This document shows positions 1-64,000 of a stretch of 64,000 nucleotides of DNA, one piece after another (the stretch's first letter is position 1; every line of letters begins with the position of its first letter). The stretch covers positions 124,001 through 188,000 of the forward strand of contig NZ_MPIY01000003.1 of assembly GCF_001953355.1 (NCBI RefSeq), written 5' to 3'. This stretch comes from Polynucleobacter sphagniphilus. GTDB taxonomy: Bacteria; Pseudomonadota; Gammaproteobacteria; Burkholderiales; Burkholderiaceae. Made by a program: the position numbers and the translations under genes. The notes below the pieces were generated by a model. That model saw only the letters and a program-made list of their open reading frames with translations, did not search any database and was not told where the DNA came from.

Positions 1-1
1 T

Positions 2-484
2 ATTGAGGCAATCATCATAGCCACCCCCTCAGCGGGCTTAGCAGAGGATGTCCAAGTAGTCCCACTATTTGAAGATCGCCTGTTCTTAGCCTCCTCAAAA
101 GGGCGGCAGCCTGCAAATCCACAGGCAGATATGGCGCACTACAGGGAGGAAAAGTTTCTCACCCTGCATGATGGCTTCGCCACTACCTCTGGTTTTTATG
201 AGGTATTTGAACTAGCTGGCTTTAAGCCCAATCTGGTGATGAAGGTGGGGGATATTTTTTCTTTAATGAATATGGTTGCTAGTGGCATGGGGCGATCCAT
301 TCTCCCCGGGCGCGTTAAGGCTCTAATGGGGGATTCCATTGAATTTACCCCCTTGCTCGGCAGGTATGAGGTGGTGCAGCGTATTGCTCTGATGTACCTC
401 ACGGTTAACGAATCGAATCCAAATATTTTGGCTTTAGCAGCCGAAGCCCGCATGTTGCATCGCAATAATAATGTAATGCAATAA
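2..484 (+). CDS. LysR-type transcriptional regulator, C-terminal effector-binding part (5' truncated by window)
   Basis: Frame stays open from base 2 (IEAIIIATPSAGLAEDVQVVPLFEDRLFLAS...); LysR substrate-binding style sequence ...FSLMNMVASGMGRSILPGRV...; adjacent to malonate genes. Confidence 0.72.
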   Translation: MEAIIIATPSAGLAEDVQVVPLFEDRLFLASSKGRQPANPQADMAHYREEKFLTLHDGFATTSGFYEVFELAGFKPNLVMKVGDIFSLMNMVASGMGRSILPGRVKALMGDSIEFTPLLGRYEVVQRIALMYLTVNESNPNILALAAEARMLHRNNNVMQ

Positions 485-617
485 ACTGGAATCTCAAATA
501 ATTAACTTTAAGTTAATGAATGGCAATAAAAGTTAATTGATTTCGCCTGCAATGATCCTTACATTAGATTTAATGAAGTAAATTCGTTTGGCACTCTTTT
601 TTGAGAGAACACAATAA

Positions 618-1922
618 ATGCTTGAAAAGTTAGCAAAAGCTCGTAATTTGGCCAAGGCAAATAATGCGATCAAACGCCTTATTTCTGAGCGCGGTGAATC
701 TAATGCTGTGAGTATGGCCGATGATGTTGTGAATAACTATCGCAAGCTAACCAGAGATCAGTACGTAGCATTTTTTACTTATCTTTTCGAGAAGTTAAAC
801 CCAGATGCCGCATCGGTGATGGAGGCTGCGCAAAATTTTGTTGCTGAAGCCAGTGCGCGTAATTACATTCGCCTACAAAAAGTTTCCGAGTCCCCTCGCC
901 AAGAATTATTTCGCCGCTTAAATCGCGCTAGCCAAGGTACGGCTGCGGTAGTGCAAATGCGTCGCGACCTATTGCAGATCTTGGATAAAAAACCTGAGCT
1001 TGCCGCAGTTGATTTTGATATGCGTCACTTACTCTCATCTTGGTTCAATCCTGGATTTCTAAAAATGCATCAGGTGGATTGGAAGTCCCCCGCAGAAGTA
1101 TTGGAGAAGTTGATTCAACACGAGGCGGTTCATGCGATTGATGGCTGGGATGATTTACGTCGCCGCTTACAGCCTGATCGTCGTTGCTTTGCATTCTTTC
1201 ATCCGCAACTTCCTAGCGAGCCTTTGATCTTTGTGGAAGTGGCGCTTTTGCCTGAGATTCCTACCGTCATTACGCCATTGGTTGATAAAAAAGCGGAGAC
1301 GCTCGATCAACCATCGCAATTTAAGGTTGCTGTTTTCTATTCGATCAGCAACTGTGAGCCCGGCTTACGCGGGGTTTCAATGGGCAACTTCCTCATCAAG
1401 CGTGTTGCAGAGACATTGCAAGCGGAGTTTCCAACACTCAAAACTTTTGTCACGCTTTCTCCTATTCCTGGATTTATGGATTGGGTGGCTGGCGGTGCCA
1501 ATTTAGGTGAGGGCGTTCCGGCAGAGCGCTTAAAGCCGGCCTTAAAAACTGCTAGAGACCAGGCGCTAGCGGTTCTCAAGCTAGAGACACAGTCTTGGAG
1601 CGAGCGCTTAAGCGCGGGATGGCATCCAGATCAGGCATCTGAAAAAGAAAAAGAGGCTTTGTTATGTCTAGCCAGCATCTATTTAGGGTTGGCTTCAACT
1701 GGGCGCTCAGGTAATCCAGTAGCTAAATTTCATCTGGGTAATGGTGCAAGGTTGCATCTCATTAATTGGGCGGGTGACTTATCTCGCAAAGGCTTGCGCC
1801 AGTCGGCTGGTTTGATGGTGAATTATTTGTATGACTTAAGTGCAGTAGAGGAGAATCATGAGCGTTTTTCCAATGGGGAAATCGTTTACTCAAAAGCAGT
1901 AGCGCGTTTAATGGCCAAATAG
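618..1922 (+). CDS. mcd: malonyl-CoA decarboxylase
   Basis: 434 aa ORF with MCD-family sequence (HEAVHAIDGWDDLRRRLQPDRRCFAFFHP...EPLIFVEVAL; ...NFLIKRVAETL...FVTLSPIPGF...). Confidence 0.9.
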   Translation: MLEKLAKARNLAKANNAIKRLISERGESNAVSMADDVVNNYRKLTRDQYVAFFTYLFEKLNPDAASVMEAAQNFVAEASARNYIRLQKVSESPRQELFRRLNRASQGTAAVVQMRRDLLQILDKKPELAAVDFDMRHLLSSWFNPGFLKMHQVDWKSPAEVLEKLIQHEAVHAIDGWDDLRRRLQPDRRCFAFFHPQLPSEPLIFVEVALLPEIPTVITPLVDKKAETLDQPSQFKVAVFYSISNCEPGLRGVSMGNFLIKRVAETLQAEFPTLKTFVTLSPIPGFMDWVAGGANLGEGVPAERLKPALKTARDQALAVLKLETQSWSERLSAGWHPDQASEKEKEALLCLASIYLGLASTGRSGNPVAKFHLGNGARLHLINWAGDLSRKGLRQSAGLMVNYLYDLSAVEENHERFSNGEIVYSKAVARLMAK

Positions 1923-2030
1923 CACCCAAAGAGGTGCTGGTCATAAGTGTTTAAAATGCCAGAAGTAGCAAATAAACAATCTTTATCCACATAAGATTGA
2001 ATTTAATAAAAAAAGTTTTAGGAGATCGCA

Positions 2031-3065
2031 ATGTCAGATACCAAAGAAATAAGTGAATTTCGTCGTCAAATCCTGCTTGGTGCCGCTGGCGCCTCTTTGT
2101 CTATGTATAACCTGCCCACTTGGGCGCAGGCAAATGCACGCAGTTTGAAAATTTCGCATCAGTTTCCAAGTGGAACTGATTTCCGTGACCGCCTATGCAA
2201 AAAATTTGCAGAAGAAGTGCAAAAAAAGACCGCTGGCGCATTAAAGTTCGAGGTCTATCCACAGTCCTCCCTGATGAAGACAAATGCGCAATTTAGCGCG
2301 CTACGTAAGGGTGCGCTGGATTTCTCTTTTTATCCTATGCCTTATGCAGGTGGCGAAGTGGTCGAAGCCAATATTGGTTTGATGCCTGCCTTAGTTACCA
2401 GCTATGAGCAGGGTGCGCGCTGGAAAAATGCTGAGGTAGGCAAAATCCTCACTAAGGTGCTTGAGTCAAAGGGGATTGTGATTGTGAGTTGGGTGTGGCA
2501 AGCTGGTGGCGTAGCTACCAAGACCGGCCCGATTATTGTTCCAGACGACATCAAGGGCGTGAAAGTACGTGGCGGCAGCCGTGAGTTTGATGCCATGCTC
2601 AAAGCTGCCGGCGGTTCAGTCATGACATCCATTCCTTCAAGCGAGGTCTACCAGGCTGTTCAAGCCGGTTCTTTGGAGGCTGCTTACACCTCATCTGCCA
2701 GTCTGATGTCATTCAAATTGGCCGAGCTTACAAAAAATTACACCAGCGCAAAGAACAAATCCTACTGGTATATGTTGGAGCCGTTACTAATGTCTAAGAT
2801 GGTCTTTGATTCATTGCCTCAGAACCAGCGCGACATCATCATGTCTGTCGGTGCAGATATGGAGAAGTACGGTACACAGCAGGCTAAGTTGGATGATATT
2901 GATTGCGCTGTTGCGTTTGCAAAAGCGGGTAACAAGGTCTATGACATTGATTCCGCTGCTGTCGATAAATGGAAGGCTATCGCAAAAGTATCTGCATGGA
3001 AGGAATTTTCTGATCGTAATGAAACCTGCGCAGCAATGATGCGTTCTGCCGAAGCAATCTCATAA
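2031..3065 (+). CDS. TRAP transporter substrate-binding protein (DctP family)
   Basis: Signal-like N-terminus and DctP-type sequence; directly followed by small and large TRAP membrane subunits. Confidence 0.9.
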   Translation: MSDTKEISEFRRQILLGAAGASLSMYNLPTWAQANARSLKISHQFPSGTDFRDRLCKKFAEEVQKKTAGALKFEVYPQSSLMKTNAQFSALRKGALDFSFYPMPYAGGEVVEANIGLMPALVTSYEQGARWKNAEVGKILTKVLESKGIVIVSWVWQAGGVATKTGPIIVPDDIKGVKVRGGSREFDAMLKAAGGSVMTSIPSSEVYQAVQAGSLEAAYTSSASLMSFKLAELTKNYTSAKNKSYWYMLEPLLMSKMVFDSLPQNQRDIIMSVGADMEKYGTQQAKLDDIDCAVAFAKAGNKVYDIDSAAVDKWKAIAKVSAWKEFSDRNETCAAMMRSAEAIS

Positions 3066-3066
3066 T

Positions 3067-3582
3067 ATGAAGCTCTTTATCCTGCTTGACCGATGGATGT
3101 CGGTGTTAAATAAGTTTTTAATGCTTTTGGGATCAGTGGCCCTGATGGTATCGGCCCTGATTTTGAGCTACAGCGTCTTATCCCGCGGGCTCTTTCATGC
3201 AGCAAATGATTGGCAGGATGAAGCAGCTTTATTTTGTTTGGTAGGCGTCACTTTTCTTTGCAGCTCTTATGTGCAAGAAAAGCGGGGGCATATTGGTATT
3301 TCAGCAATAGAAGGTTTATTGCCTCATCCAGTCAATCAGGTCAGGGGAGTCATCATTGATGTGATCTCCTGCCTTTTCTTTGGATTCTTTTCCATCAAGA
3401 CTTGGAATTTGCTAGTTGAAGCTTGGGTTGATGGGCAGGTGACGAATTCCACTTGGGCGCCTTCCCTTTGGATTCCATACTCAATGATGTTTGCGGGGAT
3501 GTGTTTATTGACCTTCCAAATTTTTTTACAAATATTTGTCAGAAAACCAGTTGTCTCTGACCTAGTTGGTGGAGGTCACTGA
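3067..3582 (+). CDS. TRAP transporter small permease (DctQ family)
   Basis: 171 aa, four hydrophobic segments, position between DctP and DctM. Confidence 0.87.
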   Translation: MKLFILLDRWMSVLNKFLMLLGSVALMVSALILSYSVLSRGLFHAANDWQDEAALFCLVGVTFLCSSYVQEKRGHIGISAIEGLLPHPVNQVRGVIIDVISCLFFGFFSIKTWNLLVEAWVDGQVTNSTWAPSLWIPYSMMFAGMCLLTFQIFLQIFVRKPVVSDLVGGGH

Positions 3583-3584
3583 GC

Positions 3585-4940
3585 ATGTCTGTATTAACTA
3601 TTGGTATTTTGTTTGGCCTTGTAACACTCCTGATTATGTTTTCAGGAATATCCATCGCATTTGCCTTGGGTATTGTTGCAATTATTTTTATGTACTTCTT
3701 TATGCCCGCATCCTCTTTGGATACGGTGGCGTTGAATGTATATGAGGAGATGTCTAGTATCACCTTAATGTCTATTCCGCTCTTTATCTTGAAGGGTGCG
3801 GCTATTGGACGCTCCAGGGCTGGTAAAGATTTGTACGATGCTCTCCATGTGTGGATGGGTAAGATACCTGGTGGTTTGGGTGTGGCAAACGTGTTTGCAT
3901 GTGCTTTGTTTGCGGCAATGGCCGGATCAAGTCCTGCTACTTGCTCAGCAATTGGTAGTGCTGGCATCCCGGAGATGCGTAAGCGGGGTTACTCCCCAGG
4001 TTTTGCAGCGGGGATCATTGCTGCAGGAGGCACCTTGGGTATTTTATTGCCACCATCTATCACCATGATTTTGTATTCAGTTGCATCAGAGCAATCATTG
4101 GGTAGGTTATTCCTGGCGGCGATTGGTCCAGGCGTCATGTTGGTAATCTTCTTTGCTGCATACACTATCTATCGTTATAAAAAAGAATATGCCCGTGCTT
4201 ATGAGGCTTACAACGTTGGTGCTCCATCTGCCCCCATCTTGGAGCGTCAGACATACACCATGCAACAAAAAATTAGCGCATTGCCACGCGTTTTGCCGTT
4301 CTTGATTTTGTTGATTGGTGTCATGGTGGCTCTGTATGGTGGTTATGCTACCCCTGCAGAGACAGCCGGACTGGGCGCCGTTTTTGCATTCTTGCTTATT
4401 GCCGTTATTTATCGCATGTGGCGTTTCAAAGACCTGTACCCATTGTTAGATGTCAGTATTCGTGAGTCGGCGATGTTGATGTTCATTATTGGCATGTCTT
4501 TGTTGTTTGCCAACGTCATGAGTTATCTGCACTTGAGCCAATCAGCCGCCCAAGCGATTGTTGATTTACACACTTCTCGCTGGCTTTTGCTGACTGCAGT
4601 GCTGCTGATGGTGATCTTCTTGGGCTTTTTCTTGCCTCCAGTCTCCATCATTTTGATGACGTCCCCGATTTTCTTGCCTCCGCTACGTGCTGCAGGATTT
4701 GATTTGGTTTGGTTTGGAGTGGTGATGACTATCATCATGGAGACTGGCCTGATACATCCTCCGGTAGGACTGAATATTTTTGTGATTAAAAATATTGCCC
4801 CCGACATTACTTTGAAAGAAATTATTTACGGTGTGATGCCATTTGTGGCCATCATGATTTTCTCTGTAATTCTTCTATGCATCTTCCCCGAAATTGCTAC
4901 AGGTCTATCTGACTGGGTAATGGGGCCTCCATTGGTATAA
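3585..4940 (+). CDS. TRAP transporter large permease (DctM family)
   Basis: 451 aa polytopic protein; GSSPATCSAIGSAGIPEMRKRGYSPGFAAGIIAAGGTLGILLPPSI motif. Confidence 0.92.
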   Translation: MSVLTIGILFGLVTLLIMFSGISIAFALGIVAIIFMYFFMPASSLDTVALNVYEEMSSITLMSIPLFILKGAAIGRSRAGKDLYDALHVWMGKIPGGLGVANVFACALFAAMAGSSPATCSAIGSAGIPEMRKRGYSPGFAAGIIAAGGTLGILLPPSITMILYSVASEQSLGRLFLAAIGPGVMLVIFFAAYTIYRYKKEYARAYEAYNVGAPSAPILERQTYTMQQKISALPRVLPFLILLIGVMVALYGGYATPAETAGLGAVFAFLLIAVIYRMWRFKDLYPLLDVSIRESAMLMFIIGMSLLFANVMSYLHLSQSAAQAIVDLHTSRWLLLTAVLLMVIFLGFFLPPVSIILMTSPIFLPPLRAAGFDLVWFGVVMTIIMETGLIHPPVGLNIFVIKNIAPDITLKEIIYGVMPFVAIMIFSVILLCIFPEIATGLSDWVMGPPLV

Positions 4941-4966
4941 AAAATCAGTATTTAAGGAATGTATTT

Positions 4967-6490
4967 ATGAATTTGTATTCAATCTTGGAAAAAGGTTTTC
5001 CAAAAGATAAACAGTCATGCGCCCTCGAAACGCATGATGGCCTTTATTACTCTTGGAGTGATTTGGAGCGTGCCACTGCAAAGATGGCTAATTTGCTCAA
5101 AAGCCTTAAATTGCCCAAGGGTTCGCGTGTAGCGGTACAAGTTGAAAAATCGCCAGAGGCCCTTTTTCTTTATCTTGCTACGATTCGCGCAGGGTATGTA
5201 TATCTTCCATTGAATACGGCTTACCAGGCTGCTGAGATTGGGTACTTCCTTGAGAATGCTGAGCCGGCTGTAGTGGTCTGTAGTAGCAAGAACTTCTCAT
5301 GGGTTTCGAAAACAGCGTTCAAGGCAGGTACTCAGCATGTCTTCACCTTAGATGAGAACCGTACCGGTACATTATTGGAGCGTGCTGGTGCTCAAAGCGA
5401 CAGATTCAAGACGGCAACAGTAAAAGAAGATGATTTGGCCGCCATCCTCTACACCTCCGGCACAACCGGGCGTAGTAAGGGTGCGATGTTGACCCATAAG
5501 AACCTGAGCAGCAATGCCAAGGTTTTGCAGAAGTTCTGGGGTTGGAAAAAAGGCGATGTGTTGCTACATGCCCTACCTATTTTTCATGTGCACGGATTGT
5601 TTGTGGCTGCTCATGGCGCCCTGATCAATGGTAGCAAGATGATTTGGTTGCCACGCCTAGATACAGCACAGTTAATTCATTACATGCCTAAATCCACTGT
5701 GATGATGGGCGTGCCCACTTTCTACGTACGTTTATTGGCTGATAAGGGCTTTACTAAAGAAGTGACTCGCAATATGCGTCTCTTTGTTTCTGGTTCGGCA
5801 CCTTTATTGACTGAAACATTTAACTCATTTATTGAGCGCACTGGACAGTCCATTCTGGAGCGCTACGGCATGAGTGAGACCGTGATGTTAGTCTCCAACC
5901 CCTATAAGGGTAAGCGTGTGGGCGGCTCAGTTGGCTTGCCATTACCAGGCGTCAAAGTACGTGTGGTCAATGAAAACAATAAGCCATGTGGAGTCGATGA
6001 GATTGGTAACGTTCAAGTCAAAGGCCCGAATGTATTTGCAGGTTACTGGCGCATGCCCGAAAAAACTGCCGAAGAATTTACTAAGGATGGTTGGTTTAAA
6101 ACCGGCGACGTTGGTCGCTGGGGTGGTGATGCCAATGGCGGCAAAGCACCCAAAGATTACCTGTGCATTGTTGGCCGTAGTAAGGATTTGATTATTTCAG
6201 GTGGCTATAACGTCTATCCAAAAGAAATCGAGAGCTTTATTGATGATATGGATGGGGTGGATGAAAGCGCCGTGATTGGTATTCCGCATCCTGATTTTGG
6301 CGAAGCGGTGATGGCTGTTGTAGTTCCTAAGGCAGGGGCAAAATTGGATGCCCAAGCGATGATTGCTACCTTGAAAACACAAATTGCTAATTTCAAAATT
6401 CCAAAGCGTTTAGAAATCGTGGCAGATTTGCCGCGCAACGCAATGGGTAAGGTACAGAAAAATATCTTGCGTCAGCAGTACACTAACTAA
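4967..6490 (+). CDS. matB: malonyl-CoA synthetase (acyl-CoA synthetase/AMP-ligase family)
   Basis: AMP-binding motif LYTSGTTGRSKGAMLTH, YGMSET, GRSKDLIISGGYNVYPKEIE; adjacency to mcd. Confidence 0.88.
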   Translation: MNLYSILEKGFPKDKQSCALETHDGLYYSWSDLERATAKMANLLKSLKLPKGSRVAVQVEKSPEALFLYLATIRAGYVYLPLNTAYQAAEIGYFLENAEPAVVVCSSKNFSWVSKTAFKAGTQHVFTLDENRTGTLLERAGAQSDRFKTATVKEDDLAAILYTSGTTGRSKGAMLTHKNLSSNAKVLQKFWGWKKGDVLLHALPIFHVHGLFVAAHGALINGSKMIWLPRLDTAQLIHYMPKSTVMMGVPTFYVRLLADKGFTKEVTRNMRLFVSGSAPLLTETFNSFIERTGQSILERYGMSETVMLVSNPYKGKRVGGSVGLPLPGVKVRVVNENNKPCGVDEIGNVQVKGPNVFAGYWRMPEKTAEEFTKDGWFKTGDVGRWGGDANGGKAPKDYLCIVGRSKDLIISGGYNVYPKEIESFIDDMDGVDESAVIGIPHPDFGEAVMAVVVPKAGAKLDAQAMIATLKTQIANFKIPKRLEIVADLPRNAMGKVQKNILRQQYTN

Positions 6491-7305
6491 AAGCCAAAGG
6501 CCTTGCGGCTTTCATTAAACATGAAGGCGGCAAGGCAAAATAGCATTACGCCAAAAATCCGTTTCAGTTGCACTACATCTAATTTTCTAGCCATCTTTGC
6601 ACCGATGGGCGCCGTAAAGATGCTGACAATAACAATGCACGCAACTGCTGGCGCGTAAACATACCCTAGAGAACCTGCCGGTAAATTTGGAAGACCCCAG
6701 CTTCCATACATGTACCCAATAGTCGCTGCAGCTGCTATCGGAAAGCCCAACCCAGATGAGCTTGCCATTGCCGTATGGGGCTTCACATTGCACCAGAGCA
6801 TAAACGGTACGGTAATGAATGCGCCACCTGCGCCCACCAAGCTGGCGAGCATACCTACACACAGTCCAAATAAAAACAAGCCAATTGGACCAGGCAAATT
6901 ACGCCCGGCAGTAGGTTTTTTATTCAAAATCATCTGCACTGCAGAGTAAACGATAAAAATAGCGAAAAATAGGGATAGCCAAGAAGTGTTGATGGCCTCA
7001 AAAATTTTGCTACCTCCAACCAGGCCGCCAACCACCATGCCAGGGCTTAATGCGGCAACCAGCTTCCAGTCAATCGAGCTGTGTTTATGGTGCGCCCAAA
7101 TGGCGGAAGAGGTTGTAAAGAGGATGGTTGCCATACCGGTGGCAATGGCCATATGAACAATCAGTTCTTGCTGAAACCCCAAGTGATTGAAGACCAAAAT
7201 CATGAAGGGAACCAAGATCATCCCACCACCAATGCCTAATAGGCCAGCTAGAAAGCCAGAGATGCTACCGCACAGTAGAAGTAAAGTGATATCACTTAGG
7301 TACAT
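6487..7305 (-). CDS. TauE/SafE-family sulfite/anion exporter
   Basis: GLLGIGGGMILVPF and VGAGGAFITVPFMLW repeats typical of TauE/SafE. Confidence 0.86.
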   Translation of the reverse strand: MYLSDITLLLLCGSISGFLAGLLGIGGGMILVPFMILVFNHLGFQQELIVHMAIATGMATILFTTSSAIWAHHKHSSIDWKLVAALSPGMVVGGLVGGSKIFEAINTSWLSLFFAIFIVYSAVQMILNKKPTAGRNLPGPIGLFLFGLCVGMLASLVGAGGAFITVPFMLWCNVKPHTAMASSSGLGFPIAAAATIGYMYGSWGLPNLPAGSLGYVYAPAVACIVIVSIFTAPIGAKMARKLDVVQLKRIFGVMLFCLAAFMFNESRKAFGF

Positions 7306-7485
7306 GAATTCCCCGCCTTGGCCGCTAGGCCGTCATCCTGAACCCTAGGGTTCAAGGTGGAACGGCTACTCTGCTTCGGGTGCATTAAGGGTCTCAGGGA
7401 GTGAACAGCTCGAGGCTGCCACTGTAAGACATCAAAACGCTCACGCCCACAAGGTAAAGATCGTTCCTGATGCTTGCGCATCGGT
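7304..7485 (-). ncRNA. ssrS: 6S RNA
   Basis: Immediately downstream of zapA; minus-strand 3' segment CGTTCCACCTTGAACCCTAGGGTTCAGGATGACGGCCTAGCGGCC matches the 6S 3' half (E. coli ...CACCUUGAACCAAGGGUUCAAGGGUUACAGCC..GCGGC); approximate ends. Confidence 0.8.
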
Positions 7486-7845
7486 TCAAGGAACTATTGG
7501 CCTTGGCGAGCCAGGCAGGGAAAGGGTTTGCATCAAAGTATCTACCTGATCTTCTAGCGATCGAATCTCATCATGAAGACGAGAGATTTCTTCAGAGTTG
7601 AGATTGGTAGTGCTTTGGTCTTGCGAAGGTTGTGCGCTTGCTTGCAAGGTAATGAGATCGCCTGCAATTTTAAGAGCGGCCATCATGCTGGCGCGTTCAA
7701 TACTGCGATTGCCGCCATTGATAGCAAGTTTGATTTGTTCATCCACTAAAGTGCAGGCAGCGCGCAACAGCGGTTCATGCTCGGCGCTAGTGGCCAAGGT
7801 AATTTTTTGACCGGCGAGAGTTACCTCAATGCGTTGTTGGCTCAT
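7486..7845 (-). CDS. zapA: cell division protein ZapA
   Basis: MSQQRIEVTLAGQKITLATSAEHEPLLRAACTLVDEQI...; next to 6S RNA; start chosen at the internal MSQQ. Confidence 0.87.
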   Translation of the reverse strand: MSQQRIEVTLAGQKITLATSAEHEPLLRAACTLVDEQIKLAINGGNRSIERASMMAALKIAGDLITLQASAQPSQDQSTTNLNSEEISRLHDEIRSLEDQVDTLMQTLSLPGSPRPIVP

Positions 7846-8068
7846 TGTCATCCTCTGGATTGGTTGGGGCAACCGCTTCGCCAAGTAAGTTCAGCTGGCG
7901 GCCATCGCTTTGTTCTGGCAGGCGACTCAAAATATGTTGTATGCGTTTTTGCGCATCTTCAATTTTGTTCTCGAGTTGAGTACGATCTAGATTGAGTTTT
8001 TTAACCGCTTCAGTGGCCAGGGCAATTTTTTCAGCCACGCGCGCAATGACAGCACTTAAGTTATCCAT
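7826..8068 (-). CDS. small coiled-coil protein of the zapA locus, function unknown
   Basis: MDNLSAVIARVAEKIALATEAVKKLNLDRTQLENKIEDAQKRI...; overlaps the zapA start; coiled-coil heptads. Confidence 0.65.
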   Translation of the reverse strand: MDNLSAVIARVAEKIALATEAVKKLNLDRTQLENKIEDAQKRIQHILSRLPEQSDGRQLNLLGEAVAPTNPEDDNEPTTH

Positions 8069-8217
8069 AGTTACCTCGTTTGGGGAATGAGGGGTTTGCT
8101 CGATCATATTGGCATTGTAGCCTTAGGAAAAGCTCTTGGCAGGAGGCCGACCCCCCTGGCAACATTGGACTATGTTTTTCTTTAGGGAAGGGCCCCTAAA
8201 TAGGGGTCCTTAGAGGT

Positions 8218-10278
8218 TTACTTCATTGCGTAGCGAATTCCCACGAAGACATTGGAGCCCATAGTGTTGTAACCATAGGTCAATTGATATTGCTTATCGA
8301 AAATATTGTTCCAGCGGGCAAATACAGTCCAATCTTTTTCAAATTCATAACTTGTATATAAGTTAAATATAGAGTAGCCCCCCATTTGTCCGCTATAAGG
8401 CGCAAAAGTTGTGGCATCAAATCCAGGCATGTCTTGTCTTTGCCCCGAGAAAGTGCCGCCAAACCCAGCAATCAATCTCTGATATGCATATTCTGCTGAG
8501 GCATTCCCAAAGGTGCGTGCTCTTTTATACAGAGTGGTATCAGCAGTAACATTTTCAGGGTTTTCTTGATCAATCGATCCTTTTAATGTGAAGTTACTAA
8601 CTTTTGCCATCCCACCAAAGGATATGCCAGTGATATGGGCGTATCCGACATTATTAGCGCAGCCGCCAAGAAATTGAATGGCTTGTGCCGTGCACCCAAC
8701 CAGGCCTGATTGAATCATATTGCTGATGCTGTTGTCGTAGGCAACTAAATGAGCCTCATAGTTGCTTGTGTCATAGTGAATCCCTATTTCAGTATTTTTA
8801 CTTTTCTCTGGAAGAAGGTTGGGATTTCCGTATCCTGGGTAATACAGGTCATTGAAGCTTGGCGCTCTGAAGCCAGTGCCGTAATTAATGTTTACTCGCC
8901 ATTCTTTGGTGAAAAAATAACCATAAGAAATTGCCCCTGTTGTTTGAGGGCCGTAGGCTGAAATACTGTCATTACGAATAGAGATATTTGCTAGATTATC
9001 GCCTCGTTTGAGTTGATATGATGCTGCTATTGAATTGGTGTCCCTCGTCTGACTAAAGCCTGTAGATGGCCCTGTTGTCGAGCTTATTCCATTATTAAAG
9101 TTGTAATCAGCAACAGAGTTATATTGCAGTGATTTCACGCTTTGAGTTCTTCTTTCACCCAAAATCTGCAAAAGATCGCTGCCTAAGCTAATGTCGTTTT
9201 GCCATGTGTATAAGTTTTGATTGGTATTAATGTATGGGCTATAGGCTGGGCTATATGGCGTTGCGTCTTGAATGGATTGTCCATTGTTATTTGAAATCGA
9301 TGCTTGTAATGAGCTTTTCCAGATATCAGTGATTTGATTTTTTGAAAACAGTGTGTAAATCCCAATTTGTGAAATCGTATTTTGGGCTTGTTGCGGACCT
9401 GGGGCTCCAGAGACCATGCCTGTAGACCAACTGGAATTATTGTAGTAGTCGAGGGTATTAAATTGGGGTACCTGTGAGTTCATACGACTTTGCATCATCT
9501 GAAATCCAAATGTTTGCCCCTGAGCCCATTCTTGTGAAAGCTTTCCGGTAACACCATTTTGTACATAACCTGTTTTCATGGCCGTTAGTGCAAACGGATT
9601 ATTGCTAGCAACGCTATTAAAGCCTGTTGATAGTGACTCACTAACCCCCAATGAATAACGAATTTTTTGATCGCTATCAGTCGAGCCATAAATGCTAGCG
9701 CTACTAACGCTGGTTCCATAGGTGCCATATCCAGTAGATGCGCTTACCTTGGCGGGCCCATTGCCATCCTTGGTAAAGATCTGCACTACACCGCCAATGG
9801 CATCAGCACCATACAGACTACTTTGTGGGCCAAAGACGATCTCGATATGATCAATTAAGGGCAGGGGTATGGATTCCCATGTAGGCCCACCATTAAAGGC
9901 GGAGTCTGATCGAACACCATCTATTAATACAATGCTTTGTGAATTAGAGGTTCCGCGAAGAAACACGGATGCTCCTGAGTTTCCGGAGCCACCCGACCCA
10001 TTGGTTATTTGGACTCCTCTTTGTCTTTGAAGTAAATCTACTAGACTGGTTTGCCCAGCTTGTTCAATTTCCTCACGGCCTATGTAGTCGTAGTCCGCCA
10101 ATACATTAGTTGCCAAAGTTGGCGCTCGATTGGCGGTGACGAGCACAGGATCCATAGGGTTGGGAGCTGTTGCTACTGTGACGTTTGCGGAACTTTGAGC
10201 AAAGGAATTGATGGATGGGATGCAAATTACCGCGCCACAAAGTAGTGCGCATATTTTGATGCTGAACTGCTGCTTCAT
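8218..10278 (-). CDS. btuB: TonB-dependent vitamin B12 (cobalamin) receptor, BtuB-like
   Basis: Plug domain (VTANRAPTLATNVLADYDYIGREEIEQAGQTSLVDLLQRQRGVQI...GASVFLRGTSNSQSIVLIDGVR) and beta-barrel end; cobalamin riboswitch upstream; true start probably MKQQFSIKI at 10278, not 10422. Confidence 0.87.
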   Translation of the reverse strand: MKQQFSIKICALLCGAVICIPSINSFAQSSANVTVATAPNPMDPVLVTANRAPTLATNVLADYDYIGREEIEQAGQTSLVDLLQRQRGVQITNGSGGSGNSGASVFLRGTSNSQSIVLIDGVRSDSAFNGGPTWESIPLPLIDHIEIVFGPQSSLYGADAIGGVVQIFTKDGNGPAKVSASTGYGTYGTSVSSASIYGSTDSDQKIRYSLGVSESLSTGFNSVASNNPFALTAMKTGYVQNGVTGKLSQEWAQGQTFGFQMMQSRMNSQVPQFNTLDYYNNSSWSTGMVSGAPGPQQAQNTISQIGIYTLFSKNQITDIWKSSLQASISNNNGQSIQDATPYSPAYSPYINTNQNLYTWQNDISLGSDLLQILGERRTQSVKSLQYNSVADYNFNNGISSTTGPSTGFSQTRDTNSIAASYQLKRGDNLANISIRNDSISAYGPQTTGAISYGYFFTKEWRVNINYGTGFRAPSFNDLYYPGYGNPNLLPEKSKNTEIGIHYDTSNYEAHLVAYDNSISNMIQSGLVGCTAQAIQFLGGCANNVGYAHITGISFGGMAKVSNFTLKGSIDQENPENVTADTTLYKRARTFGNASAEYAYQRLIAGFGGTFSGQRQDMPGFDATTFAPYSGQMGGYSIFNLYTSYEFEKDWTVFARWNNIFDKQYQLTYGYNTMGSNVFVGIRYAMK

Positions 10279-10427
10279 ATTGAACCTTCTGCCTTCGAAT
10301 CGCCAAGCTAACTTCCCCGTAAGCTGGGCCGAACAGAATTTCACAGGCAGGGGTATAGACGTCAATTGGGCGCAGGGGCGCTTCATCGGCGTGCGAAAGT
10401 TCCCCGTCCGCAAAAATTCCACCTGTC

Positions 10428-10592
10428 TTGGCCGGTATCCGGGCTAGTAAATCTCAGAATCTGGCCTTCCCATGCAATTGACGCGCACAGTGGCTCATTC
10501 AGACTCCTGACACCCAAAATTGCAGCTTAAGGGCGCATTTACTTACCGTTGCGGGGGCAGCACACGTTTAGTGTTTCCCGTTTAACTTTATT
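10428..10592 (-). promoter_or_regulatory. cobalamin (AdoCbl) riboswitch
   Basis: Minus strand contains CTGCCCCCGCAACGGTAAGT, GCCACTGTGCGCG...TGGGAAGG and AGCCCGGATACCGGCC, the conserved B12 riboswitch blocks. Confidence 0.9.
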
Positions 10593-10712
10593 GCACTGCA
10601 ATAAAGCACCACGACCCAGCTATTATAGCTTAATGGACAGCGGGTTTTTATAACTCTTTCACAGGTTTTACCCTGAAAAAGCCTACAATGGAGCCTCTAG
10701 GATTGAGGATTC

Positions 10713-11330
10713 ATGACAGTATTAGATAAGCACCCCGAAAAAAACCTGATTCGCTTGCAGCTGAGCCAAAACTCGGTTTTAAAAAGCTTGGATGCCCAAT
10801 CCATGGCCGATTTAGAACGCTGTTTAGAGATTTCGGATTTAAAGAAATCTGAAATCCTGCTCCATCAAGGTGATCATCAAATGGAGCAATACTTTGTTCT
10901 AGATGGCATCCTCAAGCGCATTGTTTCCAGTCCAGATGCAAAAGAAATGATTTTGCGATTTGCGATCGAAAAGGACATTGAGACTAGCTATGCTGCTTGG
11001 CGTCTCAAGACGGCCGCCCCATACAGCATTGCTTCGGTTACTAAAGCGCGCGTAGCTCGTATGCCGCTTAAAAAATGGGCTGAATTTCTTGAGCAACACC
11101 CGGTTTTAAAAGAAAGCTTTGAATTTGAAGTAATGCGCCTCATGAGCGAAATCATGGCGCATACCATCACTCTTCATATGCTTGATGCCCCGGGTCGGGT
11201 AGAGCGTTTCTTGAGAAAGTATGAGCCACTCTTCGACTTGTTGCCGAAAAAAGAGTTGGCCGCTTACTTAAATCTGTCACCTGAGACTTTGAGCAGACTC
11301 AAAACCAAGCACGCCGAACTTTTCATATAA
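10713..11330 (+). CDS. Crp/Fnr-family transcriptional regulator
   Basis: cNMP-binding-like N-terminus (SDLKKSEILLHQGDHQMEQYFVLDGILKRIV) and C-terminal HTH (KKELAAYLNLSPETLSRLK). Confidence 0.83.
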   Translation: MTVLDKHPEKNLIRLQLSQNSVLKSLDAQSMADLERCLEISDLKKSEILLHQGDHQMEQYFVLDGILKRIVSSPDAKEMILRFAIEKDIETSYAAWRLKTAAPYSIASVTKARVARMPLKKWAEFLEQHPVLKESFEFEVMRLMSEIMAHTITLHMLDAPGRVERFLRKYEPLFDLLPKKELAAYLNLSPETLSRLKTKHAELFI

Positions 11331-11471
11331 GTTTTTTCCCTGCCGCCCCCTCATTTCGGGGGAAGTTGACCAAAGTCAATGATGAAGCTTTACCTCAGGC
11401 CTAAGATTCATCACAGTCTGGGCGGGAGCATTTAAATTCCCCTGGAAATACTAACAACCTAATGAATTCCT

Positions 11472-13181
11472 ATGACAACAGATAATCAATCCCCACAGTT
11501 AACCGATGGCTTTCACTTAGTAATCGAAGCCCTCAAAGCAAATGACATTGAAAATATTTTTGGCTTAGTTGGCATTCCAATTACCGATTTGTGCCGTTTA
11601 GCTCAAGCTGAAGGTTTGCGCTTTATCGGCTTCCGTCATGAGCAGCACGCCGGTAATGCCGCTGCGATTGCTGGCTACATGACGCAAAAGCCTGGTATTT
11701 GCATGACTGTTTCTGCGCCTGGTTTTTTGAATGGCTTAACAGCATTAGCAAATGCAACAGTCAATTGCTTCCCAATGATTTTGATCAGCGGCTCCAGTGA
11801 GCGTGAAATCGTTGACTTGCAACAAGGTGACTACGAGGAGATGGATCAGCTCAATGCTGCCAAGCCTTACGCTAAGGCTGCTTATCGTATTAATCACATC
11901 GAAGATATCGGTATCGGTTTTGCGCGCGCAATTCGTGCGGCAGTTTCTGGTCGTCCAGGAGGCGTTTACTTGGACTTGCCAGCACAATTGCTCAGTCAAA
12001 CCATGCCTGTCGAAGAGGCCAAAAAGTCTATCTTCAAAGTAATCGATCCAGTACCACGTCAAATTCCTGCTCCTGATGCAGTTGAGCGTGCGCTCAATGT
12101 TTTAAAGGGCGCTAAGCGTCCATTGATTCTCTTGGGTAAAGGCGCTGCTTATGCTCAAGCGGATCAACAAGTACGTGATTTGATTGAAAAATCAGGCATT
12201 CCATATTTACCAATGTCGATGGCTAAGGGTTTGTTGCCTGACAACCACCCACAATCTGCTTCAGCAGCACGCTCTTATGTATTGGCTGAAGCGGATGCCG
12301 TATTGCTCGTTGGTGCTCGCTTGAACTGGTTATTGGCGCATGGCAAGGGTAAGACTTGGGGTAAAGAGCCGAAGAAATTTATTCAGATTGATATCCAAGC
12401 AAACGAAGTCGACAGTAACGTACAAATCGATGCGCCATTAATTGGTGATATTGGTTCCTGTGTTGGCGAGTTATTAAAAGGCATAGCGGCTGTTCCAAAG
12501 CCAAGCGCGGAATGGTTAAAGGCGATTGCTGAGAAGAAAGATAAGAACTTAGCGAAGATGGCTGAGACGCTGGCTAAGGAAGTGTCACCAATGAACTTCC
12601 ATGGCGCTTTGCGCGTGATTCGTGATGTTGTTAAAAAGAACCCAGATATTAATTTGGTAAACGAAGGTGCAAATACACTCGACTTCTGCCGCGCAATTGT
12701 AGATATGTACAAGCCACGTAAACGTTTTGACTCTGGTACATGGGGCATCATGGGTATTGGTATGGGCTACGCTATTGGTGCTGCTGTAACTAGTGGCTTG
12801 CCAACCATTGCAGTTGAGGGTGACAGTGCTTTTGGTTTTAGCGGTATGGAATTAGAAACAGTTTGTCGCTACAACTTGCCAATTACTACTATTGTCTTTA
12901 ACAACAACGGCGTATATCGCGGTACTGACGTGAACCCAACCGGCGGAGCTGATGTTGCGCCAACTGTATTCGTGAAAGATGCTCGTTACGACAAGATGAT
13001 TGAGGCATTTGGTGGTGTTGGCTACTATGTAACAACACCCGCAGAATTGGAAGCAGCATTAACTGAAGCGATTGCAGCTGGCAAGCCTGCTTTGATTAAC
13101 GCAGTGATTGATGAAACAGCCGGCACAGAAAGTGGGCGTTTAACCAACTTAAATCCATCTACTGCTGCAGCTAAAGCTTAA
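11472..13181 (+). CDS. oxc: oxalyl-CoA decarboxylase
   Basis: ThDP-enzyme with [42 protein letters not shown]; followed by frc. Confidence 0.95.
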
Positions 13182-13216
13182 CTATATTTGTTACACAAAT
13201 TCAAGGAGAAACAACA

Positions 13217-14467
13217 ATGACTAAACCATTAGAAGGTATTCGTATTATCGATTTCACACACGTGCAAGCAGGTCCTGCATGTACTCAATTGTTGGCTTGG
13301 TATGGTGCTGACGTGATCAAAGTGGAGCGCCCTGGTTCTGGTGACGTAACACGTAGCCAGTTGCGTGATATTCCTGGTGCTGATGCTTTGTACTTCACCA
13401 TGTTGAACGGTAATAAGCGCTCTTTAACTTTGGATACAAAGACTGCCGAAGGTAAAGAAGTATTGGAAAAAATGATCAAGACTTCCGACGTCATGGTTGA
13501 GAACTTTGGCCCAGGCGCCTTGGATCGCATGGGATTTTCTTGGAAGCGTATTCAAGAATTGAACCCAAAAATGATCATGGCCTCAGTAAAGGGCTTTAGC
13601 GATGGTCATTCATATGAAGATTTAAAGGTATATGAAAACGTAGCGCAATGTGCTGGTGGTGCTGCTTCCACAACTGGTTTCTGGGATGGTCCTCCCACTG
13701 TTTCTGCTGCTGCATTAGGTGATAGTAATACAGGTATGCATTTGGCGATTGGTATTTTGACTGCATTGATGCAGCGTCAAAAAACTGGCAAAGGTCAAAA
13801 AGTATCTTGCTCAATGCAAGATGCTGTTTTGAATTTGTGCCGCGTGAAGTTGCGCGATCAACAGCGTTTGGACAAAATTGGCTACCTCGAAGAGTACCCA
13901 CAATACCCACACGGCTCATTCTCTGATGTAGTACCACGTGGTGGTAATGCTGGCGGCGGCGGTCAACCAGGTTGGGTTCTCAAATGTAAAGGTTGGGAAA
14001 CTGATCCAAACGCCTACATTTACTTCACAATTCAAGGCCATGCTTGGGAGCCAATCACTAGAGCGATTGGTAAGCCAGAGTGGGCTACAGATCCCGCTTA
14101 CATGACTGCAGAAGCTCGTCAGGATAAGATTTTTGACATCTTTGCAACTATTGAAGATTGGCTCAAAGACAAGACTAAATATGAAGCGGTAGATATCTTG
14201 CGTAAGTTTGATATTCCTTGCGCCCCTGTATTGTCAATGAAAGAGTTGGCTAATTCACCAGACTTGCGTAAGAGTGGTTCGATTGTTGAAGTTGACCACA
14301 AAGTACGTGGCAAATATTTGACCATTGGTAGCCCAATCAAGTTCTCCGATTTGGAAATTGAAGTTGGCCCTTCACCAGTCTTGGGTGAGCATACTGATGA
14401 AGTATTGGCTGACCTTGGCTATGGCAAAGAAGAAATTGCCAAGTTGCACGAAGCTAAAGCGGTTTAA
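13217..14467 (+). CDS. frc: formyl-CoA:oxalate CoA-transferase
   Basis: CoA-transferase family [72 protein letters not shown]. Confidence 0.95.
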
Positions 14468-14505
14468 TTACCGTCTTTAGTAAGCACGATTTCTTAGTGC
14501 TGCAC

Positions 14506-14533
14506 AAAAGGCGCTCCTAGTGAGCGCCTTTTT
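14506..14533 (+). terminator. Rho-independent terminator after frc
   Basis: AAAAGGCGCTC-ctagt-GAGCGCCTTTTT. Confidence 0.8.
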
Positions 14534-14723
14534 CTATTTTGCAGGCATTTCCAGCCCTCAAACCAGCAAGAAATTCATGAAAACCCGTCTTTCTTGCCTT
14601 GTAAACCCTACATAGGATTCTCCCTAGGTTATGCCCAAAAACAGGGCATCCATGATATTTTGAGATTTGCCGCTGGTAAAATTGGCTTAATTCAAAAATT
14701 TCAATCTTATTAGGACTTAAACC

Positions 14724-15971
14724 ATGGCAAAAGCACTAGAGGGGGTCAAAATCCTCGACTTTACGCACGTTCAATCGGGACCAACCTGTACGCAATTGTT
14801 GGCTTGGTTTGGCGCTGATGTAATCAAGGTGGAGAAATCAGGGGAGGGCGATGCTACCCGTAGTCAATTACGTGACATTCCGGATGCCGATAGTTTGTAT
14901 TTCACGATGCTCAATCACAATAAGCGTTCCATTACCGTTAATACTAAAACTCAACGCGGTAAAGAAATCTTGGAGCGTTTGATTAAAGAATGTGATGTAC
15001 TGGTTGAGAACTTTGCACCTGGTGCATTAGATCGTATGGGTTTTTCTTGGGAGCGCATTCAAGAGCTCAATCCAAAAATGATCATGGCTTCGGTTAAGGG
15101 TTTTGGCCCTGGTCCATACGAGGATTGCAAGGTTTATGAAAACGTCGCGCAATGTGCGGGCGGTTCTGCATCTACAACTGGTTTTGATGATGGCCCACCC
15201 ATGGTCACCGGCGCACAAATTGGCGATAGTGGTACCGGCTTGCATTTGGCATTGGGTATCGTTACTGCACTTTACCAGCGCACCCATTCTGGCCGCGGCC
15301 AAAAAGTGTTGGCAGCTATGCAAGATTCTGTATTGAACTTGTGTCGCGTGAAGTTGCGTGATCAACAGCGCCTTGAGCGCAACGGTACGATGAAAGAATA
15401 TCCACAGTATCCGAATGGCACCTTTGGTGAGTCAGTACCTCGTGCTGGCAATGCCTCAGGTGGTGGTCAGCCCGGCTGGATTTTGAAGTGCAAGGACTGG
15501 GAAACTGATCCAAACTCATATATTTATGTGGTGGTGCAGGCCCCAGTGTGGGAGGCAATTTGCAAAGTAATAGGTCGTGAAGACTGGATTACTGATGTAC
15601 GTTTTGCATCACCAATGGCGCGTTTGCCGCACTTGATGGAGATTTTTGCTGAGATTGAAAAGTGGACGATGACGCTCTCCAAGTTCGAGGTAATGGATAT
15701 TCTGAATAAATATGACGTTCCATGCGGCCCCATTTTATCGATGAAAGAGATTGCAGAAGAGCAGTCATTGCGTGATACAGGGACTATTGTTGAAGTAGAT
15801 CATCCGATTCGTGGCAAGTATTTAACGGTTGGCAATCCAATTAAGATGTCGGATAGCGAAACTGAAGTAACACGCTCACCACTGCTGGGTGAGCACACTG
15901 ATGAAATTCTCAGTGAGCTTGGATTTACAACGGATGAATTGATTTCTCTGCGTCACGATAAGGTCATCTAA
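14724..15971 (+). CDS. formyl-CoA transferase paralogue (CoA-transferase family III)
   Basis: Close relative of the preceding ORF ([62 protein letters not shown]). Confidence 0.9.
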
Positions 15972-15972
15972 T

Positions 15973-16905
15973 ATGCGGGTTGCATTGATTGGTAGTGCGG
16001 ATTTTGGTAAGGCAACTCTCGAAGCTTTTTTGGATCGCGGCGATGAAGTGGTAGCTGTTTTCTGCCCACCTGATAACCCCAAATCATCCAAGCCTGAGGC
16101 GCTTAAAGCGGCTGCCATAGCTAGGGGTATTACCCCTTTGCAGTTTGCTTCTCTAAAAGGAGCGGATGCTGCTCAAGCAATGATTGATAGCAAAGCGGAT
16201 ATTTGCGTCATGGCTTATGTGTTGCAATTTGTGCCTCAGGAATTGGCAAAGCTGCCGCCTCATGGCACGATTCAGTATCACCCCTCTTTGCTGCCAAAAT
16301 ATCGTGGTCCCAGTGCCATTAACTGGGCGATTGCCTTGGGCGAAGAGAAGACTGGCTTAACGATCTTCCGTCCTTCCGATGGCTTGGATGAGGGTGAGGT
16401 GATCTTGCAGAAAGAGGTCTCCATTGGCCCAGATGACACTCTTGGAAAAGTCTATTTTGATCATCTATTCCCCTTAGGCGTTCAAGCCTTGCTTGAGGCT
16501 GCTGATTTAGTGGTTGCTGGCAAACACCAAGAGCTCGTGCAAGATGAATCACTGGCAAATTATGAGGGTTGGTTTGATGCTAACGCTGCCAAAATTCATT
16601 GGGCAACTCACATTGGTCAGATCTACAACTTAATTAGGGCCTGCAATCCAGCGCCTGGTGCCTGGACCAAGTTTGGCGAGCAAAAGGTGCAGATTTATGA
16701 CTGCCATAAGCATGTTGCGGCCACCTACGGGGCTGTGAAAGGCAAGCCTGGGGAGGTTACTCAAATTACTTTGGACTCTTTCTTTGTGGGCTGTCATGGT
16801 GGTCAGATAGAGGTTCTGAAGGCGAAGGGGGCTGCAGCCAAGGTGAATGGTGCTGAGCTTGCAAAAGAGTTAAAACTCGAAGTAGGGCAGTTTTTCGAGC
16901 TCTAA
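15973..16905 (+). CDS. formyltransferase (Fmt / ALDH1L N-terminal-like hydrolase domain)
   Basis: Formyltransferase signature HPSLLPKYRGPSAINWAI..GEEKTGLTIFRPSDGLDEGEVILQKEV; translationally adjacent to the frc paralogue. Confidence 0.82.
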   Translation: MRVALIGSADFGKATLEAFLDRGDEVVAVFCPPDNPKSSKPEALKAAAIARGITPLQFASLKGADAAQAMIDSKADICVMAYVLQFVPQELAKLPPHGTIQYHPSLLPKYRGPSAINWAIALGEEKTGLTIFRPSDGLDEGEVILQKEVSIGPDDTLGKVYFDHLFPLGVQALLEAADLVVAGKHQELVQDESLANYEGWFDANAAKIHWATHIGQIYNLIRACNPAPGAWTKFGEQKVQIYDCHKHVAATYGAVKGKPGEVTQITLDSFFVGCHGGQIEVLKAKGAAAKVNGAELAKELKLEVGQFFEL

Positions 16906-18137
16906 AATTTGTGCTTAAAGCGCCAATAGAGCGTGCTGGACACGGCGATCAGGCATGTTGCTGAAATCGCCAGTGACCAATGAATTCCAATCATGCCGCC
17001 TAATAGGCCAACAGTAATACCAGCCCCTGCACGCATACCCAGTGCTGACATATTAAATAAGCCAATCACTCTGCCACGAATCTCAAGTGGCGCATTGAGT
17101 TGCACAATGGTTTGAGCCATTGAGTTAAATGAAAGCTCAAAAAAGCCGCCAATAAATAGACAGAGGATTGCCAAAAGATATTGCTCAGATAGGGCAAAAC
17201 ACAGTAGGGAAGCGCACCATAAGACAGCCAGTCCAATCGCAGTAATGGGGCTTGTTTTCAGAATGCCCCCACGACTTTCAAGCAGCAAACCTGCCAGTAA
17301 TGCGCCGGCAGCATCAGCCGCCAGTAAGGTGCTATACAGAATGCCCGGATCGCCATGCCCTAAATCTTGAGCAAAGCCTGGCATTTGCGCTTGATAGCTA
17401 TTGCCAATGAAAAATGATGAAGCACCCGCGAGCAAAATCATTGAAGTGATTTTGTGCTCATGGGCAATTTCTTGAGCGGTGATGAAGATATCTTTAAAGC
17501 CTTTAAAAGCCCTCGGCGGTGCAATGGGGGAATCTCTAAATTTGGGTCCGCAGGGGGCGTTCATCAGCCAAATCAGATTGGGTAGATAGAAGCAAGCGTT
17601 GAGGATAATGCCCACTTTTGGCCCCAGGCCAAGCATCATGAGGGCGCCAACCGCTGGACCAACTAATAGGCCAAGATAGCGAGCCGTTGCTAAGAGGCGA
17701 ATTCCGCTAGGCAAATTCGACTTACCAACTACGTCATACAGAATAATTTGAGTGGAGGTCATCCACAGTACGCCGGAGCAACCATGCAACACTAAAAGAG
17801 CCATTGCCTCCCATAGTTGCAGAGAGTCTGTGAGGAAGAAATAACCCCAAGCAAGTGAGCAAAACATGAACATCAACATGCCAATTTGAATTAAGCGGCG
17901 CGGATCAAAGCGGTCTGCAAGGGCGCCAGCTGGGACTGAAAAGACCAGATAGGGCAACCAGTGAGAAATGACTGCAAAGCCACCTAACTCTGGAGAATGA
18001 AACTGTTGAAACATCATCCAATAGCTAATGACATGCTCTATGTTGTCAGCCATCATGGTTAGCAAGAACGCGCTAATTAAGAAGCGATATGCTGGAATGC
18101 GAAGCGCCGCGAAAGAGGGTGGGTGTGTTGTTGACAT
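16902..18137 (-). CDS. MFS transporter
   Basis: 411 aa polytopic; GALADRFDPRRLIQIGM motif. Confidence 0.85.
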   Translation of the reverse strand: MSTTHPPSFAALRIPAYRFLISAFLLTMMADNIEHVISYWMMFQQFHSPELGGFAVISHWLPYLVFSVPAGALADRFDPRRLIQIGMLMFMFCSLAWGYFFLTDSLQLWEAMALLVLHGCSGVLWMTSTQIILYDVVGKSNLPSGIRLLATARYLGLLVGPAVGALMMLGLGPKVGIILNACFYLPNLIWLMNAPCGPKFRDSPIAPPRAFKGFKDIFITAQEIAHEHKITSMILLAGASSFFIGNSYQAQMPGFAQDLGHGDPGILYSTLLAADAAGALLAGLLLESRGGILKTSPITAIGLAVLWCASLLCFALSEQYLLAILCLFIGGFFELSFNSMAQTIVQLNAPLEIRGRVIGLFNMSALGMRAGAGITVGLLGGMIGIHWSLAISATCLIAVSSTLYWRFKHKF

Positions 18138-18184
18138 CCTAATTTCTGCAGGCTAGCTCAAGTCAAAAACTTTTAGATAAAGCT

Positions 18185-19888
<1,704 letters not shown>

Positions 19889-19896
<8 letters not shown>

Positions 19897-20098
19897 TCGA
19901 GTAAACGTAAGAGCGTTGCTTTAATTTGGCGACTTTTGCGCGGCGCAAATCCTCTGCAGTTTGAGGCTCTTGATCCCAGAGGAGGGCGCGGCCTGCTTGC
20001 TGCTCGGCTTCCAGCTGGGGCTTCTCGGATTTCAGCTCATTTAAGAACGTAGTGAATTCGGACTGATAACGTGCCATCATGTTTCCTAAAATACTCAA
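19889..20098 (-). CDS. DUF3460-like small protein
   Basis: 69 aa YQSEFTTFLNELKSEKPQLEAEQQAGRALLWD; beta-proteobacterial gene position beside scpA/panC. Confidence 0.65.
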
Positions 20099-20227
20099 TT
20101 AATTCAATAACTTATAAAATTACTATGACCCCAAGCAGGGGCAGCCTCCATCATTATTAACGATTTTTATAGCGGCGGAAGCGACTTGGCCTTAATTGAC
20201 CCAAAAAAAGCCGTTTTTGCCCGATTT

Positions 20228-21916
20228 CTACTGGTTTGCCAGCAGTAATGCATCGATTTGAGGCGCCTCTACACGAGTCATTAGGTGCTTGTAGGCATGA
20301 ATGGGATTTTTGCTTGAAAGAGGTGTATTCACGTCTTTCCAGCTCAGTGATGGGATGGAAAGGAATTCTTCTACACCAGTGGCTACTTGAGGGATGACCG
20401 GTTTGAGATAAAGCGTCAGCAAGCGGAAAGCCTCTAAGGTCACACTGCAAACCGGTTGAAGTTCAGCTTCACGGTCTGGGCTTTTGGCAATCTCCCAAGG
20501 TTTGTTCTCATCAACAAAGCTATTGACCTTGTCGGCTAATTCCATAATGCTGCGCAATGCCTTGGCATACTCACGACCCTCGTAAAGCTGGGCAATTTTT
20601 TCGCTAGCACCTTTAATCTCTATGAGCAGAGGGTGGTTCATAGCTGCATCAGAAACGACGCCACTAAAGCGCTTGACTAAGAAGCCTGCGCTACGACTCG
20701 CTATATTGATGTACTTGCCCAATAGATCGCTATTGACTCTAGCAACAAAATCCTGAAGATTAAGATCCAAATCTTCCATGCTGTCATTAAGTTTAGTAGC
20801 GAAGTAGTAGCGGAACCATTCTGGATTAAAACCAGACTCAATTACGCTGTGCGCTGAGATTAATGTACCGCGAGACTTACTCATCTTCTCACCATCGACG
20901 GTAAGGAAGCCATGGGCAAACACATTGGTGGGAGTGCGATAGCCGGCGAACTGCAAAGTGGCTGGCCAAAATAAGGTGTGGAAATAAAGAATATCTTTGC
21001 CGATGAAATGATATTGCTCGGTAGTGGTCTCTGGTTTAACCCACTCGTTAAAGTCTAGGCCTTTGCTTTGGCAGTAATTGAGAAAGCTGGCATAGTAACC
21101 AATCGGAGCGTCGAGCCATACATAGAAATACTTGCCGGGGGCATCTGGAATTTCAAAGCCGAAGTAAGGGGCATCGCGGGAGATATCCCAGTCGCCAAGC
21201 TTGCTTTCACCAAAATTGCCAACCCACTCTTTCATCTTATTGCGGGCTTCGGGCTGAAGGGGGGTTTTCACTTGCGTCCACTCGCGTAAGAATGCCTCGC
21301 AACGGGGATCGGAAAGTTTAAAGAAATAATGGTCTGAAACTTTTTTAATTGGAGTGGCACCACTGACTACTGAAAACGGATTTTTAAGATCCGTGGGCGA
21401 GTAAGTTGCTCCGCATTTCTCGCAATTGTCACCGTATTGATCTTTGGCACCGCATTTAGGGCACTCGCCTTTAATAAAGCGATCAGGCAAGAACATTTCC
21501 TTGACGGGATCGTAGGCTTGCTCAATAGCCCTTTTCTCAATTAGTCCAGCATCACGTAATTTGAGATAGATGCTCCGAGAAAGTGTTTCATTTTCGGGGC
21601 TATCAGTCGTGTAGTAGTTATCAAACGAAATTAAGAAGTCATCGAAATCACGCTTGTGTTCTTTCCAAACATTGGCGATAAGTTCTTTTGGTGTGAGACC
21701 TTCTTTTTCAGCGCGCAGCATAATCGGCGTGCCGTGAGTATCGTCGGCGCCAACATAATGGACTTCGTGTCCACGCATTCTTTGGTAGCGAACCCAAATA
21801 TCAGTTTGTATGTACTCAACCAAATGCCCAATATGGATTTGACCATTGGCGTAAGGAAGAGCGGAGGTAACAAGAATGCGGCGTTGGGGGCTACTCATAA
21901 CAACGGTTTGACTCAA
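20228..21916 (-). CDS. metG: methionyl-tRNA synthetase
   Basis: [56 protein letters not shown]. Confidence 0.96.
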
Positions 21917-22043
21917 AATAAAGGTGAATACAGGATTATGAGCCTAAGACTGGCTCTGAGCAGCCATTTTAGACTGCGGTTAAAGTAAACCCTCGACAAT
22001 ACCTTGTTTAAATTAAACTGAGCCCTCTAAAAGAAAGCGCATC

Positions 22044-22883
22044 ATGGCTGTAGCACCAAATATCACCCTGTCTCATGCCTCCATCCCGCTTGTGCACGAA
22101 GTCGAGGTGATTGATGAGCTCGGGCGCCATAAAACGACCTTTATTCCAGGGGAGCGTCCTTTAACTATTTATCTGGATAAGCGTGAGGTGGTGACCCTGA
22201 TGACCTTAGGGAGCGCCCCTGAGGCTCTGGTTTTGGGATATTTGCGTAATCAGCGCCTAGTTGAGTCTCCGGATGATATAGAGAGCATTCAAGTGGATTG
22301 GGAAACGGAATCTGCTGCAGTGAAGACGCGTCGCAGTACTGTTGATATCGATGCGCTTACTAGTAAAAGGGTGGTTACTACCGGTTGCGGGCAGGGCACT
22401 ATGTTTGGGGGGCTCATTGATGAGATTTCAGATATTTCCCTGCCGGATGGCCCCCAGTTAAGCCAAGAGGCGATTGTGAGTCTGATCGATGCTATTCGCA
22501 CTCATGACACCATTTATAAAAAATCAGGGTCAGTTCATGCCTGTGCCGTATTTGAGCGGGCTGGTGAAGGTCAAGTTCGCCTTTTGTATTTTATTGAGGA
22601 TGTTGGTCGCCATAATGCCGTTGACTCTATTTCTGGCTTGATGTGGCTTGCTAATAAAGCAGGTAGAGATTTGATCTTCTTCACCACTGGGCGTCTAACT
22701 TCAGAAATGGTTATTAAGGGCGCTCAAATGGGGGTCCCATTTCTGATGACCCGTTCAGGAGTGACTTTAATGGGTCTGGAATTGGCTCGCAAGACCAATT
22801 TAACGATTCTTTCGCGTTGCTCTGGCAAGCATTTTGAAATCTATCACGGGCCACAGAGGGTGGTTTTTAGCTCTGCCTCTTAA
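22044..22883 (+). CDS. fdhD: formate dehydrogenase accessory sulfurtransferase FdhD
   Basis: VVTTGCGQGTMF; VHACAVFE; EDVGRHNAVDSISG; TTGRLTSEMVIKGAQMGVPFLMTRSG. Confidence 0.93.
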   Translation: MAVAPNITLSHASIPLVHEVEVIDELGRHKTTFIPGERPLTIYLDKREVVTLMTLGSAPEALVLGYLRNQRLVESPDDIESIQVDWETESAAVKTRRSTVDIDALTSKRVVTTGCGQGTMFGGLIDEISDISLPDGPQLSQEAIVSLIDAIRTHDTIYKKSGSVHACAVFERAGEGQVRLLYFIEDVGRHNAVDSISGLMWLANKAGRDLIFFTTGRLTSEMVIKGAQMGVPFLMTRSGVTLMGLELARKTNLTILSRCSGKHFEIYHGPQRVVFSSAS

Positions 22884-22944
22884 AGAGATGTCCTCAGTGT
22901 GCAAATTATTGAGCTAATACCTGCGAAGGTTTTACAATTTGGGT

Positions 22945-23511
22945 ATGACTATTAAATCCGACCACTGGATTCGCCGCATGGGCGAACAAGGCATGATCAG
23001 CCCCTTTGAACCTGGCCAAGTCCGCCAGGATGCTTCTGGGCAAAAAATCGTGAGTTATGGCACCTCTAGCTATGGCTACGATATTCGCTGTGCTGACGAG
23101 TTCAAAATCTTTACCAACATCAACAGCACAATTGTTGACCCAAAGAATTTTGACGAACAATCCTTTGTCGACTTCAAGGGACCGGTTTGTATTATTCCCC
23201 CGAATTCATTTGCATTAGCTAGAACAGTTGAGTATTTCAAGATTCCACGTAGTGTCCTAACTGTTTGTGTTGGGAAGAGCACCTATGCCCGCTGCGGCAT
23301 TATTGTCAATGTCACACCCTTCGAGCCAGAGTGGGAGGGTTACGTTACTTTGGAGTTTTCCAACACCACACCACTACCTGCAAAAATCTATGCTGGCGAG
23401 GGATGTGCGCAAGTATTGTTCTTTGAGAGTGATGAAGTTTGCGGCACCTCTTACAAAGACCGTGGTGGCAAGTATCAGGGTCAGCGGGGCGTTACCCTGC
23501 CGAAGACTTAA
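22945..23511 (+). CDS. dcd: dCTP deaminase
   Basis: [27 protein letters not shown]...[20 protein letters not shown]...[41 protein letters not shown]. Confidence 0.96.
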
Positions 23512-23523
23512 GTCTCCACGGCA

Positions 23524-24438
23524 GTGGACGAATTTCACTTTGGTAACCGCAATCAGCGGATTAACCTTGAGGAATATCAAGCTACATTAACGCGATCAAC
23601 CACCGCGCGTCCTGAAAATAATTTCTATCACTGGCTTCTTGGAACTACCTGGACGCGCTTTCTAATACTGGTCGTCCTCGTTTATTTATGTACTAATGTT
23701 TTATTTGCATTGGCTTACCTTGCCTGTGGTGTCGGCGCGATCACCAATACTGAGCCCGGTTCTCTGATTGATCTTTTTTACTTCAGTGCGCAGACGATGT
23801 CGACTATCGGCTATGGGCAGATGACTCCGGTCGGTCACTGGCCAAATTCTATTGTTACTTTCGAGGCTTTTTTTGGGATTGTCTATTCCGCTTTAACTAC
23901 GGGTTTGGCTTTTGCACGCTTTACACGGCCCACTGCTGGGGTGCACTTTTCTAAGGTTGCTGTGGTCGGTTTGCATAACGGCATGAAGAGTTTTAAATTT
24001 CGTCTTGCAAACGTGCGCCGCTCCCATATTGTCGAGGCGCAGTTACGCCTTTGGTTGGTTTCCGAGAGTATGACTGCGGAGGGTGAGCGTTACCACCGCT
24101 CCATTGAATTACCCCTGCGTAGAGCTGAAAACCCTGTCTTTTCGATTATGTGGACAGCGATGCATAGTCTCGATAGCGCTAGCCCCTTATTGGAGTGCTT
24201 TATGTCAGGAAGCGCTAATCATCAATGGCATTTATTGGTCACATTTACTGGTTACCATGAGAGCCTTGCCAATCAAGTCTATGCTCGCCATGTTTACTTG
24301 CCTAAGGATGTGCAGCAAAATGCAAGGTTTGTCGATATAGTCACGGTTTCGCCTCAGGGTAAGCGGGTAATTGATATGGCCAATTTTGAGAAGTGGGTTC
24401 CGAATTCTTCGGATAAATTAGTAGGGGAGTTTTTATGA
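23524..24438 (+). CDS. inward-rectifier (Kir)-type potassium channel
   Basis: Pore motif AQTMSTIGYGQMTPVGHWPNSIVTFEAFFGIVYSALTTGLAFARFTRP followed by Kir-like cytoplasmic domain. Confidence 0.87.
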   Translation: MDEFHFGNRNQRINLEEYQATLTRSTTARPENNFYHWLLGTTWTRFLILVVLVYLCTNVLFALAYLACGVGAITNTEPGSLIDLFYFSAQTMSTIGYGQMTPVGHWPNSIVTFEAFFGIVYSALTTGLAFARFTRPTAGVHFSKVAVVGLHNGMKSFKFRLANVRRSHIVEAQLRLWLVSESMTAEGERYHRSIELPLRRAENPVFSIMWTAMHSLDSASPLLECFMSGSANHQWHLLVTFTGYHESLANQVYARHVYLPKDVQQNARFVDIVTVSPQGKRVIDMANFEKWVPNSSDKLVGEFL

Positions 24439-26684
24439 AATTTCGTTTCCCAATCATTATTATTGATGAGGATTTTCGTTCCGAGAATATTTCCGGATCT
24501 GGTATTCGTGACTTGGCAGAAGCCATTGAGCACGAAGGTATGGAAGTCATTGGTCTGACCAGTTATGGTGACCTGACCTCTTTTGCCCAACAGGCTTCTC
24601 GCGCCTCATCATTCATTGTGTCGATTGATGATGAAGAGTTTGTTTCTGACTCAGAAGACCATGATTTACCGGCACTCAATAATTTACGCGCATTCATTAC
24701 TGAAGTGCGTAAACGCAATGAAGATATTCCAATCTTCTTATATGGTGAGACCCGAACATCACGCCATATGCCAAACGATATTTTGCGCGAGTTGCATGGG
24801 TTCATTCATATGAATGAAGACACCCCTGAATTCGTGGCGCGCCATATTATTCGTGAAGCCAAGGTATATCTCGACTCTTTGGCGCCACCATTTTTTCGAG
24901 CACTCACAAATTACGCTTCAGAAGGCTCTTACTCTTGGCACTGCCCTGGCCACTCCGGCGGCGTTGCTTTCTTAAAGAGCCCTGTGGGGCGGATGTTTCA
25001 TCAATTCTTTGGTGAGAACATGCTCCGCGCTGACGTTTGTAATGCCGTCGAAGAATTAGGACAACTTCTAGATCACACTGGCCCAGTTTTGCAAAGTGAA
25101 CGTAATGCTGCGCGCATCTTTAATGCCGACCATTTATTCTTTGTAACAAACGGAACCTCTACTTCAAACAAGATTGTTTGGCACTCAACCGTTGCTCCTG
25201 GCGATGTTGTGTTAGTTGATCGTAATTGTCATAAGTCAGTCATTCATTCGATCACGATGATGGGCGCGATTCCAATCTTCTTGATGCCGACCCGCAATCA
25301 CCTCGGCATCATTGGCCCCATTCCAAAAGAAGAATTCGAATGGCAGAACATCAAGAAGAAAATAGATGCTAATCCATTTATCAAGGATAAAAATGTAGTG
25401 CCGCGTGTGATGACGCTGACACAAAGCACCTATGACGGTATCGTGTACAACGTCGAAATGATTAAAGAGATGCTTGATGGCAAAGTGGATTCTTTGCATT
25501 TTGATGAGGCATGGTTGCCGCACGCTGCTTTTCATCCATTCTATAAGGATATGCACGCGATTGGCTCTGATCGCAAACGTACCAAGAAAAGTTTAATGTT
25601 TGCCACTCAGTCAACTCATAAGTTGCTGGCAGGGCTCTCACAAGCTTCGCAAGTCTTAGTACAAGATGCTGAAGATACTAAGCTCGATCGAGATTGCTTC
25701 AATGAAGCGTATTTGATGCACACCTCTACCAGCCCGCAGTACGCCATTATTGCTTCATGTGACGTATCGGCTGCCATGATGGAATCTCCTGGAGGCACTA
25801 CCTTGGTTGAGGAGTCGATTGCTGAGGCAATGGACTTCCGCCGCGCGATGCGTGAGGTGGATGATAAGTTTGGAGCAGATTGGTGGTTCAAGGTGTGGGG
25901 TCCGGATCACCTTGCTGAAGAGGGTATTGGTGAGCGTTCTGATTGGGTGCTGGAACCGAATGCTAACTGGCATGACTTTGGCGGCGTGGCCCAAGGCTTT
26001 AATATGCTTGACCCCATTAAAGCAACGGTTGTTACACCTGGCTTAGATATTGAGGGTAACTTTGGCTCGATGGGTATTCCAGCAAGCATTGTGACTAAAT
26101 ACTTGGCTGAGCATGGTGTGATCGTTGAAAAATGCGGTTTGTATTCTTTCTTCATTATGTTCACGATTGGTATTACCAAGGGACGTTGGAATACCTTGGT
26201 AACTGAGTTACAGCAATTTAAAGATCACTTTGATAAGAATGCCCCTCTATGGAAAGTGCTTCCAGAGTTTGTGGCGAAGCATCCGCGCTATGAGCGCGTT
26301 GGTTTGAAGGATATTTGTCAGCAGATTCATGAGTTCTATAAAGGCCGTGATGTAGCCCGCATGACCACTGAGATGTATACCTCAGATATGGTTCCAGCCA
26401 TGATGCCTGCTGAGGCATGGGCAAAGATGGCTCATAAAGAGGTTGACCGCGTACCTTTGGATCAATTGGAGGGGCGTGTTACCGCTATGCTAGTGACGCC
26501 ATATCCTCCAGGTATTCCGTTGCTCATTCCTGGTGAGCGTTTTAACAAACGCATTATTGACTACCTCTACTTTGCGCGTGATTTTAATACCCAGTTTCCT
26601 GGATTTGAAACTGACATTCATGGCTTGGTAAAAGCTGAAGTGGATGGTCACGCCGAGTATTACGTCGATTGTGTGCGTGCTTAG
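24435..26684 (+). CDS. PLP-dependent arginine/lysine/ornithine decarboxylase
   Basis: Receiver-like wing domain; WHCPGHSGGVAF; HFDEAWLPHAAFHPFY; TQSTHKLLAGLSQASQV. Confidence 0.92.
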   Translation: MKFRFPIIIIDEDFRSENISGSGIRDLAEAIEHEGMEVIGLTSYGDLTSFAQQASRASSFIVSIDDEEFVSDSEDHDLPALNNLRAFITEVRKRNEDIPIFLYGETRTSRHMPNDILRELHGFIHMNEDTPEFVARHIIREAKVYLDSLAPPFFRALTNYASEGSYSWHCPGHSGGVAFLKSPVGRMFHQFFGENMLRADVCNAVEELGQLLDHTGPVLQSERNAARIFNADHLFFVTNGTSTSNKIVWHSTVAPGDVVLVDRNCHKSVIHSITMMGAIPIFLMPTRNHLGIIGPIPKEEFEWQNIKKKIDANPFIKDKNVVPRVMTLTQSTYDGIVYNVEMIKEMLDGKVDSLHFDEAWLPHAAFHPFYKDMHAIGSDRKRTKKSLMFATQSTHKLLAGLSQASQVLVQDAEDTKLDRDCFNEAYLMHTSTSPQYAIIASCDVSAAMMESPGGTTLVEESIAEAMDFRRAMREVDDKFGADWWFKVWGPDHLAEEGIGERSDWVLEPNANWHDFGGVAQGFNMLDPIKATVVTPGLDIEGNFGSMGIPASIVTKYLAEHGVIVEKCGLYSFFIMFTIGITKGRWNTLVTELQQFKDHFDKNAPLWKVLPEFVAKHPRYERVGLKDICQQIHEFYKGRDVARMTTEMYTSDMVPAMMPAEAWAKMAHKEVDRVPLDQLEGRVTAMLVTPYPPGIPLLIPGERFNKRIIDYLYFARDFNTQFPGFETDIHGLVKAEVDGHAEYYVDCVRA

Positions 26685-26718
26685 AGTCATTGCATTCTCT
26701 TCGTAGCTGTAATCCCAT

Positions 26719-26755
26719 TAAAAAAGCCCAAGGCAATCACGTCTTGGGCTTTTTT
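26719..26755. terminator. bidirectional terminator between decarboxylase and argH
   Basis: AAAAAAGCCCAAG-gcaatcacgt-CTTGGGCTTTTTT. Confidence 0.85.
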
Positions 26756-26773
26756 CTAAGTGGTTCGAGCGCC

Positions 26774-28192
26774 TTACAAGCTAATGCGCCCCTGCTTAAC
26801 GGCTGCTAGTACTTGACTGGGCGCAGTTCCGCCAGCATGGGCACGGGATTGCACTGAGCCATCAACTGTGAGTAGTGCAAATACATCATCACCCAATAGC
26901 TCTGGGCGATTATCTAGACCACATGCAAACCGAAGTTCAGCAAGACTCAGGTCTGTCAACATGCAGTTTCTGCCAACACAGGCCTTAACAGCGTGAGCAA
27001 CGGCTTCGTGTGCATCGCGAAAGGCTAGTCCCTTCTTAACGAGATAATCAGCTAGGTCGGTAGCGGTAGCAAATCCTTCTTCAGCCGCAGCTTTCATGAC
27101 TGCGGCTTTCACCTCAATATGGGGCACCATGTCGGCAAAAATACGTAAGGTGTCTTGCACGGTATCAACCGCATCAAACAAAGGTTCTTTGTCTTCCTGG
27201 TTGTCTTTGTTGTAGGCAAGGGGCTGACTCTTCATCAGCGTTAATAAAGAGATGAGATCTCCATAGACGCGACCTGTTTTACCGCGTGCGAGCTCTGGTA
27301 CATCTGGATTTTTCTTTTGCGGCATGATGGAGCTACCAGTACAGAAGCGATCTGGTAAATCAATGAAGCCAAAACGCGGGCTCAGCCACAGAACCAATTC
27401 TTCAGATAGACGTGATACGTGCATCATCAATATCGAAGCAAAGGCACAAAACTCAATTGCAAAATCTCGATCCGATACGGCATCGAGTGAGTTATTGCAA
27501 ATGCCATCAAATCCCAAGGCCTGCGCTACTTGCTCGCGGTCAATCGGATAGCTGGTGCCTGCTAATGCCGCTGCACCGAGTGGAAGGCGATTAAAGCGAG
27601 CGCGCAAATCACTTAAGCGGCTTGCATCACGACTAAACATTTCAAAATAGGCCATGAGGTGATGGCCAAAGGTGATAGGTTGCGCTACTTGCAGGTGCGT
27701 ATGTCCTGGCATGATCGTGCCCGCATGTTTTTCAGCAAGATCGAGGAGGGCGGTGCGCAAAGTTTTTAGACTAGTTGCAATTTCGTCTACGCTAGCACGC
27801 AACCACAGGCGTAAATCAGTCGCCACTTGGTCATTGCGTGATCGGCCAGTGTGCAGGCGTTTGCCAGCATCACCCACTAATTCTGTTAAGCGCGCCTCAA
27901 TATTGAGATGAACATCTTCTAGGGCGAGTTGCCAATTGAATTGACCAGCTTCAATTTCAGCCAAAATTTGAGCCATACCACCTTGGATATCAGCCAGATC
28001 CTGGTTGCTAATAATTTTCTGATTCGCTAGCATTTGTGCGTGGGCTAAAGACCCTGCAATGTCAACCAAGGCAAAGCGTTGATCAAAGCCAATGGAGGCG
28101 GTATAACGCTGGACTAATTCAGTGACGGGTTCAGCAAAGCGAGCCGACCAGGCTTGGGCTTTGTTGGCTAAGGAATTTTTAGATGAGCTCAT
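26774..28192 (-). CDS. argH: argininosuccinate lyase
   Basis: [39 protein letters not shown]; start at internal [11 protein letters not shown]. Confidence 0.96.
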
Positions 28193-28235
28193 AAACACAG
28201 TATATTGGTGTAATTCAATGATCATTTTAAATGCT

Positions 28236-29192
28236 ATGTCGCAAACCCCCGTTTCTCCCCCAAGTCGTCTCGTCATTGCCTCTCGTGAGAGTCGTCTAGC
28301 CATGTGGCAGGCCGAACACGTCCGAGATTGTCTAAAAAGTCTCTATCCTGCATGTGACGTGCAAATTTTGGGGATGACCACCCGTGGCGACCAAATTTTG
28401 GACAAAGCGCTCTCAAAAGTGGGTGGCAAAGGCTTGTTTGTGAAAGAGCTAGAAGCCGCCTTAGAGGATGGTCGCGCCGATTTGGCGGTACATTCCCTCA
28501 AAGATGTCCCAATGATCATGCCTGAGGGCTTTGAACTTGCCTGCGTGATGGCGCGTGAGGATGCCAGGGATGCATTTGTATCAAATGACTATGCCAGCTT
28601 GGAAGATTTACCTGCGGGAGCGGTGGTGGGTACCTCCAGCCTGAGGCGTGAGTCCGTTCTGCGCTCACGTTTCCCTCACTTAAAGATTGAACCCTTGAGG
28701 GGCAATTTAGATACCCGTATGGGTAAATTAGATCGTGGCGAGTATCAAGCCATCATTTTGGCGGCCGCTGGTTTAAAGCGTTTGGGCCTAGAGAGTCGCA
28801 TTAGAGCTTATTTACCTTATGACCCCTATACCCCAGCAGCGGGCCAGGGCGCCCTAGGAATTGAGATGTTGAGCGCACACCCCCAGATCAAGCATTGGCT
28901 TGCTCCCCTCAATGATTTACCTACCTTGTTAGCAGTTTCTGCTGAACGCATGGTTTCCCGTCAATTGGGCGGGTCATGCGAAGTGCCTCTAGCGGCCCAT
29001 GCCACCTGGAATCAAAATCAAATGGAGATTCGTTCTTTTGTGGCTAGCATTGATGGCAAGGCTGCCTGCATGGCACGCTCAAGCGCTATGGTCAAGACCG
29101 TTGCGGATGCTGAGGCATTGGGTTTAGCAGTGGCGCAAGATTTGATCGGACAGGGTGCGGCCAAATTATTGCCCCATGGCTTACCCGGCTAA
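28236..29192 (+). CDS. hemC: hydroxymethylbilane synthase
   Basis: [58 protein letters not shown]. Confidence 0.96.
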
Positions 29193-29206
29193 ATTAGGCG
29201 TCTCAC

Positions 29207-30013
29207 ATGGGTACTAAAACCATTGTAGTGACCAGGCCAGTAGGGCAGGCTACTCAATTAATAGAAGCGATGCGAGGGCAGTTTCAAGGGGCTACTACTC
29301 AGATCCTATCCCTGCCTTTATTAACGATTGCGCCCAAAGCAAGTAAAGACTTAGGCGATCAAATTCTAGAGGCCTTGCAGGATGCTGATTTAGCTATTTT
29401 TGTGAGTCCAAATGCAATTGATTGTGTCATGCGTTTAATCGGGGGTGGTTGGCAAGCGATATCAAAAGCCATCGTTCCTATTGGAGTAATGGGTGGCAGT
29501 AGTCACGCTGCACTCGTTGATCATGGTATTGGCCATGAAGCTGCGCCTACCCCAATTATTTTTCCTCGACAAAATAAGCAATGGGACTCTGAAGGTTTAT
29601 GGGCAGAACTGCAATTACTCTACCCTCATTGGGTGGGACGTAAGGTGGTGATTTTTAAGGGTGATGGCGGGAGGGATTGGCTGGCCGATACACTAAAGGA
29701 TGCTGGAGCAAGCGTTCAAGCAATCTCTGTCTACACCCGCACCCCTTTGGATATTGAAAGCCCCGCTTGGGCTGCTATTGGTGATTTAGATATGGCGCAG
29801 TCACTCTGGCTTTTAACTTCCTCAGAGGCGGTGCGTTATTTGGGTGCAGCAATCAAATCGCACCTGCATCAGGATTTAGGTGCTGCAACAGCCCTGTGTC
29901 CTCACATTAATATTGCGCAAGCAGCTAAAGACGTCGGTTTTGGTCGGGTGCTAGGATGCGATCCGGGTGATGAAGCTTTGATTGCCGCCAGCAAAAAATG
30001 GCTTAATAATTAA
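29207..30013 (+). CDS. hemD: uroporphyrinogen-III synthase
   Basis: Follows hemC; HemD-like ...LPLLTIAP...LADAGASVQAISVYTRTP... pattern. Confidence 0.88.
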   Translation: MGTKTIVVTRPVGQATQLIEAMRGQFQGATTQILSLPLLTIAPKASKDLGDQILEALQDADLAIFVSPNAIDCVMRLIGGGWQAISKAIVPIGVMGGSSHAALVDHGIGHEAAPTPIIFPRQNKQWDSEGLWAELQLLYPHWVGRKVVIFKGDGGRDWLADTLKDAGASVQAISVYTRTPLDIESPAWAAIGDLDMAQSLWLLTSSEAVRYLGAAIKSHLHQDLGAATALCPHINIAQAAKDVGFGRVLGCDPGDEALIAASKKWLNN

Positions 30014-30033
30014 GCAGCGCCGGTAAAAATACT

Positions 30034-30568
30034 TCACTCACCAGTAGTGGATGCCCCTTTAGCTTGTAAAGGGTCCGCCTTGACCAGACCGGTGTGGCTA
30101 GGGAGGGATACTTTTTTTGGCAGATCCTCCAAAAACAATCTCTTTTTTTCTAGAAAAGCAATTTTACGAAGCGCTTTTTTCTTGGTACTTGTTCGCGACT
30201 TTGCAAACAGTACGGCGCCCAAAGGTTTAGTGCCTAAACGTAAGACAGATTGATTGCTGCCGCTCAAGCTTGGGGTGGGGATGATGCTGCGCGCCATTAC
30301 AAGGGCTTCTCCATTAGCACAGAGTAAAACCTCGCGTATCCGACAGCGCTTGATCTTGAAATGAAAATAGCGACTTTCGTCGCTATTTAGATCTTGTCGA
30401 CCATCGTTTAAAACCAAAACTTCTAGTTTTTTGGTAAATGGCTCGCTCAATTTGTTGAGTTAATGATCCGGTATCACTTAGCCAAGACTGCCACTCGCGT
30501 GGCGCTTGATGAATCCCACCGGAATCGACTCGATTCCAAAAAGAACGGAGGCGACGACGGTGAGTCAA
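30034..30568 (-). pseudogene. ubiC: chorismate--pyruvate lyase (UbiC), homology split over two frames by an apparent +1 nt in a T-run
   Basis: C-terminal part REVLLCANGEALVMARSIIPTPSLSG...LRLGTKPLGAVLF is UbiC-like; N-terminal part WQSWLSDTGSLTQQ is in the neighbouring frame; removing one T from 30451-30453 gives continuous SLTQQLSEPFTKKLEVLVLNDG. Confidence 0.7.
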
Positions 30569-30570
30569 TG

Positions 30571-32118
30571 TTAGCTACCGCTAAAGTTTCTACGTTGACC
30601 ACCTGTTTTTGGTTTCGCAAAACGCGGACCAGCGGATGGACGCGAATCCCCGGAGCGTGCTGGACGTGAGTCAGCAGAACGCGCAGGGCGTGAATCACCG
30701 AAGCGATTGCCTGGACGTGAGTCACCAGCAGGGCGTGGCTCAGATGAGCGCGCTGCAAAATGATTGCCGTCTGAGCGACCACCACCAGAGCGAGACTCTG
30801 AACGTGCGCCTGAACCGTAACGACCGCCACCACCAGAGCGATTGCCACCGCCTGGACGACCGCCACCAGGACGACCACCGCCACCACCAAAACTAGGCTT
30901 GGCTTGTGGCTCAAGGCCGGCAATGACTGAAGCAACAATATCTTGCTGTGTAAAGCGTTCAATGTTCCTGATCTTAGCGCGATCACGATGCTCAACGAGG
31001 GTCACTGCTACTCCGCTACGACCAGCACGTCCCGTTCTACCAATGCGGTGCGTATAGTCTTCAGGCTTCATTGGTAAACCAAAGTTAATCACGTGAGTAA
31101 TACGAGGTACATCAATACCACGAGCAGCTACATCAGTCGCAACTAAAATTTTGGTGTGGCCTTTACGCAGTGACTCAAGGCGACGCATACGCACAGCTTG
31201 AGGCATTGCGCCATGCAGTGCGGTTGCTTCGTAACCATTGGCACGCAATGTATCAGCAATTTTTTCGCTCTCAACTTGAGTGCTAGCAAAGATCACCGCT
31301 TGATCCAAAGTGGCATCTGCCAAAATGTGCTCTAGCAATTTATGCTTGTGTGAGACGCTATCAGCCCAATGCAATTTTTGCTCGATGTTCGCATGTTTCT
31401 CACCTGCGTGAGCTAGTTCAATCCGTTTGGCGTTTGAAGTTAACTCATTTGCCAAAGACATAATCTTTGGTGCAAAAGTGGCAGAGAACATCAAAGTTTG
31501 CGTGCGGCCAGCACAGCGTTTATCAATTGCCTCGAGATCATCAGCAAATCCCATATCGAGCATACGATCGGCTTCATCAATTACGAGTTGTTTTACATCA
31601 TCTAAGCGAATTGCTTTACTGTCGCACAAGTCGAGCAAACGACCTGGGGTTGCAACAACGAGGGATGCACCTTTGATGGCCTGAATTTGCTTGCCGTAAG
31701 GCATGCCACCCATCACAGTTGCAATGCGAATGCCTTTAAAGCCGCGAACTAAGTTCACCGCATCGGCTGTAACCTGTTGTGCCAATTCACGGGTAGGGCA
31801 GAGTACCAACACCTTGGGTTGAGCGCGACCTGGAACAGGTGAGTTGTTTGGGTTGTCTTCGATTAGTTGATTAATTAAAGGCAATAAAAAGGCTGCGGTT
31901 TTACCGCTACCGGTTTGACTGCTGACCAATAAGTCACCACCAGCAAGCGCGGCAGGAATAACCTGAGCTTGCACGGCAGTAGCTTGGGTATAACCCAGCT
32001 CAGCAACGTTTTTAAGAAGTGGCGCTGCCAGCTTGAAAGACTGAAAGGCCGTGTCTGTGTTTTTTGAGTCCGTGGACTCGTGATTGGTTTCTTTAGAAAA
32101 AGTCATGCTATTACACAT
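30571..32118 (-). CDS. DEAD-box RNA helicase (RhlE-like) with Gly/Arg/Ser-rich tail
   Basis: SQTGSGKTAAF, VIDEADRMLDMGF, SATF, HRIGRTGR; low-complexity GGGRPGGGR/SRPARSADSRPARSGDSRP tail. Confidence 0.92.
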   Translation of the reverse strand: MCNSMTFSKETNHESTDSKNTDTAFQSFKLAAPLLKNVAELGYTQATAVQAQVIPAALAGGDLLVSSQTGSGKTAAFLLPLINQLIEDNPNNSPVPGRAQPKVLVLCPTRELAQQVTADAVNLVRGFKGIRIATVMGGMPYGKQIQAIKGASLVVATPGRLLDLCDSKAIRLDDVKQLVIDEADRMLDMGFADDLEAIDKRCAGRTQTLMFSATFAPKIMSLANELTSNAKRIELAHAGEKHANIEQKLHWADSVSHKHKLLEHILADATLDQAVIFASTQVESEKIADTLRANGYEATALHGAMPQAVRMRRLESLRKGHTKILVATDVAARGIDVPRITHVINFGLPMKPEDYTHRIGRTGRAGRSGVAVTLVEHRDRAKIRNIERFTQQDIVASVIAGLEPQAKPSFGGGGGRPGGGRPGGGNRSGGGGRYGSGARSESRSGGGRSDGNHFAARSSEPRPAGDSRPGNRFGDSRPARSADSRPARSGDSRPSAGPRFAKPKTGGQRRNFSGS

Positions 32119-32384
32119 CCCCTTTGAGGGATGTCTCCGTATGTTGCACCCATTGTTTTTTATAGGGTGCGATGGTCAAAGGCATCGACCATCAGACAGG
32201 CGGCAGCGCGTTTTTTGAACTTCGGTGTTTATGGCTTCTAAACGGTACGCTGAAATATAGCTGGGGGGCGATGAATCAAATTGCTTTAAAAAAGCCCCTC
32301 ATTATGGCATTTTGAAGCTTGGATTACAAGGGTTATCCTCGATTAATCTGTATTAATTGAAAGAAAGTCCCAAATAGATCAAGA

Positions 32385-33782
32385 TTACTTCAGCCAGCGC
32401 AGCAATCGCTCTGTGCCCTTGCCATAAGGTGGGCGAACTAATTTAGTGGCGCGCAAGAAATTCAGGCCAAACAGTCCTCTTGCCTCCAAAATCGATTTGC
32501 TGTGACTAAAAGTATCGAAGCCCGCTTTGCCATGATAAGCACCCATACCGCTCGCTCCAATGCCTCCAAAAGGCAATTCTTCAACTGCTACATGCAACAG
32601 AGTGTCATTGACAGTGACACCGCCAGAGCGGGTTTCATTGAGGATGCGCTCCATGGCTTTCTGATCTCTTCCGAACCAATATAAGGCAAGAGGATTGGGT
32701 TTGGAATGGATGTAGTTGATTGCAGCGTTGGCATCTTGAGCAATCACAATGGGAAGAATGGGTCCAAACAATTCTTCCTGAAGGGCTGCTGCATCTTGTG
32801 GGGTGTTGAGTAGAGCGACGGGTGTAAATCGTCTAAGGCCGCTAGGATCAGCATCGAGCAGGGTAATCACTTGCGCCCCTCGTTGAACAGCATCATTGAC
32901 TAGGAATTCCCAGCGCTGCAATTGCGAATCATCAATTGGACCTGTTAATTCTTCTGGATTGGAGAAGAGCGCTTTTGCTGCAGCTCGTAACTCTATAATA
33001 AAAACTTCAAGCTGATTTTGTCCAATCAAAATATAGTCTGGAGCAATGCAGGTTTGTCCACCATTAAAAAGCTTGCCATAGATAATGCTTCGGGCTGCAT
33101 CCTTCAAATTGGCTGAGGGATCCACGACTGCTGGAGACTTACCACCCAGCTCCAGAGTAACTGGTGTCAAGCTCTCAGCTGCGGCACGCATCACTTTTTT
33201 CCCAATATTCTCTGAGCCAGTAAAGAAGAGGTGATCAAAAGGTAATTGCGCAAATGCTTCTGCAACTTCGGCATCACCAGTGGTGACGCTAAATTCACTG
33301 GGGTGAAAGTATTCGTTAATGAGGTTAGCCAAAAAGCCGGAGGTGCGCGAACAGCGCTCGGATGGTTTGAGCCAAACGCGATTGCCAGCAGCAAAGGCGG
33401 CAATCGCTGGAATCAAAGCCAATTGAATGGGGTAGTTCCAGGGGCTGATGATGCCTACTACTCCAATAGATTGTTTCATGATCCATGCATATGAGGAACC
33501 CATAGTGAAGGGCGCAGACTTCAGTTCTGGCTTCATCCACTCTTTCAGGTGTTGGCGCGTGTATTTGCACGCTTGGTAAATCATCTGAAATTCTGCCAAG
33601 CTGGTTTCAACCTGATGCCGAACCCCAAAATCAGCGCTCACTGCTTTGCAGATTTTTTCCTCATTGGCCTCAATCATTTTTTGGATGCGAGCAATCCGCT
33701 CCAATCGAACCTCTAAAGTAGGATTGGGCTCTGCATTAAAAGCGGCTTTAATTTCATCAAGTTGGAGCGTCAGGCGATTCAT
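32385..33782 (-). CDS. aldehyde dehydrogenase (coniferyl-aldehyde dehydrogenase-like)
   Basis: VGIISPWNYPIQLALIPAIAAFAAGNRVWLKPSE; VTLELGGKSPAVVD; NGGQTCIAPDYIL. Confidence 0.92.
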   Translation of the reverse strand: MNRLTLQLDEIKAAFNAEPNPTLEVRLERIARIQKMIEANEEKICKAVSADFGVRHQVETSLAEFQMIYQACKYTRQHLKEWMKPELKSAPFTMGSSYAWIMKQSIGVVGIISPWNYPIQLALIPAIAAFAAGNRVWLKPSERCSRTSGFLANLINEYFHPSEFSVTTGDAEVAEAFAQLPFDHLFFTGSENIGKKVMRAAAESLTPVTLELGGKSPAVVDPSANLKDAARSIIYGKLFNGGQTCIAPDYILIGQNQLEVFIIELRAAAKALFSNPEELTGPIDDSQLQRWEFLVNDAVQRGAQVITLLDADPSGLRRFTPVALLNTPQDAAALQEELFGPILPIVIAQDANAAINYIHSKPNPLALYWFGRDQKAMERILNETRSGGVTVNDTLLHVAVEELPFGGIGASGMGAYHGKAGFDTFSHSKSILEARGLFGLNFLRATKLVRPPYGKGTERLLRWLK

Positions 33783-33834
33783 GGGGTTATTTCGGTGTTA
33801 AGCAAACGATTGAATAAGGCATTAGGATAAAGCT

Positions 33835-34407
33835 ATGAACGAGACTATGAATAAAAACGATGCTGTCTTAGAGCGTGCCACCCTAGGTGGGGGCTGTTTT
33901 TGGTGCCTGGAAGCTGTTTATCAGCAAATTACTGGGGTAAAAGCTGTGATTTCAGGCTACGCAGGTGGTGCCAGGCCGAATCCCAGTTATGAATCGGTTT
34001 GTACTGGCGTAACTGGTCACGCTGAAATTGTGGACATCTACTTTGATCCAGGGGTGATTTCGTTTCGGGATTTACTAGAGATCTTTTTTGTGATTCATGA
34101 TCCAACCACGCTCAATTACCAAGGCCATGATCGGGGTACACAGTATCGTTCTGTGATCTTTACGCACAGTGAAGCGCAATATCAAATTGCACATGAAGTG
34201 GTCAAAGAATTAGATGCTTCCGGAATCTATGCAACTCCAGTCGTTACTCAAATAGATGCGGCACCCACTATTTATCCTGCTGAGGACTACCATCAGGATT
34301 ATTTCCGTCAAAACCCAGGTCAGGGTTACTGCATGGCAGTTGTAGCGCCAAAGTTGGCAAAATTTAGAGCGAAATTTAAAGCCTTAATAGTGCCAGAGTT
34401 TCAATAA
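33835..34407 (+). CDS. msrA: peptide-methionine (S)-S-oxide reductase
   Basis: ATLGGGCFWCLEAVYQ...GYAGG...NPSYESVCTGVTGHAE; EDYHQDYF. Confidence 0.97.
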   Translation: MNETMNKNDAVLERATLGGGCFWCLEAVYQQITGVKAVISGYAGGARPNPSYESVCTGVTGHAEIVDIYFDPGVISFRDLLEIFFVIHDPTTLNYQGHDRGTQYRSVIFTHSEAQYQIAHEVVKELDASGIYATPVVTQIDAAPTIYPAEDYHQDYFRQNPGQGYCMAVVAPKLAKFRAKFKALIVPEFQ

Positions 34408-34436
34408 GCGCACATCAGCACGAAGCAATTCAAATC

Positions 34437-35072
34437 TCAGGGCGCTAAACGCGTAATCTTCCACTCACCCCCATCGAGTCGGTAGTGGATTCTGTCATGC
34501 AGGCGGGAGGGGCGACCTTGCCAAAATTCAATATCAGTGGGGTGCAAGCGATAGCCTCCCCAATGCTCTGGGCGGGGTGGAGCATCACCAAATTTTTCCT
34601 TTAAACGTTTTTCAGCTTCCTCTAGAAACTCTCGATTCGGAATTTCGGCACTTTGAGGAGATGCCCACGCACCTATTCTGGAGGCAGGTGGGCGGGAGTG
34701 GTAGTAGTCATCACTCTCAGCACTGGTCACACGCTCGACCTTGCCCTTAATACGAACCTGACGCTCTAATTCATGCCAATGAAACAGGAGGGCTGCCTGG
34801 GGACGGACTGCCAATTCTTTACCTTTTTGGCTTTCGTAATTGGTGAAAAAGGTAAATCCATTCTGATCAGCCCCTTTTAGTAAGACAATACGGGCTGAGG
34901 GATTCCCCATTGCATCCGCAGTTGCAAGCGTCATTGAGTTGGGCTCTGGGCATTGTGCCTTGATTGCTTGGTCAAACCAGAGTTGAAAAAGGAGCAGCGG
35001 ATCGGCTGATACTTCAGTTTCTGAGAGCTGACCAAGGGTATAGTTTTTGCGGAGCTGGGCAATGGAGTTCAT
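34437..35072 (-). CDS. pdxH: pyridoxamine 5'-phosphate oxidase
   Basis: [42 protein letters not shown]-term [21 protein letters not shown]...RLAP. Confidence 0.96.
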
Positions 35073-35094
35073 TTTTTCAGTATAAAGAGAAGCT

Positions 35095-35844
35095 ATGGCA
35101 GAAGACAATATCGAAGACCGTCGTTTTGGAGGTGTAGGTCGCCTCTATGGCCCAGTGTTACGAGAGCGCTTTCTTAATGCCACGGTAGTAGTTGCCGGCT
35201 TAGGTGGCGTTGGATCCTGGGCGGCTGAAGCACTTGCCCGAACTGGTATTGGTCATCTGGTATTGATCGACTTTGATCATATCGCTCAGAGCAATACCAA
35301 TCGTCAGTTGCATGCCTTAGAAGGGCAGTATGGCAAAGCAAAAGTCCAGGCAATGAGCGAACGTATGCGTCTCATCAATCCAGATATGAGGATCACGGAG
35401 CACGATGAGTTTTTGGATCCCGAAAACCTAGATCGACTGATTCCGGGCGATGCGTTCATCTTAGATGCCATGGATTCAGTGCAAACTAAAATTGCCTTGG
35501 TGGCTTGGGCGGTAAAAAATAATCGTGCTTTAGTCATGTGCGGCGCAGCTGGGGGAAAAACAGATCCCACCTCCGTGCGCTGTAGTGATCTTTCCAGAAC
35601 TGAGCAAGATGCCTTATTGGCTAAGGTGCGTCAAGAACTCCGCCAAAAGCATGGCTTCTCCCGAGACCTAAAAAAGAAAATGGGTGTGCGCGCTATTTAT
35701 ACACATGAGCCACGTGCAGGAGCGGCTGCGGGTGGTTTAGCATGTTCTGGCTATGGTTCAACCGTAATGGTTACTGCAGCCTGTGGACTTGCGGCGGCTG
35801 CAGAAATACTGAACTTAATCGGTGCATCAGCTGAAATAACCTGA
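35095..35844 (+). CDS. tcdA: tRNA threonylcarbamoyladenosine dehydratase (ThiF/E1-like)
   Basis: [57 protein letters not shown]. Confidence 0.9.
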
Positions 35845-36076
35845 AGAAGCAATAATTTATTAAGGGGATTCCCTGTAGGAACTTACTTATTCTGTGGTCA
35901 TCCTCAACTTGAGAATCTTCATCAAAGCCTCTGTTCATCTGCGCTTTGATTTTTAGTAGATCACTTTTTATTCTTTTCATTACTTTAGGCACTTTTATGC
36001 GCTGGTGATTCTGCCAACTCCTCCCTAGACTTTGCTCCGTCGGCACATTAGCCGCGATTAAACAAAGGAGGTCTTT

Positions 36077-37450
36077 TTGCAGACAGAACATACTGGCTTA
36101 AAACGCCATCTCAAAGTACGCCATATTCGCTTGATGGCTTTGGGATCGACTATCGGTGTGGGATTGTTTTTAGGGTCCGCAAGCGCGATTCAAATTGCTG
36201 GACCATCCATCCTCCTTGCTTATCTACTAGCGGGAATTGTTGCCTTTATCGTCTTGCGAACTCTGGGCGAGATGGCAGTGCATGAGCCGGTTGCGGGCTC
36301 TTTTGCAGCATATGCAAATACCTATGTGGGACCACTTGCTGGCTATATGGTGGGCTGGGGCTATTGGACCTATTGGATTGTGGTGGGAATTGCCGAGGTA
36401 ACAGCGGTAGGGATTTATATGACGATCTGGTTCCCCGAAATCCCGCAATGGATATGGGCACTCTCATCGATTGTCATGATGGGCTTCATTAATTTAATTG
36501 CGGTCAAGGTGTTTGGTGAGTTTGAGTTTTGGTTTGCCTTGATCAAAGTCGTAGCAATTGTTGCCATGATTGCCTTAGGTGGTGCGGTCATTTTCTTTGG
36601 CTTTACCAATGATTGGCAGCCCCTGGGATTTGATAATTTGTGGCTGCATGGGGGATTTTTTCCAAACGGCTTTACTGGAATGCTCTTGTCCTTGCAAATG
36701 GTTCTATTTGCCTATGTTGGTATAGAGATGATTGGGTTATCAGCTGGTGAGGCCGAAAATCCGCAAAAAACGATTCCAATGGCAATTGATTCACTCGCTT
36801 GGCGAATCTTGATCTTTTACATGGGTGCAATCTTAGTCATTCTCGCGATTTTTCCCTGGAATGAAGTGGGTCAACACGGTAGCCCATTTGTGGTGATGTT
36901 TGAGCGTATCGGATTACGTGAGGCTGCGGGGGTCATTAATTTTGTGGTCATCACTGCGGCACTGTCTTCATGTAATGCCGGCATTTTTAGCGGCGGTCGT
37001 CTCTTATATGCTTTATCCGTCAATGGTTATGCCCCGGCACCTTTTGCAAAGCTCTCAAAGTATGGTGTGCCTCATCGTGCTGTCATGACCACTGTGGCAA
37101 TTTGCATGACTGGGGTAGTGCTGAACTACTTTGTTCCTGATAAAGCCTTTCAATACATGATGGCCGCCGTAACCTTTGTGGGCTTGATGGTATGGATTGC
37201 CATCTTATTTACACAAATGAAGTTCCGTCATTCATTAACTGGCGAGCAGGTTGCCCAATTGGGTTATCGCGCGCCATGGTGGCCTTATTCCTCGTGGTTT
37301 GCATTGGCATTCATTTTCCTGGTCGTAGTAATGATGGGATTTCATGAGGATGCACGGATCGCTTTGATTTTGGGTCCATGTTTATTAGGGGTGTATCTAG
37401 CTATGTTTTATATCGTTGGCTTACATCGCAAAACGAAATTGAATCGGTAA
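36077..37450 (+). CDS. amino acid permease (APC family)
   Basis: HIRLMALGSTIGVGLFLGSASAIQIAGPSILLAYLLAGI; ...VLRTLGEMAVHEPVAGSFAAYA. Confidence 0.92.
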   Translation: MQTEHTGLKRHLKVRHIRLMALGSTIGVGLFLGSASAIQIAGPSILLAYLLAGIVAFIVLRTLGEMAVHEPVAGSFAAYANTYVGPLAGYMVGWGYWTYWIVVGIAEVTAVGIYMTIWFPEIPQWIWALSSIVMMGFINLIAVKVFGEFEFWFALIKVVAIVAMIALGGAVIFFGFTNDWQPLGFDNLWLHGGFFPNGFTGMLLSLQMVLFAYVGIEMIGLSAGEAENPQKTIPMAIDSLAWRILIFYMGAILVILAIFPWNEVGQHGSPFVVMFERIGLREAAGVINFVVITAALSSCNAGIFSGGRLLYALSVNGYAPAPFAKLSKYGVPHRAVMTTVAICMTGVVLNYFVPDKAFQYMMAAVTFVGLMVWIAILFTQMKFRHSLTGEQVAQLGYRAPWWPYSSWFALAFIFLVVVMMGFHEDARIALILGPCLLGVYLAMFYIVGLHRKTKLNR

Positions 37451-37470
37451 TTCAAATAAAGGAGATGGGA

Positions 37471-38589
37471 ATGATTATTGGCGTACCTCAAGAAGTAAAA
37501 AATAACGAGTTTCGCGTTGGTCTCACACCAGGCAATGTGAGCGGTTTGTGTAGGCAAGGGCATGCTGTTTTAGTGCAACGTGGCGCAGGCGCACAAATTG
37601 GTTTAAGCGATGAGTCTTACCGTATTGCAGGAGCAACATTGATTAATAGCGCTGCCGAGGTTTACAGCAAAGCAGAGATGGTGGTGAAGGTAAAAGAGCC
37701 GCAAGCGCAGGAGTGCGCCATGTTGCGCGAAGATCAAATTCTTTTTACTTATTTGCACTTAGCTCCAGACCCAATGCAAACGAAAGCATTAATCAGTTCT
37801 GGCGCGAGCTGCATTGCTTATGAAACTGTGACCGGACAAGGTGGTGGGTTACCACTCTTAGCGCCCATGAGTGAAGTGGCAGGTCGCATGGCTATACAAG
37901 CCGCGGCCGCTCATTTAGAAAAAACCAATGGAGGTTTGGGTATTTTGATGGCAGGAGTGCCTGGAGTATCGGCCGCTAAGGTGGTCATTCTAGGTGCGGG
38001 TGTAGTGGGTCGTAACGCATTGCAAATGGCTACTGGAATGGGGGCTGATGTTTGTATTTTTGATCGTGATATTGAACGCCTGCGACAAATTGATTTTCTC
38101 TATGGCAATCGGGTAAGAACCTATTACTCAGATTCCTTATTGATCGAACAAGAGCTCATGGCCGCTGATGTAGTGATTGGAGCCGTTTTATTACCAGGTG
38201 CTGCAGCGCCCAAATTGGTAAGTGCAGAACTGATTCGAAAAATGAAAACGGGAGCTGTCGTAGTAGATGTGGCGATCGATCAGGGTGGATGTTTTGAAAC
38301 ATCCAAGCCAACAACGCATGCTGACCCTACATTTTTAGTTGATGGCGTTGTGCATTATTGCGTTGCCAATATGCCAGGCGCAGTTGCTAGAACCTCCACC
38401 TTTGCATTGACTAATGCTACTTACCCCTTTGTTGAGGCGCTAGCTAATCAGGGAATGATGCGTGCACTCTCTACAAACTATCACTTGAGGGATGGTTTAA
38501 GTGTGCATCGAGGTGTTCTCACGTCTGAGCCGGTAGCGCAGGCTCAATCCTTGAGTTTTGTGCCGGCTGAGGTGCTCTTGGCTGCTTAA
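37471..38589 (+). CDS. ald: alanine dehydrogenase
   Basis: MIIGVPQEVKNNEFRVGLTPGNV; VVILGAGVVGRNALQMATGMGADV; start moved to 37471. Confidence 0.96.
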   Translation: MIIGVPQEVKNNEFRVGLTPGNVSGLCRQGHAVLVQRGAGAQIGLSDESYRIAGATLINSAAEVYSKAEMVVKVKEPQAQECAMLREDQILFTYLHLAPDPMQTKALISSGASCIAYETVTGQGGGLPLLAPMSEVAGRMAIQAAAAHLEKTNGGLGILMAGVPGVSAAKVVILGAGVVGRNALQMATGMGADVCIFDRDIERLRQIDFLYGNRVRTYYSDSLLIEQELMAADVVIGAVLLPGAAAPKLVSAELIRKMKTGAVVVDVAIDQGGCFETSKPTTHADPTFLVDGVVHYCVANMPGAVARTSTFALTNATYPFVEALANQGMMRALSTNYHLRDGLSVHRGVLTSEPVAQAQSLSFVPAEVLLAA

Positions 38590-38670
38590 AGACGGTGATG
38601 CAATCCTTCGCTATTGGCGAATTAGAAATTCATTGATAATGGATTTCTAACTCATTTAGCCAATTGACCT

Positions 38671-39246
38671 ATGGACTTTTCAGCTCTAACCCTTTCTGCA
38701 GGAGTGGTTGCTCTTGCGGAAATGGGTGATAAAACCCAATTACTCTCTCTGATGCTCGCGGCACGCTACCCCAAGCAGGGCCTTGCGATTATTGCTGCCA
38801 TTTTCTTTGCCACCATTGCAAATCATGCCTGCGCTGCCTATCTAGGTCATTGGCTTACTTCTTTTGTCAGTACCGAGGTTTTACGCTGGATATTAAGCGC
38901 TAGCTTTATCGGTATTGGCTTATGGCTTTTGGTGCCTGATGAGATTGATGAGACAGAAGGCTCCAAGGTGGCCAATAGCCCGTTGCAGGTTTTTATGCTG
39001 ACCATAGGCCTTTTTTTCCTAGCTGAAATGGGGGATAAAACCCAAATTGCCACCATTGCCCTGGGTGCACGCTTTAACGATGTATTTTCAGTCACGATTG
39101 GCACTACTTTGGGGATGATGCTAGCCAATGTGCCGGCAGTATGGATTGGCCAGAAATTTACCCAAAAGATGCCCATTAAATGGGTTCATGCCATTGCTGC
39201 CATTACCTTCATTGGCATTGGCCTGACTGCATTGATTTGGGGATAA
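38671..39246 (+). CDS. TMEM165/GDT1 (UPF0016) family cation exporter
   Basis: Two EMGDKTQ repeats (LAEMGDKTQLLSLMLAARYP, LAEMGDKTQIATIALGARF). Confidence 0.9.
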   Translation: MDFSALTLSAGVVALAEMGDKTQLLSLMLAARYPKQGLAIIAAIFFATIANHACAAYLGHWLTSFVSTEVLRWILSASFIGIGLWLLVPDEIDETEGSKVANSPLQVFMLTIGLFFLAEMGDKTQIATIALGARFNDVFSVTIGTTLGMMLANVPAVWIGQKFTQKMPIKWVHAIAAITFIGIGLTALIWG

Positions 39247-39272
39247 GCACTTAGGGCGATTAAAATTGCCTT

Positions 39273-41870
39273 ATGAAAACTGATCTTCCCCAGAGCTTTC
39301 GTCGGCTCGAATACCGTCCCCCTAATTTCACTTTTGGAAAAGTTGCACTCGATATTGCCTTAGACCCTGCTCGCACGATCGTCAAGAGTAGCTTGGAGGT
39401 ATTGCCAGGCCCCGAATTCAAACCAGGGGAGCCGCTGGTGCTACAAGGTCAAGAATTAGAATTTGTGAGTCTGCGCATTAACGGGGCAGCGCATCGCCAT
39501 TTCGAATTAAATCCCGAATCAATAACGATTCACTCTCTTCCCAATGAAGGAAGGGAGGCTTTCATGGTAGAAATTATTTCCATCTGTGTGCCTGAGAAAA
39601 ATACATCACTGATGGGTTTGTATGTCTCGAATGGCAATTTCTTTACTCAGTGTGAGGCTGAAGGATTTCGGAAGATTACTTACTTCTTAGATCGCCCTGA
39701 TGTGATGGCCCGTTATACCGTCACATTAAGAGCACGTGAAACTGAATGCCCAGTATTGTTATCGAATGGCAATTTAATCCATAAGGAGAAGTTGCCTAAT
39801 GGTTGGCACAGTGCTGTTTGGGAGGATCCATTTCCTAAGCCATCGTATTTATTTGCATTGGTTGCTGGTAAGTTGGAATGCATTGAGGAAACCATCACCA
39901 CTGGCAGTGGAGCTAAAAAGTTACTGCAAATCTGGGTGGAGCCACATGATCTGAATAAAACCCGTCATGCAATGGATTCTCTAATCGCCTCAATCCACTG
40001 GGATGAAAAGCGCTATGGTCTTGAGCTTGATCTAGAGCGTTTCATGATTGTGGCTGTAGGTGATTTCAATATGGGCGCGATGGAGAACAAAGGCCTCAAT
40101 ATTTTCAATACCAAATATGTATTGGCGCAGCCTGAAACCGCTACCGATGCTGATTTTGCCAATATTGAAAGCGTTGTTGGTCATGAATATTTTCATAACT
40201 GGACTGGTAATCGGGTTACCTGTCAAGATTGGTTTCAGCTTTCTCTAAAAGAGGGTTTAACGGTTTTCCGCGATCAAGAATTTTCAGCCGATCAAATGGG
40301 TAGTGAGTCGGGCAGGGCGGTGAAGCGCATTGAGGACGTGCGTACCTTGCGTCAATTGCAGTTCCCTGAGGACGCAGGTCCCATGGCCCATCCGATTCGC
40401 CCAGATGAGTATCAAGAGATCAATAATTTCTATACCGTCACGGTATATGAGAAGGGCGCAGAAGTGGTGCGCATGTACCAAACCTTGCTTGGCGTTGATG
40501 GCTTTAGAAAAGGTATGGATCTGTATTTCAAGCGCCATGATGGCCAGGCGGTTACCTGCGAGGATTTCCTGGCGGCAATGGCTGATGCAAATGGACGCGA
40601 TCTCACTCAATTTAAAAACTGGTACAGCCAAGCAGGAACGCCCAGAGTGAAGGTGGAGGAACATTACAACGAGGCCAGCAAGCAGTATGTGCTGACGCTC
40701 ACCCAAAGCTCGGCCAAGGTAAATCAACAGCCTTTTCACATTCCACTCAAAATGCGTTTGCTCACTTCAAGCGATGATCAAAAGGAGCAATTGCTTGAGC
40801 TGACCCAAGAGAAGCAAAGCTGGACTTTTGAAAATATCTCGGAGGAGCCTGTGCTCTCGATTAATCGGGGATTCTCAGCGCCGATTATTCTGAACTTTGT
40901 TCAGGATGAGGCAGATTTGTTGACTTTATTTTCTAGCGATGACGATGCATTTAATCGCTGGGAAGCGGGGCAGAAACTTGCCATGCAATTTATCTTAGAT
41001 AATCGCTTGCCTGGTGCCCAGCTAATTGCGGCATATCGCACGCTTCTATTGGATCCTGATTTAGATCCAGCGTTTAAAGAGCTTGCTATGACCTTGCCAG
41101 CTGAGGCATATTTATATGAGCAATGTGCAAGCGTTGACCCACAAAATATTTACAGTGCACGCCGCGCTTTCCGTCATGCCATCGCAACTGAGTTGCGCAT
41201 GGAGTGGGCTGCTTTATATCAACAAATGCAAACGCCTGGTGACTTTAGTCCGGATGGCGTAAGCGCTGGTAAACGTTCCCTGAAAAACTTGGCATTAAGC
41301 ATGTTGCTCGATGCCGATGTGGCAATCTGGTCAGCAATGGCAGTAAATCAATATCAAAATGCCAACAATATGACAGATCGTTATGCCGCATTGTCTGGAT
41401 TGGTGGTGAATGGATCCAAGCAAGCTGGCATCTGTTTGCGAGATTTTTATACTCGCTTTACCGACGATGCATTAGTGATCGATAAATGGTTTGCGCTACA
41501 AGCAAGTCGTCCGCCTATTGCAGGCGTAGAGCCTGCTTTAGTGGATGTCATGCGATTACGGGAGCATGAGGCTTTCAAATTAAATAATCCCAATCGAGTT
41601 CGTAGCGTAATTCATGCATTCTGCATGGGTAACCCTGCTAGTTTTCATCAAGCCGATGGTAGTGGTTATGCATTTTGGGCCGATGCGGTTTTGACTCTTG
41701 ACCCCATTAATCCGCAGGTGGCAGCCAGGTTAGCCCGCGGTTTAGACCGCTGGCGCTTGTTTGCAGAGCCTTATCAAAGCAAAATGCATGCCGCTTTAGA
41801 AAAAGTGGCTGCTAGCAAAACCTTATCAGCGGATGTACGAGAGGTCATTTCCAAGGCCTTGGCTAGTTAA
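39273..41870 (+). CDS. pepN: aminopeptidase N
   Basis: GAMENKGLNIFN; VVGHEYFHNWTGNRVTCQDWFQLSLKEGLTVFRDQEF. Confidence 0.97.
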   Translation: MKTDLPQSFRRLEYRPPNFTFGKVALDIALDPARTIVKSSLEVLPGPEFKPGEPLVLQGQELEFVSLRINGAAHRHFELNPESITIHSLPNEGREAFMVEIISICVPEKNTSLMGLYVSNGNFFTQCEAEGFRKITYFLDRPDVMARYTVTLRARETECPVLLSNGNLIHKEKLPNGWHSAVWEDPFPKPSYLFALVAGKLECIEETITTGSGAKKLLQIWVEPHDLNKTRHAMDSLIASIHWDEKRYGLELDLERFMIVAVGDFNMGAMENKGLNIFNTKYVLAQPETATDADFANIESVVGHEYFHNWTGNRVTCQDWFQLSLKEGLTVFRDQEFSADQMGSESGRAVKRIEDVRTLRQLQFPEDAGPMAHPIRPDEYQEINNFYTVTVYEKGAEVVRMYQTLLGVDGFRKGMDLYFKRHDGQAVTCEDFLAAMADANGRDLTQFKNWYSQAGTPRVKVEEHYNEASKQYVLTLTQSSAKVNQQPFHIPLKMRLLTSSDDQKEQLLELTQEKQSWTFENISEEPVLSINRGFSAPIILNFVQDEADLLTLFSSDDDAFNRWEAGQKLAMQFILDNRLPGAQLIAAYRTLLLDPDLDPAFKELAMTLPAEAYLYEQCASVDPQNIYSARRAFRHAIATELRMEWAALYQQMQTPGDFSPDGVSAGKRSLKNLALSMLLDADVAIWSAMAVNQYQNANNMTDRYAALSGLVVNGSKQAGICLRDFYTRFTDDALVIDKWFALQASRPPIAGVEPALVDVMRLREHEAFKLNNPNRVRSVIHAFCMGNPASFHQADGSGYAFWADAVLTLDPINPQVAARLARGLDRWRLFAEPYQSKMHAALEKVAASKTLSADVREVISKALAS

Positions 41871-41943
41871 GCCTCTTTACTTTTTAATAACAGGGCAAAA
41901 TAGAGTCCATTGCAAGCTATAGCAATCCGAACGGAGAACTTTT

Positions 41944-42954
41944 TTGAACGCATCAACCAACTCAAATATCCAATTTAAACATTACCTTGAGACTTCCAAG
42001 GTGAAGGGCTTAGCTATTCCGGCAGGTTTGCAGCAGTTGCTACTCGCTGTGGCTGACACCTGCACCACCTTAAGTCATGAAGTTGCTCAAGGTGCGCTGA
42101 TTGGATTGTTGGGTTCTGCTGGTACTGGTAATGTGCAGGGTGAGGTTCAGCAAAAGCTTGACATCATTGCAAACGACCTCCTGATTGAAGGTGTGCAAGC
42201 TTGCAAATCATTGGCAGGTTTAGCATCTGAAGAAATGGAGTTGCCTGTGGCAGTGCAGGGTACTGGTGATTATTTGCTCTTATTTGATCCACTTGATGGC
42301 TCTTCCAATATTGATGTCAATGTTTCTATTGGGACTATTTTTTCAATCCTGAAAAAACAAGATCCAACCGCGCCTTTGCAAACAGCTGATTTCTTATTAT
42401 CTGGGCGCCATCAGGTGGCGGCTGGTTATGTTGTTTATGGCCCTCAGACGACCATGGCACTGACATTGGGCGATGGTGTTGTGATGTTTACCTTGAATAA
42501 GGATACTGGCCAGTTTGTATTAATCAAGCATGCAGTACAAATTTCTCCGGCAACTAAAGAGTTCGCTATCAATATGTCGAACATGCGTCATTGGGCCGAG
42601 CCAGTGCGTCGTTATGTAGAAGAATGCCTTGCTGGAGTAAGTGGTGAGCGTGATAAAGACTTCAATATGCGTTGGATTGCTTCAATGGTGGCAGATGTTC
42701 ATCGAGTACTTTCTCGTGGCGGTATTTTTATGTACCCTTGGGATCAACGTGAACCGCACAAGCCAGGTAAGCTGCGTTTAATGTACGAAGCTAATCCAAT
42801 GAGTTTTCTAGTGGAGCAGGCCGGTGGTGCCTCTACTAATGGTGAGCATTTGATTATGGACTTGCAGCCAAGCGATTTGCATGAGCGCGTATCTGTCATG
42901 CTTGGCTCCAAGGATGAGATTGAGCGTTTACAGCGCTATCACGCTAAAGTCTAG
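41944..42954 (+). CDS. fbp: fructose-1,6-bisphosphatase class I
   Basis: [37 protein letters not shown] start. Confidence 0.96.
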
Positions 42955-42987
42955 GGATCATTTTCAGACGCAAAATGTTGGAAATTA

Positions 42988-43018
42988 GAAAGCCCAATCA
43001 ATGATTGGGCTTTTTCTT
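42988..43018. terminator. bidirectional terminator between fbp and cphA'
   Basis: AGAAAGCCCAATCA-atGATTGGGCTTTTTCT hairpin. Confidence 0.82.
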
Positions 43019-43032
43019 ATGCACAAGACAAA

Positions 43033-45603
43033 CTAGGCTTGTACTTTTTCCTTCAGATAGGCTAAAGACTCTTCAACTTGGTCAATCAAGATTAAGCAAA
43101 TATCACCTTCCTCTAAGTCATTCAGGGCAGTGTCAATTGCCAAGAATTCGCCATAAATCTCCTTGACTTGTTTTGCCTTGCTGGCACCAACTAAGCCTTC
43201 TTGAAGCAGTTTTAATACTTCACCATCTTCACGTCCGCGTTGGCATTGATCTTGATACAAAATCACGTTGTCAAAGGCATTGCCCAAGATGCGCGTGAGA
43301 TCGCGAATATCTTCATCACGACGATCGCCTGCACCGCTGATCACGACATGACTCTTTTTGGGTTTAAGAGCTTGTACAGCGCTTGCTAGAGCACGCATGG
43401 CATCGGGGTTGTGTCCATAGTCGGCGATGACTGTTGCGCCCTTATGCTTAAACTGGTTAAAGCGACCAGGTACTGCATTGGCAGTACTTTCAAATGTATT
43501 CAAGCCTCTGGCAATTTTTTCCGCATCCAAACCTAGTGCCCAAGCAGCGCCAATAGATGCCATGGTATTTTCAATCTGGAAGCCCAGTACACCATTTTGC
43601 GTTAAAGGTATTTCGCTGACAGGGAAGCGGAAAAGAACCCGTGATCCTTTTGATGCCACGATGTAAGTGCCATCAAAGTAGATCACTTTTTTGTTCTTAG
43701 CCCGATGTGCGGCAATGACGGGGTGGTGTTGGTCTTGGGCAAAGAAGATGACGCGACCAGTGCAAACGTCACCCATTTTGACAACCATCGGGTCGGTTGC
43801 ATTTAGAACCGCTGCCCCAGTGGGCGCAACGTTTTGCACAATGACGCGTTTGAGAATCGCCAGATCTTCGACACTGGTGATGTAGTTCAAGCCAAGGTGA
43901 TCACCTTCACCAATATTGGTAACCACTGCTACTTCGCAGCGATCAAATCCCAGGCCTTCACGCAGCATTCCGCCACGCGCTGTTTCAAGAACAGCTGCAT
44001 CGGTATCGGGATGCATCAATACATTTCTGGCGCTGCGTGGTCCACTGCAGTCGCCAGAATCAATTAAGTGATTATTGATGTAGACGCCGTCGGTGGTGGT
44101 CATGCCAACACGTAAGCCAGTTTCATTTAATAAATGGGCAATTAAGCGCACGGTAGTGGTTTTACCGTTAGTGCCTGTCACAGCCACCACTGGAATGCGA
44201 CCATCATCACCCAGAGGGAACATCATATTAATAATATCTTCACCGACAGCACGGCTTTTGCCGTATGAGGGTTTAAGATGCATTCTTAGGCCAGGGGCAG
44301 CATTGACTTCAACAATCCCGCCGCCTTGGGATTCCAGGGGTTTATAAATGGCCTCACAAAGAATATCCACTCCAGCAATATCTAAACCAATCATTTGTGC
44401 TGCAGCAATTGCGCTTGCTGCTACATCGGGATGCACATCATCGGTTACATCTGTCGCGGTCCCGCCAGTGCTGAGGTTCGCGTTGTTGCGTAACAAGACG
44501 CGTTCACCTGTTTTGGGAACGTAGTCAGGGGTGAGATTTAGGCCAGCAAGATGAGCAAGTGCAATGTCATCAAAACGAATCTTGGTTAGCGCAGTTGCAT
44601 GACCATCGCCACGCAATGGATTTTTGTTTTCAATTTCAACTAATTGCGCAATGGTGTGGGTGCCATCGCCAACTACTTGAGCAGGCTCGCGTCGGGCTGC
44701 TGCAGCCAAGCGATTACCAACAACCAGTAGACGGTAGTCGGCGCCTGGCAGGTAGCGTTCAACAATCGTTTCCTGTCCAAATGCTTGCGTAACAATAAAG
44801 CCAGCGCGTACCTCTTCTTCGGTTTGAATGTTGGCTACCACCCCTTTACCCTGATTGCCATCTTTTGGTTTGAGCACAATTGGCCCGCCAATTTTTTGGG
44901 CTGCTCTCCAAGCATCGTCGGCATTAGTAACCACTTCACCAATCGGCACAGATACCCCTGCGGCTGCCAGTAAATTTTTAGTTAACTCTTTATCTTGTGC
45001 AATGGCTTCTGCAATCGCACTGGTATTGCTGGTCTCCGCAGCCTGTATACGTTTTTGTTTGCTACCCCAGCCAAACTGCACCATGCTGCCTTCAGTCATA
45101 CGGCGGAAGGGGATGTTGCGCTGAACTGCAGCATCCACAATAGAGCCGGTGCTAGGGCCGAGACGAACATCTTCATACAAGGCTTCAAGTTCTGAGAGTG
45201 CAGCGGCTAAATCAAATGGGGCATTATTTAAGGTTGCCTGAATTAATGCAAAGGCAAAATCAAATGCCATGCGCCCAACAAGTTCCTCGATATATTCGAC
45301 AACAACTTGATAGACGCCTGTTTCTACAGTTTGCACTGTTCTACTAAAGGTCACTGGACAGCCTGCTTGTGCCTGCAATCCTAAAGCAGCGTGCTCAAGA
45401 GCGTGTGCCAAAGAAAGCACCTCACCATGACCTCCGCGACGCATGCTTCCAAGCTGCGGAAAGCGTTCGCGAATCTTGGTTTCAAATTGGGGAATGAGGT
45501 CAATGGAGCGCTCGTTAGCATCGCAAGCAACAATTGCCTCTAAGGAAGTGTGGCGACTCCATAAGTTTGGACCGCGCAACATGCGGATACGGGTGATTTC
45601 CAA
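43033..45603 (-). CDS. cyanophycin synthetase (CphA', second paralogue)
   Basis: ATP-grasp plus Mur ligase domain (VVAVTGTNGKTTTVRLIAHLLNETG; RGPNLWSRH). Confidence 0.9.
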   Translation of the reverse strand: MEITRIRMLRGPNLWSRHTSLEAIVACDANERSIDLIPQFETKIRERFPQLGSMRRGGHGEVLSLAHALEHAALGLQAQAGCPVTFSRTVQTVETGVYQVVVEYIEELVGRMAFDFAFALIQATLNNAPFDLAAALSELEALYEDVRLGPSTGSIVDAAVQRNIPFRRMTEGSMVQFGWGSKQKRIQAAETSNTSAIAEAIAQDKELTKNLLAAAGVSVPIGEVVTNADDAWRAAQKIGGPIVLKPKDGNQGKGVVANIQTEEEVRAGFIVTQAFGQETIVERYLPGADYRLLVVGNRLAAAARREPAQVVGDGTHTIAQLVEIENKNPLRGDGHATALTKIRFDDIALAHLAGLNLTPDYVPKTGERVLLRNNANLSTGGTATDVTDDVHPDVAASAIAAAQMIGLDIAGVDILCEAIYKPLESQGGGIVEVNAAPGLRMHLKPSYGKSRAVGEDIINMMFPLGDDGRIPVVAVTGTNGKTTTVRLIAHLLNETGLRVGMTTTDGVYINNHLIDSGDCSGPRSARNVLMHPDTDAAVLETARGGMLREGLGFDRCEVAVVTNIGEGDHLGLNYITSVEDLAILKRVIVQNVAPTGAAVLNATDPMVVKMGDVCTGRVIFFAQDQHHPVIAAHRAKNKKVIYFDGTYIVASKGSRVLFRFPVSEIPLTQNGVLGFQIENTMASIGAAWALGLDAEKIARGLNTFESTANAVPGRFNQFKHKGATVIADYGHNPDAMRALASAVQALKPKKSHVVISGAGDRRDEDIRDLTRILGNAFDNVILYQDQCQRGREDGEVLKLLQEGLVGASKAKQVKEIYGEFLAIDTALNDLEEGDICLILIDQVEESLAYLKEKVQA

Positions 45604-45611
45604 TTAAGCCC

Positions 45612-47819
45612 CTACTGAATGCTGGGATGCGAAACAAACGTTTCTGCACCAGCCTCTATAACGTTGAATGGGATATCTAGCGCCCAAGCTGCTGCCATTG
45701 CAGCAGCTAAATTGATGGCATTCCAAGGTGTACTTGCATTGGGTACTAGGTGTTTTGGCACAGGAATTGCTTTTTGGGTGTGCTTACCTAAGTTCAAGGC
45801 AATTTGCTGTTTGCCGGCAATCACGGCTCGCCCACCATTTTGAAGATGTACTTTTACAATTTCAGACTCGGGATCTTGGGTGAAATAAATCACTTCACCA
45901 TCGGATAGTTCAGCCATTTTTGCCACCATTGGATCGTCGGCATTGAGCACTGCCACCCCTGTTGGTAGGACGACATCGACCTGGGTACGCACAACGCTAA
46001 ACACCTGGTCTTCATCATAGATGGCATATTCAGGAAAATTGGCCTTGGGATCCACATTCAAAACCACGCCAACCTGACAACGATCGTAAGCCAAACCTTC
46101 AATCAGCATGGAGAGGTGATTATTTTCAATCACAGCGGCTTCAACAGAACGATTTAACAAGGTGCGACGCGCATTTTCCCAATTGGCGGCATCACTTTTT
46201 TGAATAGCGCGCTGCCCAAAGAAAAGACCTTTACTGCATGCAAGACCAACATATAGATTAGTCAGGCGTAAAAAGTGTGCAATCATTTCTGCAACAGAAG
46301 TTTTGCCGCGCTCACCACAGATACCAATTACTGGAATGCGACAATCACTTCCAGGCGGGAAGAGGTGATCGGCAATTTCTTTACCAACAGGCTGGGGTTT
46401 GCCGCTAGCAGGCTTTAGATGCATCAGTAATCCTGGGCCTGCATTCACTTCAACAATCGCCGCATTTTGTTCTTCGAGCGGCCTGCCAATATCTTGCGCT
46501 ACTAAATCCACGCCAGCAATTTCTAAGCCAACCACGCGGGCTGCTAAAGCAACTTGTCGTGCAACTTCTGGATGTATCGCGTCTGTGACATCAAAGGCAA
46601 CATTGCCATTGCTCTGAATCAAGACTTTTTGGTCAAGGCTGGGGATGCTATCGCCGGTTAATTGTTGGCGCGCTAATTCCAGTTCAACTGCCGAGTCAAT
46701 TCGGACTGGATTGAGCGGATGTTCTTCGGCAGTGCCACGCCTAGGATCTGAATTGATTTGGGATTGAATCAGTTCACGAACAGTATGTTGGCCATCGCCG
46801 GTGACCCAAACCGTTTCACCTTTAGCGGCTGCTACTACTTTATTGCCTACAACGAGTAGGCGGTGCTCGTCGCCCAGAATATGGCGCTCCACCAATACTT
46901 CACTGCCTTCATCGATGGCAACGGCATACGCCGCTTGAATTTCTTGTTGGGTATACAGATTGATAAATACGCCACGACCATGGTTACCGTCGATTGGCTT
47001 GACCACCACCGGCAAGCCAATTTCTTGCGCGGCTTCCCAGGCGTCATCAGGGCTCGTTACTGTTCTGCCTTCTGGAGTAGGGACACCAGCACTCGATAAA
47101 AGACTTTTGGTTAAGTCTTTATCCCGGGAGATGGTTTCGGCAATAGCGCTTGTTTGGTCGGTCTCGGCGGTCCAAATGCGACGCTGCTTTGCACCATAAC
47201 CTAGTTGTACAAGATTACCTTCAGACAGGCGAATAGATGGGATACCTCGTTCTTCGGCTGCGTTGACAATACAAGCGGTGCTAGGGCCTAGTAACAAGTC
47301 ATCACCCAGTTCACGTAGATTTTCAATAATAGTTTGAACTTCTGCGACTGGATCTTTGGTGTCTTGGGCTAGCGCAAGATAAAGATCTCTTGCATATTTC
47401 AGGGCAGTGAGGGTGACCTCTTCATTAATCGCGCTCACCATGACTTTGTAGACTCCGCGGCGATCACCATCTCGCGCTTTGCCAAATCCACCTGGAATCC
47501 CTGCGAGATTTTGTAGCTCAAGGGTGAGGTGCTCCAAAATATGGGCAGGCCACGTGCCTTCTTCAACGCGCTTTAGAAATCCGCCGGCCTCACCATAGCT
47601 GCAGCGATGCTCCTGTAGGCTTGGTAGGGCCTTAATGAGACGCTCATAAAAGCCGGGAATGAGGTTGGATGGGTAATCTTCCAAATCCCCAATATCGAGC
47701 CAAACCTCAATAATGGGGTGGTAGGTCCACATATTCGGGCCGCGGAGATGCTTGACGCTCAAGATCTTAATGGTTTTATCTAGTAATTGGGGCATAAACG
47801 GCGATGCGGTGAGGGCCAC
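45612..47819 (-). CDS. cphA: cyanophycin synthetase (CphA)
   Basis: VKHLRGPNMWTYHPIIEVWLDIGDLEDYPSNLIPGF; ATP-grasp; IPVIGICGERGKTSVAEMIAHFL. Confidence 0.9.
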   Translation of the reverse strand: MALTASPFMPQLLDKTIKILSVKHLRGPNMWTYHPIIEVWLDIGDLEDYPSNLIPGFYERLIKALPSLQEHRCSYGEAGGFLKRVEEGTWPAHILEHLTLELQNLAGIPGGFGKARDGDRRGVYKVMVSAINEEVTLTALKYARDLYLALAQDTKDPVAEVQTIIENLRELGDDLLLGPSTACIVNAAEERGIPSIRLSEGNLVQLGYGAKQRRIWTAETDQTSAIAETISRDKDLTKSLLSSAGVPTPEGRTVTSPDDAWEAAQEIGLPVVVKPIDGNHGRGVFINLYTQQEIQAAYAVAIDEGSEVLVERHILGDEHRLLVVGNKVVAAAKGETVWVTGDGQHTVRELIQSQINSDPRRGTAEEHPLNPVRIDSAVELELARQQLTGDSIPSLDQKVLIQSNGNVAFDVTDAIHPEVARQVALAARVVGLEIAGVDLVAQDIGRPLEEQNAAIVEVNAGPGLLMHLKPASGKPQPVGKEIADHLFPPGSDCRIPVIGICGERGKTSVAEMIAHFLRLTNLYVGLACSKGLFFGQRAIQKSDAANWENARRTLLNRSVEAAVIENNHLSMLIEGLAYDRCQVGVVLNVDPKANFPEYAIYDEDQVFSVVRTQVDVVLPTGVAVLNADDPMVAKMAELSDGEVIYFTQDPESEIVKVHLQNGGRAVIAGKQQIALNLGKHTQKAIPVPKHLVPNASTPWNAINLAAAMAAAWALDIPFNVIEAGAETFVSHPSIQ

Positions 47820-47991
47820 TTAAAGAGGGGCTCTCGGACTATCTCTCTGTCTCTAGTTGTTATTGAAAATCCACAAATTTAGCAAAAATACATAAAAAGC
47901 CTTACTTTCGTAATTTAACGGCTTTCTGGCTCAAAAAGTTGACATTGTTAATAAATCGAAAAAACTAGCCTCAACTATACTTTTAGTATTA

Positions 47992-50331
47992 ATGAAGCCA
48001 GAAATTACTCCCATCACTTCGCCACTGCCTGCTGATTGGCTAGATCTTTTAAGCTCGATACCATCCATAGCGCTTGACCCTGGGGCTTTGATTGCCTGGG
48101 TTGAGTTGGATTTAGATGATGACTTGCGCTTTAAGAAAAGCCTCCTTTTGCTGACCAAGCAAAGTCTTATTTGGACAAACGGCACGCTTCATGAAACTTG
48201 GCCGATTCAAGTGGAAGCTCACCTTTCCCATGGGGATCATGCTGGCGTAGGGCATTTGAAGCTGGAGTTGACTAATAAATTATTACGTATTTGGTATTTC
48301 ACGCTGGCGGTCAATCCTCAAATTCTGCGTTTGCAATCGGCCTATAGGCAATTAGCAGCCGGGAGCCAGCCCAATCAGGGTGCCCCGGAGGCGAATGAGT
48401 ACGATAAGCAGGTCTGCCCGGTTTGCCTGAATGCAAAGCCAGCCAACTCGGATGCATGCTCGACCTGTGAGCCCGAGGATGACAAACCACCATCCACTTG
48501 GACCTTGTTTAAGTTATGGCGTTTTGCACGTCCATACAAAAAGCAGTTGCTCTTGGGTTTTATTCTTACACTGCTCTCCACTGGGGCGACTCTGATACCG
48601 CCTTACCTCACGATGCCTTTAATGGATCATGTCTTGATTCCTTATGAGCGTGGCAACCCCATTGATTTCCATTTGGCTAGCCTCTATTTGTTGGCCTTAT
48701 TTGGCGCATCTCTTGTTGCATGGGGCTTAGGTTGGTGGAAGACTTACCTTTTGGCTTTGGTGAGCGAGCGGATTGGTGCAGATTTGCGTAACACCACCTT
48801 TGAGCATTTACTCAAGCTATCTTTGGAGTACTTCGGGGGCAAGAGGACGGGGGACTTGATTGCACGGATCGGCGCAGAAACCGATCGTATATGTGTGTTT
48901 CTCTCGCTCTACGCTTTGGACTTCGCCACAGATGTGTTGATGATCACCATGACGGCAGCCATTCTGGTGTCTATTGATCCCTTGCTTGCTTTGGTTACCT
49001 TGGCTCCATTGCCTTTTATTGTCTGGATGATCCACATCGTCCGTGACAAGCTGCGCTTCGGTTTTGAGAAGATCGATCGTATTTGGTCAGAGGTCACCAA
49101 TATCTTGGCTGATACTATTCCCGGAATTCGGGTGGTGAAGGCCTTTGCTCAGGAAGATCGAGAGCTGAAGCGTTTTGTCGATTCCAATAAGCACAATCTA
49201 CAAATCAATGACCGCGTGAACCGCGTGTGGGGATTGTTCTCGCCAACTGTCACGCTACTGACTGAAACTGGTTTATTGGTGGTGTGGGGCTTTGGTATTT
49301 GGCAGGTTGCTCACCGTCACATTACGGTGGGCGTATTAATTGCTTTCTTAGCTTATATCGGCCGCTTTTATATTCGCCTTGACTCAATGAGTCGGATTGT
49401 TTCGCATACGCAAAAAGCGGCAGCAGGGGCGAAACGTATTTTTGATATTTTGGATCACGTATCGAGTGTGCCCGAGCCTATCAACCCAGCGCCCTTAGGT
49501 GAGGTTAAAGGGCGTATCTCATTGCGCGGTGTGGGTTTCCGATACGGTAATCGCGCGGTTTCAAAAGGGATTGATTTAGATATTGCCCCTGGTGAAATGA
49601 TTGGTTTGGTTGGGCATAGTGGATCGGGCAAGAGCACTTTAGTTAATTTAATCTGTCGCTTTTATGATGTGAGTTCTGGCGCTATTTGTTTGGATGATCG
49701 AGATATTCGTAGTATCGGAATTGCTGATTACCGCAAACGAATTGGCCTTGTATTGCAAGAACCCTTTTTATTCTTTGGAACGATTGCTGAGAATATTGCC
49801 TATGGCAAACCCAGCGCGACTCGCGAAGAAATCATCGAGGCTGCTCGTGCTGCCCATGCCCATGAATTTATTTTGCGCCTGCCTTTGGGTTACGACTCAT
49901 TAGTAGGTGAGCGTGGCCAATCACTCTCTGGTGGTGAGCGTCAGCGCATCTCCATTGCCAGGGCTCTGCTGATCAATCCAAGTATTTTGATTTTGGATGA
50001 AGCAACTTCCTCGGTGGATACAACTACTGAGAAAGAAATTCAGCGAGCTTTAGATAATTTGGTTAAAGGCCGAACAACTATTGCGATTGCCCATCGTTTA
50101 TCTACTTTGCGCAAAGCCGATCGCCTAGTGGTTTTAGATAAAGGTGAGATTGTCGAGATAGGCTCGCATGATGAGTTAATGGAAGCCAAGGGCGCTTATT
50201 ACGCACTCTATCAAGCCCAGCTCAGGCATGCTGCAGAATTGGTTGAGGGTGGCGCTATTGGTGAAAGTCTGGAAGAGCATGGTGAAGAAGCTTTAGAGGT
50301 GATTGCCAAAGAGACTGGGGGTGGGGTGTGA
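47992..50331 (+). CDS. cyanophycin metabolism-associated ABC transporter (fused permease/ATPase)
   Basis: ABC exporter fold; Walker A GHSGSGKST; LSGGERQR; four-Cys motif CPVCLNAKPANSDACSTCE; next to cphA genes. Confidence 0.88.
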   Translation: MKPEITPITSPLPADWLDLLSSIPSIALDPGALIAWVELDLDDDLRFKKSLLLLTKQSLIWTNGTLHETWPIQVEAHLSHGDHAGVGHLKLELTNKLLRIWYFTLAVNPQILRLQSAYRQLAAGSQPNQGAPEANEYDKQVCPVCLNAKPANSDACSTCEPEDDKPPSTWTLFKLWRFARPYKKQLLLGFILTLLSTGATLIPPYLTMPLMDHVLIPYERGNPIDFHLASLYLLALFGASLVAWGLGWWKTYLLALVSERIGADLRNTTFEHLLKLSLEYFGGKRTGDLIARIGAETDRICVFLSLYALDFATDVLMITMTAAILVSIDPLLALVTLAPLPFIVWMIHIVRDKLRFGFEKIDRIWSEVTNILADTIPGIRVVKAFAQEDRELKRFVDSNKHNLQINDRVNRVWGLFSPTVTLLTETGLLVVWGFGIWQVAHRHITVGVLIAFLAYIGRFYIRLDSMSRIVSHTQKAAAGAKRIFDILDHVSSVPEPINPAPLGEVKGRISLRGVGFRYGNRAVSKGIDLDIAPGEMIGLVGHSGSGKSTLVNLICRFYDVSSGAICLDDRDIRSIGIADYRKRIGLVLQEPFLFFGTIAENIAYGKPSATREEIIEAARAAHAHEFILRLPLGYDSLVGERGQSLSGGERQRISIARALLINPSILILDEATSSVDTTTEKEIQRALDNLVKGRTTIAIAHRLSTLRKADRLVVLDKGEIVEIGSHDELMEAKGAYYALYQAQLRHAAELVEGGAIGESLEEHGEEALEVIAKETGGGV

Positions 50332-50789
50332 GTCAGCGACTAGAACGCGATACCTTGGGACGCCTAGTATTTAAGGATCCCAATGGCAAGATGCATACTG
50401 GTGTTTATCCAGTGAGAGCATTTCCTATTACAGCCCCTGCGGCAGGTTTGTCGATCATGGATCAATCGGGTAAAGAGTTATGGTGGTATGCATCCATTGC
50501 CGCTATTCCAGAGTCTGAGCTCGCTCTGATTGAAGAAGAAATGACAGCGCGTGAATTTATGCCAGTCATTGAAAAAATTATCCAAGTCTCTACTTTTGCT
50601 ACTCCAAGTATTTGGGATATTGAGACTGATAAAGGACCAACTCGGATTCGCTTAAAAGGTGAAGAAGATATTCGTCGTATTGCGGGCAACACACTCTTAA
50701 TTGCTGACTCCAATGGCCTGCAGTTCCTCATTAAAGATTCAACAGCGCTAGATAAAAACAGCAAAAAATTACTCGATCGCTTCCGCTAA
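50328..50789 (+). CDS. DUF1854 protein, cyanophycin metabolism-associated
   Basis: DTLGRLVFKDPNGKMHTGVYPVRAFPITAPAAGLSIMDQSGKELWW; ATGA-type overlap with the ABC gene. Confidence 0.85.
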   Translation: MSQRLERDTLGRLVFKDPNGKMHTGVYPVRAFPITAPAAGLSIMDQSGKELWWYASIAAIPESELALIEEEMTAREFMPVIEKIIQVSTFATPSIWDIETDKGPTRIRLKGEEDIRRIAGNTLLIADSNGLQFLIKDSTALDKNSKKLLDRFR

Positions 50790-50800
50790 AATAAATGAGC

Positions 50801-50838
50801 GCCGCTTTAGCTCAGTTGGTAGAGCAGTTCATTCGTAA
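50801..50838 (+). pseudogene. 5' half (nt 1-38) of host tRNA-Thr(CGU), interrupted at the end of the anticodon loop
   Basis: GCCGCTT TA GCTC AGTTGGTA GAGC A GTTCA TTCGTAA; continuation TGAAAAGG... is found only at 60918. Confidence 0.94.
50831..50838 (+). repeat. left att core direct repeat ATTCGTAA
   Basis: Identical 8-mer at 60910-60917; lies at the tRNA anticodon loop. Confidence 0.9.
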
Positions 50839-50899
50839 CAACTTTGTTCGTCAAAAAAACAACAAAAATACTTATATAGAACATAGACTTAAGCATATA

Positions 50900-50929
50900 T
50901 TTGTAGCATACCGAAAAGTATGCTACATT
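50900..50929. repeat. left arm-type integrase site candidate (inverted pair)
   Basis: TTTGTAGCATACC (50900-50912, exact reverse complement of GGTATGCTACAAA) plus AGTATGCTACATT (50917-50929). Confidence 0.75.
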
Positions 50930-50958
50930 TTATACGTTACCTAACACACGTTAAAACA

Positions 50959-52440
50959 ATGCGTAAGCGTTTAATTCCTAAAGTTGCTACCCAAGCATTA
51001 GCAAACGCTAAAAGTCGTAGCGTAGTGCCTATTAAAAGCACTATAGAAGCTATTAAAGGTTTTCCCAACAAACTTGTTATCTTCAAAATCCCTGCATCAC
51101 CTTACTTTTGGGTGCGTTACTACGACAGCAAGCCAATTAAACGTAGCACCAAAACAGCAGACAAAGCACAAGCTATTAAGTTTGCTAAAGAGTTTTACGA
51201 GAGTTTGTTAGTTAATAAAAAGCTGGGAATTAGCGTTAATGCTAAGAAAACATCGTTTGTTGTCTGTGCTGAGCAAGTAATTGAGGCAGATAAGAACAAG
51301 GTTAAGCGTAAGGAATTGGCTGAAACTTACGTAAATTCACAAATAAACATCATTAGCAAACACATAATGACGTTCTTTAAGAATTACGAAATTAGCGATA
51401 TTGACTACGCATTGCTAGACAAATTTAAGACGTATTTGTACGAAAAACAGCTATCCGCAGGCACTATTAAGATTAACTTTGTTTGCTTAAAGAAGATATT
51501 TGACTACGCACAGCGTAACAACATCATTAGCGCAAGCCCATTGTTGCCAAAAGTTAAGACTGTAGATAACGCACGTGGTTACTTCACTTTAGATGAATAC
51601 AAGCATTTAAGACGTACTACGGCTAACTTAGTGGGAACAATAAGTGAAGTGATGCAGAAAGTTGGCGAAGGTGACGACGCTATTAATAAGAAGTTACGCA
51701 ATATTGTGATTACGGAAGAAATTAAGCAATTAATTCCGTTTATGTTGTACACCTTCATACGCCCAACAGATATTAAGAATATTAAGCATAAGCACATTGA
51801 CATTAGAGGCGGTGATGAAGGCGAGTATTTGTTTATGCCCATTCCGCCAAGCAAAAAGCATAGCAAGCCAATTACATCAATGCCACGTGCAACGGTGTTT
51901 TATAAAAGATTACGTGATGTACGGATTAAGGAATTAAAGCAAGCAAGTGCAGATAAAGATGCAAAGATTGATATAAGCGATGACTATTTGTTTATGCCAC
52001 AGTATGCAAACAGAAATTATGCATATGCAAAGATAGCAAGACAGTTTGATGTATTGTTGGCGCAGGCTGGATTAAAAGTTAGTATTGACGATGATGTGCG
52101 TACCTTGTATTCAATGCGTCATACAAGCCTTATGTATCGCTTAAAGTATGGTGCAGAAATCAATCCACTTAAGTTAGCTAACAATGCACGTACAAGTGTA
52201 GAAATGTTAGAGCGGTTTTACTTGGCACAGTTGGAAAGTAGTGAATACACGAAAGACTTACACGCTAAGAAGGTTGTACGGAAACGTGACAACAAGAAGG
52301 AAAGTAAGATTGCAGTTTCAAAACCTGTGCATCCATCACTATTGCAATTGACTGATAAGGTAGCGAAGATAATTGATAAGACAGGAAGTAAACGAGGAAT
52401 AACGTTTAGTGCAGATGGTGAAGGATTTGTAATAAAGTAA
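50959..52440 (+). CDS. tyrosine recombinase / site-specific integrase of the element
   Basis: Core-binding and catalytic domain; FTFIRPTDIKNIKHKHID, YSMRHTSLMYRLKYG, NNARTSVEMLERFYLA; start at MRKRLIPK more plausible than the ATG at 50920 lying inside the repeat. Confidence 0.88.
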   Translation: MRKRLIPKVATQALANAKSRSVVPIKSTIEAIKGFPNKLVIFKIPASPYFWVRYYDSKPIKRSTKTADKAQAIKFAKEFYESLLVNKKLGISVNAKKTSFVVCAEQVIEADKNKVKRKELAETYVNSQINIISKHIMTFFKNYEISDIDYALLDKFKTYLYEKQLSAGTIKINFVCLKKIFDYAQRNNIISASPLLPKVKTVDNARGYFTLDEYKHLRRTTANLVGTISEVMQKVGEGDDAINKKLRNIVITEEIKQLIPFMLYTFIRPTDIKNIKHKHIDIRGGDEGEYLFMPIPPSKKHSKPITSMPRATVFYKRLRDVRIKELKQASADKDAKIDISDDYLFMPQYANRNYAYAKIARQFDVLLAQAGLKVSIDDDVRTLYSMRHTSLMYRLKYGAEINPLKLANNARTSVEMLERFYLAQLESSEYTKDLHAKKVVRKRDNKKESKIAVSKPVHPSLLQLTDKVAKIIDKTGSKRGITFSADGEGFVIK

Positions 52441-52459
52441 TATTTGGTTGTGGATAAAA

Positions 52460-52533
52460 GCCGCTTTAGTTAAGTGATATAACAGTGCACTCGTAATGCT
52501 CAGTCACAAGTTTGATTCTTGTAAGCGGCACCA
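52460..52533 (+). tRNA. element-encoded tRNA-Thr, anticodon CGU
   Basis: 74-nt cloverleaf: GCCGCTT TA GTTA AGTGATA TAAC A GTGCA CTCGTAA TGCTC AGTC ACAAG TTTGATT CTTGT AAGCGGC A CCA; acceptor 7/7, D 4/4, anticodon 4/5, T 5/5 pairs; encoded CCA. Confidence 0.92.
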
Positions 52534-52704
52534 TTAATTACCAAGCCGTACATCCTTAATCTGTTGCTGTGCCTTAGCAATCTTCTGTCTATCACGTTCA
52601 GCTTGTAGTGCTTTCGTACTAGCATCTTTTTGTCTCTTAAGTCCATCAATCCGTGCTTGCTGTGGTGTGAGTGGCTTAATTGCTGTAATTTCAAGTATCT
52701 TCAT
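52534..52704 (-). CDS. small phage/element-type protein, unknown function
   Basis: MKILEITAIKPLTPQQARIDGLKRQKDASTKALQAERDRQKIAKAQQQIKDVRLGN; 56 aa basic coiled-coil. Confidence 0.6.
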   Translation of the reverse strand: MKILEITAIKPLTPQQARIDGLKRQKDASTKALQAERDRQKIAKAQQQIKDVRLGN

Positions 52705-52708
52705 AGTA

Positions 52709-52852
52709 CTAAAGTTGTGTAGGTTGATGTGGCACGTTACTGCTTCCGAATATTGCTTGGAATAACTTATATGCTTGTGCTTGATTTTGTGCATACAAAA
52801 TAGTCTCAACCCACATACCACTAGCATTCACAATAGCTTTATATCGTCTCAT
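52709..52852 (-). CDS. small phage/element-type protein, unknown function (not in supplied ORF track)
   Basis: MRRYKAIVNASGMWVETILYAQNQAQAYKLFQAIFGSSNVPHQPTQL*, 47 aa, tightly spaced with the next gene. Confidence 0.55.
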   Translation of the reverse strand: MRRYKAIVNASGMWVETILYAQNQAQAYKLFQAIFGSSNVPHQPTQL

Positions 52853-52876
52853 AAAGTATTTATTGTTTTCTTATAT

Positions 52877-52914
52877 TTACGTGCCCCAAATCCTTAAAAC
52901 AATGGGGCACGTAA
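52877..52914. repeat. 12-bp perfect inverted repeat, 14-nt loop
   Basis: TTACGTGCCCCA-aatccttaaaacaa-TGGGGCACGTAA. Confidence 0.8.
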
Positions 52915-52920
52915 CTAACA

Positions 52921-53367
52921 CTATTTTTTAAATGCCTTGCGTGTAGCATCACTAACTTCACTAATTGCATCATCAAATTCACCAGCAATTACAGCTTCTT
53001 TAAGTTTGTGTAAAGTACCAATCAAAGCAGTACCATTCATTAACTCAATTGCGTTACAGCCTTTTTTCTTGTCCAAAGTCAGTGTTTTCGCACCATACTT
53101 AACAGCCAAGTTGATCTTGCCGTCTTCCGTAATCCAAAACCACTCCTTAACACGCTTAATAGTCTCAACAGTAGTACGTTCACCTGTTTCTTTATTAACT
53201 ACTGTTTTAAGGCGTTTTGGTGCATAAGGTTGCTGATTACGCTTAGCTTCACACATATCTAACTGTTCCTGTACCTTAGCAAGTAGCTTATTGCGACGTA
53301 GCAATATTGGTGAAACAGCACTAGATTTAACGGTTGTGATTAGCTTTAAGTTTGTAACTATGCTCAT
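52921..53367 (-). CDS. conserved element/phage-type hypothetical (DUF6641-like by recollection)
   Basis: MSIVTNLKLITTVKSSAVSPILLRRNKLLAKVQEQLDMCEAKRNQQPYAPKRLKTVVN...KRVKEWFWITEDGKINLAVKYGAKTL. Confidence 0.6.
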   Translation of the reverse strand: MSIVTNLKLITTVKSSAVSPILLRRNKLLAKVQEQLDMCEAKRNQQPYAPKRLKTVVNKETGERTTVETIKRVKEWFWITEDGKINLAVKYGAKTLTLDKKKGCNAIELMNGTALIGTLHKLKEAVIAGEFDDAISEVSDATRKAFKK

Positions 53368-53514
53368 TTGTAAGTTCTCCTATAAGTTAATGGGCATAGT
53401 TAATATATGGCTGATTTTTAGCTATTCCTACCGAAATCTGCCATCAAATCTCACTTTAAATGTTGTGATTTATGGTTTTTAAATAGGTTGATACGCATAT
53501 AGATAAATAACTAT

Positions 53515-54144
53515 ATGTCTAATCACCAAGCTCTAAAGCAAGCATACGTAGCAACAATTAACCAATTAAGCCCACGCTTTACACACGCTGTAACGGTGAC
53601 GTTTAAAACACGTGCTTACGTGCTACCAAAAAGCTATGCCAAATGCACCCAAAACCCCAATAACGTATTCGTCACTGCCCAAAAGTACCAACCAGAACGC
53701 TATAAATGGACGGATAAGAAGGTTTTGGGTGATTGGAAATGGTTAAACGAAGAAGTGGCAGAAAGCACTTTAGATTATTTTTACGCTAAGTTGGCATTTA
53801 TGGCTTACGGAAAGGATACAAAACGCACATCAACAAAGGCATATTCACAGCCCACAATGCTAACAAGCATAGAAGGCTTAATTAGCGACAAACGCATACA
53901 CGCACACTTAGCAATCGGTAACTTACCCGAAAACATTGATATTCGAAACACAATAGAACGAGCTTGGTGGGCTTGTGACTTTGCACATCACAGCATCGTC
54001 ATCAAACCACTAAGCAACAGTTATGGCTGGCTTGACTACATTACAAAAGAAGCAAACGTTGGCAACGTAGAGGCTTTGCGAATACAAAGCATTAAACAAC
54101 CCCAAATCTACTTAAGTGACATTGGCGTAGAAAACAGCTTGTAA
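53515..54144 (+). CDS. putative HUH-endonuclease replication initiator (Rep-like)
   Basis: Motif I-like HAVTVTFKT, HUH motif RIHAHLAIG, downstream Tyr motif GWLDYITKEA in the expected order. Confidence 0.68.
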   Translation: MSNHQALKQAYVATINQLSPRFTHAVTVTFKTRAYVLPKSYAKCTQNPNNVFVTAQKYQPERYKWTDKKVLGDWKWLNEEVAESTLDYFYAKLAFMAYGKDTKRTSTKAYSQPTMLTSIEGLISDKRIHAHLAIGNLPENIDIRNTIERAWWACDFAHHSIVIKPLSNSYGWLDYITKEANVGNVEALRIQSIKQPQIYLSDIGVENSL

Positions 54145-54547
54145 TTAAGCGGATTTGGACAATTTGGTAACAAGCAAGCATTACTGTTATTTAATGCTTA
54201 ATGCGAAGCTTTACCTAAAATTTGCAAACAACAAAACACAACACCTCAAATTAACGCTGTAAGCAAAGAACTTAGCAAGCTGAATGCAAACGTAGCTGAT
54301 TACATAAAAAACGCTACTGTGACGCTTTAAACAAGTCAGTTAATTAATGTGGGAATTAGACAACACGATTACTAAATACAACAATGCTTAGTTTTACATA
54401 AAAATAAACATTTATTTAGAAGATGACGTAACTACTTGATTATTGGAAAGAAAATACTTAATGCAAAGAAATCAAAAAGAGGTAGGAAAAAATAACAAAA
54501 GAAAACAATATATAGCTATTGCAAAATTATATTTAGGTGTGAAAACA

Positions 54548-55123
54548 ATGGCTAAGCAAGCAAAAACATTAAATCAACAAGAGTTGCGTAGAGTTTTAGA
54601 TTACGTAGCAACAAGAAAGCACGCATTACGAAATAGGGCGCTTATAACCATCAGTATGTATTCAGGTATGCGTTGCGGAGAAATTAGTAATTTACTGTAT
54701 TCGGACGTAATTGATGCAGAAGGTAAGGTGCGTAACGAAATTAGATTACGTGCAGAAGATACTAAAACTAAAGAAGCACGTACAGTATTTGTTAGTGAGA
54801 AATTGCAGAAGGAATTACAGCAATACGCTAAAGTCTACAAACCTAAAGACGTTAATGTTAAGTTCATCTATTCACAAAAAGAAAATAGTGAAGGATTTTC
54901 GCCTAATACTCTCTGCCAGTTGTACTTCAATATCTACAAAGGTGCTGGTTTGCAAAATTGCTCAAGTCACTCAGGCAGACGTACATTTGCTACAGAGATT
55001 GCTAATAAAGGCGTAAGCATACGTGTATTGCAGAAGTTACTAGGGCATAAAAACATACAAACTACTTCAATTTACGTGGATGCTAATGATGATATGTTGA
55101 GAAAAGCCGTTAACTTAGCGTAG
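54548..55123 (+). CDS. second tyrosine recombinase, XerC/D-like
   Basis: YSGMRCGEISNL (Arg I), SSHSGRRTFATEI (HxxR), LLGHKNIQTTSIYVD (H and Tyr nucleophile); start at MAKQAK. Confidence 0.87.
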   Translation: MAKQAKTLNQQELRRVLDYVATRKHALRNRALITISMYSGMRCGEISNLLYSDVIDAEGKVRNEIRLRAEDTKTKEARTVFVSEKLQKELQQYAKVYKPKDVNVKFIYSQKENSEGFSPNTLCQLYFNIYKGAGLQNCSSHSGRRTFATEIANKGVSIRVLQKLLGHKNIQTTSIYVDANDDMLRKAVNLA

Positions 55124-55330
55124 TTACTTGTTAAGTATTTCCTGCAACTTATCTTTATGTATTCTGCCGTCACCATCTAAGTCATCCATACTTACAAAGT
55201 AAAAATTACTTCTGTCAGTAATCTCAGCTTCAAATAAGCTAATTACTTCTTCCGTAGCAAAGTATTCCGATACTTTGCTTTGGCTATTATCGATGTCAAA
55301 TAGTTTGTAGGAATAGACTTTAACTGGCAT
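55124..55330 (-). CDS. hypothetical protein
   Basis: 68 aa ORF; DDLDGDGRIHKDKL segment resembles an incomplete EF-hand. Confidence 0.5.
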   Translation of the reverse strand: MPVKVYSYKLFDIDNSQSKVSEYFATEEVISLFEAEITDRSNFYFVSMDDLDGDGRIHKDKLQEILNK

Positions 55331-55337
55331 TGGGTAG

Positions 55338-55985
55338 TTAAATGTTTTTAGTGATTAGAAATAAGTAGGGCTTGCTGATTTCGTGTAAAAAATCTACGTA
55401 TTGCTCTACTTCCCAATTGTTACTATTTCTAACGTGTGCTGTAACGCTATCAATGTAACTATCAACTTCTTTAACATTGTAGATTGCTTGATCTTCTTCG
55501 CCGTTGTTATTATAGATACGTACAGTAAATTGATCATATACATTATGCTTTTTGAATAGTTTTGCTAGCTCACCTTCAACGCTAAATGTAACTGTAAATT
55601 CACCGCCATAACTTTCCATATCGCAACGCAATACTTGCACATTGTATTTTTCTACAGTTTCATCGCTAAATTGCTCTAAACCATAACCACCACCTTTAGC
55701 AATTGACCAACTGCCAGTTTCTTCAATCTTTTCCGTAACCGATAGCTTAACTAACGTAGCGATAAAGTCTTCAATCCTATCTACAGCATTTCTAATCTCT
55801 AAATCTTGATTATTTTCCTTTTCACGTTTTTCCCAAATTGGTGAGCGATAGGTGGCAATATTATGTGTTGCTAATTCTCTACCTAATTCAACGCCTAAGT
55901 TAAATAAATCTTCTCTATTTAAGTTCCAAGTATGTGTAAGTTGCTCTGTTAATTTCTTATCAATTTCATCAAACTTATTTGCCAT
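55338..55985 (-). CDS. hypothetical protein, 215 aa
   Basis: Long ORF in tight minus-strand operon, acidic, no recognised motif. Confidence 0.65.
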   Translation of the reverse strand: MANKFDEIDKKLTEQLTHTWNLNREDLFNLGVELGRELATHNIATYRSPIWEKREKENNQDLEIRNAVDRIEDFIATLVKLSVTEKIEETGSWSIAKGGGYGLEQFSDETVEKYNVQVLRCDMESYGGEFTVTFSVEGELAKLFKKHNVYDQFTVRIYNNNGEEDQAIYNVKEVDSYIDSVTAHVRNSNNWEVEQYVDFLHEISKPYLFLITKNI

Positions 55986-55987
55986 TT

Positions 55988-56359
55988 CTATTTCACTTTC
56001 TTAACCCTGCTCTTAGCAAGTTTGCGTAACTTGCGTGTTACGTAGTCAATCCACATATCTTCACTTGTTTGTCTTAAATCTTTAAACATAGTTACTACTA
56101 AAGCATTAGTCTTTTGTCCACCGTGTCCTGGCAACCTTAACCCCATATGTTTAATTACAGCACGTAGCCAAGCGTCCACGCTTTGATGCTCACCAGCAAT
56201 TGACATATTTGAGTGTTGATAACTGTAGCTATACATTGGATCAACTTTTGGCATTGTTTCAAAGTAAAGTTGCGTTTCATATTGCTCTTTCAATTCAGCA
56301 ATTTGCATCTGTAATTCAAACTTCTGCTCTTCAATTGTTTTGCTTGGCTTACGTGGCAT
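55988..56359 (-). CDS. hypothetical protein, 123 aa, basic
   Basis: Operon position; Lys/Arg-rich ends. Confidence 0.62.
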   Translation of the reverse strand: MPRKPSKTIEEQKFELQMQIAELKEQYETQLYFETMPKVDPMYSYSYQHSNMSIAGEHQSVDAWLRAVIKHMGLRLPGHGGQKTNALVVTMFKDLRQTSEDMWIDYVTRKLRKLAKSRVKKVK

Positions 56360-56362
56360 AGC

Positions 56363-56656
56363 TTACTTTGCTTTTGGCTTGCGTTTTTTAACTTCAGTCT
56401 GCGTAATTGCAAAATTCTTAATCCCTGCTGCCTTACCAATAGCTGTCAATATTGCAATGTCGCTAATATCTTTAGTACTTGTTTTAATCGCATTAATAGC
56501 AGAAACAATATTCTGTCCTTTAATAAGTGCCTCCAACTCTGTTGCATAAGCCTTTTGCTCTAATGCCTTGTATGCCTCTTTTGCCTTTTCTAACTTTGCC
56601 TTATAGTCATCTGCCGTCATTACCTTGCGTGTACGTGTCCCTGTAGCCATAGTCAA
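56363..56656 (-). CDS. hypothetical protein, 97 aa, Lys-rich
   Basis: Operon position; MTADDYKAKLEKAKEAYKALEQKAYATELEAL. Confidence 0.6.
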   Translation of the reverse strand: MTMATGTRTRKVMTADDYKAKLEKAKEAYKALEQKAYATELEALIKGQNIVSAINAIKTSTKDISDIAILTAIGKAAGIKNFAITQTEVKKRKPKAK

Positions 56657-56779
56657 TTCTCCAAGTAGTTATGTTTAACAGAATAGTAGTAAAACCTATT
56701 GTCATTAACTTTATATGCCTATATTCTGCTTAAAGTCATTAGTGTTTATCCTTAGTCCAATACGGTTAATATGTAATTT

Positions 56780-59593
56780 ATGGCAGATATAACAATTAAC
56801 GAAGTCCGCAGACGCTTACAGCTATTTGCGAAAGAGCACGAGAGCGACAGGGAAGAGAAACAGTACGCACAGCAATTTATGCGTGATTTCTACGCTTGCT
56901 TTGGATTAAGCAAGAGTTCTGCGTCAATGTTCGAAAAGAAGGTTATTAAGTTTGGCAATGCACGGGGTTATATAGATAGCTTTATACCTGGCGTGTTATT
57001 GGTTGAACAAAAGACAACTGGCGAGGATTTGTATAAAGCATATGAGCAGGCAACTGACTATGCAATGGCAATTACTAACGAGTTTGAAAAGCCGCAGTAC
57101 ATATTAATTAGCGATTTTCAAACATTTCACCTATATAACCTACACAGCTTAGATAAAGAACCTCTCGTATGTAGCTTAAGTGAGATTAGCAAACGAGCTG
57201 ATTGGTTTATGTTTTTGGTTGATAAGCGAGTTATTGCTTACAGCGAGGAATTACCAATTAACCGTAAAGCTGTAGAGCAGATTGCCAAGTTACACGATGC
57301 TTTACTTAAAGCTAACTACACAGGTAGGGATTTAGAGAGCTTTTTAACTAGATTGCTGTTTTGCTTGTTTGCAGACGATACAGGGATATTTGGTGAGGAT
57401 GGGCAGTTTAAGAAGTTGGTAGCTAAGACTAAGGAAGATGGTAGCGACTTAGGAATGGCTATTGCTATGCTGTTTCAAGTGCTTAATACAGCACACGACA
57501 AACGGCAAACAAACTTAGATGAAGCACTTAAGGCTTTTGAATATGTAAATGGTGGATTATTTGCAGAGCAAATATCTATCCCTAGCTTTGACTTTGATTT
57601 AAGAACGATATTAGTTAAGTGTTCGGAATTAGATTGGAGTGGAATTTCGCCAGCTATTTTTGGTGCAATGTTTCAAAGCGTATTAGAAGCTGGTGCTACT
57701 GACACAGCACATCGCAAAGAGAGTAGACGAGAGTTAGGCGCACACTATACAAGCGAACGCAACATACTTAAAGTAATACAGCCATTATTTTTAGATGAGT
57801 TGCATAAGGAATTCGAGCAAGCAATTACTAAGCCTAAATTACAGGCACTTTACGATAAGTTGCATACACTTAAGTTCTTTGATCCAGCTTGCGGTTGCGG
57901 TAACTTCTTAGTTATTGCTTACAGAGAATTAAGACGTATTGAGAATGACGTTATTGCTAAGCTGTACTTTAAAGGTGATCAAGGGGGCTTATTAGACGTT
58001 AAAGAGTATTGCAAAGTAAGCATTGAACAGTTTTATGGAATTGAGATTGATGAAGCGGCTGTACATATTGCACGTGTAGCAATGTACATAACAGATCATC
58101 AACTTAACTTAGAAAGCGGTAATAGGTTTGGTGAGACTCGTGCAACCGTTCCGTTAATAGCAACTCCGCATATACATTGTGGTAACGCATTACGTATGGA
58201 TTGGAATAGCGTAGTAAAGGCTGAGGATTGTAGTTACGTGTTCGGTAATCCCCCGTTTATCGGTGCAGCATTAAAAAATACAGAACAACAAAGTGAGATG
58301 GATAGTGTTTTTTATAATATTGATGGTGCTGGTAAATTAGATTATGTTTGTGCTTGGTATGTTAAGGCTACTTATTACACTGATATAAACAGTGATATTA
58401 AGTGTGCATTTGTATCTACAAATAGCATTGCACAAGGCGAGCAACCTGCTATTTTGTGGAAAGTATTATTTAAACACGGCATTTCAATTAATTTTGCACA
58501 TAGAACATTTAGGTGGAGCAACGAAGGTAGAGGAGTTGCAGCTGTTCATTGCGTAATTATCGGCTTTAGTAAACATAGTGGTGGAGCTAAGAAATTATTT
58601 ACATATGAAAATTTAAAGGCAGATCCTGTTCTTGTAATAGCAAATCAAATTAACCCATATCTTGTTGATGCCGCTAATGTATTGATTGAAAATAGATCTA
58701 ATGTCCTTTGTCCAAACCTGCCGGACTTAATTAGAGGTAGCATCCCTTACGATGATGGGAACTTATTGTTATCTGAAGATGAAAAGAACGCAATATTAAG
58801 TGCTGATAGTAGCTTAGAAAAATACATTAAGAAATATGGTGGAGCTAAGGAAATGTTAAGCAATGAATGGCGATATTGCTTTTGGCTTAAGGATGCAACA
58901 CCAACAGAAATTGTTAGCAATAAAGTAATAAAAAATAGAGTTGAAGCTGTAAGGGATTTTCGTGAAAAGAGTAAGACAAGTTCTGTGCATTCTAAAAAGG
59001 ACATTCCTGCTTTATTTGGCGATATTCGGCAACCTAGTGCGGATTATTTGCTTATTCCGCGGCATTCATCCGAAAACAGAAAATTTATTCCAATTGCTTA
59101 CGTTAGTAAGGAAGTAATTTGTGCTGATAGTGCATATGCTTTACCGAATGCTTCTCTCTATCATTTCGGTATATTAAGTAGTTCCTTGCACAATGCTTGG
59201 ATGAGGACTGTTTGCGGTAGATTGAAGAGTGACTATAGATATTCTGGTGGTATTGTTTATAACAATTTCGTTTGGGTTAGTAATTTAGATGAGGTATTAC
59301 GAGCAAATATAGAGAAATGTTCACAGCAAGTGTTGGACATTAGGGCTAATTTAAAGGACACAACTGTAGGTGATGCTTACAAGGTGATAGCAATGCCAAT
59401 TTCTCTAATAAAAGCACACAAAGACTTAGACAAAGCAGTAGATGAAGCATACGGCTATAAAGGTGGTGATGATGATGCAAGCAGAGTTGCGTTCTTGTTT
59501 AAGCGTTATGAAGAGTTAACTAGCTTGTTACCTGCTACTGCAGTTAAGAAGAAGCGTGTAAAGAAAAATGATGATGGTGAATTGCTAATTTAA
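56780..59593 (+). CDS. MmeI-like (Type IIL/IIG) single-chain restriction-modification enzyme
   Basis: N-terminal nuclease-like YIDSFIPGVLLVEQKTTGEDL; SAM motif FFDPACGCGNFLVIAYRELRRIE; N6-adenine MTase motif NPPFIGA; 937 aa. Confidence 0.85.
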   Translation: MADITINEVRRRLQLFAKEHESDREEKQYAQQFMRDFYACFGLSKSSASMFEKKVIKFGNARGYIDSFIPGVLLVEQKTTGEDLYKAYEQATDYAMAITNEFEKPQYILISDFQTFHLYNLHSLDKEPLVCSLSEISKRADWFMFLVDKRVIAYSEELPINRKAVEQIAKLHDALLKANYTGRDLESFLTRLLFCLFADDTGIFGEDGQFKKLVAKTKEDGSDLGMAIAMLFQVLNTAHDKRQTNLDEALKAFEYVNGGLFAEQISIPSFDFDLRTILVKCSELDWSGISPAIFGAMFQSVLEAGATDTAHRKESRRELGAHYTSERNILKVIQPLFLDELHKEFEQAITKPKLQALYDKLHTLKFFDPACGCGNFLVIAYRELRRIENDVIAKLYFKGDQGGLLDVKEYCKVSIEQFYGIEIDEAAVHIARVAMYITDHQLNLESGNRFGETRATVPLIATPHIHCGNALRMDWNSVVKAEDCSYVFGNPPFIGAALKNTEQQSEMDSVFYNIDGAGKLDYVCAWYVKATYYTDINSDIKCAFVSTNSIAQGEQPAILWKVLFKHGISINFAHRTFRWSNEGRGVAAVHCVIIGFSKHSGGAKKLFTYENLKADPVLVIANQINPYLVDAANVLIENRSNVLCPNLPDLIRGSIPYDDGNLLLSEDEKNAILSADSSLEKYIKKYGGAKEMLSNEWRYCFWLKDATPTEIVSNKVIKNRVEAVRDFREKSKTSSVHSKKDIPALFGDIRQPSADYLLIPRHSSENRKFIPIAYVSKEVICADSAYALPNASLYHFGILSSSLHNAWMRTVCGRLKSDYRYSGGIVYNNFVWVSNLDEVLRANIEKCSQQVLDIRANLKDTTVGDAYKVIAMPISLIKAHKDLDKAVDEAYGYKGGDDDASRVAFLFKRYEELTSLLPATAVKKKRVKKNDDGELLI

Positions 59594-59602
59594 GGTTAAG
59601 TT

Positions 59603-60505
59603 ATGAAAATTTATACACTACACAATACTAAGTTAGATGAAGTGGATGAAAAGCAATTTAAGTTAGAACGTGAGATACAGCAAGTATTTGAAGATAACTT
59701 AGAAACTGTAATGGGGTTAACGCTTGTACGTAGTGAGTTTACGATTAAAAATAAGCGTATTGATACGTTAGCATACGATAAACAGGCTAAGGCATTCATT
59801 ATTATCGAATATAAGCGTGACAAGAATGTTAGTGTTGTAGATCAAGGCTTTACTTATTTGAGCTTAATGTTGGAGAACAAGGCTGACTTTATTGTTGAGT
59901 ACAACGAACAGCTTAAGCAAAACTTACAGCGTACAGATATAGATTGGACGCAGACAAGAGTAGCTTTTGTTTCTCCAAGTTTTACCGAAAATCAAATATT
60001 AGCTACAAACTTTAAAGATATTGCTATTGAGTTGTGGGAAGTTAAGCGTTACGAGAACAACACAATTGTTATTAACGAGGTTAAGAAAACAAGAAGTGCA
60101 GAAAGCATTAAGCCAATTACACAGCAGAATAAAGAGTTAAAACGTGTAACGGATGAGATTGTTGTTTATACAGAAGATCAGCATACAAGCTATGCAGGTG
60201 AGGAAATGGCTGAGTTATATGACAAGTTTAAGAATGCAACACTTAACTTAGCTGATGGCATTGAAATTAAGCCGCAAAACGATTACATAGCATTTAAGAA
60301 GGATAGAAACATTGTTTGCTACGAATTACAAAAGAAGCAGATTAAAGTTTTTATAGGTGCTAAGTGGGGTGCTATTGAAGATAGCAAGGGTTTGGCTAGG
60401 GATGTTTCGCAAGTTGGACACTTTGGTACTGGCGATTACCAAATACAAGTAGACAGTGATAAAGATTTGGAATACATAATGAGCTTAGTTAAGCAGGTTT
60501 TATAG
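59603..60505 (+). CDS. predicted PD-(D/E)XK nuclease with DUF5655-like C-terminus
   Basis: RIDTLAYDKQAKAFIIIEYKRDKN nuclease motif; C-terminal ...NIVCYELQKKQIKVFIGAKWG...GHFGTGDYQIQV. Confidence 0.7.
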   Translation: MKIYTLHNTKLDEVDEKQFKLEREIQQVFEDNLETVMGLTLVRSEFTIKNKRIDTLAYDKQAKAFIIIEYKRDKNVSVVDQGFTYLSLMLENKADFIVEYNEQLKQNLQRTDIDWTQTRVAFVSPSFTENQILATNFKDIAIELWEVKRYENNTIVINEVKKTRSAESIKPITQQNKELKRVTDEIVVYTEDQHTSYAGEEMAELYDKFKNATLNLADGIEIKPQNDYIAFKKDRNIVCYELQKKQIKVFIGAKWGAIEDSKGLARDVSQVGHFGTGDYQIQVDSDKDLEYIMSLVKQVL

Positions 60506-60550
60506 GTTTATTAGGTAGGAATTTGTAGCTTACGAACTTAAAATACAGTT

Positions 60551-60730
60551 ATGACACAAGAAATGCTAACTGTAGGCTTTGACGATAGCGAAGATAAGCT
60601 GGTGTTTAAGCTTGATATGAACTACATAACCACGGATGACGCTGTTAGGTTGAGGGTAATGACTAGGCTTAAGGCAATGGTTGACGCTGAGTTAGATTAC
60701 TTAACAAGCGAACGAGTAATACTTAAGTAG
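60551..60730 (+). CDS. small hypothetical protein, 59 aa
   Basis: MTQEMLTVGFDDSEDKLVFKLDMNYITTDDAVRLRVMTRLKAMVDAELDYLTSERVILK*; below the supplied ORF track cutoff. Confidence 0.5.
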   Translation: MTQEMLTVGFDDSEDKLVFKLDMNYITTDDAVRLRVMTRLKAMVDAELDYLTSERVILK

Positions 60731-60838
60731 TAGTGCAACGCACTTTAACCCAAGTCTTTCTACACTTTTCTATCCTTAACAAAGCCTTATAGAACGTGGT
60801 TTGTAGGGCGATTTTTTACCCAAAAAAAAGTGCAACTT

Positions 60839-60864
60839 GGTATGCTACAAAGGTATGCTACAAA
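60839..60864 (+). repeat. right arm-type integrase site candidate (tandem pair)
   Basis: GGTATGCTACAAA at 60839-60851 and again at 60852-60864. Confidence 0.8.
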
Positions 60865-60909
60865 TTTAGAAAGCTATATAAAATAAGGCTAGTAGCTATC
60901 GAGTAAGTT

Positions 60910-60917
60910 ATTCGTAA
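60910..60917 (+). repeat. right att core direct repeat ATTCGTAA
   Basis: Identical to 50831-50838; directly precedes the tRNA 3' half. Confidence 0.9.
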
Positions 60918-60955
60918 TGAAAAGGTCGCCAGTTCGATTCCGGCAAGCGGCACCA
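60918..60955 (+). pseudogene. 3' half (nt 39-76) of host tRNA-Thr(CGU)
   Basis: TGAAA AGGTC GCCAG TTCGATT CCGGC AAGCGGC A CCA; pairs with the 5' half at 50801 (acceptor 7/7). Confidence 0.94.
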
Positions 60956-60969
60956 ACGCTACTTGTTTT

Positions 60970-62409
60970 TTAGATTTCGATATGTGCGCGTAAGCCATAA
61001 AAATTGACTGGCCCACGCGCAGAGTTATAGGCTGGATTGGTAATGTGTTGGTAGTCGGCTGAAATATAAAGGTTTTTATAAACCTGCGCGCTGTAGTAAG
61101 TTTCAATAACTTGTTCTCTTTTATAGCTTAATGCGCTATCACCGATAAACATCGTATAGCCACCTTGCTGAAGATAGCTAATTTCTGAAGCTGAGATTCC
61201 ATTGATTGCATATCCAAGCCCAATAGTGTCATTTGGCCTGCTCCAGTTGCTACCCTTCAGAGTTGTACCAAAAGATAGGGAGCTGCTGACATCAAGAGTT
61301 TGTGTTTCTGTTTGACCATTATTCCAACTCCATCTGGCAAACAATCCCAAATCTTCGTTGACGGCTTGTTCGATATTTAAGCCATAACCCCACATGTTTT
61401 GCTCACTAAATCGAGCCGTGAGAATATTGGGAGTGAGGCCTAGCTGATAACCCTGGTTAATCGCGTTTTGATAGCTTGCCATGAATGCGCGTTGTTGAAG
61501 GAACAGGCCTCTTACTGCGCCAGGTTGACCCCAGAGTTCATGTTGATGTGTTAGTTCAACCTGATTGGTGTAGTCTTGAGTAAGGGAGTAATTGAGTTCC
61601 ATGGTATTAGGAGTGGTTGGGACTGCAAGGCGGGCTGCCCTTAGGGTCCAATCTCCCTGGTACCATTCTCCAACGACACCATATGTAAAGCCTTTGGCAT
61701 CAGCTGCATATCCATAGGCGGCCATCGAAAATAAAGCAAAATTCTGAAATTGCGTTCTTGGATCGTGACTGTATTTATTTTGGTCAAAGAAATCCAATGA
61801 AGCAAATTTTCCATAAGAAACCACAAGACGATTTGAATCTACTGGGCCAGCCAATTGGTTTGGCCCATCTTCAATATGCTCTCGTTCGCCACCTAGACCA
61901 ATTGTTTGTCGAATAAATGCTCGTGCACTGTAATAGGTGGGTGGAATATACGAACCCTTTTGTAATTCACCATTCTGAAAAGCACCCAATCCAACTAGTG
62001 ATCCACCAAAAGGGGTGCCTTCAAACATTTCGGGGTTGTAATAAAACTCGCCGCCTTCCCAGAGTCTTCCGCCTAAAAAAGCAGTTGCACTCCATGTGAA
62101 GCTGTCATTGCCACTACCTTCGGTCTTATTTAAGAGGCTATTTTGGCCATAGTAGGGTGAGTTGAAGTTATTTTTCTGCCCAATGATGTAGGTTGACTGC
62201 GCATGAATGCTCCATTGCTCAGGTGGATCATCGACTGGATTGAATTGGGCTAATACAGTTGGGCTGGAGCGAACTGGTGCTTCAGCCAAGAGCGTTAGTG
62301 GATTGACCTGATTGGATTGCGAGTGAACCAAGGTGGGTGCAAGTAAAGACAAAGTCATGCCGATCGACTGCAGTCTTATGTTGCCTAGGATTCGACGCGC
62401 CAACATCAC
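60970..62409 (-). CDS. OprB-family carbohydrate-type porin
   Basis: Signal peptide; WSIHAQSTYIIGQKNNFNSPYYGQNSL...; GLFARWSWNNGQTET; YYSAQVYKNLYISADYQHITNPAYN.ARGPVNFYGLRAHIEI. Confidence 0.85.
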   Translation of the reverse strand: MMLARRILGNIRLQSIGMTLSLLAPTLVHSQSNQVNPLTLLAEAPVRSSPTVLAQFNPVDDPPEQWSIHAQSTYIIGQKNNFNSPYYGQNSLLNKTEGSGNDSFTWSATAFLGGRLWEGGEFYYNPEMFEGTPFGGSLVGLGAFQNGELQKGSYIPPTYYSARAFIRQTIGLGGEREHIEDGPNQLAGPVDSNRLVVSYGKFASLDFFDQNKYSHDPRTQFQNFALFSMAAYGYAADAKGFTYGVVGEWYQGDWTLRAARLAVPTTPNTMELNYSLTQDYTNQVELTHQHELWGQPGAVRGLFLQQRAFMASYQNAINQGYQLGLTPNILTARFSEQNMWGYGLNIEQAVNEDLGLFARWSWNNGQTETQTLDVSSSLSFGTTLKGSNWSRPNDTIGLGYAINGISASEISYLQQGGYTMFIGDSALSYKREQVIETYYSAQVYKNLYISADYQHITNPAYNSARGPVNFYGLRAHIEI

Positions 62410-62428
62410 TCTGACAAAGCCTTAATCT

Positions 62429-62478
62429 AAATGAGAATGATTACTATTATACGTACTAAATAGTAATCATTCTCATTT
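62429..62478. promoter_or_regulatory. 18-bp perfect inverted repeat, Fur-box-like operator
   Basis: AAATGAGAATGATTACTA-(14 nt)-TAGTAATCATTCTCATTT just upstream of the porin start. Confidence 0.72.
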
Positions 62479-62582
62479 AAATACAGAATTCACCGGGTAT
62501 TTACGAGAAAAGGGCTATTAAACCCCTGATATCGAATCTTATTAGGGTTATACTCTAGGTACTAACCCTTAAGGAGATTCAA

Positions 62583-62690
62583 ATGACTCAGTTATTGAAT
62601 ATGTTTAACCAGATTTTTTCTGACAGCAAAGTAGCCAAGGCGAAACAAGCGCGTCATTATGATTTTGATGGCGCATATCGCGGCATGTAA
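62583..62690 (+). CDS. 35-aa microprotein
   Basis: MTQLLNMFNQIFSDSKVAKAKQARHYDFDGAYRGM*; RBS AAGGAG, upstream TATACT, terminator downstream. Confidence 0.68.
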   Translation: MTQLLNMFNQIFSDSKVAKAKQARHYDFDGAYRGM

Positions 62691-62710
62691 TCCGTAACAC
62701 GGCTTTAAAA

Positions 62711-62740
62711 AAAGAACCGCCTTCGGGCGGTTTTTCTTTG
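62711..62740 (+). terminator. Rho-independent terminator after the microprotein
   Basis: AACCGCCTTCGGGCGGTTTTTCTTT. Confidence 0.88.
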
Positions 62741-62987
62741 CCCACTTTTAGGGGGGCATTTAGGGTAAGCACGAGTTGGTAGGGTGAAATATCCAGGCTC
62801 AAAGCTATTACTATCGATCTTTATTAGTGCTTGATAGCATCTGCACTCAAGGGTTATCACTAGTAATGCAATTAATCAATTCTTGATGTCTATCAAGATG
62901 TTAATCGCCAGAATATTCAAAAATCACGCATGCCATTTTTATGGCGATCAATGAATATAAAAGAAGAAATTGAGGAGACACCAAATC

Positions 62988-64000
62988 GTGACTAAACCTT
63001 GGCATAACCGTTGGATGCAATTGATTTTCGGAATCATTTGTATGGGCTTGGTTGCTAACTTGCAATATGCGTGGACATTGTTTGTAAACCCGATTCAAGT
63101 GAAAACTGGCTGGGCTTTATCGGCCATTCAACTTTCTTTCTCCATTTTTATTGTGGTGGAAACTTGGTTGGTGCCCGTTGAAGGTTGGATGGTTGATAAG
63201 TTTGGCCCACGCTTCGTGATTTTGATTGGTGCTGTATTTGCAGCAGCGGGTTGGGTTATTGATAGCTATGCCACTTCTATTGAAATGCTCTATGTGGCCG
63301 CAGTGATTGCTGGTATTGGCGCAGGCTGCGTTTACGGCACTTGCGTTGGTAATGCCTTGAAGTGGTTCCCAGATAAGCGTGGCTTGGCTGCCGGCCTCAC
63401 GGCTGCAGGCTTTGGTGCAGGCGCTGCCATTACCGTGATTCCAATTGGCAATATGATTTTGAGTGCTGGCTACGAGCAGGCTTTCTTATTCTTTGGGCTT
63501 GCACAAGGCGGTTTAATTTTCTTGTTGGCTTTATTGATGGTCAAACCAACCCCTCCAGTAGGGGTGCAGGCTGCTCCGCGGATTGTTACAACTAAGGTGG
63601 ATTACACATCGGGTCAGATGATTCGCAAACCTTTGTTCTGGTTGATCTACGTGATTTTTGTAGTGGTAGCTGCTGGCGGCTTGATGGTGACTGCGCAAAT
63701 TGGCCCAATTGCTAAAGACTACGGCTTAGCTACTCTGCCAATGTCTTTCTTTGGCGCAACTTTGCCCCTCCTAACAATGACTCTGTCTATTGATAACCTA
63801 TGTAATGGCTTTACTCGTCCATTGTGCGGCTTTATTTCTGATCGCTTCGGTCGTGAAAACACCATGTTCTTTGTATTTGCCGGCGAAGGTCTAGCCATGT
63901 TGGGATTAATGCACTTTGGCCGTGACCCAATTGCCTTCATGACTTTTGCGGCACTCATTTTCTTGTTCTGGGGTGAGATTTTCTCGATCTTCCCAGCAAT
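62988..64000 (+). CDS. oxalate/formate antiporter-like MFS transporter (3' truncated by window)
   Basis: GTG start: VTKPWHNRWMQLIFGIICMGLVANLQYAWTLFVNPIQVKTGWALSAIQLSFSIFIVVETWLVPVEGWMVDKFGPR; open to window end. Confidence 0.85.
   Translation, partial: MTKPWHNRWMQLIFGIICMGLVANLQYAWTLFVNPIQVKTGWALSAIQLSFSIFIVVETWLVPVEGWMVDKFGPRFVILIGAVFAAAGWVIDSYATSIEMLYVAAVIAGIGAGCVYGTCVGNALKWFPDKRGLAAGLTAAGFGAGAAITVIPIGNMILSAGYEQAFLFFGLAQGGLIFLLALLMVKPTPPVGVQAAPRIVTTKVDYTSGQMIRKPLFWLIYVIFVVVAAGGLMVTAQIGPIAKDYGLATLPMSFFGATLPLLTMTLSIDNLCNGFTRPLCGFISDRFGRENTMFFVFAGEGLAMLGLMHFGRDPIAFMTFAALIFLFWGEIFSIFPA

What the first reader, a model, noticed from the sequence alone, without database searches (positions are those of the whole stretch)
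52460..52533. The element carries a complete, highly diverged replacement tRNA-Thr(CGU), the isoacceptor it destroys
Seen: a 74-nt cloverleaf with encoded CCA and anticodon CGU. Its acceptor stem (GCCGCTT/AAGCGGC) and discriminator A73 match the split host gene, while the D arm, anticodon stem, variable loop and T arm are almost fully re-sequenced. Retaining the anticodon and the G1-C72/C2-G71 pairs preserves known ThrRS identity elements. Inference: a disrupt-and-replace integration strategy in which the element pays back the lost tRNA. The closest known idea I recall is tycheposons, which carry complete tRNAs at an element end; a mid-loop split with an internal non-homologous replacement is different. 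Precise excision would restore the host gene, whereas partial deletions would lose both, so this could also favour element retention.
Basis: partly seen in the sequence, partly recalled or inferred. Interest (0 to 1): 0.97.

Follow-up and report, generated by a model that had tools for sequence, protein, structure and literature searches.

The report
Mobile element carrying replacement threonine tRNA
A 10-kb mobile DNA element in a freshwater bacterium inserts itself into the middle of a threonine tRNA gene, breaking it, and carries right behind its integrase a complete, strongly altered tRNA of the same kind that can stand in for the broken one; this strategy was recently proven in phages, and here it appears in a small non-phage element as a swappable integrase-plus-tRNA cassette.

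Summary
Window 52460-52533 is a complete tRNA-Thr(CGT) (ARAGORN; Rfam 61.6 bits). It is the only CGT tRNA found in the genome. The host tRNA-Thr(CGT) is split at an 8-bp anticodon-loop core (ATTCGTAA, 50831-50838 and 60910-60917). Rejoining the flanks gives the exact 76-mer found intact in all 30 loci checked from other species of the genus. Neither end rebuilds a tRNA. The element tRNA differs from the host gene at 18 of 76 positions. Most changes keep the stems paired, and G19-C56 has become A19-U56, so it looks selected rather than decaying. Relatives make the replacement reading strong. Other members of this integrase family whose anticodon-loop target could be read rebuild it from a carried half. 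A 93-96% identical element in another species, sitting at guaA, has a different integrase and no tRNA, and homology resumes at the first base after the tRNA. Integrase and tRNA were therefore exchanged as one module. The strategy is not new: it is tRNA-dependent lysogeny (mBio 2024), proven in actinobacteriophages. What differs here is a small non-phage element, a betaproteobacterial host, and a target isoacceptor that is dispensable in the genus, which weakens the retention idea.

The parts
50801..50838 (+). Host tRNA-Thr(CGT), displaced 5' part (positions 1-38), ends in the attL core
   Evidence: identical to positions 1-38 of the intact gene in other species; next bases CAACTTTG are not tRNA
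50831..50838 (+). attL core ATTCGTAA (anticodon loop)
   Evidence: longest sequence shared by both ends is these 8 bp
50902..50927 (.). Putative arm-type integrase sites, left (TGTAGCATACC, inverted pair)
   Evidence: the motif occurs only at the two element ends in 64 kb; also beside attL of the G140 element; role inferred
50920..52440 (+). Tyrosine integrase, 506 aa, non-reconstituting
   Evidence: PHROG integrase 5e-22, Pfam Phage_int_SAM_5; catalytic R, K, RHT and Y kept in alignment with relatives
52460..52533 (+). Replacement tRNA-Thr(CGT), 74 nt with encoded CCA, 19 nt after the integrase stop
   Evidence: only CGT tRNA found in the genome
52534..52827 (-). 97-aa gene convergent on the integrase/tRNA; first gene of the shared backbone
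   Evidence: 93% DNA identity with G185 starts at its last base, 52534
52921..53367 (-). DUF6641 protein
   Evidence: Pfam PF20346 9e-10
53515..54144 (+). 209-aa protein, unknown
   Evidence: no family; kept in the G185 element
54443..55123 (+). Second tyrosine recombinase, 226 aa, catalytic domain only
   Evidence: Pfam Phage_integrase 5e-29; kept in guaA-site and tRNA-site relatives
55338..56656 (-). Three small genes of unknown function
   Evidence: no family
56780..59593 (+). MmeI-type (type IIG) restriction-methylation enzyme, 937 aa
   Evidence: Pfam MmeI domains, PADLOC REase_MTase_IIG 1094 bits
59603..60505 (+). PDC-S18 candidate defence protein, 300 aa
   Evidence: PADLOC PDC-S18 5e-131
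60839..60862 (.). Putative arm-type integrase sites, right (two direct copies)
   Evidence: role inferred
60910..60955 (+). attR core (60910-60917) and displaced 3' part of host tRNA-Thr(CGT), positions 31-76

Best explanation
A small integrative element uses a tyrosine integrase to recombine an attP with an 8-bp core into the anticodon loop of the host tRNA-Thr(CGT). Because attP carries no tRNA half, integration destroys the host tRNA. The element supplies a complete tRNA-Thr(CGT), encoded directly downstream of its integrase, that reads the same ACG codon and keeps the host's threonine acceptor identity. Integrase and tRNA form one module that can replace the integrase module of related elements. 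Shown: split site, core, absence of reconstruction, intact tRNA sequence with compensated changes, module boundary. Inferred: expression, charging by ThrRS, benefit to the host.
For: Split gene and core; no CGT tRNA elsewhere in the genome. Same anticodon and all 7 acceptor pairs as the destroyed gene, with D- and T-stem changes compensated, plus A19-U56 in place of G19-C56 (and reading of the sequence). Integrase relatives at anticodon-loop sites rebuild their tRNA: 3' half carried at Lys(TTT) L146, L150, Met L148, L152, L154, L175; 5' half plus TATAAT carried at Arg(TCT) L144. G185 carries the same backbone at 93-96% identity at guaA with a different integrase and no tRNA, homology starting at 52534, the base after the tRNA. 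Relatives with an integrase ending next to the 97-aa gene have 0-19 nt between them; here the 93-nt gap is the tRNA plus 19 nt. ACG is no commoner in the element than in the host (14.7% against 14.3% of Thr codons). Phage Gaia, where integration without tRNA reconstruction was sequenced, has the same order integrase, tRNA, convergent genes.
Against: No expression or charging data. No clear promoter was found before the tRNA; it may depend on readthrough from the integrase or the host operon. The isoacceptor is dispensable in much of the genus. Only one complete example exists: the second same-site element (G140, L094) is cut off inside the integrase gene. Thymine-thymine mismatch at 28-42.
Confidence: 0.78

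Rival explanations
1. The tRNA is a passenger: a leftover of an earlier attachment site or of element accretion, kept by chance and without function.
For: A second recombinase in the element hints at a composite history; the isoacceptor is dispensable in the genus.
Against: Anticodon and acceptor stem match the gene destroyed; changes are compensated, including 19-56; it lies exactly inside the swapped integrase module; natural decay of this gene looks quite different (G105 lost the anticodon and purine 37, G080 lost the 5' end).
Confidence: 0.12
2. The tRNA serves the element itself: it helps translate element genes or resists host enzymes that cut tRNA, and the match with the insertion site is secondary.
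For: The anticodon stem is rewritten, as expected for escape from an anticodon nuclease; this role is known for phage tRNAs (discussed in PMC10865867).
Against: ACG is not enriched in the element; the guaA-site sister element with the same backbone lacks it.
Confidence: 0.07
3. The tRNA is a landing pad (internal attB) for further elements or for dimer formation.
For: Anticodon loop keeps six of the core bases (TCGTAA).
Against: The 8-bp core carries a mismatch (ACTCGTAA against ATTCGTAA) and the flanking arms are rewritten, so it looks less, not more, like attB.
Confidence: 0.03

Closest known systems
tRNA-dependent lysogeny of actinobacteriophages (Fionnbharth, LeBron, Gaia and others; PMC10865867)
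   Same: Tyrosine integrase, attB over a host tRNA, short core (8-17 bp), no tRNA rebuilt at attL or attR, element-encoded tRNA of the same anticodon; in Gaia the tRNA lies downstream of the integrase on the same strand and is followed by convergent genes.
   Different: No phage genes recognised; betaproteobacterial host; isoacceptor not essential in the genus; tRNA 19 nt from the integrase stop; integrase and tRNA demonstrably exchanged as a unit against another integrase.
Lo5R7ANS-like prophages in Sinorhizobium meliloti tRNA-Leu(UAG) (PMC11476347)
   Same: Central part of a tRNA gene disrupted, functionally similar tRNA (up to 80.6% identical to the host gene) carried by the prophage.
   Different: Prophage; alphaproteobacterium; tRNA 97.6% identical to that of another bacterial species, whereas no close source of the present tRNA was found in the genus.
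Lj965 prophage of Lactobacillus johnsonii (as cited in PMC10865867)
   Same: No tRNA rebuilt at the junction, cognate tRNA in the prophage.
   Different: Known to me only through that citation.
Ordinary tRNA-targeting islands (Islander, PMC4383910)
   Same: Tyrosine integrase at the anticodon-loop subsite; the closest integrase relatives belong here.
   Different: They carry a tRNA half that rebuilds the target; this element does not.
Tycheposons
   Same: Tyrosine recombinase and a tRNA gene at the border.
   Different: tRNA at the element end (as described for Methylophilaceae in PMC10872708), not an internal replacement inside a split gene.

Membership tests
tRNA-dependent lysogeny | Tyrosine-family integrase encoded by the element | tested here: met
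tRNA-dependent lysogeny | attB overlaps a host tRNA gene; attP and attB share only about 10 bp, so no functional tRNA is rebuilt | tested here: met
   8-bp core, no tRNA at either junction
[quoted passage not shown]
   tRNA-Thr(CGT) at 52460-52533
tRNA-dependent lysogeny | The disrupted host tRNA is essential, so the carried tRNA is required for survival | tested here: not met
   isoacceptor absent or decayed in other species of the genus; Thr(TGT) and Thr(GGT) present here. Essentiality in this strain itself not tested
tRNA-dependent lysogeny | The element is a temperate phage | tested here: not met
   no structural, packaging or lysis gene among 10 proteins; integrase not in 50,697 phage records or in the viral-contig scan
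tRNA-dependent lysogeny | Carried tRNA complements loss in an integration assay | not testable with these tools
   bench experiment
Ordinary tRNA-targeting island | Target tRNA regenerated at one junction | tested here: not met
   neither junction forms a tRNA
Tycheposon | tRNA gene at the element border | tested here: not met
   complete tRNA is internal, 1.6 kb from attL and 8.4 kb from attR

The most novel reading that the evidence does not exclude
A portable integration cassette, integrase plus replacement tRNA, moves between backbones of small defence-carrying elements in a betaproteobacterium, and its tRNA has been rewritten in the anticodon arm (core position 32 and both stem strands) so that it stays a working Thr(CGT) tRNA while no longer being a target of its own integrase.
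Probability: 0.35. Interest if true: 0.75.

Novelty: new variant of a known kind. Interest (0 to 1): 0.55.

Why it matters
It extends disrupt-and-replace integration from phages to a small non-phage element that carries restriction and candidate defence genes. It shows within one integrase family three ways of dealing with the tRNA target: carry the 3' half, carry the 5' half with a promoter, or carry a whole substitute. It also raises a testable puzzle: why pay back an isoacceptor that many relatives live without, and must a replacement tRNA be rewritten to escape its own integrase? Island finders that look for a rebuilt tRNA plus a fragment would miss such elements.

Tried and rejected
Codon-usage helper: ACG not enriched in the element. 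Free-energy folding as evidence: z = -1.0, not a cloverleaf, so not used. Promoter scan before the tRNA: nothing clear. Element tRNA relatives in the genus: only the host gene family at about 76%; none in viral contigs by exact pattern. Integrase in phages: none; plasmids: weak; viral contigs: none; 300 genomes of the family: only the home genus at E 1e-40. Rest of the same-site G140 element: contig ends in the integrase gene and no further piece found. G122 half gene (L095) looks like a contig break beside an intact copy, not a second case. CmoB for wobble reading: only partial methyltransferase hits, inconclusive. Gaia check of core against its own tRNA: attachment site not located by a simple comparison, inconclusive. 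Tycheposon reading: rejected on tRNA position.

Full report
1. Observation. The only tRNA detected in the window is tRNA-Thr(CGT) at 52460-52533 +, 61.6 bits against the Rfam tRNA model. The host tRNA-Thr(CGT) lies in two parts, 50801-50838 and 60910-60955, with ATTCGTAA as the longest sequence common to both ends. Rejoining them gives a 76-mer that occurs unchanged in 30 of 30 intact loci inspected and at 100% in 54 of 186 genomes of the genus. Neither junction yields a tRNA. The own genome has Thr(GGT) and Thr(TGT) and no other CGT tRNA.

2. The tRNA itself. Aligned by structure, 58 of 76 positions equal the host gene: all acceptor positions, U8, A9, anticodon, A37, A38, A73 and CCA are the same; the D, anticodon and T stems differ. 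All four D-stem and all five T-stem pairs are standard although several changed on both sides; one anticodon-stem pair (28-42) is lost while 27-43, a mismatch in the host, is a G-C pair. By reading the sequence, U8-A14, G15-C48, G18-U55 and U54-A58 are kept and the elbow pair G19-C56 has become A19-U56. These are the marks of selection for a working tRNA. Compare natural decay at the same chromosomal place in two complete genomes: G105 has anticodon CTT and C37, G080 a remnant without its 5' end.

3. The element. 10.1 kb, GC 36% against 47% in the flank: integrase, tRNA, small genes, a second recombinase domain, an MmeI-type type IIG restriction-methylation enzyme and a PDC-S18 candidate defence protein. 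No phage structural gene. The motif TGTAGCATACC occurs in the window only beside the two ends, twice on each side, and again beside attL of a second element in the same tRNA in another species, G140: probably arm-type integrase sites (inference). That second element is cut off by the contig end inside its integrase gene, so its tRNA cannot be checked.

4. Integrase relatives. The nearest outside the genus is 46% identical and sits beside an intact tRNA-Lys. Within the genus, relatives of 30-38% identity sit at anticodon loops of Lys(TTT), Met and Arg(TCT) and rebuild the tRNA: six from a carried 3' half (L146, L148, L150, L152, L154, L175) and one from a carried 5' half with its own TATAAT box (L144); L158 at Thr(TGT) also has a complete tRNA at the far end, its break lying in the acceptor stem. 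Some relatives could not be resolved (no tRNA or only one half in the stretch read). The window element alone rebuilds nothing, and it alone has a complete tRNA behind the integrase.

5. Module exchange. Searching the whole element in the genus gives G185 with 93-96% identity over the backbone. The match begins at window 52534, the base after the tRNA; integrase and tRNA are not there. In G185 the place is taken by a different tyrosine integrase next to guaA, and G185 keeps an intact tRNA-Thr(CGT). In five guaA-site relatives and one Lys-site relative the integrase ends 0-19 nt from the convergent 97-aa gene; in the window that gap is 93 nt, 19 nt plus the tRNA. So the tRNA belongs to the integration module, not to the cargo.

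6. Mechanism and its limits. Best reading: replacement of the destroyed tRNA. Steps shown are structural; expression, charging and fitness are inferred. No clear promoter was found before the tRNA, so it may be read through from the integrase. The isoacceptor is not essential in the genus: 92 of 186 genomes match a CGT-tRNA pattern, and complete genome G023 shows none among 30 loci read; the remaining seven hits there have lengths of Leu/Ser tRNAs except one that corresponds in length and score to Pro (inference). Yet the gene is identical in 54 species, so where present it is under strong selection. The likely gain is avoidance of a fitness cost rather than survival.

7. Self-escape idea (inference). 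The element tRNA has ACTCGTAA where the core is ATTCGTAA, and shares only 6 bp with attP, against 8 bp for the host gene; the stem arms are rewritten. A replacement identical to attB would be a target of its own integrase; in the mBio study tandem integration into the carried tRNA was suspected.

8. Known systems. Guerrero-Bustamante and Hatfull (PMC10865867) showed exactly this logic in phages and confirmed it by deletion; Gaia even has the same order integrase, tRNA, convergent genes. A similar case is reported in Sinorhizobium prophages (PMC11476347). I found no report for a non-phage element, but the literature held here is incomplete. Filed as a new variant of a known kind: works like tRNA-dependent lysogeny, but the essential-tRNA and phage features are not met.

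Noticed in passing
L098:4328-4403 (-) and L111 about 4154-4211 (-): At the place of tRNA-Thr(CGT) downstream of DUF1854, genome G105 has a copy with anticodon CTT and C37, and G080 a truncated remnant: natural decay of this isoacceptor gene.
   Followed up: yes
L144:3363-7878: Element that carries the 5' half of tRNA-Arg(TCT) with its own TATAAT-like promoter and so rebuilds the target at the far end, rarer than the usual 3' half.
   Followed up: partly
L100, L101, L106: tRNA arrays Ser(ACT)-Gly(CCC)-Thr(CGT) with a different Thr(CGT) version in G018 and G019; possibly mobile.
   Followed up: no
L202, L203, L204, L206, L207: Family of related elements at the 3' end of guaA sharing backbone genes with this element but with another integrase.
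   Followed up: partly
window 54443-55123: Second tyrosine recombinase reduced to a catalytic domain, conserved across many related elements with different integrases; role unknown.
   Followed up: no
G000 C17:279678-280917 (L113): Degraded relative of the integrase elsewhere in the same genome.
   Followed up: no
window 10413-10628 and 7306-7524, both minus: Cobalamin riboswitch and 6S RNA.
   Followed up: no
L095 end, G122:C6:101055-101100: Contig breaks exactly at the core ATTCGTAA while another contig has the intact gene; could reflect a mixed population with and without an element.
   Followed up: no
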